Below are positions 1 through 24,373 of a stretch of 24,373 nt of DNA, in pieces. How positions within the stretch are numbered: the stretch's first letter is position 1; each line of letters opens with the position of its first letter. The position numbers and the translations under genes are program-made. Source of the DNA: a virus. The notes beneath the pieces were generated by a model. It searched no databases. It was given only the letters and a program-made list of their open reading frames with translations, and was not told where the DNA came from. The stretch spans positions 1 to 24,373 of the IMG/VR virus record IMGVR_UViG_3300028925_006488; one strand, given 5' to 3'.

Positions 1-10
1 AAAGACAAAA

Positions 11-100
11 GGACAGTTGGCTGAGTGGTCGAAAGCGGGAGATTACTAATCTCTTGAACGTGCAAACGTTCCGTGGGTTCGAATCCTACACTGTCCGCCA
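11..100 (+). tRNA. tRNA-Ser, anticodon ACT
   Basis: The acceptor stem GGACAGT/ACTGTCC pairs over seven base pairs, followed by discriminator G and an encoded CCA at 98-100. The D arm, the T arm with GGTTCGAATCC and a long variable arm (GAACGT-GCAA-ACGTTC, 55-70) make this a class II tRNA. Discriminator G and the D-arm sequence fit serine rather than leucine. The anticodon loop TTACTAA (43-49) places ACT at 45-47, aligned by position with the CTGCTAA loop of bacterial tRNA-Ser(GCT). It should read AGT serine codons, which are very common in the genes here. A34 is unusual because bacteria use GCT for this box. The serine assignment is strong; only sequencing error at position 45 would alter the anticodon. 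Confidence 0.93.
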
Positions 101-149
101 ATCTTTACTAAATAGCAGTATCAATTACATATTAGTGAGGAAAACGTTA

Positions 150-320
150 ATGTTAAATCCGTCAATCTACCTATGCCGAACAACTGGAAAAATTGTTGGC
201 ATGGAGTTATCTACTACTGAGTTTGTAGACACAGAATGGTTATCAGAGTGTGATGATAATTGTAAATACTGTGGAACTAAAGTTAAAGAAAACAACAACG
301 AGACCGTTAGTGTGAATTAA
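150..320 (+). CDS. small cysteine-containing protein
   Basis: 56 aa, family not recognised. The ATG at 150 follows a GTGAGG ribosome binding site at 135-140. The same frame is open back to 54, but that start lies inside the tRNA, so 150 is preferred. Residues 34-41 hold C-x4-C-x2-C (CDDNCKYC) and there is another cysteine near residue 9, which resembles half of a zinc knuckle. The protein is too short for more than one small metal-binding fold. It sits between the tRNA and the Fe-S carrier gene, 18 bases before the latter, and may be co-transcribed with it. The leader GAGGAAAACGTTAATG closely matches the one before the large structural gene at 691. Confidence 0.6.
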   Translation: MLNPSIYLCRTTGKIVGMELSTTEFVDTEWLSECDDNCKYCGTKVKENNNETVSVN

Positions 321-338
321 GATGGAATAAATATTTGT

Positions 339-644
339 ATGTTAAACATTACTGATAATGCAAAAGAATATCTAACAACTCAGACTGCTACCCAAAAGTC
401 TACATATGTACGTTTAGGCGTATACGGTGGTGGTTGTAGTGGGTTTCAATATAAGTGGGACTTTGTAGATGAGATAGGCGACGGCACACTAATAGAAGAT
501 ATCCTAGTACTAGACCGAGCATCAGAGATGTTTGTTATAGGTTGCACTGTAGACTGGGTTAACGAACTTGGTGGTGCATACTTAAAAGTTGTCAACCCTA
601 ATGCTACCGCTAGTTGCGGATGTGGCGAGAGTTTTGCCGTTTAA
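339..644 (+). CDS. A-type Fe-S cluster carrier (HesB/IscA/ErpA family)
   Basis: 101 aa, close to the usual 105-120 of the family. The three ligand cysteines are in place: C33 in GGGCSGFQY and C93/C95 in the terminal SCGCGESF. A fourth cysteine, C69, is not part of the family signature. Cellular members accept Fe-S clusters from the scaffold and pass them to target enzymes in the cytoplasm. Homologues are known in marine T4-like phages. Possible clients here are the radical SAM protein (9595-10554) or host enzymes, but this is inference. No other Fe-S assembly gene (IscS, IscU, Suf) is visible. The start at 339 has only a weak GATGGAA upstream as ribosome binding site. Confidence 0.9.
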   Translation: MLNITDNAKEYLTTQTATQKSTYVRLGVYGGGCSGFQYKWDFVDEIGDGTLIEDILVLDRASEMFVIGCTVDWVNELGGAYLKVVNPNATASCGCGESFAV

Positions 645-660
645 TTAAAATCAACATGCT

Positions 661-668
661 GATAAATA
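661..668 (+). promoter_or_regulatory. late-promoter-like box GATAAATA
   Basis: GATAAATA lies 23 bases before the ATG of the 901-aa structural gene, with AAGGAA as ribosome binding site between them. It differs from the T4 late consensus TATAAATA only at the first base. The same octamer precedes three other genes here (3392, 6175 and, on the minus strand, 15321). Position and recurrence support it; no expression data. Confidence 0.55.
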
Positions 669-690
669 GTATAAACTAAGGAAAACGTTT

Positions 691-3396
691 ATGGCTGCAC
701 CAGTATGGACAACACCACCCGGTTCACTTGGAACTATTGTAGAACAAGAGTTCTACCAGATATCATTGGCGGCGGAGAATACTTCTCTATTTTCATACCT
801 TAGTGGTGTATTACCAGATGGAATACGAATTGCTATTAATGGTACTGTAGAAGGGTATCCTAGAAGTGTAGACTATATACAAGGTGTTCCTCAAGAAGTG
901 GGAACTGATGTTACTAGTGAATTTGTTATTAGAGCAACAAGTGACGACGGATTAGTTGCTGACAGAGTATTTACAATGACAATTACAGGTCCTGATGATC
1001 CTGTAATAGATACGAAACCTCTAGCAGATTTAGGGAAATACTTTGACGGTGATCAAGTAACAATTTCTCTCACTGCTACTGATCCAGATCCATTAGATAC
1101 ACAAACTTGGAGTATCATTGGTGGTAATTTACCTACTGGTCTAACACTAAGCACTGCAGGTGTAATTAGTGGATATCTACTTCCGACTCCTTCAGAAACA
1201 GGAACTCCAGGTTTTGATGTAAATAATTATGACATTGGTAGTTATGATTTCTCTACTGTAAGTGTTAGTAAAGACTTTGAATTTACTGCACAGGTTACAG
1301 ATATTACAAATAGAACAGATACAAGAGTTTACTCTATGTTTGTTGCAAGTCGTACTCTAGCATCAGCAGACGGAACAACATTTTCAGCAGATAATAATGC
1401 TTATGCAGTTTCTGATACTACAAAATTAGAAAGCAGGATGACTGCTGACTTTGATACTAGACGTAACCCTTATATGGTAACACAACAAGCAGACTTAGGC
1501 ACAGTATTACATGACAATTACTATAACTTTCAATTCCAGGGATATGATTTTGATGCAGACCCACTAAGTTATACTATAACAACAGGTGTTGCATTAGGAT
1601 TTGACTCTGATGAGGGATACTTTGATGCTGAATCTTTTGATAGAGGTGAAAACAGTTTACCTAATGGACTAGAATTAGATCAAAAAAGTGGATGGCTTAC
1701 TGGTATTATTCCTAGTCAAGGCGCAGTTACATCTGACTTTACATTTGGAATAAAAACATTTAAAGCAGATGATGTAACATACGAAAGTGAATTGACTTTC
1801 TTTACACTAAGAATAGTCGGTAGTGTTGCAGGAACCGTGACATGGCCCACATCAGATCTCGGAACGATTGCAACAGGCGCAATTAGTGAATTAACTACTA
1901 CAGCAACTATTAGTAGCGGCACACGAGTATATTACGAATTAAAGTCAGGGTCTGCTAATAGGTTACCACAAGGGCTAAGAGTAGAGACTAACGGATTAGT
2001 TACAGGAAGAGTTGCCTTTGAACATATGATGTTTGATACTGGAACTACTATATTTGATGGAACAGCCTTTCCTCTAACTTCTGAAACAACGTTTGAAAGA
2101 GAAAATAAATTTACTGTACGAGTTTACAATGAAGATCTAAGTATAGACACATTTCAAGAGTTTACTGTAAATATTCTTCCTAATAGTTATAAACCTTGGG
2201 AAAGTTTATATATTAAAGCACTACCAGTTAATGCACAGAGAGATATATACAGTGCATTAATTCAAAATTCAGATGATATAAACCCTGACGATATTTATAG
2301 AAACGGTGATATAAATTTTGGCATCCAAACAGATATAAGGGCACTTGTTGCTAGTGGACTTAACCCTGTGCCAAACACAGATTACATTGAGGCGATGTCA
2401 CAGAATCACTCCAATAGTCTTTTATCCTTTGGTGACATTAGAACTTCAAAAGCATATAACTTAGACGGTACTGGTAAATATGACATTGTTTATGTTGAAC
2501 TTACAGATACAGGCATTGGAATAGATCCTAGCACAGGAGAAGCAAGTCCGGCTGCACAATCGATTGATTTGCATGTACAACAAAGTATAACTAGCATGTC
2601 TGGGTTTAGTAAACCGATTCGTGTAAACGATGGATGGTTTAAAACTGATACTGGAAATTACAAAGCATCTGCTGGAAACTTAAGATATGTTTATCCAAAT
2701 GCTGTTGAGAATATGAGAAAGAGACTTCTTGATAAAGTAGGATACGGAGTACTAGAAAGATTAACATTACCTCAATGGATGCAAGATAAACAAACAGATG
2801 TAGATAATAAAGTTATTGGTTGGAAATTAGTTGCTCCTATTGTCTATGTACAACCTGGACAAGGCGAAAAGGTAGCATATCTGTTATCACAAAGAACAAC
2901 ATTAGACCTTAAGAAAATAAGTTTTGAAATAGATAGATTTATTCTTGACAATAATTTAAGTACATACTACAATAAGAGTACACAAGTAACGTATACTGCT
3001 GATTATTACTCTAGAAACGGCATTTCAGTAAGTAGTGGAGTAATAACTGCTGATTCTACCGTAGAAACTGTTGATAATACTAGAGAGATGTACAGGGCAA
3101 ATACTAGTGATAGTACACTAGTTAATGCTGATTATACAACTATAACTGCCGATACGTATACAGAAGATAAGATTACTGCTGATAGTGCAGTAATAATTGC
3201 TGATAATGAGAAGTTTATACCAGCACCTGAAACAACATTTGATTTAGTAAATAGTCTAACTAACCCAGGGTTTGCACTAAAAACAACATTCGACGGTGGA
3301 GAAACTAGATTCTTTTCAGGTGCAAGTAAATATACAGAGACAATAGACGAAGGCGATCAATATATTGCTTTCCCTCAGAGAGATCTTTTTAGATAA
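691..3396 (+). CDS. large virion structural protein with putative-Ig repeats
   Basis: 901 aa, acidic and rich in Thr, Ser, Asp and Gly. At least four repeats share the layout LG(T/K) - beta strands - LPxGL - G.(I/V/L).G: near residues 13-57 (SLGTIV, LPDGI, GTVEG), 113-162 (DLGKYF, LPTGL, GVISG), 268-338 (DLGTVL, LPNGL, GWLTG) and 389-440 (DLGTIA, LPQGL, GLVTG). This is the putative-Ig (He_PIG) pattern of surface and cadherin-like proteins. The C-terminal part, about residues 500-901, has no repeat that I recognise apart from a run of TAD motifs near 770-830. Large proteins of this type are virion components in T4-like marine phages, probably tail, baseplate or fibre; the exact position is unknown. 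A late-type box precedes it. Confidence 0.8.
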   Translation: MAAPVWTTPPGSLGTIVEQEFYQISLAAENTSLFSYLSGVLPDGIRIAINGTVEGYPRSVDYIQGVPQEVGTDVTSEFVIRATSDDGLVADRVFTMTITGPDDPVIDTKPLADLGKYFDGDQVTISLTATDPDPLDTQTWSIIGGNLPTGLTLSTAGVISGYLLPTPSETGTPGFDVNNYDIGSYDFSTVSVSKDFEFTAQVTDITNRTDTRVYSMFVASRTLASADGTTFSADNNAYAVSDTTKLESRMTADFDTRRNPYMVTQQADLGTVLHDNYYNFQFQGYDFDADPLSYTITTGVALGFDSDEGYFDAESFDRGENSLPNGLELDQKSGWLTGIIPSQGAVTSDFTFGIKTFKADDVTYESELTFFTLRIVGSVAGTVTWPTSDLGTIATGAISELTTTATISSGTRVYYELKSGSANRLPQGLRVETNGLVTGRVAFEHMMFDTGTTIFDGTAFPLTSETTFERENKFTVRVYNEDLSIDTFQEFTVNILPNSYKPWESLYIKALPVNAQRDIYSALIQNSDDINPDDIYRNGDINFGIQTDIRALVASGLNPVPNTDYIEAMSQNHSNSLLSFGDIRTSKAYNLDGTGKYDIVYVELTDTGIGIDPSTGEASPAAQSIDLHVQQSITSMSGFSKPIRVNDGWFKTDTGNYKASAGNLRYVYPNAVENMRKRLLDKVGYGVLERLTLPQWMQDKQTDVDNKVIGWKLVAPIVYVQPGQGEKVAYLLSQRTTLDLKKISFEIDRFILDNNLSTYYNKSTQVTYTADYYSRNGISVSSGVITADSTVETVDNTREMYRANTSDSTLVNADYTTITADTYTEDKITADSAVIIADNEKFIPAPETTFDLVNSLTNPGFALKTTFDGGETRFFSGASKYTETIDEGDQYIAFPQRDLFR

Positions 3397-3399
3397 ATA
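3392..3399 (+). promoter_or_regulatory. late-promoter-like box GATAAATA
   Basis: The box overlaps the stop codon of the 901-aa gene and lies 38 bases before the next ATG. The wider sequence AGATAAATAATAATAT recurs exactly at 6174-6189, also across a stop codon and ahead of another gene. It is close to the T4 late consensus. The repeat of sixteen identical bases at two gene borders makes chance in AT-rich DNA less likely. Confidence 0.6.
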
Positions 3400-3437
3400 A
3401 TAATATGTCCACACAATGACAACGGAGTTTTTAAAAA

Positions 3438-4163
3438 ATGGCAAGTAATATTAATAGTAATAATGTAGACGGCACTTTTCCAATAGCCGGACAAGATAAC
3501 GATAGTCAAGGATTTCGTGATAACTTTACGAATATCAAAACTAACTTTACTAACGCAAAAACAGAACTAGAAGACTTACAAAGTAAAGTTATACTTAAAA
3601 GTGCGTTAACTGGAACTACACTTGCAAATACTGGAGGCGGGGCAATTTTGAGTGACTTCGCTATACAAGATTTTAGCGAAACAAGAACTGCTTTAGGATC
3701 ATTAAGTGGAACAACTACAGTTAATTATACAACAGGTGGGTACCAAACAGTTACTACAACTGGTAGTATTACACTAACATTTACTAACTTCAGTGCAAGT
3801 GGTACATTAAGTAGAGTTAGAGTTGAAATAACAGTAGCAAGTGTTGCACATACAGTAACATTACCTTCAGCATGTACTATTGGAGTTGATACACTCCAAG
3901 GACAGTTATCTAATGTAATTACGTTTGATAGAACTGGTACATACATTCTTGAATTTACAACAGATGATTCTGGAACAACTATTGCAGTTAACGACTTAAC
4001 TCGTAGCAGAGCAAAGATTGATGTTAGAACTGCGGCAGCCGTCGGACAAGTAGGCGATATTGCTGGTATGATTTCTAATGATGCAACTAACTTATATGTA
4101 TGTACAGGAACTTATGATGGTTCAACTGTTATATGGAAAAAATTAGTTCTTCAGGCAATTTAA
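3438..4163 (+). CDS. conserved virion structural protein, fibre or tail type
   Basis: 241 aa. The N-terminus (residues 1-60: MASNINSNNVDGTFP, GQDNDSQGFRDNF, LEDLQSKV, LKSALTGT) is a pattern shared by structural proteins of T4-like cyanophages and pelagiphages. I recognise it from that family; no search was run. Residues 60-190 are a Thr/Ser/Val-rich beta region. The C-terminus (about 195-241, with GQVGDIAGMISND and YVCTGTYDGSTVIWKKL) resembles a small terminal tip domain. It acts in the particle, probably in a fibre or tail. It follows the 901-aa structural gene by 41 bases, behind a late-type box and a GGAG ribosome binding site. Confidence 0.8.
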   Translation: MASNINSNNVDGTFPIAGQDNDSQGFRDNFTNIKTNFTNAKTELEDLQSKVILKSALTGTTLANTGGGAILSDFAIQDFSETRTALGSLSGTTTVNYTTGGYQTVTTTGSITLTFTNFSASGTLSRVRVEITVASVAHTVTLPSACTIGVDTLQGQLSNVITFDRTGTYILEFTTDDSGTTIAVNDLTRSRAKIDVRTAAAVGQVGDIAGMISNDATNLYVCTGTYDGSTVIWKKLVLQAI

Positions 4164-4166
4164 TAT

Positions 4167-4195
4167 TTGACTTTACTATTACTTTAGTTTATAAT
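4167..4195 (+). promoter_or_regulatory. sigma70-like promoter before mazG
   Basis: TTGACT at 4167-4172, a 17-base spacer, then a perfect TATAAT at 4190-4195, just after the stop of the structural gene. The start site would fall near 4202, leaving a short leader with the ribosome binding site TTAGGAG (4207-4213) before the ATG at 4220. This is the best match to a host housekeeping promoter in the window. It marks a switch from late structural genes to probable early genes. Confidence 0.8.
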
Positions 4196-4219
4196 TATAT
4201 TATAAATTAGGAGTAACAA

Positions 4220-4630
4220 ATGTCTCAAATAGACCTTAACAAATATAAAGAATTCGTGGACGCAGTAACTAGTGACGAAAGTAAGAATAATGATACGTTT
4301 ACTAATCGTTGGGTAACATTAGTTAATCAACGTGATGCTGACATGCCTCGATTAGTGACTGCGGCATTTGGCTTAGGTGCTGAAGCAGGCGAATTTACTG
4401 AAGTGGTAAAGAAGATCATGTTCCAAGGCAAGCCGTTAGATAAAGATAATATCTTTCATATGCAACGTGAACTAGGTGATATTATGTGGTACTGGATGCA
4501 AGGGTGTATGGCACTAAACATTGATCCAAATGAAGTTATACAGATGAATATTGATAAACTTAAAGCAAGGTACCCAGGTGGCGACTTTGATGCTCACTAT
4601 AGTGAGAACAGACAGGAAGGCGATGTCTAA
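4220..4630 (+). CDS. mazG: MazG-like nucleotide pyrophosphohydrolase
   Basis: 136 aa, the size of single-domain phage MazG proteins. Metal-binding motifs are visible: EAGE at residues 55-58 with E61, and ELGD at 84-87 in an RELGDIMWYW helix, followed by a basic KLKARYP at 113-119. All-alpha MazG enzymes hydrolyse (d)NTPs to monophosphate and pyrophosphate. In marine phages they have been linked to nucleotide pool management or to alarmone signalling; which applies here cannot be told. The gene is first behind the strong promoter at 4167. Its end overlaps the next gene by eight bases. Confidence 0.9.
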   Translation: MSQIDLNKYKEFVDAVTSDESKNNDTFTNRWVTLVNQRDADMPRLVTAAFGLGAEAGEFTEVVKKIMFQGKPLDKDNIFHMQRELGDIMWYWMQGCMALNIDPNEVIQMNIDKLKARYPGGDFDAHYSENRQEGDV

Positions 4631-4811
4631 CACAGATTTAGAACCTAAAGACCATATAGCAGTTGCGTTTTATAGTACAATAATCTACTTTAATTTTACT
4701 CTTATACTCAGTGGCAACTTAGTGTTAGGTTTAATAGGAGCATTACTTTGTAGAGCGATGTATAGATCCTTTCTTGCATGGGCTGTAATAAGAAAGGAAG
4801 AAAGAAAATGA
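4623..4811 (+). CDS. small two-span membrane protein
   Basis: 62 aa, not recognised. The ATG at 4623 lies inside the end of mazG and has GGAAGG (4615-4620) just upstream; the open frame extends further 5' but those starts are buried in mazG. Two hydrophobic segments are visible, about residues 13-30 (with FYSTIIYFNFTLILSG) and 31-52 (LVLGLIGALLC), followed by a basic tail (RKEERK). It probably sits in the host inner membrane. It overlaps the next gene through ATGA, so the pair is translationally coupled. A holin-like role is conceivable from size alone, but nothing supports it and the lysis genes are far away. Confidence 0.65.
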   Translation: MSNTDLEPKDHIAVAFYSTIIYFNFTLILSGNLVLGLIGALLCRAMYRSFLAWAVIRKEERK

Positions 4812-5056
4812 ACCACCCACTTACAGGCAATTTAAGAGATTTAAAAGATACTGAACTAGATGAGAAACTAAAAAAATTAACCACAAGATTAGTACAGGCT
4901 TATAGATCTAGTCCGGATGTTGTACCACAAATGCAAATGGTACTTAATGACTACACAGAAGAACGCACTAGACGAGATAGAGAAGCACTAAAAAAAGTAA
5001 CAGATAAAGCAAAAGAAAAAGGCAATGATTGGGATGACATCATTGATATTGGATAA
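4808..5056 (+). CDS. small charged helical protein
   Basis: 82 aa, no family assigned. The ATG at 4808 overlaps the preceding TGA and has AAGGAAG in front; an in-frame start at 4778 lies inside the upstream gene and is less likely. The sequence starts MNHPLTGNLRDL and is almost wholly helical and charged (DTELDEKLKKLTTRL, EERTRRDREALKKV), with a likely coiled coil over residues 12-70 and an acidic end (WDDIID). Small proteins with this look occur in T4-like phage genomes, but I cannot name this one. It is part of the run of overlapping genes from mazG to the DnaE-like fragment. Confidence 0.65.
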   Translation: MNHPLTGNLRDLKDTELDEKLKKLTTRLVQAYRSSPDVVPQMQMVLNDYTEERTRRDREALKKVTDKAKEKGNDWDDIIDIG

Positions 5057-5673
5057 TGATTACGATAAAACACACATTTCTAGCAACAGTAATATTAGAT
5101 GGTTGCATACTACCTAACAGGTGGGACGTTAAGATCGACTTGTTAACAGACGGTAAAGGATCAGGGACAGATATTTCTATTGCTTGTGAAAGAGTAAACG
5201 TCTACGTTGAAACGATGCTAGATAATTGTATGCTAGTTGGACCTCAATCAATGGAAGACATACTTTCAGAAGGAACAATGTTCTATGCAGGAATACATCC
5301 TTTAATTGATGACCCGTATGATCATATACTCGCTATCAGTTTGTATACAAAACTAAATGCAATACTAGAAGGTGTACTACTTGTAGATAGTGTATGGATT
5401 GAAAGTTACCAAGGAAACGGCATTAGTCATACACATAGTAGTGAAGATGATGATGGCAATATCTTAGATAAGATCGTAGATCCTAAATGGAAAAAATATG
5501 CAGAGTATTGGAAATCCAAAGATCCTAGTTTTTATAAATCTGAAAAAGGTGAAGTTGAACTACTACAACAAACTTGGGATGAAGTAAAACTAGGATACAC
5601 CAAAGATAAGAAAAAATCTAAAGATGGGATTGTTAGAGAATTTACAGTTATTGAAGGCGATAAAGAAAAATGA
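5056..5673 (+). CDS. conserved phage protein of unknown function
   Basis: 205 aa, soluble, not recognised. Residues 1-120 look like an alpha/beta domain (FLATVILDGCILPN, ISIACERVNVYVETML, then HILAISLYTKLNAIL). Around 130-140 there is a histidine- and acid-rich stretch (HTHSSEDDDGN). The last 60 residues are charged and lysine-rich. There is no signal peptide or membrane span. Its ATG shares one base with the preceding stop and its stop overlaps the next ATG (ATGA at 5670), so it is made in step with the DnaE-like protein that follows. That linkage is the only hint of function. Confidence 0.7.
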   Translation: MITIKHTFLATVILDGCILPNRWDVKIDLLTDGKGSGTDISIACERVNVYVETMLDNCMLVGPQSMEDILSEGTMFYAGIHPLIDDPYDHILAISLYTKLNAILEGVLLVDSVWIESYQGNGISHTHSSEDDDGNILDKIVDPKWKKYAEYWKSKDPSFYKSEKGEVELLQQTWDEVKLGYTKDKKKSKDGIVREFTVIEGDKEK

Positions 5674-6179
5674 AGTTAGACAAGTATAGCAGACAACTCT
5701 ATAGTGAAACAGATGCTATAAATGCAATCTACACTAATCCTACTGTGGATCTTAATAAGTTAGATATAGAATCTGTTAGTCAGTTTAACAGTGCTAGTCA
5801 ATTACTCTATACAGGAATACAACTACAAGAATTAAAAACTCTCAACTGTAGTGTAGAAGAATATCATAAACAGAATCAGAAGCAATGGAATATGCCTACA
5901 GATTATGCTAATTTTGATATTGCAAAATGGTGTTTAGATCAGTGTAATAATGACGTAGAATTACAAAGAGTAGGCAAAGAACTTATAATGTTTCAAGAAA
6001 GAAACTTATTAAACTTATTATGCTTCTTAAGATACTTTGTAGCAACAATGAGAGAAAATAATATAGTATGGGGTGTGGGCAGAGGTAGTAGTGTAGCAAG
6101 TTATGTACTATACTTAATCGGTGTACATAAAATAGATAGTTTATACTATGACTTAAATGTTGAAGACTTCTTAAGATAA
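5670..6179 (+). CDS. truncated DnaE-like (Pol III alpha) fragment
   Basis: 169 aa. Residues about 105-169 resemble the stretch of bacterial DNA polymerase III alpha just before its catalytic site: FLRYFVATMRENNIVW matches the FLIV..FI.W helix, VGRGSSVASYVLYLIG matches the GPGRGSGAGSLVAYAL glycine motif, and YDLNVEDFLR matches FDLLFERFLN. In DnaE the catalytic PDFDVDF follows directly, but here the gene stops right after DFLR. It therefore lacks the catalytic aspartates and cannot polymerise DNA by itself. The glycine-rich loop may still bind nucleotide or phosphate. The N-terminal 100 residues are helical and not recognised. It could be a conserved small phage family or a relic; intact reading frame and good coupling favour a retained function. 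Confidence 0.65.
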   Translation: MKLDKYSRQLYSETDAINAIYTNPTVDLNKLDIESVSQFNSASQLLYTGIQLQELKTLNCSVEEYHKQNQKQWNMPTDYANFDIAKWCLDQCNNDVELQRVGKELIMFQERNLLNLLCFLRYFVATMRENNIVWGVGRGSSVASYVLYLIGVHKIDSLYYDLNVEDFLR

Positions 6180-6182
6180 ATA
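6175..6182 (+). promoter_or_regulatory. late-promoter-like box GATAAATA
   Basis: The box lies across the stop codon of the DnaE-like gene, 31 bases before the ATG at 6214, with TTGGAG as ribosome binding site between. The flanks match those at 3391-3406 over sixteen bases (AGATAAATAATAATAT), so the two boxes look like copies of one promoter type. It suggests that the acidic protein and the co-chaperonin after it can be expressed late. Confidence 0.6.
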
Positions 6183-6213
6183 ATAATATACGCACTTTAT
6201 TGGAGAATATATC

Positions 6214-6585
6214 ATGGCGAAGAAATACAGAACAGCACAAGGTAAGGTAGTTGATTTTAATGCTTTAATAAGTCAACACGAAACAGTACCTGCAATAGGA
6301 AATATGAACGTAAATGCTCGTGGAGATTATATCGACCCAAGTGGAGAAATAGTTAAGAGTAGAGAAGATGTTATGCGTGAGTACCATAAGTTAAATACTA
6401 TGGTTCCAACTGACGAAAGGATACCTCAAAGTTCAGACGAAATATTTGAGGATGAAGACGAACAAGAAGATGTTGAGGAAGACGAACTAGGACCAACTGG
6501 AACACCAGTAAGAAGTGAAACGGACGAGACGTCTGAGACCCAGCCGGACACAACATCTTCTTCTAACAATAAAGAAACGGAGTAA
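6214..6585 (+). CDS. acidic-tailed conserved phage protein
   Basis: 123 aa in two parts. Residues 1-70 form a conserved-looking segment (MAKKYRTAQGKVVDFNAL, NMNVNARGDYIDPSGEI) of a kind I associate with T4-like marine phages, function unknown. Residues 75-123 are low-complexity and very acidic (EDEDEQEDVEEDE, then Ser/Thr-rich), probably disordered. A late-type box precedes it, and it ends four bases before the co-chaperonin gene. Acidic tails like this occur in DNA mimics, scaffold-like and chaperone-bound proteins, but no choice can be made from sequence. Confidence 0.7.
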   Translation: MAKKYRTAQGKVVDFNALISQHETVPAIGNMNVNARGDYIDPSGEIVKSREDVMREYHKLNTMVPTDERIPQSSDEIFEDEDEQEDVEEDELGPTGTPVRSETDETSETQPDTTSSSNNKETE

Positions 6586-6588
6586 TAC

Positions 6589-7119
6589 ATGGAATACAAT
6601 TTTACCAAAGCAACAGGAACTTTTTATCCGTTAAGAGACGGTGTACTAGTTCGTGATATGAAGTTTGACACAATTAAAACTGCAAGTGGGATCTATATAC
6701 CAAATGATGATGCTACTACTAGAGGAATTCACCCTCGTTGGTGTCAGGTAATTGCAATAGGAAAAGAACAAGAAGAAGTTACGGTCGACAACTGGATACT
6801 AGTCTCACATGGTAGATGGAGCAGAGGATTCGAACTTAATGGAGAAACAGTAAGAACAGTAGACCCTACAGATATATTAATTATACAAGACGAACCTCCT
6901 GCAGAAGAAGTTTGGAAAAGTAGCATGGGTCATCAAAGGGGTTTATCAGGACCTGCACTAGAGTATCAAGAAGGTGAAAAGAATATGTGGGCACAAAGAG
7001 CACACGATGCTGCTCATGGTGGTATAAACCCAACTACTGGATTCAATGATAAAGGTGCAGTTTATGCGGCGCCAGGTGCAACAACTAAGGTTCCAGGAGT
7101 GGGGGGAGGCATTGGATAA
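6589..7119 (+). CDS. GroES-like co-chaperonin (gp31 analogue) with C-terminal extension
   Basis: 176 aa. Residues 12-101 follow the GroES fold pattern: YPLRDGVLVRDM matches the opening PLHDRVIVKR strand, TASGIYIPND (31-40) matches the mobile loop base TAGGI, VIAIGKEQEE matches VLAVGNG, and TVDPTDILII matches the closing ESDILAI strand. T4 gp31 has the same role: it caps host GroEL so that the capsid protein can fold. Here the segment between loop and core (RGIHPRWCQ) is changed from GroES. Residues 102-176 are an extra tail, Gly/Ala-rich, without counterpart in GroES (about 97 aa) or gp31 (about 111 aa). Divergence is high, so the call rests on pattern rather than identity. Confidence 0.62.
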   Translation: MEYNFTKATGTFYPLRDGVLVRDMKFDTIKTASGIYIPNDDATTRGIHPRWCQVIAIGKEQEEVTVDNWILVSHGRWSRGFELNGETVRTVDPTDILIIQDEPPAEEVWKSSMGHQRGLSGPALEYQEGEKNMWAQRAHDAAHGGINPTTGFNDKGAVYAAPGATTKVPGVGGGIG

Positions 7120-7267
7120 TAATATAAACGAAACCTTCGAATATATTGCTAAAATAGAAAAAGAAAATTTAATTTTAAAATTAGACCAGGCAGAACAACA
7201 AAAGTATGTCCAAAAGTTATTAAATAGAATAGTGGAACTTACGGATGAAAAAAATAGTAAGGACTAG
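7112..7267 (+). CDS. short coiled-coil protein, probable TTG start
   Basis: 51 aa if started at TTG 7112, which overlaps the end of the co-chaperonin gene and follows AGGAGTGGGGGGAGGC (7095-7110). No ATG is available in frame except one at 7046 that lies deep in the upstream gene. The product is a charged heptad-like helix (EYIAKIEKENLILKLDQAEQ, KLLNRIVELTDEKN). Function is unknown; a small assembly or adaptor coil is possible. It overlaps the FkbM-type gene by 23 bases. The reading frame is supported by its AT-rich third positions and tight fit between neighbours, but the start is uncertain. Confidence 0.5.
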   Translation: MDNNINETFEYIAKIEKENLILKLDQAEQQKYVQKLLNRIVELTDEKNSKD

Positions 7268-8030
7268 CACTAGTTATGGCGAAATGGCTTACTATAAAAG
7301 CGATCCAACTATAGGCAAAAGTCTAAAGTTATACGGCGAATACTGTGACCAAGAAGTAGAATTAATTAAGAAACATGTAAATCGTAGTAGTTTTGTTTTA
7401 GATGTAGGTGCCAATATAGGCACACATACATTAGGGATTGCACCGTATGTAAAACTAATAATGGCTATTGAACCTGATCCAGACAATTACGCCTTACTTA
7501 AATTGAATACAGACAAGTGTTTTAGTAAAAATATTAAAACTAGTCGATTAGCATTAGGTAATGACACTGTCGAAGTTGGAACAACGTTTGATTACGGGAA
7601 AACCAGAATAAGCCCTGGCAATACTGTTACTTGTACAACTTTAGACAATATAGTCTTTTTTGCTAAAACAGAAATGTCAACAATAGACTTTATTAAGATA
7701 GATGCAGAAGGAATGGAGTTTCCTATATTACTAGGTGCTCAACAGACACTAATGCATTTTAAACCTAAATTATTAATCGAAATGCAAGATGCAAGTATGA
7801 ATAAAGTAATATATGACTTGTTAGATAGTTTAGGATATAATATGTATTGGGTTACTGTTCCTACATATAATCCAGATAATTTTAAAGGTAATGCCACTAA
7901 TGTATTTGGAAAACAACACGGTGTTCTAAATTGGTTTTGTTCCAAAGAACATCAATCTAGTATGTGGCAAGTAACTAGTAACGAAGATAATATAGAAAAA
8001 CTTGTAATTAGACAAAGAAAGAGTGTATAA
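7245..8030 (+). CDS. FkbM-family SAM-dependent methyltransferase
   Basis: 261 aa. The SAM-binding motif is VLDVGANIGTHTL (51-63), with the acidic loop IEPDPDNY (75-82) and the family motif FIKIDAEGMEFPIL (148-161) followed by LLIEM. FkbM-type enzymes methylate hydroxyl groups on small molecules or sugars; family members in phages and bacteria are often linked to glycan decoration. Residues 205-261 are an extra tail with no clear domain. The substrate cannot be told. It lies directly before the clamp loader gene and starts inside the coiled-coil ORF. Confidence 0.85.
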   Translation: MKKIVRTSTSYGEMAYYKSDPTIGKSLKLYGEYCDQEVELIKKHVNRSSFVLDVGANIGTHTLGIAPYVKLIMAIEPDPDNYALLKLNTDKCFSKNIKTSRLALGNDTVEVGTTFDYGKTRISPGNTVTCTTLDNIVFFAKTEMSTIDFIKIDAEGMEFPILLGAQQTLMHFKPKLLIEMQDASMNKVIYDLLDSLGYNMYWVTVPTYNPDNFKGNATNVFGKQHGVLNWFCSKEHQSSMWQVTSNEDNIEKLVIRQRKSV

Positions 8031-8037
8031 TAGTATT

Positions 8038-8961
8038 ATGAAAGAATTATGGACAGAAAAGTACAGACCCGATGCATTAAATGATTATGTGTTTAGAGAT
8101 TCAGCACAAAAGAATCAAGTACAAGGTTGGGTAGACAGTGGTGCTATTCCTCACTTATTGTTTAGTGGTAGTCCTGGTGTTGGTAAAACTACACTAGCAA
8201 AGATACTGATTAAACAACTTGGTATTAACGAATATGATATACTAGAAATAAATGCTAGTAGAGAAAATAGCGTCGACAATGTTAGAGAAAAGATTACTAA
8301 CTTTGTAGCAACTATGCCTTTTGGTGAATTTAAGATTGTGCTACTAGATGAGGCTGATTATATCTCTCCAAATGGTCAAGCGGCACTTCGTGGTGTTATG
8401 GAAACATATGCTAGTACTGCTAGATTTATACTAACCTGTAATTATCCTAACAAAGTTATTCCAGCACTACATAGTAGATGTCAAGGGTTTCACATTGATA
8501 AAATTGATACAACAGAATTTACTGCTAGAATTGCAACAGTATTAGTTACAGAACAAGTAGAGATTGATATCGATACATTAGATAGTTATGTAAAAGCAAC
8601 ATATCCTGATTTAAGAAAATGTTTAAACCTAGTACAAATGAATACTGTTGATGGCAAACTATTAAAGCCACAAGAGAGTGACAACGCAACTGCTGATTAC
8701 AGATTAGCAGTAGTTGACTTGTTTAAGCAAGGCAAGATAATGGATGCTAGGAAGATGTTGTGTAGTCAAGTACGTCCTGAAGAGATGGATGAAGTTTTCC
8801 GTTGGATGTACGATAACTTAGAACTATGGGGCAATACACAAGATAAACAAGATGCCGCCATTCTAGTTATTGCAAAAGGTCTTAGAGCAATTCCATTAGT
8901 AGCAGACCAAGAGATAAACTTGTCTGCTACGTTAGTTGAACTATGTCAAATAAGAACATAA
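8038..8961 (+). CDS. 44: sliding-clamp loader ATPase subunit, T4 gp44 type
   Basis: 307 aa from ATG 8038 (MKELWTEKYRP), against 319 in T4 gp44. A GTG at 8023 in frame is nearer to the AAAGAG site and would add five residues; the conserved start favours 8038. Walker A is GSPGVGKT (44-51), Walker B VLLDEADY (101-108) with DEAD, sensor 1 is ILTCNYPNK, and the SRC arginine-finger motif is at 146-148. The subunit forms a pentamer with gp62 and opens the gp45 clamp on primed DNA during phage replication. Neither the gp62 nor the gp45 gene is recognisable in this window; in T4 they flank gene 44, but here methyltransferase genes do. Confidence 0.95.
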   Translation: MKELWTEKYRPDALNDYVFRDSAQKNQVQGWVDSGAIPHLLFSGSPGVGKTTLAKILIKQLGINEYDILEINASRENSVDNVREKITNFVATMPFGEFKIVLLDEADYISPNGQAALRGVMETYASTARFILTCNYPNKVIPALHSRCQGFHIDKIDTTEFTARIATVLVTEQVEIDIDTLDSYVKATYPDLRKCLNLVQMNTVDGKLLKPQESDNATADYRLAVVDLFKQGKIMDARKMLCSQVRPEEMDEVFRWMYDNLELWGNTQDKQDAAILVIAKGLRAIPLVADQEINLSATLVELCQIRT

Positions 8962-8962
8962 G

Positions 8963-9598
8963 ATGGATAAACTAGCAAACAGTTACAAAACAAAATCTCA
9001 ACAAGAACTATTAGAGTACTACGATAATTGGGACACTTATGAACAGGATATAATGTCAGCAGGATATATGGGTCCAGTAGGGTGTACTGCTTTATTATAT
9101 AAGTACATAGATAAAAGTAAAAAGATATTAGAGGTTGGGTGTGGCCCGGGTAATGTAGCAAAGTATCTAAACTTAATGAATTTTACTTATATTGATGGTA
9201 TAGATGGGTCCAAAGGAATGGTTAAAAGAGCCATAGAATCTAAAGTATATAATAATGTGTATCATCATATTATTAAAGACGATAAGTTACCTGTTGATGA
9301 TTTTGACGTGCTATTAGCAATGGGAGTATTTACGATTGGTCATTTTCCAAAAGGGTCAATGAAAACTTGTTTTGATTCAATTAAAAGGGGAGGCTATTTT
9401 TGTTTTAGTGGTACAAAAAAAGTTCTCGAATCTTATTTTAAAGATGAATTTGAATATGTAAAATTAAATAGTACTTTCGTAGATTGCACAGAACCTTACC
9501 TATTAGCAGTAAGTAACTCAAGTACAGAAAAAAACACTGCTACTGTGTTTTTATTTAGGAAAAATTTAGCGGCTACGTTGGTAGAGAATATTATATGA
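8963..9598 (+). CDS. class I SAM-dependent methyltransferase
   Basis: 211 aa. Motif I is ILEVGCGPGNVAKYL (55-69), followed by YIDGIDGSKGMVKRA (motif II region, about 76-90) and FDVLLAMGVF (about 114-123). The core resembles small-molecule and ubiE-type methyltransferases. Residues 125-200 complete the Rossmann fold (GGYFCFSGTKKV). There is no target-recognition domain of the DNA methyltransferase type and no NPPY or PC motif, so DNA methylation is unlikely. It follows the clamp loader by one base and overlaps the radical SAM gene through ATGA, so the two enzymes may work in one pathway. Confidence 0.82.
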   Translation: MDKLANSYKTKSQQELLEYYDNWDTYEQDIMSAGYMGPVGCTALLYKYIDKSKKILEVGCGPGNVAKYLNLMNFTYIDGIDGSKGMVKRAIESKVYNNVYHHIIKDDKLPVDDFDVLLAMGVFTIGHFPKGSMKTCFDSIKRGGYFCFSGTKKVLESYFKDEFEYVKLNSTFVDCTEPYLLAVSNSSTEKNTATVFLFRKNLAATLVENII

Positions 9599-10554
9599 TA
9601 TTAAAAGATGTACTGAAATTTGGTAATAGTTTTTGCGTCTTACCTTTCATACATGAACATGTAGACTTAAACAATAAACGTAAGGTTTGTTGTATAAGTA
9701 GTGATACAATAACAAAGGAAAGACAGCAAGAAATTCGTAAACTTATGTTAATGAATGACCCCGTTCCTGAGTGTGTAAAATGTTTACAACAAGAAAAATT
9801 GAAAACATTTAGTGAAAGACAATTTCATAATAAACATTGGATGAAAAACTATGATATAGATTTTTCTAATCCTCATACATTAAGTTATGATTTTCGTTAT
9901 AGTAACCTTTGTAATTTACGTTGTCAGACGTGTAATGCAGTAAGTAGCAGTGAATGGGCTAGGTACTTAGGAAAAGAACAAGTATACAAAACTGTTGACC
10001 CAGACAATACAGACATTAGTCCACATACACAACGTATATATCTTGCAGGAGGCGAGCCTTTTATGATTAAAAGTTTTAGCAAGATGTTAGAGTCACTTGA
10101 AAACAAAGACTGTGAAATAGTTATTAATACTAACGCAACTATCTTAACCAAACATATGATGACTGCACTTGAACCATTTACAAATGTATGCTTTGTGCTT
10201 AGTATAGATGGCACTGGTGATGTTATTGAACGTATACGAACGTTGTGTAGTTGGGATATGATACAGTCTAACATACAAATACTAAGGGATAAACTTAGCC
10301 CAAATTTTATGGTCAATACTGTAATTCAAAAAGATAACTTGGATAATATACCGGAACTAGCAGAATGGATAGATGACCAAAAAATAAGATTATGGCATAC
10401 AACTATACTTACTGACCCATCAAAGTATCATTATAGTCATTATATTGGTAAACTAAACTGGAGTAATGATTTATGGGATAGACAGTGTGTTAGTAGAAAT
10501 ATACAAGTAAAAAATAGTTTAGGTTTTGTTTATAAAGAACTTACTCCTGCATAA
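9595..10554 (+). CDS. radical SAM protein, twitch/SPASM-like cysteines
   Basis: 319 aa. The 4Fe-4S motif CNLRCQTC (C106, C110, C113) has the canonical CX3CX2C spacing. GGEP at 152-155 and INTNAT (about 175-180) are further radical SAM core motifs. The N-terminus holds C14, C32, C33 and a CVKC pair at 60-63, likely ligands of an auxiliary cluster placed before the core. Members use a 5'-deoxyadenosyl radical to modify peptides or small molecules; such proteins are frequent in marine T4-like phages with unknown substrate. It overlaps the upstream methyltransferase by four bases and its end overlaps the oppositely oriented oxygenase gene by fourteen. The Fe-S carrier at 339-644 could supply its clusters. 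Confidence 0.85.
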   Translation: MILKDVLKFGNSFCVLPFIHEHVDLNNKRKVCCISSDTITKERQQEIRKLMLMNDPVPECVKCLQQEKLKTFSERQFHNKHWMKNYDIDFSNPHTLSYDFRYSNLCNLRCQTCNAVSSSEWARYLGKEQVYKTVDPDNTDISPHTQRIYLAGGEPFMIKSFSKMLESLENKDCEIVINTNATILTKHMMTALEPFTNVCFVLSIDGTGDVIERIRTLCSWDMIQSNIQILRDKLSPNFMVNTVIQKDNLDNIPELAEWIDDQKIRLWHTTILTDPSKYHYSHYIGKLNWSNDLWDRQCVSRNIQVKNSLGFVYKELTPA

Positions 10555-11149
10555 AACGTGTCATAATACTTTGACGTAAGTCACATTCTATCTCATCACA
10601 ACTATGCCAACTAAAAGCATCATTCCGCATTATCCAACTAAGATTAGGAGTGAACGGAAATCTTTTTTGTTCATTTCCATGTTCATCATTTAAACTGGTG
10701 CCCCATTTTTCTCCTCCATCACAATAAACATATAACTGCCATGCAATATCCATTTTGTATCCATCGACATGATTATTTACTCCATACCCTTTGTAGTCTT
10801 CCCAAAGACTACTAGATGTATGTGAAAAATTTTTAATGTCTAGTCCTTCTAAATTATATACTGCGTTTTTTATATCAGGGTGGTCAATAATGTTTTTATA
10901 AAAATCTGAATAAAAAGGCAGATATTCTTTATTTGGACTTGTAAACTTTCTATTCTGATTAAAGCCTTTATGGTTGGTTGTATAAGGCACAGAACTATAA
11001 TCAGGCCATTCTTCTTTACATAGACTAAAAAGTTCTGGATGTAATGTGTCGTCTAACTTAACATGCCAGTAAGGATCGTAATCAACAACTGCGTTATTAA
11101 TTTTGTCTATAGTATATTGTCTATAATCATTCCAATTTATGGTTGACAT
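10541..11149 (-). CDS. 2OG-Fe(II) oxygenase
   Basis: 202 aa. The Fe(II) facial triad is visible as H127 and D129 in NNHVDGYK and H182 in FSWHSCDE, with R192 ten residues later to hold 2-oxoglutarate. The strands between (IAWQLYVYCDGGEKWGTSL) fit the jelly-roll core of prolyl-4-hydroxylase-like enzymes that are common in marine phages. The substrate may be a protein, nucleic acid or small molecule. AGGAATACAATG gives a ribosome binding site. It is one of three clear minus-strand genes. It converges on the radical SAM gene with overlapping ends, and a plus-strand promoter (11143-11170) sits over its start codon. Confidence 0.85.
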   Translation of the reverse strand: MSTINWNDYRQYTIDKINNAVVDYDPYWHVKLDDTLHPELFSLCKEEWPDYSSVPYTTNHKGFNQNRKFTSPNKEYLPFYSDFYKNIIDHPDIKNAVYNLEGLDIKNFSHTSSSLWEDYKGYGVNNHVDGYKMDIAWQLYVYCDGGEKWGTSLNDEHGNEQKRFPFTPNLSWIMRNDAFSWHSCDEIECDLRQSIMTRFMQE

Positions 11150-11170
11150 TGTATTCCTATGTGTTATTAT
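11143..11170 (+). promoter_or_regulatory. sigma70-like promoter before the 247-aa gene
   Basis: A perfect TTGACA at 11143-11148, a 16-base spacer and TATTAT at 11165-11170 (five of six). The start site would be near 11177, with AGAAGG as ribosome binding site before ATG 11206. The -35 box overlaps the first codons of the divergent oxygenase gene, so RNA polymerase bound here should block initiation or early elongation of that gene or be displaced by it. Confidence 0.75.
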
Positions 11171-11205
11171 ATGTATAGTTATTAAATAAACAGAAGGTCA
11201 AATTA

Positions 11206-11949
11206 ATGAAAAAGTCTACTGAATATAATACTTATCCTCTTGAAGTTGTAATGTCTTATAGTGTGATGGCATACAATATGAATGGCAGATATGTTAATCT
11301 TGATGTAACGAAGCAGAACTTTAGTAAATGTTCTGAAACTTCTGATACTAATCCAAAAGTAACTACATATAGTAACAAGAATATTATGTTAAACGGAATG
11401 GGTATCAAACAAATCCAACCTGGAAAAGACGAGGAGTTTAAGTTTGAGAATGTTCCTGACGAAGACGAAGTACAAACTGCAAAAGATATTATTACTTACT
11501 ACCAAGGACTAATGCTTAAGGCTATTAGTGGGAAGATTAACGACTTTGAAGAAAAAGTTTTAGAGATTGTTAAACAAGGCGAAGTAGCAAACTTTAACTT
11601 TGGTGTTATTGCTAGTCTACCTAAAAGTTACTTCCGTTCTATGGATAGAGAAAAGGTAGAACAAAAGCAAAGACTACTAAGCGACGACAGTGAATATATA
11701 GGAACTGTTGGAGAACAAATTAAAACTGATATTACAGTTATGCGAACTAACTATATTGCTAAACTTGGATGTCATGTTGTTAATGCAATCGACAAACAGA
11801 AGAACTTAGTTGTGTTCTTCACAAGCAAGGGCGAAGTTTTTAATATTACAGATAAAGATATATCAGTAGTAGGAAAAGTAAAACGTCATCAGACCAGTTC
11901 TTATCATAGTGGTAAGGAAACTGTTCTTAACTATGTAAAGGTAAATTAA
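11206..11949 (+). CDS. conserved phage protein, possible OB-like C-terminal domain
   Basis: 247 aa, soluble, no firm family. The first 150 residues are mixed (VMSYSVMAYNMNGRYVNLDV, then a helical FEEKVLEIVKQGEV). Residues 165-247 read as alternating beta strands: YIGTVGEQIKTDITVM, KNLVVFFTSKGEVFN, ISVVGKVKRHQ and TVLNYVKV. That layout (G..G..I.l.v.v, GN..vWFTS, vkG.VK.H, T.L..vk) resembles small OB-type domains I have seen at the ends of replication-linked phage proteins. If right, it would bind single-stranded nucleic acid. This is a weak analogy. It is the first gene behind the promoter at 11143 and is followed by a one-base overlapping membrane peptide gene. Confidence 0.72.
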   Translation: MKKSTEYNTYPLEVVMSYSVMAYNMNGRYVNLDVTKQNFSKCSETSDTNPKVTTYSNKNIMLNGMGIKQIQPGKDEEFKFENVPDEDEVQTAKDIITYYQGLMLKAISGKINDFEEKVLEIVKQGEVANFNFGVIASLPKSYFRSMDREKVEQKQRLLSDDSEYIGTVGEQIKTDITVMRTNYIAKLGCHVVNAIDKQKNLVVFFTSKGEVFNITDKDISVVGKVKRHQTSSYHSGKETVLNYVKVN

Positions 11950-12095
11950 TGAAAATAGGAATTTTTTTAGCAGGTTTAGGTATCTTCTTATATTGTATAA
12001 CACAGGCTATGTTAGACATAAGTTATTTTTTAGAACTTAATAATATCCGAGTTGAGGGTATTGTTGAGCAAGGAAAAGACTTAATAAATAATTAG
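11949..12095 (+). CDS. short single-span membrane protein
   Basis: 48 aa. The ATG at 11949 shares its A with the previous stop (TAATG), a common coupling junction in this window. Residues 3-22 are hydrophobic (IGIFLAGLGIFLYCITQAM), and the rest is a short, slightly acidic tail (VEGIVEQGKDLINN) that would face one side of the inner membrane. No ribosome binding site beyond the end of the upstream gene is needed if it is coupled. Function is unknown. Small membrane peptides of this size in phages often modulate host membrane proteins or lysis timing, which remains conjecture here. Confidence 0.55.
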   Translation: MKIGIFLAGLGIFLYCITQAMLDISYFLELNNIRVEGIVEQGKDLINN

Positions 12096-12098
12096 ACA

Positions 12099-12310
12099 AG
12101 GCTGGATGCACACAGTCTAGTATGGATTGGTAGCCATATGACACAGAAGTATGAGTTGGGCGAGTGAAACGATATATCAGACCCATAAACATACAACAAA
12201 CTATCCGAAGCAGAGTAATGCAGGAACCAAGGGATTCCTTAAGAGCCGTTGAGTCGTTGGAGGCAATCAACAAAAATGAGCCTATGAAGCCACAGATGGT
12301 TCCCTTATAA
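12099..12310 (+). ncRNA. candidate structured RNA in gene-free block
   Basis: No convincing plus-strand ORF runs through this block. Hand counts give 78 G or C in 12121-12300 (43%), against 19 in 60 bases just after it. Several stems can be drawn: TATGG/CCATA (12121-12125 with 12134-12138); a two-part arm GTATG/CATAC (12149-12153 with 12190-12194) continued by TGGG/CCCA (12157-12160 with 12182-12185); a seven-pair long-range stem GGAACCA/TGGTTCC (12223-12229 with 12297-12303); and AGGC/GCCT (12261-12264 with 12280-12283) inside it. No tRNA T-arm, tmRNA, RNase P or SRP signature was found. The ends given are approximate. The plus strand is assumed from the neighbours. It could be a trans-acting RNA, a cis-acting leader or a decayed element. 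Confidence 0.45.
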
Positions 12311-12316
12311 AAAAGG

Positions 12317-12344
12317 TTGACGAATCTAAAATCTATGTTATATT
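12317..12344 (+). promoter_or_regulatory. sigma70-like promoter after the structured block
   Basis: TTGACG at 12317-12322, a 16-base spacer and TATATT at 12339-12344. The start site would be near 12351, followed by TTAGGAG (12361-12367) and ATG 12374. It drives the cluster of small genes from 12374 onward. Its place immediately after the folded block suggests that the block belongs to the transcript from upstream rather than to this one. Confidence 0.65.
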
Positions 12345-12373
12345 TAATTATAGTTAGAAATTAGGAGAGACAA

Positions 12374-12586
12374 ATGCAAGATATAAGAACTGAAAGAGAA
12401 GCAATATTACACTACTGTAAGACTAATTCAGTAGATGATTTTGTTTATCAAGACACAATAGGTTTTGAAGCATTAGATTATTATCTAACAATGCATGAAT
12501 CAGTTATGCTTGAATTTGTATGTTCGTACTTAGATCAAACAAACGGCATAGATACTCCTTATCCAAAACTACCAATGTTAATTTAG
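12374..12586 (+). CDS. small hypothetical protein
   Basis: 70 aa, not recognised. A good ribosome binding site (TTAGGAGAG) and a promoter lie directly upstream, so expression is likely. The chain is mostly helical and acidic (EREAILHYCKTNSVDDF, FEALDYYLTMHESVMLEFV), with cysteines at about residues 14 and 50, and ends in a Pro-containing tail. There is no signal peptide or membrane span. The ribosome binding site closely matches those at 12963 and 13790, which suggests one regulon of small early genes. Confidence 0.62.
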   Translation: MQDIRTEREAILHYCKTNSVDDFVYQDTIGFEALDYYLTMHESVMLEFVCSYLDQTNGIDTPYPKLPMLI

Positions 12587-12596
12587 GGAGATATAA

Positions 12597-12725
12597 ATGG
12601 ATACATACCTTAATTTATTAGTTAAAAAAATGTTAATTGGTGACAGTTCAGCAGAACAAAGATTAATTAGCAAATACGGTTATACACAAAAAGAATTAGA
12701 TAAGATTAAAAAATGGGCGAAGTAG
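12597..12725 (+). CDS. very small basic helical protein
   Basis: 42 aa. GGGAG (12586-12590) precedes the ATG at 12597, ten bases after the previous stop. The product reads MDTYLNLLVKKMLIGD followed by a basic segment ending LDKIKKWAK. It is a short amphipathic helix-turn-helix-like chain, too small for a family call. The next gene starts 12 bases before its stop, so the two are probably coupled. Proteins of this size and charge in early phage regions are often host-takeover factors, but nothing specific is seen. Confidence 0.5.
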   Translation: MDTYLNLLVKKMLIGDSSAEQRLISKYGYTQKELDKIKKWAK

Positions 12726-12940
12726 TACAATTCAACCCACGTGAGCAAGTATTCATACTGAAGTTTACTGCGCCGCATCCTCTAAAGATACGTAAGAATG
12801 GCACTGAACGTATCAGTGTTGAACTGCACAAGGTTGACGAGGAACATGGCTTAGGACAAGCATGGGTACCAGCATCAAACAAACGTATGGCACAAGAGAA
12901 ACTGTGTGCTATGATTGAAGTGTTAGAGTTTCAAGACTGA
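12713..12940 (+). CDS. small hypothetical protein, beta-rich
   Basis: 75 aa, family unknown. The start ATG overlaps the end of the 42-aa gene. The chain alternates strands and turns (EVVQFNPREQVFILKFTA, TERISVELHKVDEE) and ends in a helix (NKRMAQEKLCAMIEVLEF). Its codons look richer in G and C (gcgccgcatcct, gaacgtatcagtg) than neighbouring genes. That could mean recent acquisition from another source or high expression. There is no membrane span. No function is proposed. Confidence 0.62.
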   Translation: MGEVVQFNPREQVFILKFTAPHPLKIRKNGTERISVELHKVDEEHGLGQAWVPASNKRMAQEKLCAMIEVLEFQD

Positions 12941-12968
12941 TGCAAGTAATGAATGTAGGAGAGAAGTA

Positions 12969-13184
12969 ATGTTTTATGATAATATAGAAAAATTAGAAAA
13001 GATTGAAAAGACTGCTTGTGATAATCTTATGGTAGCGTCTATTACTGCAAGCACAACAGAAAAAGAACTGCTTAAGATAGCACACAACTATAGAGCAGAC
13101 ATGGCAACAATGGTTGGTGTTCTTAGAGAATACAAAGAATTAATTACACATTTGAAAGAGGATACTAATGCAAGTAAAGAATAA
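12969..13184 (+). CDS. small helical hypothetical protein
   Basis: 71 aa. A strong ribosome binding site (TAGGAGAG) lies at 12957-12964. The product is almost entirely helical and charged (NIEKLEKIEKTACDNLM, TTEKELLKIAHNYRADM, EYKELITHLKED), consistent with a short coiled-coil dimer. It is not recognised. Its last 17 bases overlap the start of the following oxygenase-like gene, so the two are likely coupled. Confidence 0.6.
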   Translation: MFYDNIEKLEKIEKTACDNLMVASITASTTEKELLKIAHNYRADMATMVGVLREYKELITHLKEDTNASKE

Positions 13185-13770
13185 GCAAGTTTTAAGTGTT
13201 CTAGAGGATTGGGAGAATATCGATTGGAACATAGATTTAGTTAGTAACCCTAGATTTGGTCCTAGACAACCTTTTTGGGATATAAATGATTATGATGAGA
13301 TATCTAAACTGACCACAAGTGATGAATACATTAAAGATATACTAAAAGGAGCAGATCCTAGATATTATAGTGTTACTAATGTATTTGGCGATGAGCCTTA
13401 CGGGAAATACATTTTTGATAATATGCCTTTTGATTATGATCACCGTTACACCTCCATTTATAATCCTAAAGGGTTTGTAGGTTGGCATAACGATATAGAC
13501 TCCACTCCTGATGAATGGCTTATACTTATGTCTTATAGTCCACAAGGGGACGGATTTTACAAAGACTATAATCTAAAGACTGGTGAAATTATTAGGACTA
13601 ATGATAAAGTAGGATGGAACTTTAAAAGAAACCATATAGGGTCACAAGATGAAATATACTGGCACTGTGCATATGCACCTTCACCAAGATATACATGGTT
13701 ATTTGGTTTTGATACTGAAGAAAAATATAGTAAAGCGGTTGACTTCGTGAGTAATGATGCTACTATATAA
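13168..13770 (+). CDS. 2OG-Fe(II) oxygenase-like protein
   Basis: 200 aa. A metal-binding triad can be read as H107 and D109 in GFVGWHNDID and H166 in IYWHCAYA, with R174 eight residues later in SPRYTWLFGF as the 2-oxoglutarate anchor. The layout and length match phage 2OG-Fe(II) oxygenases. Sequence is clearly different from the minus-strand enzyme at 10541-11149, so it is not a recent duplicate. The first 65 residues are acidic and unplaced. The start at 13168 overlaps the previous gene; there is a GAGG at 13156-13159 as ribosome binding site. The substrate is unknown. Confidence 0.72.
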   Translation: MQVKNKQVLSVLEDWENIDWNIDLVSNPRFGPRQPFWDINDYDEISKLTTSDEYIKDILKGADPRYYSVTNVFGDEPYGKYIFDNMPFDYDHRYTSIYNPKGFVGWHNDIDSTPDEWLILMSYSPQGDGFYKDYNLKTGEIIRTNDKVGWNFKRNHIGSQDEIYWHCAYAPSPRYTWLFGFDTEEKYSKAVDFVSNDATI

Positions 13771-13797
13771 ATGTAAACAACATTTCTAGGAGAGAAG

Positions 13798-14379
13798 ATG
13801 AAAAAAACAATATTAATAGACTGTGATGGCGTAGTTTTAAATTGGGAATATGCATTTGACATATTCATGGAAGAGTTTGGTTTTAAGAGAGTTGAAGGTT
13901 CACAGTTTATATATGATATTAGTCAAAGATACGGTGTTGAAAAAGCACAAGGTAAGAAACTAATAAAACAATTTAACGAAAGTGCTGCAATTGGTTACTT
14001 ACCTCCTCTAAGAGATGCAGTACAGTATGTAACAAAACTTGCAGATGAAGGATGGGACTTTCATGCAATTACAAGTTTGTCAACAAACAAGTATGCACAG
14101 AAACTAAGAAAAAGAAACTTAGAAAAACTATTTGGTGAAGACACATTTAGTGTTGTTACTTGTATAGCAACTGGTGCTGAAAAAGATGATGCACTAAGTA
14201 AGTATGCAGGCAGTGGTTACTATTGGGTAGAAGACAAACCTGAGAATTGTTTAGCAGGTTCTAAGCAAGGTCTTAAACCTTTGTTAGTAGAACATGGTTT
14301 TAATATGGACTGTAAAGATTTTCCTTTGGTCAAAAATTGGGAAGAGATCTACAAAATTTTAAATTGTGAGTTGATATGA
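13798..14379 (+). CDS. HAD-family phosphatase, 5'(3')-deoxyribonucleotidase-like
   Basis: 193 aa. HAD motif I is LIDCDGVVLNW with the nucleophile D8 and D10, motif II is the ITS around residue 97 (FHAITSLS), the lysine lies in EKDDALSKY, and motif IV is YYWVEDKPENC (about 141-151). Motif I and the small helical cap (about 20-70) resemble deoxyribonucleotidases, which remove phosphate from dNMPs. Together with MazG this would tune the nucleotide pool during infection. Phosphatases acting on other small substrates share the same motifs, so specificity is open. A good ribosome binding site (TAGGAGAG) precedes it, and its end overlaps the next gene by ATGA. Confidence 0.8.
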   Translation: MKKTILIDCDGVVLNWEYAFDIFMEEFGFKRVEGSQFIYDISQRYGVEKAQGKKLIKQFNESAAIGYLPPLRDAVQYVTKLADEGWDFHAITSLSTNKYAQKLRKRNLEKLFGEDTFSVVTCIATGAEKDDALSKYAGSGYYWVEDKPENCLAGSKQGLKPLLVEHGFNMDCKDFPLVKNWEEIYKILNCELI

Positions 14380-14735
14380 TGAGAACATTTATATACAACA
14401 GTTGGAACGGCATCATGAATGCCAACATGAATCCACTAAAGAACATTCCTGATACTAATGTTAGACATATGGTACTACAGATACTAGCATGGATGTGGTG
14501 CATCTGTTTTGGTATGATGGTTGGTAGTATTACTGCATTTGGCATTAGTTTATTTGCACATGCTTTTATACTGGCAGCAATAGTAATTACAGTTGCAACA
14601 TTTGAACTTGCTAAAACGAAACCAAGTTTCTTTTTAAAGAAAGATTACCACACGCCTAGTCGTAGTAGAGCAATATATTATAAAGGAAAAAGGATAGAAC
14701 TAGATGCAAGAGACGTTGGAGGTGAACATGAATAA
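14376..14735 (+). CDS. membrane protein with two spans
   Basis: 119 aa, not recognised. Two hydrophobic helices are visible, about residues 31-54 (HMVLQILAWMWCICFGMMVG) and 56-78 (ITAFGISLFAHAFILAAIVI). The N-terminus and the basic C-terminal 40 residues (KKDYHTPSRSRAIYYKGKR) probably face the cytoplasm. It is coupled to the HAD phosphatase through ATGA. It is the last plus-strand gene before the two minus-strand genes, ending nine bases from the next stop codon on the other strand, with no obvious bidirectional terminator between. Confidence 0.65.
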   Translation: MMRTFIYNSWNGIMNANMNPLKNIPDTNVRHMVLQILAWMWCICFGMMVGSITAFGISLFAHAFILAAIVITVATFELAKTKPSFFLKKDYHTPSRSRAIYYKGKRIELDARDVGGEHE

Positions 14736-14744
14736 ATTAGTCAG

Positions 14745-15278
14745 TTACGACATATCCCCACCACCCACTGCCATAATCAAAGGCATAGTTATAGTTATTT
14801 GATCATTGCTTATAAGATACTGCATAGAATTACCATATTGTGAAACATCCAAAGTACTGGAGTCGTCGCCTGTCACTCCACATAAGTGAGCTTCTGCATA
14901 TGCATGAAGTGTAGTCCAGTCTGATACTTCGCCTTTAGTCATGCCATTACCAGAACCAGCATTATTTTGGTAATATTTGCCATCACTGGCTTTAGGATTA
15001 TATCCTAAAAATGTTACACTTACATTTCTGTCGTTATCATCATCAACATAGAGGTCGTTTAACAATTCAATTTTCATTACAACTCTAGCAGATCCGTCTC
15101 TTTTTCTATCTGGTAATCCTGATACGTCAAAAGTTGCTATTGTAGCATTAGCCTCATCTTCACCAACGACTTCATATACTTCATCAACTACGTTTCCATT
15201 GATTGTTATTTTTACTTTGGCATTCTCATCACCAGCCTTTGTCTGGTACATCTGTATACCAATTCTATAATCGGCCAT
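14745..15278 (-). CDS. virion-type protein with carbohydrate-binding-like domain
   Basis: 177 aa. Residues 1-93 match the layout of calcium-dependent xylan-binding modules (CBM36/60 type): strand KVKITINGNVV, then RVVMKIELLNDLYVDDDNDR followed by NVSVTFLGY. The key feature is the ND....DDDNDRN motif, the calcium- and sugar-binding loop of those modules. Residues 95-177 are Gly/Ser/Asp-rich with a repeated beta look. A late-type box lies 36 bases upstream on the minus strand and the ribosome binding site is a strong AAAGGAGG. A capsid or fibre decoration protein that touches host surface sugar is a reasonable guess, not shown. Confidence 0.65.
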   Translation of the reverse strand: MADYRIGIQMYQTKAGDENAKVKITINGNVVDEVYEVVGEDEANATIATFDVSGLPDRKRDGSARVVMKIELLNDLYVDDDNDRNVSVTFLGYNPKASDGKYYQNNAGSGNGMTKGEVSDWTTLHAYAEAHLCGVTGDDSSTLDVSQYGNSMQYLISNDQITITMPLIMAVGGGDMS

Positions 15279-15312
15279 AGAGGACCTCCTTTTGAAACAA
15301 TTTTATATACTT

Positions 15313-16056
15313 TTATTTATCATTGTAAATTGTTAGAATCTCACTTACAGCAGGGTGTCTTTCAATATCGTTATGTGTAAATTTAACCATTCTGATAAAT
15401 TTGCTAGTACCAAACTTTTCGTAAAGTTTACCAAAGTCTATCAATCCGTTCTCTGATTCTCGTCTATCTGTTTGTTGAATGTCACCAGTAACAACCATAC
15501 GACTATCGTCTCCGATACGAGTAAGTAACATCTTCATTTGATTTGGTGTTGCATTCTGCATCTCATCTGCGATGATGTAACAGTTTTTAAAAGTTCTTCC
15601 ACGCATGAATGCAAGAGGAGAGATTTCAATAATACCGTCTTCTATCATTTTCGCAGTTTCTTGTGGACTATAATACTCTTGTATTACGTCAAATATAGGT
15701 CTAGTCCAGGGCGCCATTTTTGCATTTAGGTCACCTGGCAAAAACCCGTGCTTTTCATCATCGACACCAACTGCTGGTCTTGTGACTACTATGCGTTCTA
15801 TAGTTTTTGCTTTTAGTTCTTTGATTGCAGAGACTACTGCTAACATGGTTTTACCTGTACCTGCAGGCCCAACGCCAAATACAATCGTATTGCTTGGATT
15901 TAATAATTGTTCGATATACGTTTCTTGATTTAGGTTTCTTGGAATTAATACCACAGATTTTTTGCGTGTGATATAGTTATCCATATTAACAACATTATTG
16001 TCGTTACTTGAGTTGTTTTGATGTTTTTGTTTTTTATTAAATCGTTGTCGACTCAT
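15313..16056 (-). CDS. phoH: PhoH-like P-loop ATPase
   Basis: 247 aa. Walker A is GVGPAGTGKT (61-70), Walker B is IIADEMQNAT (161-170), and the C-terminal GDIQQTDR motif of the family is present. Residues 1-30 are a basic, Asn-rich extension. PhoH is one of the commonest auxiliary genes of marine phages; it is linked by name to phosphate starvation, but its role in infection is not settled and RNA- or nucleotide-related activity has been suggested. The ribosome binding site is GGGAGGA, eight bases before the ATG. A 54-base ORF with its own strong site lies just upstream on the same strand. The stop overlaps the late-type box of the next minus-strand gene. Confidence 0.95.
   Translation of the reverse strand: MSRQRFNKKQKHQNNSSNDNNVVNMDNYITRKKSVVLIPRNLNQETYIEQLLNPSNTIVFGVGPAGTGKTMLAVVSAIKELKAKTIERIVVTRPAVGVDDEKHGFLPGDLNAKMAPWTRPIFDVIQEYYSPQETAKMIEDGIIEISPLAFMRGRTFKNCYIIADEMQNATPNQMKMLLTRIGDDSRMVVTGDIQQTDRRESENGLIDFGKLYEKFGTSKFIRMVKFTHNDIERHPAVSEILTIYNDK
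15314..15321 (-). promoter_or_regulatory. late-promoter-like box GATAAATA, minus strand
   Basis: Read on the minus strand, GATAAATA overlaps the stop codon of phoH and lies 36 bases before the carbohydrate-binding-like gene, the same spacing as at 3392 and 6175. It sits in the loop of an inverted repeat, AACAATTT (15296-15303) and AAATTGTT (15327-15334). It would let the structural-type gene be expressed late and apart from phoH. Confidence 0.55.
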
Positions 16057-16071
16057 TTAAAGTCCTCCCTA

Positions 16072-16125
16072 TTAAATAGTTTTAATGAAGTAGGACATAA
16101 GCCTGGATGTAATCAATTGGGGCAT
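16072..16125 (-). CDS. possible leader ORF before phoH
   Basis: 17 codons plus stop on the minus strand (MPQLITSRLMSYFIKTI), starting at 16125. The site AAAGGAGG lies at 16131-16138, a perfect match to the 16S anti-Shine-Dalgarno. The ORF ends 15 bases before the PhoH ATG. Its start codon sits inside a small hairpin (16120-16131). It may be a leader peptide that couples or tunes phoH translation. It may equally be a chance ORF behind a purine-rich stretch. Confidence 0.35.
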   Translation of the reverse strand: MPQLITSRLMSYFIKTI

Positions 16126-16131
16126 CTGCCC
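16120..16131 (-). promoter_or_regulatory. hairpin over leader ORF start
   Basis: GGGC-AGAT-GCCC on the minus strand forms a four-pair stem with the ATG of the 17-codon ORF beginning in the loop, directly after the ribosome binding site. Such a hairpin could hide the start codon. There is no U-tract, so it is not a standard terminator on either strand. Confidence 0.3.
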
Positions 16132-16216
16132 TCCTTTCACATAGGTATTTACTTTTGATAATTGATGGTTATATACTGTTATATGGAATATGAGCCTATA
16201 TCCTATGATATTTTTA

Positions 16217-16245
16217 TTGCATTTACTGCATAACTATGTTAATAT
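16217..16245 (+). promoter_or_regulatory. weak promoter candidate before methyltransferase
   Basis: TTGCAT at 16217-16222 and TAATAT at 16240-16245 with a 17-base spacer (each four of six). TATAAATG at 16243-16250 is one base from the T4 late consensus and is an alternative. The ribosome binding site ATAGGAG (16254-16260) follows. A promoter is expected here because the upstream gene points the other way, but which element is used is unclear. The rest of this intergenic block shows only the leader ORF and AT-rich sequence. Confidence 0.35.
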
Positions 16246-16267
16246 AAATGCATAATAGGAGTTAAAG

Positions 16268-16945
16268 ATGAATCTAAAGATACTAAATGAAGTAGAATAC
16301 ATGTTGCAGACTAGTCCTCAGGCATTGAGAAGTCCTGCAAAACTAAAGCAGTTAATCAACGGAATATTCTCTGTTGAATTAGATGATGTAAGTTTTAGTA
16401 CAGTTGCCGAACTTACAGATAAAATAGATACCGCAGTACTACACAAGTATTTTGGTGAAGTATGGCAACCAGAGACTAAAAAGTTTAAGTATAGCGGACT
16501 TAAAGTTATTGAAGAAGTTAATGCACTTAAACCTAGAAACGTACTAGATATAGGATGTGGGTATAACGAGTTCAAAGGTAAGATACCTAACTTAATTGGT
16601 ATCGATCCTTATAATACTAATGCTGACTACGAAGTTGGTATAATTGACTACAAGACTGATATTAAGTTTGATGTAGTAATTGCACTAGGCAGTATTAACT
16701 TTGGATCAACAGATAAAGTGTTTGCTGAACTTGAAAAGGCAGTAAATTTGTGTGCTCCAGGTGCAGTAATGTTCTTTAGAGTTAACCCTGGATTACAACA
16801 CCCCAAACCAGAAGCAAAATGGATAACTTTTTATCCATGGAACAGTAACTTTATTATGAATTGTGCAGACTACTTTAATGTAGATATACTTGATTTACGA
16901 AATGATTCAAATAATAGAATGTACTTTGTTTGGAGAACTAAATAA
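16268..16945 (+). CDS. class I SAM-dependent methyltransferase
   Basis: 225 aa. Motif I is NVLDIGCGYNEFKGKI (about 91-106), followed by LIGIDPYNTNADY (acidic loop) and FDVVIALGSINFGS (motif IV region). The core is completed by a strand near 165 (PGAVMFFRVNPG). The N-terminal 80 residues are helical and not assigned. There is no DNA-methyltransferase catalytic motif; a small-molecule or protein substrate is more likely. Similar single-domain enzymes occur in T4-like marine phages. A good ribosome binding site and a start in line with the promoter region support the 5' end. A terminator-like hairpin follows. Confidence 0.8.
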   Translation: MNLKILNEVEYMLQTSPQALRSPAKLKQLINGIFSVELDDVSFSTVAELTDKIDTAVLHKYFGEVWQPETKKFKYSGLKVIEEVNALKPRNVLDIGCGYNEFKGKIPNLIGIDPYNTNADYEVGIIDYKTDIKFDVVIALGSINFGSTDKVFAELEKAVNLCAPGAVMFFRVNPGLQHPKPEAKWITFYPWNSNFIMNCADYFNVDILDLRNDSNNRMYFVWRTK

Positions 16946-16958
16946 CAATATACAAATG

Positions 16959-17002
16959 CAACAGTAACGCAGTCTGCGGACAAGTTCACTGTTGTTTAAT
17001 TT
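16959..17002 (+). terminator. terminator-like hairpin
   Basis: CAACAGT (16959-16965) pairs with ACTGTTG (16988-16994) over seven bases, with an inner hairpin CGCA-GTC-TGCG, and is followed directly by TTTAATTT. It sits between the methyltransferase and the transporter operon. The U-tract is interrupted and the outer loop is large, so termination may be partial. It could also fold as a leader structure of the operon that starts at 17018. Confidence 0.5.
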
Positions 17003-17017
17003 CCCGAAAGAAAATTA

Positions 17018-17569
17018 ATGACAATACCTAACAGAATCTTTCTGACAGGTGTGCCAGGAAGTCGTTGGAGTGGAATTGCTCAAGAAATTGAACAAGATCC
17101 TAGATTCAACACGACTGACAGGACTCCTGATAGAGAATACACACACGGCGAGTTTAGTGGACACGTAGGAGCATACTTTGGAACAGGTATGGAATTTCCT
17201 GCTATACTAGATACAAAAAATTTGGATAGACCTTATACAGGCAACAGTACAAAACTACATAAAAGTCATGAGTGGGCTAGAGTCCTAGACGATATTGTTG
17301 AGCAGTATCCACACTCAGGAATCGTACTAATATATAAGAATGACGAAGCAAGTTTAGATTGGTGGTTACAAGCAGGTGGGTTTAATATAACATATCCTGA
17401 CTACAAATATTATGATGACAAGTTTAGAATGAGAATTGAGATAGGCGAACAGAATATAGGTATTCTAAGATTTGCACAAAAGCATAAGTTAACTTGGAGA
17501 CAACATAATAAACATTCTGATGTGTTTATTGCAACATATAATATACAAGACGGAGAACTTCGGCTATGA
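17018..17569 (+). CDS. P-loop-like protein coupled to the transporter
   Basis: 183 aa. The N-terminus, IFLTGVPGSRWSGIAQEI (residues 7-24), resembles the phosphate-binding loop of sulfotransferases and kinases, but lacks the GK(S/T) of a true Walker A. Later conserved-looking pieces are KSHEWARVLDDIVEQYP, IVLIYKND and DWWLQAGGFNITYPDY. A PAPS-dependent sulfotransferase-like fold is possible; the evidence is thin. It ends in an ATGA overlap with the TctA gene, so it is made together with the transporter and could act on it or on its solute. GAAAGAAAA is a poor ribosome binding site. Confidence 0.6.
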   Translation: MTIPNRIFLTGVPGSRWSGIAQEIEQDPRFNTTDRTPDREYTHGEFSGHVGAYFGTGMEFPAILDTKNLDRPYTGNSTKLHKSHEWARVLDDIVEQYPHSGIVLIYKNDEASLDWWLQAGGFNITYPDYKYYDDKFRMRIEIGEQNIGILRFAQKHKLTWRQHNKHSDVFIATYNIQDGELRL

Positions 17570-19002
17570 TCGAAATGATCGCAGCCTTATTAGGTGGTGT
17601 ACTTTATGGACTAATAATAGGTATTATACCTGCCGCAGGAGCAACCACAGGTTTAATTGCACTGTTTGGTTTTATCAGTTACTTTGTACACGAACCTTAC
17701 TTAGGTGTTATATTCCTAATGGCAGTTGTTGCAGCCTCAACCACAGGCGACTCGTTTACTGCAATACTACTAGGTATACCTGGTGCTAACAGTGCCGCGG
17801 CTACAATGGTAGACGGCTTTCCACTAGCACAACAAGGTAGAGCAGGCTATGCAATAAGTGCAGCCGTTACTACATCAACAGTGAATGGATTAATTTGGGG
17901 TTGTTTGGTATTTTTACTACTGCCTTGGTATACTAACTTGATAATGATATTAGGTATTCCTGAACTGTGGGCATTCACTGTACTAGCACTTGCTACAGTA
18001 GGATTTTTAAGTAACAAATATTGGTTCCGCACAATACTTGCTATTGCTTTTGGAATATTCATAGGGTTAGTAGGAGTTAACCCAGAGAACAATGAACCTC
18101 GATTTACACTAGGTTGGTTTTACTTAGAAGACGGTGTACAAATTATGGCAGTTGCCGCAGGGTTGTTTGCTATTCCAGAACTAGTAAAAGGATTGTTTAC
18201 AAAGACAAGCACTGCCAATGGAGAAATACGCAAAGGCGAATTAGTGGCTGGCATGAAAGCAGTTTGGGAGAATCGCTGGTTGGCACTTAGAGGTGGATTC
18301 ATTGGTGCGTTTATAGGATTATTACCAGGACTAGGTGGACAAATGGCAGACTGGTTGGCTTATGGTTCAGCAGTTGCAGCCAATCCAAAAGAAAAGTTTG
18401 GTAACGGAAATATCAAAGGAGTTATTGGACCCGAAGGTGCTAACAATTCGCAGAAAGCAACTTCAATGATTACAACAGTGATATTTGGCATACCAGGTGC
18501 AAAGTTTGCAGCCATATTGATGAGTTTGTTTATGTATCTAAACATTGAATTAGGTACACCGGATATTGCTGAAGACAAAGAATTATTTACAAGTATGACA
18601 TTTGGGTTTTTAGGTGCAACAGTTATTGTTGCACTTATTTGCATGTTTCTAATCAAACCTATTTGCAAGATAGCAAGTGTTCCATACAAGTATTACTTTC
18701 CAGTACTGCTGGCATTGATTATTTTTACATCAATGCAATACACAGGCGGATGGGAAGATCTCGCAATGTTGGCAATATTTTCCTGCTTGGGATTCTTTTG
18801 CAAACATTTTATGTTTAGTCGACCTGCACTGCTAATTGGATATATTTTAGCAGACAAGGTTGAAGGCTTTACACTACAACTCCTAGGAATATACACCTGG
18901 GAGACACTAATTACAAGACCGATATTCATGGTACTAATTGTTTGTATCATTGGTATCTTAATATTCAGTATAACAAGAAAAGGAAAAATAGATTATGCTT
19001 AA
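17566..19002 (+). CDS. tctA: TctA-family permease, tripartite tricarboxylate transporter
   Basis: 478 aa, near the usual 500 of TctA. Family motifs are present and in order: GLIIGIIPAAGATTGLIAL (15-33), TGDSFTAILLGIPGANSAAA (60-79) followed by TMVDGFPLAQQGRAGYA, then the second-half repeats GLLPGLGGQMADWLAYGSA (251-269) and GVIGPEGANNSQKA, FGIPGAKFAAILM (285-319). About ten to twelve membrane spans are visible. TctA forms the large membrane subunit, which with small subunit TctB and periplasmic TctC imports carboxylates such as citrate by ion symport. The gene looks intact, overlaps the P-loop-like gene by four bases and the binding protein gene by eight. It probably changes solute uptake in infected cells; the solute is unknown. 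Confidence 0.93.
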   Translation: MIEMIAALLGGVLYGLIIGIIPAAGATTGLIALFGFISYFVHEPYLGVIFLMAVVAASTTGDSFTAILLGIPGANSAAATMVDGFPLAQQGRAGYAISAAVTTSTVNGLIWGCLVFLLLPWYTNLIMILGIPELWAFTVLALATVGFLSNKYWFRTILAIAFGIFIGLVGVNPENNEPRFTLGWFYLEDGVQIMAVAAGLFAIPELVKGLFTKTSTANGEIRKGELVAGMKAVWENRWLALRGGFIGAFIGLLPGLGGQMADWLAYGSAVAANPKEKFGNGNIKGVIGPEGANNSQKATSMITTVIFGIPGAKFAAILMSLFMYLNIELGTPDIAEDKELFTSMTFGFLGATVIVALICMFLIKPICKIASVPYKYYFPVLLALIIFTSMQYTGGWEDLAMLAIFSCLGFFCKHFMFSRPALLIGYILADKVEGFTLQLLGIYTWETLITRPIFMVLIVCIIGILIFSITRKGKIDYA

Positions 19003-20059
19003 AATACTTACTACACTAGCAGTACTGCTAGGATTTACTACATCAGCAGTTGCTGATTACACCTTTGTTGTTCCACAAAAGCCAGGTGGTGGAACAAGTG
19101 TGTGGGCACAGATTGTTGCCACAGAAATGGAAAAATACTTGGATGAAAAGATTATTATCAAACACATTCAAGGTGCTAGAGACATTCCAGGATTTAACAA
19201 ATGGCACAACGACATGAGAGACGACGACAAAGTTGTTATGGTATCACATGGTGGTAACGGTGTTAGTTTCTTAAATGAAAAAGTAGACTACGACTACAAC
19301 GAATACGACAGTGTTGGACTTATGAACCTAAACATTATTGTGGCAGCTCGTAAAGACCATAATCCATATGGCGGAAAGACTTCATTTGCCGCTGGTAGTG
19401 GACAGATTCCAGAAGGTATTGCAATAACACTATTAAAATGTGGCCCTGGACTTACAACAGAACAATATATCGATTGTTTTAAAAATAACGTCAATTGGAT
19501 TAAAGGCATGAAAGGCGGACAAAGACGTCTAGCATTTAAACGTGGCGAACTAGATGGAACAAGAGAAAATCCAGCCGCATTTAAAAAGCATGTACAACCC
19601 GTCATAGACAAGGGACTAGCAGGGTTATGGTTTCATCATGGCATACTACAACCAGATGGTTCACATGCAGATGATCCAAACTATCCAGGTATACAAATGG
19701 AAGACTTATTCTATGCCGCAAATAGAACAAAGCCTGAAAGTGATTTATATGCTGCCTACAAACTTGTAAAAAGTTTCCGTGATGGTATGCAGAAAGCACT
19801 ATGGGTAGCAAAAGGCAATCCTAATAAAGCAAAACTAATTGCTGCATTAGAAAAAGTTGCAACAACTCCTGAATCAATTAAAGCAGTTCAGAAGAAAGTT
19901 GGACAATACGATTGGTTAATTGGTAAAGATGGTGACGCTCATAGAGATACACTTATGAAACTAATAACACCAAAAGCATTAAGCACACTTGTTAAGTTTA
20001 ACAACGAAGCATTTGGAATTAAGGCTGTTTATAAAGATACACTAGTTGCCCAAAAGTAA
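18995..20059 (+). CDS. tctC: TctC-like periplasmic solute-binding protein
   Basis: 354 aa. A Sec signal peptide is clear (MLKILTTLAVLLGFTTSAVA, cut after residue 20), so the mature protein should go to the host periplasm. The first mature strand and loop, FVVPQKPGGGTSVWAQIVA (24-42), match the VPFPPGGGTD ligand loop of TctC proteins. Beyond that it is divergent: GARDIPGFNKWHN and MVSHGGNGVSFL are not typical, it has two cysteines (149, 161) that could form a disulfide, and it is somewhat longer than the usual 320-330. It probably feeds the TctA permease encoded just before it. Ligand identity cannot be read from the sequence. Confidence 0.85.
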   Translation: MLKILTTLAVLLGFTTSAVADYTFVVPQKPGGGTSVWAQIVATEMEKYLDEKIIIKHIQGARDIPGFNKWHNDMRDDDKVVMVSHGGNGVSFLNEKVDYDYNEYDSVGLMNLNIIVAARKDHNPYGGKTSFAAGSGQIPEGIAITLLKCGPGLTTEQYIDCFKNNVNWIKGMKGGQRRLAFKRGELDGTRENPAAFKKHVQPVIDKGLAGLWFHHGILQPDGSHADDPNYPGIQMEDLFYAANRTKPESDLYAAYKLVKSFRDGMQKALWVAKGNPNKAKLIAALEKVATTPESIKAVQKKVGQYDWLIGKDGDAHRDTLMKLITPKALSTLVKFNNEAFGIKAVYKDTLVAQK

Positions 20060-20279
20060 CTTAGTAACTTATGTTAAATATGCGAGTGCAGTAACCATAC
20101 TATTTGCTATGGTTCTGCATGTCGCAGGCATAACTCCTTGGAATAGCATACTGCAAATGGTAGGTGCTAGTGGTTGGATTTATGTAGGATATAAATGGAA
20201 TGAGAAAGCAATCATACTAAACTTCTTACCACAGTTTGCTATTATTATTCCAATGCTAATATGGATGTACTTTGCATGA
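20046..20279 (+). CDS. small membrane protein in the TctB position
   Basis: 77 aa from TTG 20046, which overlaps the end of tctC by 14 bases; no ATG is in frame before residue 22, so the start is unsure. Two to three hydrophobic segments are visible: YASAVTILFAMVLHVAGI (12-29), ILQMVGASGWIYVGY (35-49) and ILNFLPQFAIIIPMLIWMYF (57-76). True TctB has four spans in about 150 residues, so this is half the size and no clear homology is seen. It resembles small bacterial membrane proteins with W...G..WKEKA..L motifs. By place it may replace TctB or stabilise the permease. It overlaps the next gene by ATGA. Confidence 0.6.
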   Translation: MPKSNLVTYVKYASAVTILFAMVLHVAGITPWNSILQMVGASGWIYVGYKWNEKAIILNFLPQFAIIIPMLIWMYFA

Positions 20280-20512
20280 AACAATTTGAAAACAAAACAC
20301 TAGAAGATCCTGATAAACAAAAAGAAGTTGTAGATATAGTTAGAGGAATTATTAAAAGAGTAAAAAAGACATCTACTCATTGTTTAGTAATTTATGATAA
20401 ATCACAGAAAAAATTAAAAAGAAAAAAATTACATAAAGAACTTACTGAACATGAATTACTTGAATTATGTAATGATATGTGGGCAGCCCGTTTATGTGGG
20501 ATAGAATATTAA
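20276..20512 (+). CDS. small basic hypothetical protein
   Basis: 78 aa from ATG 20276, which overlaps the preceding TGA; an ATG 15 bases earlier lies inside the membrane protein gene. It is lysine-rich in the middle (KSQKKLKRKKLHKEL) with flanking helices (KEVVDIVRGIIKRVKK and TEHELLELCNDMWAARL). There is no membrane span. It could bind nucleic acid, judged by charge only. It is the last member of the overlapping run that begins at 17018, though it does not look like a transporter part. Confidence 0.6.
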   Translation: MKQFENKTLEDPDKQKEVVDIVRGIIKRVKKTSTHCLVIYDKSQKKLKRKKLHKELTEHELLELCNDMWAARLCGIEY

Positions 20513-20513
20513 T

Positions 20514-20714
20514 ATGGCAATCGGAGTAACAAAACATTTATTTGATTTTACTGGTTTAGTAGGTAAATGTGATAAAGGTCATGTTGTAAAAATTCTAACT
20601 AATGGATTTGGATTCTGTCCAGATTGCACAGAAGAGAATGATTTAAACCATACATTATGGGCACCGCCTGGGTTTGTATGTAAAGGTGGTTCTAAACTTG
20701 AAGATATTAAATAG
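20514..20714 (+). CDS. small zinc-ribbon-like protein
   Basis: 66 aa. CDKGH (residues 19-23) and CPDC (35-38) form two metal-binding knuckles of a likely zinc ribbon, and there is a further cysteine near 57 (FVCKGG). The ATG at 20514 lies one base after the previous stop. Small zinc ribbons in phages bind nucleic acid or proteins; nothing more specific can be said. Confidence 0.6.
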   Translation: MAIGVTKHLFDFTGLVGKCDKGHVVKILTNGFGFCPDCTEENDLNHTLWAPPGFVCKGGSKLEDIK

Positions 20715-20722
20715 GAGAAATA

Positions 20723-20797
20723 ATGAAAGAAGATTACAAGGTAGATCCATTATCAATACTAGCCAACTCAAACAAAAACAACATTTTTACCATATAA
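20723..20797 (+). CDS. 24-residue peptide ORF
   Basis: ATG 20723 has a good ribosome binding site (TAGGAGAAATA) and reads MKEDYKVDPLSILANSNKNN plus four residues before TAA. The frame starts eight bases after the zinc-ribbon gene. It may be a real micro-protein, since the ribosome binding site is as strong as those of the larger genes, or a remnant of a longer gene. There is no predicted structure. Confidence 0.4.
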   Translation: MKEDYKVDPLSILANSNKNNIFTI

Positions 20798-20819
20798 GAG
20801 ATACTATGAAAATTTTAAT

Positions 20820-21569
20820 ATGGATGTACCTATTATGACAGTATTAATTTCGGGTGGTGATAGTTTTACTTATGGTAGCGAGTTGTCTAGTCAAGAACAT
20901 GCATGGAGTAATTTACTTGCAAAAAAACTAGGCATGAATATATGTAATACTGCAAAACCTGCCGCAAGTAATAGTAGTATCAGACGTAATGTTATGAATG
21001 CTATAAACAAATACAAAGACTTAGATTTGTTCGTAGCAGTAATGTGGAGTTTTCCTAATCGTTATGAGTTTAGATTTGCATATGATACAGGACATGCAGA
21101 TAGTCCATGGTATAGTATTAATCCTTGGACACATAATGATCAAAACTTTGAAGATCATTTCGTTAACCCAGATGAATCTGTGTTAAAAAAACAAAACGCA
21201 AACAGATCCAATGCAGAAAAAAGAGGAATAACAGACTTTGCCAAAAATTATATAAACAATGTTGCTGAAACAGAATATTGGGAAATATATACAAGTTGGT
21301 GTGAGATAGTTATGTTACAAAATTATCTTGTAAAACATAACATAAAGTATGTTTTTATGCATGTGGATAATAGTTTGTTCGAGTATAATTCTAATATGGA
21401 CTCAACTTTAAGAACATTAAGAGAAGATATTGATATGACTAAATGGGGTGCTGATATAGGCATGTATAACTGGGCAAAGCAGACTAAGCAACCTTTTTAT
21501 ACGACTCATCCTAAAGAGATTGCACATGCTGAATGGATAAATACATTATATATACAAAAGGGCCCGTAA
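20820..21569 (+). CDS. SGNH-hydrolase-like protein
   Basis: 249 aa. Block I of the SGNH/GDSL family is visible as SGGDSFTYGSEL (11-22) with the nucleophile S15. NTAKPAASNSSIRR (43-56) could hold the glycine/asparagine oxyanion blocks, and THPKEIAHAEWI (229-240) resembles the terminal block with catalytic His. Enzymes of this fold remove acyl groups from sugars, lipids or proteins. Phage members of this type are often annotated only by fold. There is no signal peptide, so it would act in the cytoplasm or on the virion. The start may be 20820 or the Met six codons in (20835); an overlapping ATG at 20806 leads only to a ten-codon ORF. Confidence 0.65.
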   Translation: MDVPIMTVLISGGDSFTYGSELSSQEHAWSNLLAKKLGMNICNTAKPAASNSSIRRNVMNAINKYKDLDLFVAVMWSFPNRYEFRFAYDTGHADSPWYSINPWTHNDQNFEDHFVNPDESVLKKQNANRSNAEKRGITDFAKNYINNVAETEYWEIYTSWCEIVMLQNYLVKHNIKYVFMHVDNSLFEYNSNMDSTLRTLREDIDMTKWGADIGMYNWAKQTKQPFYTTHPKEIAHAEWINTLYIQKGP

Positions 21570-21571
21570 TC

Positions 21572-22087
21572 ATGGATATCAAAGATATAGTCGAAAATAC
21601 TAAAAACATTTATATGAGTGAAAGTAGTTTAAAGACTCTTATGGACTTTGAAAGAGTATTAGACGAATTAGACATGTATGCTTTTAAAAACTGGAGCAAA
21701 GGTGAACTTGTAGAAGGTCCAGTCAAATCTAAACATTGGGTTGAGTGTACATTTATGTGGCCCAATAAAGCAATGCCAGATCCAGATGCGGCTAAGAGAC
21801 TACTACAATACAATGTTGTCGTTGAGTATAGTAAAGATAAATTAACAACTCCAATCAAGGTTGAGAACTACAGTGACTTTGCGCCAGGCACAAAAGTTCC
21901 AAAGTTAGAAGAAAATCCTATTTGGTTAGTTAAGATTAAAATGCCAAGTGAAATCGTTAGTGATGCAGTTGAAGGGTTTATTGAACTAGAAGGACGTGAT
22001 GTTGATTTAAGTGAATTAGATTCTTCGTACGAAAGCGGATTAGATAATATGACTGCCCAATCTGTTCAAGAGCCTGGAGTTGTATAA
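21572..22087 (+). CDS. conserved phage protein of unknown function
   Basis: 171 aa from ATG 21572 (MDIKDIVENTKNIYMSESSL). An upstream in-frame start at 21533 lies within the previous gene. The N-terminal part is helical (LMDFERVLDELDMYAF), the middle is beta-rich (KHWVECTFMWPNK, YNVVVEYSKDKL, WLVKIKMP), and the last 40 residues are acidic. Its stop shares a base with the next ATG. I have an impression of similar paired genes in T4-like cyanophages and pelagiphages, where they are conserved without a known role; a virion or genome-packaging link is possible. There is no signal peptide or span. Confidence 0.72.
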   Translation: MDIKDIVENTKNIYMSESSLKTLMDFERVLDELDMYAFKNWSKGELVEGPVKSKHWVECTFMWPNKAMPDPDAAKRLLQYNVVVEYSKDKLTTPIKVENYSDFAPGTKVPKLEENPIWLVKIKMPSEIVSDAVEGFIELEGRDVDLSELDSSYESGLDNMTAQSVQEPGVV

Positions 22088-22620
22088 TGGGATTAGTAGC
22101 AAACGACTTACAAGATAGAATTACACCTAACGTAGACTTTGATGAATTTAGTGCAAAGGTTGGCACTGATGATGATATTGTTGTTGCTAGTTTTAAAGTA
22201 CTAGGACAAGATGCGGCAGTTGATTTAGAAAATTTCTTAGAAAAAGGATACGAATGGATAATAGATGCTGAAACAAGTCCAGGTGAAATCGAAGATGGGT
22301 ATTACTTAGTTTTTGTAGAAGCAGAACGTAGAACAAGTTATCCAAATAATTTTATGAGTATGATAGGCGATTTAGAAAACTTAACATCAATTGATCCAAC
22401 TGACTGGACAATGAAATACTATCAAGGATCTAAAAGAGATCCAAAATATATTCTAAGTGTTAATAATATAGAACAACAGATACCACTTAGTCCTCGTAAA
22501 TATAGAGCAATTAAGCAAAGTAAAGACATGCTTGAAGGTATGTTAAATGTTGCGAGAGTTCCTCGCAAAAAAGGAGACATCAATGAATTTACAACAGTTA
22601 CAAGAAGACCTCGCAGTTGA
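22087..22620 (+). CDS. conserved phage protein of unknown function
   Basis: 177 aa. It is translationally coupled to the gene before it (TAATG) and so probably works with it. The sequence is alpha/beta (DDDIVVASFKVLGQDAAVDL, YYLVFVEAERRTSYPNNF) with a basic C-terminus (ARVPRKKGDINEFTTVTRRP). Conserved-looking tryptophans (EWIIDAE, DWTMKYY) suggest a folded domain, but I recognise no family. The last 38 bases overlap the lysozyme gene in another frame, including the lysozyme's ribosome binding site. Confidence 0.72.
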   Translation: MGLVANDLQDRITPNVDFDEFSAKVGTDDDIVVASFKVLGQDAAVDLENFLEKGYEWIIDAETSPGEIEDGYYLVFVEAERRTSYPNNFMSMIGDLENLTSIDPTDWTMKYYQGSKRDPKYILSVNNIEQQIPLSPRKYRAIKQSKDMLEGMLNVARVPRKKGDINEFTTVTRRPRS

Positions 22621-23026
22621 CGAAGGCGTAGTTTACGCAGTTTATAAAGACCACTTAGGATACCCTACATTTGGTATTGGTCATTTAATTTTAGAATCAG
22701 ATCCAGAATATGGACAAGAAGTAGATACTCCAGTAAGTGAAGAAAGAGTTACTGAAGCATTTCAATCCGATTGTGAAGTAGTGTTAGGCGATTGTCAGAT
22801 ACTTTATGATGATTTTGATGACTTACCTGAAGAAACACAACTTATAATTGCAAACATGATGTTTAATATGGGCCGACCAAGATTATCCAAGTTTAAAGGT
22901 ATGAAACGTGGAGTAGATGCTAGAGATTGGAATGCTGCCGCTGATGAAATGGTAGATTCAGGTTGGTATAAACAAGTTACTAATAGAGCAGACAGATTAG
23001 TACAAAGAATGCGAGCGATAGCATAA
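22583..23026 (+). CDS. T4-type lysozyme (endolysin, GH24)
   Basis: 147 aa from ATG 22583, which has AAAGGAG (22569-22575) at correct distance; an earlier ATG at 22547 has none. The GH24 catalytic set is in place: E14 in VDEGVVYAVYKD, D23, and T29 in PTFGIGHL, matching T4 E11, D20 and T26. The family cuts the MurNAc-GlcNAc bond of peptidoglycan. T4 lysozyme has 164 residues; here the C-terminal lobe is present (IIANMMFNMGRPRLSKFKGM, WYKQVTNRADRLVQRM) but slightly shorter. There is no signal sequence, so it needs a holin. No clear holin is visible nearby. It may also be part of a tail protein in other phages, but here it stands alone next to spanins. Confidence 0.9.
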   Translation: MNLQQLQEDLAVDEGVVYAVYKDHLGYPTFGIGHLILESDPEYGQEVDTPVSEERVTEAFQSDCEVVLGDCQILYDDFDDLPEETQLIIANMMFNMGRPRLSKFKGMKRGVDARDWNAAADEMVDSGWYKQVTNRADRLVQRMRAIA

Positions 23027-23029
23027 TTA

Positions 23030-23578
23030 ATGCCTCAAAACTATATTTACTTTAAAGGTGGTAGTTGGGGTGATATTGCAGGACGAATAGTAAACAACGG
23101 CAATACTATCGGTGACGATATACAAGCAAAACTAAAACTACACCATAAGTTTAGTAAGAACGAAGTACAAGACCTACCAGTGGCTACGATAGTAGGTCAT
23201 AGTTTACTAGCATTAAGTTTTGGATACAATAACTATCAAGTTGTTATCAATGATCCAAAGTTAAGAGAATTAGCAAGTAGAAGGTTTGCTTTAGTCAATA
23301 ATATGAATAGTATTAGTGAACCTCTTAGAGCATATTATCCGGATAATTTGTATAAAACTATTCATAATCTGCCATTAGAAAAACAAATAGATTTACTTGC
23401 AAAGAAATACAAGTATGACGTAACAATAGATGCAGTACCTTTAGACTTTAGTTGTGTCTTTGATAGAGAAAAATTTATTAATTTACTATCTAAACACTTC
23501 TATTTTAATAAACAAAAAGCCATATATACTTGGAATATATGGTATCATAAACAAAAAGAATTTGGCTTCTATGTGTAA
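23030..23578 (+). CDS. hypothetical protein in lysis region
   Basis: 182 aa, not assigned. The opening YIYFKGGSWGDIAGRIV has a small glycine loop, followed by helices (KNEVQDLPVATIVGHSLLAL). The C-terminal part (LDFSCVFDREKFINLLSKHF, then KAIYTWNIWYHKQKEF) has the FDxExF(I/L)xLL pattern that I have seen in sulfotransferase- or glycosyltransferase-like phage proteins of unknown role. No span strong enough for a holin is seen. It sits three bases after the lysozyme and 24 before the spanin gene, so it is transcribed with them, though position alone does not make it a lysis gene. Confidence 0.65.
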   Translation: MPQNYIYFKGGSWGDIAGRIVNNGNTIGDDIQAKLKLHHKFSKNEVQDLPVATIVGHSLLALSFGYNNYQVVINDPKLRELASRRFALVNNMNSISEPLRAYYPDNLYKTIHNLPLEKQIDLLAKKYKYDVTIDAVPLDFSCVFDREKFINLLSKHFYFNKQKAIYTWNIWYHKQKEFGFYV

Positions 23579-23602
23579 ATACTATATAATAAGGATAACA
23601 CT

Positions 23603-24070
23603 ATGGGAATGAAATTAACAATGATAATGATGGCTTTGTTAGTAGCAATGGGCCTTGCATTTAGTTGGTATTACAATGACACACAACAAAGAATGAAAAT
23701 TCTTATTGAGAATGTTGCAAAAGCAGAAACAGCAGTAAATTTAAGTGAACAAGCACTAACTTCTATGAAAGAGAATTATAAAAAAGCAAGTGAACAACTT
23801 AATATAGTGAATAACAAATTTGCATTAATAAGAGTACAAAACAGTGTCCTAGCAAGTAAACTGGCTAAGATGGACGATTTAGGTTTACTAGCAGTTGAAA
23901 AAACAGAAAAGATAAAAAATGCAGTTAATAGAGGCACAAATAATGCTGGAAGGTGTTTTGAATTATTAAGTGGTGCACCTCTAAATGATAAAGAGAAGGA
24001 AGCAAAAGATGCAAAGACATTTAATAAAGAGTGTCCTTGGTTGTGGTCTGGCAATACTGCTACTCAGTAG
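23603..24070 (+). CDS. inner-membrane spanin (Rz-like)
   Basis: 155 aa. An N-terminal signal-anchor (about residues 4-23, LTMIMMALLVAMGLAFSWYY) is followed by a long coiled-coil helix (about 27-95: KILIENVAKAETAVNLSEQA, NKFALIRVQNSVLASKL) and a C-terminal region with C118 and C144 that could form disulfides. This is the type II layout of i-spanins: N-terminus in the cytoplasm, coil across the periplasm. The next gene begins inside it in another frame and encodes a lipoprotein, which is the classic Rz/Rz1 arrangement. Together they fuse inner and outer membranes in the last step of lysis of Gram-negative hosts. Confidence 0.85.
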   Translation: MGMKLTMIMMALLVAMGLAFSWYYNDTQQRMKILIENVAKAETAVNLSEQALTSMKENYKKASEQLNIVNNKFALIRVQNSVLASKLAKMDDLGLLAVEKTEKIKNAVNRGTNNAGRCFELLSGAPLNDKEKEAKDAKTFNKECPWLWSGNTATQ

Positions 24071-24373
24071 TTGTGGGTCAATGCCTGAGAAACTAGAAGT
24101 ATCAGCAAAGCCAGTAGAAAAACCAAAACTAACATTACCAAATGCAGACCTTCTTAAGATGAGAGAAGTTAAATGGGTTATAGTTACTGAAGAGAACTAT
24201 AAACAAGTATTCGCAGATATAAAGAAAAGTGGTAGACCTATTGCAATATTTGGATTAACAGATAAAGGTTATGCTAACCTTGGATTAAACTTTAGTGATA
24301 TTCGTGCTTATGTACAACAACAAAAGTCCATAATTGCGGCATACGAAGCATATTACAAAGGTGCTGATGAGGC
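24009..24373 (+). CDS. outer-membrane spanin lipoprotein (Rz1-like), partial
   Basis: 121 residues are visible and the frame is open to the window end. The first 22 residues are a lipoprotein signal (LIKSVLGCGLAILLLSSC), with lipobox L19-S20-S21-C22. A Pro/Lys/Glu-rich linker follows (MPEKLEVSAKPVEKPKLTLP). ATG 24009 lies inside the i-spanin gene in a different frame, with 62 bases of overlap. Classical Rz1 proteins are short (about 60 residues before processing). This one goes on with a folded-looking part (VKWVIVTEENYKQVFADIKK and GLTDKGYANLGLNFSDIRAY) of unknown role. It may be an o-spanin with an added periplasmic domain. The 3' end is not seen. Confidence 0.8.
   Translation, partial: MQRHLIKSVLGCGLAILLLSSCGSMPEKLEVSAKPVEKPKLTLPNADLLKMREVKWVIVTEENYKQVFADIKKSGRPIAIFGLTDKGYANLGLNFSDIRAYVQQQKSIIAAYEAYYKGADE

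Follow-up and report, generated by a model that had tools for sequence, protein, structure and literature searches.

A TctA-family permease and a TctC-fold binding protein encoded side by side, with no recognizable TctB, in uncultured marine phages

Can a TctA-type permease and a TctC-like binding protein, carried together by a phage with no recognizable TctB, form a working import system? The locus that raises this question lies in a 24.4-kb viral record with T4-like phage genes, analysed over its whole length of 24,373 nt and referred to here as the window. Between phoH and a run of structural genes, the window carries a plus-strand island made up of two genes that we call A and B, a TctA gene, a binding-protein gene, a DUF6552 gene and small ORFs (Table 1). 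A and B are separated by a gap of 72 nt, after which the reading frames run into one another: the overlaps are 4 nt between B and TctA, 8 nt between TctA and the binding-protein gene, 14 nt between that gene and the DUF6552 gene, and 19 nt between the DUF6552 gene and the last ORF. In the loci compared, the only tblastn match of that last ORF, besides the window copy itself, is in the nearest relative (L003).

Table 1. Features of the window referred to in the text, with positions counted from its first nucleotide.
Feature	Coordinates	Strand	Basis or remark
gp44-type clamp loader	8023-8961		
phoH, left border of the island	15313..16056	minus	PF02562, E 8e-72; adjoins the structural gene in island-free relatives
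Gene A, SAM-methyltransferase-like, partner of gene B	16268..16945	+	PF13489, E 2.9e-4, under the Pfam cut-off
Gene B, P-loop protein with GxPGSxWS motif, weakly sulfotransferase-like fold	17018..17569	+	
TctA-family permease, 478 aa	17566..19002	+	PF01970
TctC/Bug-like secreted solute-binding protein, 354 aa	18995..20059	+	predicted structure, signal peptide
DUF6552 protein, 77 aa, two TM segments, TTG start	20046..20279	+	PF20189, E 7.1e-11
83-aa ORF	20261..20512	+	no family match
Virion structural protein, right border of the island	21533..22087	+	phrog_12928, E 3e-30
Second virion structural protein	at 22087		
phrog_13138 gene	after the structural gene 21533..22087		
Baseplate hub/lysozyme-like protein	at 22547		

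The permease is the more easily recognized member of the pair. A sequence-only reading of the window had described a full-length, phage-borne TctA, and the HMM search agrees, as the ORF matches PF01970 with an E-value of 7.7e-94 and 315 bits (the Pfam gathering cut-off is 28.9) across the whole profile (positions 2-422 of 423); it is a full-length member of the TctA family. About 11 hydrophobic segments are counted in it with a hydropathy window. The alignment of 22 phage TctAs has a mean column identity of 74%, with many invariant glycines and prolines, and the closed TctA frames of our 76 TctA-centred phage loci measure 473-500 aa. Seven TctA matches were obtained from INPHARED, with identities of 24-30%, in enterobacterial or human-faeces records that are unlike the lineage of the window.

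The binding protein matches no Pfam, NCBIfam or PHROG model, and none of its 24 phage members matches the TctC profile PF03401 (0/24); a bacterial control (L107) matches this profile at 4.8e-50, but a long TctC of SAR11 also fails. Its assignment to TctC holds for the fold and does not extend to the Pfam family. The AlphaFold2 model (pLDDT 86.8) was compared with known structures using VIA-align, and the top 11 chains are all TctC/Bug proteins, with Z scores of 18.6-22.7 and rmsd values of 3.0-4.4 over 266-274 residues, while the next chain scores 13.9; they include BugD, MatC, Rpa4515, Bug27, TphC, the terephthalate-binding protein and the Polaromonas TctC. The alignment of the phage protein with six bacterial TctCs using hhalign gives a probability of 99.8% over 307 columns. 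According to these comparisons, the protein is predicted to have a TctC/Bug-type fold. That it is secreted, as had been proposed, is borne out by a signal peptide of the Sec type, read from the sequence as a hydrophobic N-terminus followed by a conserved A-x-A (A18, A20) in which A20 is invariant. Because the binding protein lacks a family model, annotation pipelines miss the pair.

In TctC/Bug proteins, a loop of the PFxAGGxxD type holds the carboxylate of the ligand through waters, hydroxyl residues can replace the Asp of this loop in some Bug proteins, and the contacts to the remainder of the ligand differ across the family (PMC5812351). The segment PQKPGGGTS of the phage protein aligns to this loop; in the 24 aligned phage members P, G and G are largely kept, F and A are replaced, and S or T stands in the place of D. 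With the loop partly kept, the solute would probably carry a carboxylate, and we name no substrate beyond this because ligand contacts vary within the family. The idea that the pair imports carboxylates feeding the TCA cycle is unsupported, given that the substrate cannot be read from sequence.

The absence of a normal TctB, already apparent from the open reading frames, is confirmed by the profile search: PF07331 has no match in any of 26 records (0/26), namely the window and 25 viral relatives, which include contigs of 316 kb and 125 kb, and the TctA of the window has no C-terminal TctB-like extension. Free TctBs are very diverse, and profiles miss some of them. The TctAs of SAR11 and other marine bacteria adjoin a binding protein of ~357 aa that, like the phage one, misses PF03401; whereas the phage TctA ends at ~478 aa, the nearest sampled bacterial TctAs have 650-690 aa, because the TctA domain is followed by ~180 extra residues with four TM segments. 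At its end this extension has a pattern that is also found in free TctBs, the statistical match being weak, and it appears from its sequence to be TctB-like. A profile built from it scores free TctBs at only 5-9 bits, and it finds no ORF match above chance in the 76 phage loci, where the only small four-TM ORFs near the pair are fragments of TctA. A TctB, free or fused, was not found, and we consequently classify the locus as a permease of the TctA family accompanied by a TctC-fold protein and not as a canonical tripartite system.

DUF6552, the sole small membrane protein in the operon of the window, was considered as a substitute for TctB and rejected. Its bacterial copies are mostly located near pst, phoU, phoB or pit and in no inspected case beside tctA, and the phages HTVC008M and Mosig carry DUF6552 yet gave no match to TctA or to the binding protein. 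Being present in 21 of 91 loci, it is an optional neighbour.

The position of the island was compared among 37 loci anchored on the structural gene at 21533, 22 of which contain TctA or the binding protein. Ten anchored loci whose upstream sequence reaches 5.5 kb or more contain neither, and in six of these ten (L317, L322, L323, L324, L327 and L329) phoH is the immediate neighbour of the structural gene, at the place occupied by the island in the carriers. This empty site in relatives shows that the island has been gained or lost at one site in phage genomes. Of the T4-type late promoter sequences, TATAAATA has 1 match in the window against 5.1 expected and CTAAATA has 3 against 9.4 expected; sigma-70-like sites are fewer than in shuffles.

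Many uncultured marine phages carry the pair, which was not seen in the phage records that were searched. Scanning IMG/VR with the TctA alignment showed that at least 333 stretches encode TctA relatives, counted over contigs that may repeat the same phage, and a scan with the binding protein alone gave 119 matches. A full-length permease with its binding protein had been suggested to be much rarer in phages than a binding protein such as PstS; among uncultured marine phages the pair is not rare. In 50,697 phage records, a set that may omit close relatives of the window, neither the binding protein nor gene A has a match, and the only match to gene B comes from a single-cell phage. The carriers span at least two myovirus groups: the clamp loader of the window is nearest that of the Pseudomonas jumbo phage PA5oct (55%), and carriers of the L046/L051 type have regA, a clamp-loader subunit and a gp43 nearest to phage C48C1 and cyanophages.

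The two genes also behave as a unit. The binding-protein gene adjoins TctA on the same strand in 68 of the 76 TctA-centred loci, four of the others being cut by a contig end, and the commonest junction between them, of -8 nt, is found in 46 of the 76. As dozens of further contigs have the pair, in most cases with an identical overlap, its occurrence in the window is not due to chance. Purifying selection acts on both genes (dN/dS of about 0.03-0.2), with values of 0.026-0.13 between relatives for TctA and mostly of about 0.05-0.2 for the binding protein, and no stop codons interrupt the pair. The permease and the binding protein diverge together; their distances are correlated with a Mantel r of 0.92, a value reached in none of 999 permutations (65 loci), to which shared phage descent contributes in part. 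This is a real, recurrent and selected gene pair.

Genes A and B have a different relationship to the transporter. The AF2 model of gene B (pLDDT 93.3) has a tyrosylprotein sulfotransferase as its best structural match (Z 9.2), too close to nucleotide kinases (about 8) to separate the two, and its best E-value in Foldseek is 0.012. Gene A scores 21.1 bits against PF13489, under the Pfam cut-off of 27; the motif VLDIGCGYNEFKG was spotted in it by eye. Over the 91 loci, A is present in 69 and B in 61; they are fused into single ORFs in L022 and L025, and A lies within 8 kb of B in all 30 fully flanked loci, in 19 of which the transporter accompanies them. The coupling of a P-loop gene to the transporter, inferred originally from the overlap in the window, is correct as to the presence of a P-loop-like neighbour, but it is not obligatory, since the A-B pair also occurs without the transporter. 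A and B form a separate P-loop/methyltransferase pair that is independent of it.

Regarding the origin of the pair, phylogeny had been named as a way to see whether the genes branch with marine alphaproteobacteria. The phage TctAs form a lineage of their own, outside the sampled SAR11 and other bacterial TctAs, to the nearest of which they are 34-36% identical, with the exception of one marine MAG (B5-7). In a quick TctA tree, with limited bacterial sampling and with long branches meeting at the dividing branch, a 100% branch divides the 50 phage rows plus the B5-7 MAG from a set of 15 bacterial TctAs, including that of SAR11. An origin in SAR11 was rejected on this tree, in which the SAR11 TctA groups with the other bacterial ones across that branch. 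In the bacterial sampling, genome searches numbered about 870 for the binding protein and about 500 for TctA, and the bacterial genome scan returned only two matches with the phage-conserved patterns. One of the two, in a Pelagibacter MAG (L090), is probably on a misplaced phage contig. The contig of the B5-7 MAG (L089) resembles the phages in its TctA (56% identical and without the extension), in its binding protein (54% identical) and in the homologues of A and B alongside, and differs from them in carrying bacterial-type genes (YcaO-like and others); it may be a donor, a recipient or mis-binned. The phage genes may also derive from an unsampled bacterial donor.

We consider it fairly probable that the pair is a two-part import system of the TTT type, belonging to a phage lineage, that imports a solute without TctB. 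The binding protein would be exported to the periplasm during infection and would close around a small solute, probably one bearing a carboxylate; once loaded, it would dock on TctA, and the solute would be carried inward on an ion gradient, with the core permease functioning without TctB. The benefit would be that, where nutrients are scarce in the water, an organic solute that limits growth is taken up and can be used for making phage. A fuller version of this proposal, to which we give somewhat less than even weight, is that a large group of marine myophages owns a binding-protein-dependent secondary importer of two proteins, evolved in phages, that has dispensed with TctB and that serves in infected cells to bring in one specific dissolved organic solute.

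Other explanations have to be weighed against a two-part importer. The phage TctA and binding protein could assemble into a hybrid transporter with a TctB that comes from the host or from another part of the phage genome, given that TctABC systems are tripartite (PMC5812351), that profiles find free TctBs poorly, and that most contigs are incomplete, leaving distant phage genes unseen. We regard this as unlikely, since in the nearest bacterial relatives, SAR11 included, the TctB equivalent appears fused to TctA and so would not be a free subunit for borrowing from such hosts, and no TctB was found even in the 316-kb and 125-kb contigs. Less probable again is that the island is one functional unit in which A and B act on the solute imported by the transporter. 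Their frequency at TctA loci (of the 76, 64 have A and 47 have B) and the joint presence of homologues of all four genes in the bacterial contig L089 agree with such a unit, but A and B occur without the transporter in 11 of the 30 fully flanked loci and in the marine virus AG-345-D19, and gene order and strand vary.

Some TctC proteins act as signal receptors, and the pair is located in an island of variable genes, so its role could be one in the cell envelope, such as signal reception or the exclusion of competing phages, with import being secondary. This we judge slightly less probable still, because a receptor alone would have no need of a permease, whereas here the whole transporter architecture is kept under strong purifying selection and co-diverges. 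Lastly, annotated phages seldom have a full permease, which would fit decaying host DNA or an assembly chimera with a host contig, the latter named at the outset as a refuting explanation. The probability of either is now negligible: the same junctions are found in independent assemblies, with phoH to the left and phage structural genes to the right, and related phages have the empty site, which together exclude a chimera; the frames also carry no stop codons, and dN/dS is low. A two-part importer is the reading that we carry forward. If it is functional, the infected cell gains a complete uptake route, a permease with its own matched receptor, and not just a spare receptor; the fuller version given above, if true, would make it a minimal TTT system and a new means by which phages take up carbon or sulfur compounds. 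The pair also offers a natural test of the necessity of TctB, a question left open in the TTT literature (PMC5812351).

Our search, which covered largely open literature, found no published description of the pair, of its lack of TctB or of its prevalence. A tctA domain match on a SUP05 viral contig (PMC4164917) and tricarboxylate-transport genes neighbouring norB and nirK on a myovirus scaffold from an oxygen-minimum zone (PMC8115048) are the earlier records, and in the available portions of these two sources they stand as a domain match or a table entry, with no binding-protein pairing, TctB absence, lineage or prevalence. The PBP2_Bug_TTT proteins of uncultured Caudovirales in BFVD share the TctC-like fold with the phage protein and are only 11-16% identical to it. 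PstS is a known nutrient-uptake gene of marine viruses. Among the transporter genes of marine viruses, the available portion of PMC8115048 also gives focA and amtB. PstS, focA and amtB are viral nutrient-uptake genes, as the pair described here would be; it differs in that a permease and its matched binding protein are carried as a unit. Compared with the Salmonella TctCBA system and its MatC- and AdpC-type relatives, the phage system shares a TctA permease, a signal-peptide-bearing binding protein predicted to have the TctC/Bug fold, and the adjacency of the two genes; it differs from these in being carried by phages, in having no TctB, in the order of its genes, with TctA preceding the binding protein, and in a binding protein that falls outside PF03401 and has S or T for the conserved Asp.

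The methyltransferase-like gene A and the P-loop, sulfotransferase-like gene B are a very common pair in phages. At least some 600 stretches carrying B were recovered in the search, the two genes co-occur in all 30 loci with full flanks, and in two loci, L022 and L025, they are fused. The pair is found both with and without the transporter, that is, the TctA permease and its binding protein.

Coordinates of the gene pair, its relatives and other genes of the viral record.
Feature	Location	Remark
A-B pair	window 16268-17569	
A-B fused	L022:4343-5452	
A-B fused	L025:3278-4387	
Close relatives of A, B, TctA and binding protein	L089:8536-12376	marine bacterium B5-7 MAG contig
tRNA-Ser gene	window 11-100	reported anticodon ACT
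MazG-like pyrophosphatase	window 4220-4630	
QueE-like radical SAM protein	window 9595-10554	

The binding protein lies upstream of TctA, instead of downstream, in one phage contig (L316:1366-2512). In a phage group other than that of the window (L046:7313-8175), Hsp20-like and IscU-like genes come after the transporter-B block, and in related contigs these genes precede DNA polymerase. L089 is the sole bacterial-looking contig holding close relatives of all four genes; it might point to a bacterial source, or else be a mis-binned or integrated phage island.

The phage record of the window encodes both the QueE-like and the MazG-like proteins. The anticodon reported for its tRNA-Ser is unusual in bacteria and phages.

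Genes for the small membrane protein DUF6552 lie near pst/phoU/phoB or phoU/pit genes in genomes of SAR11-order and other alphaproteobacteria (L143, L144, L145, L146, L148), a neighbourhood that might hint that the protein takes part in the phosphate response. Bacteria of the SAR11 order (L104, L105, L106) encode a TctA of their own that carries a TctB-like extension, together with a long TctC-like protein. Since at least one of these long proteins, like the phage binding proteins, does not match the TctC family profile PF03401, tripartite tricarboxylate transporter systems may be under-annotated in this order.
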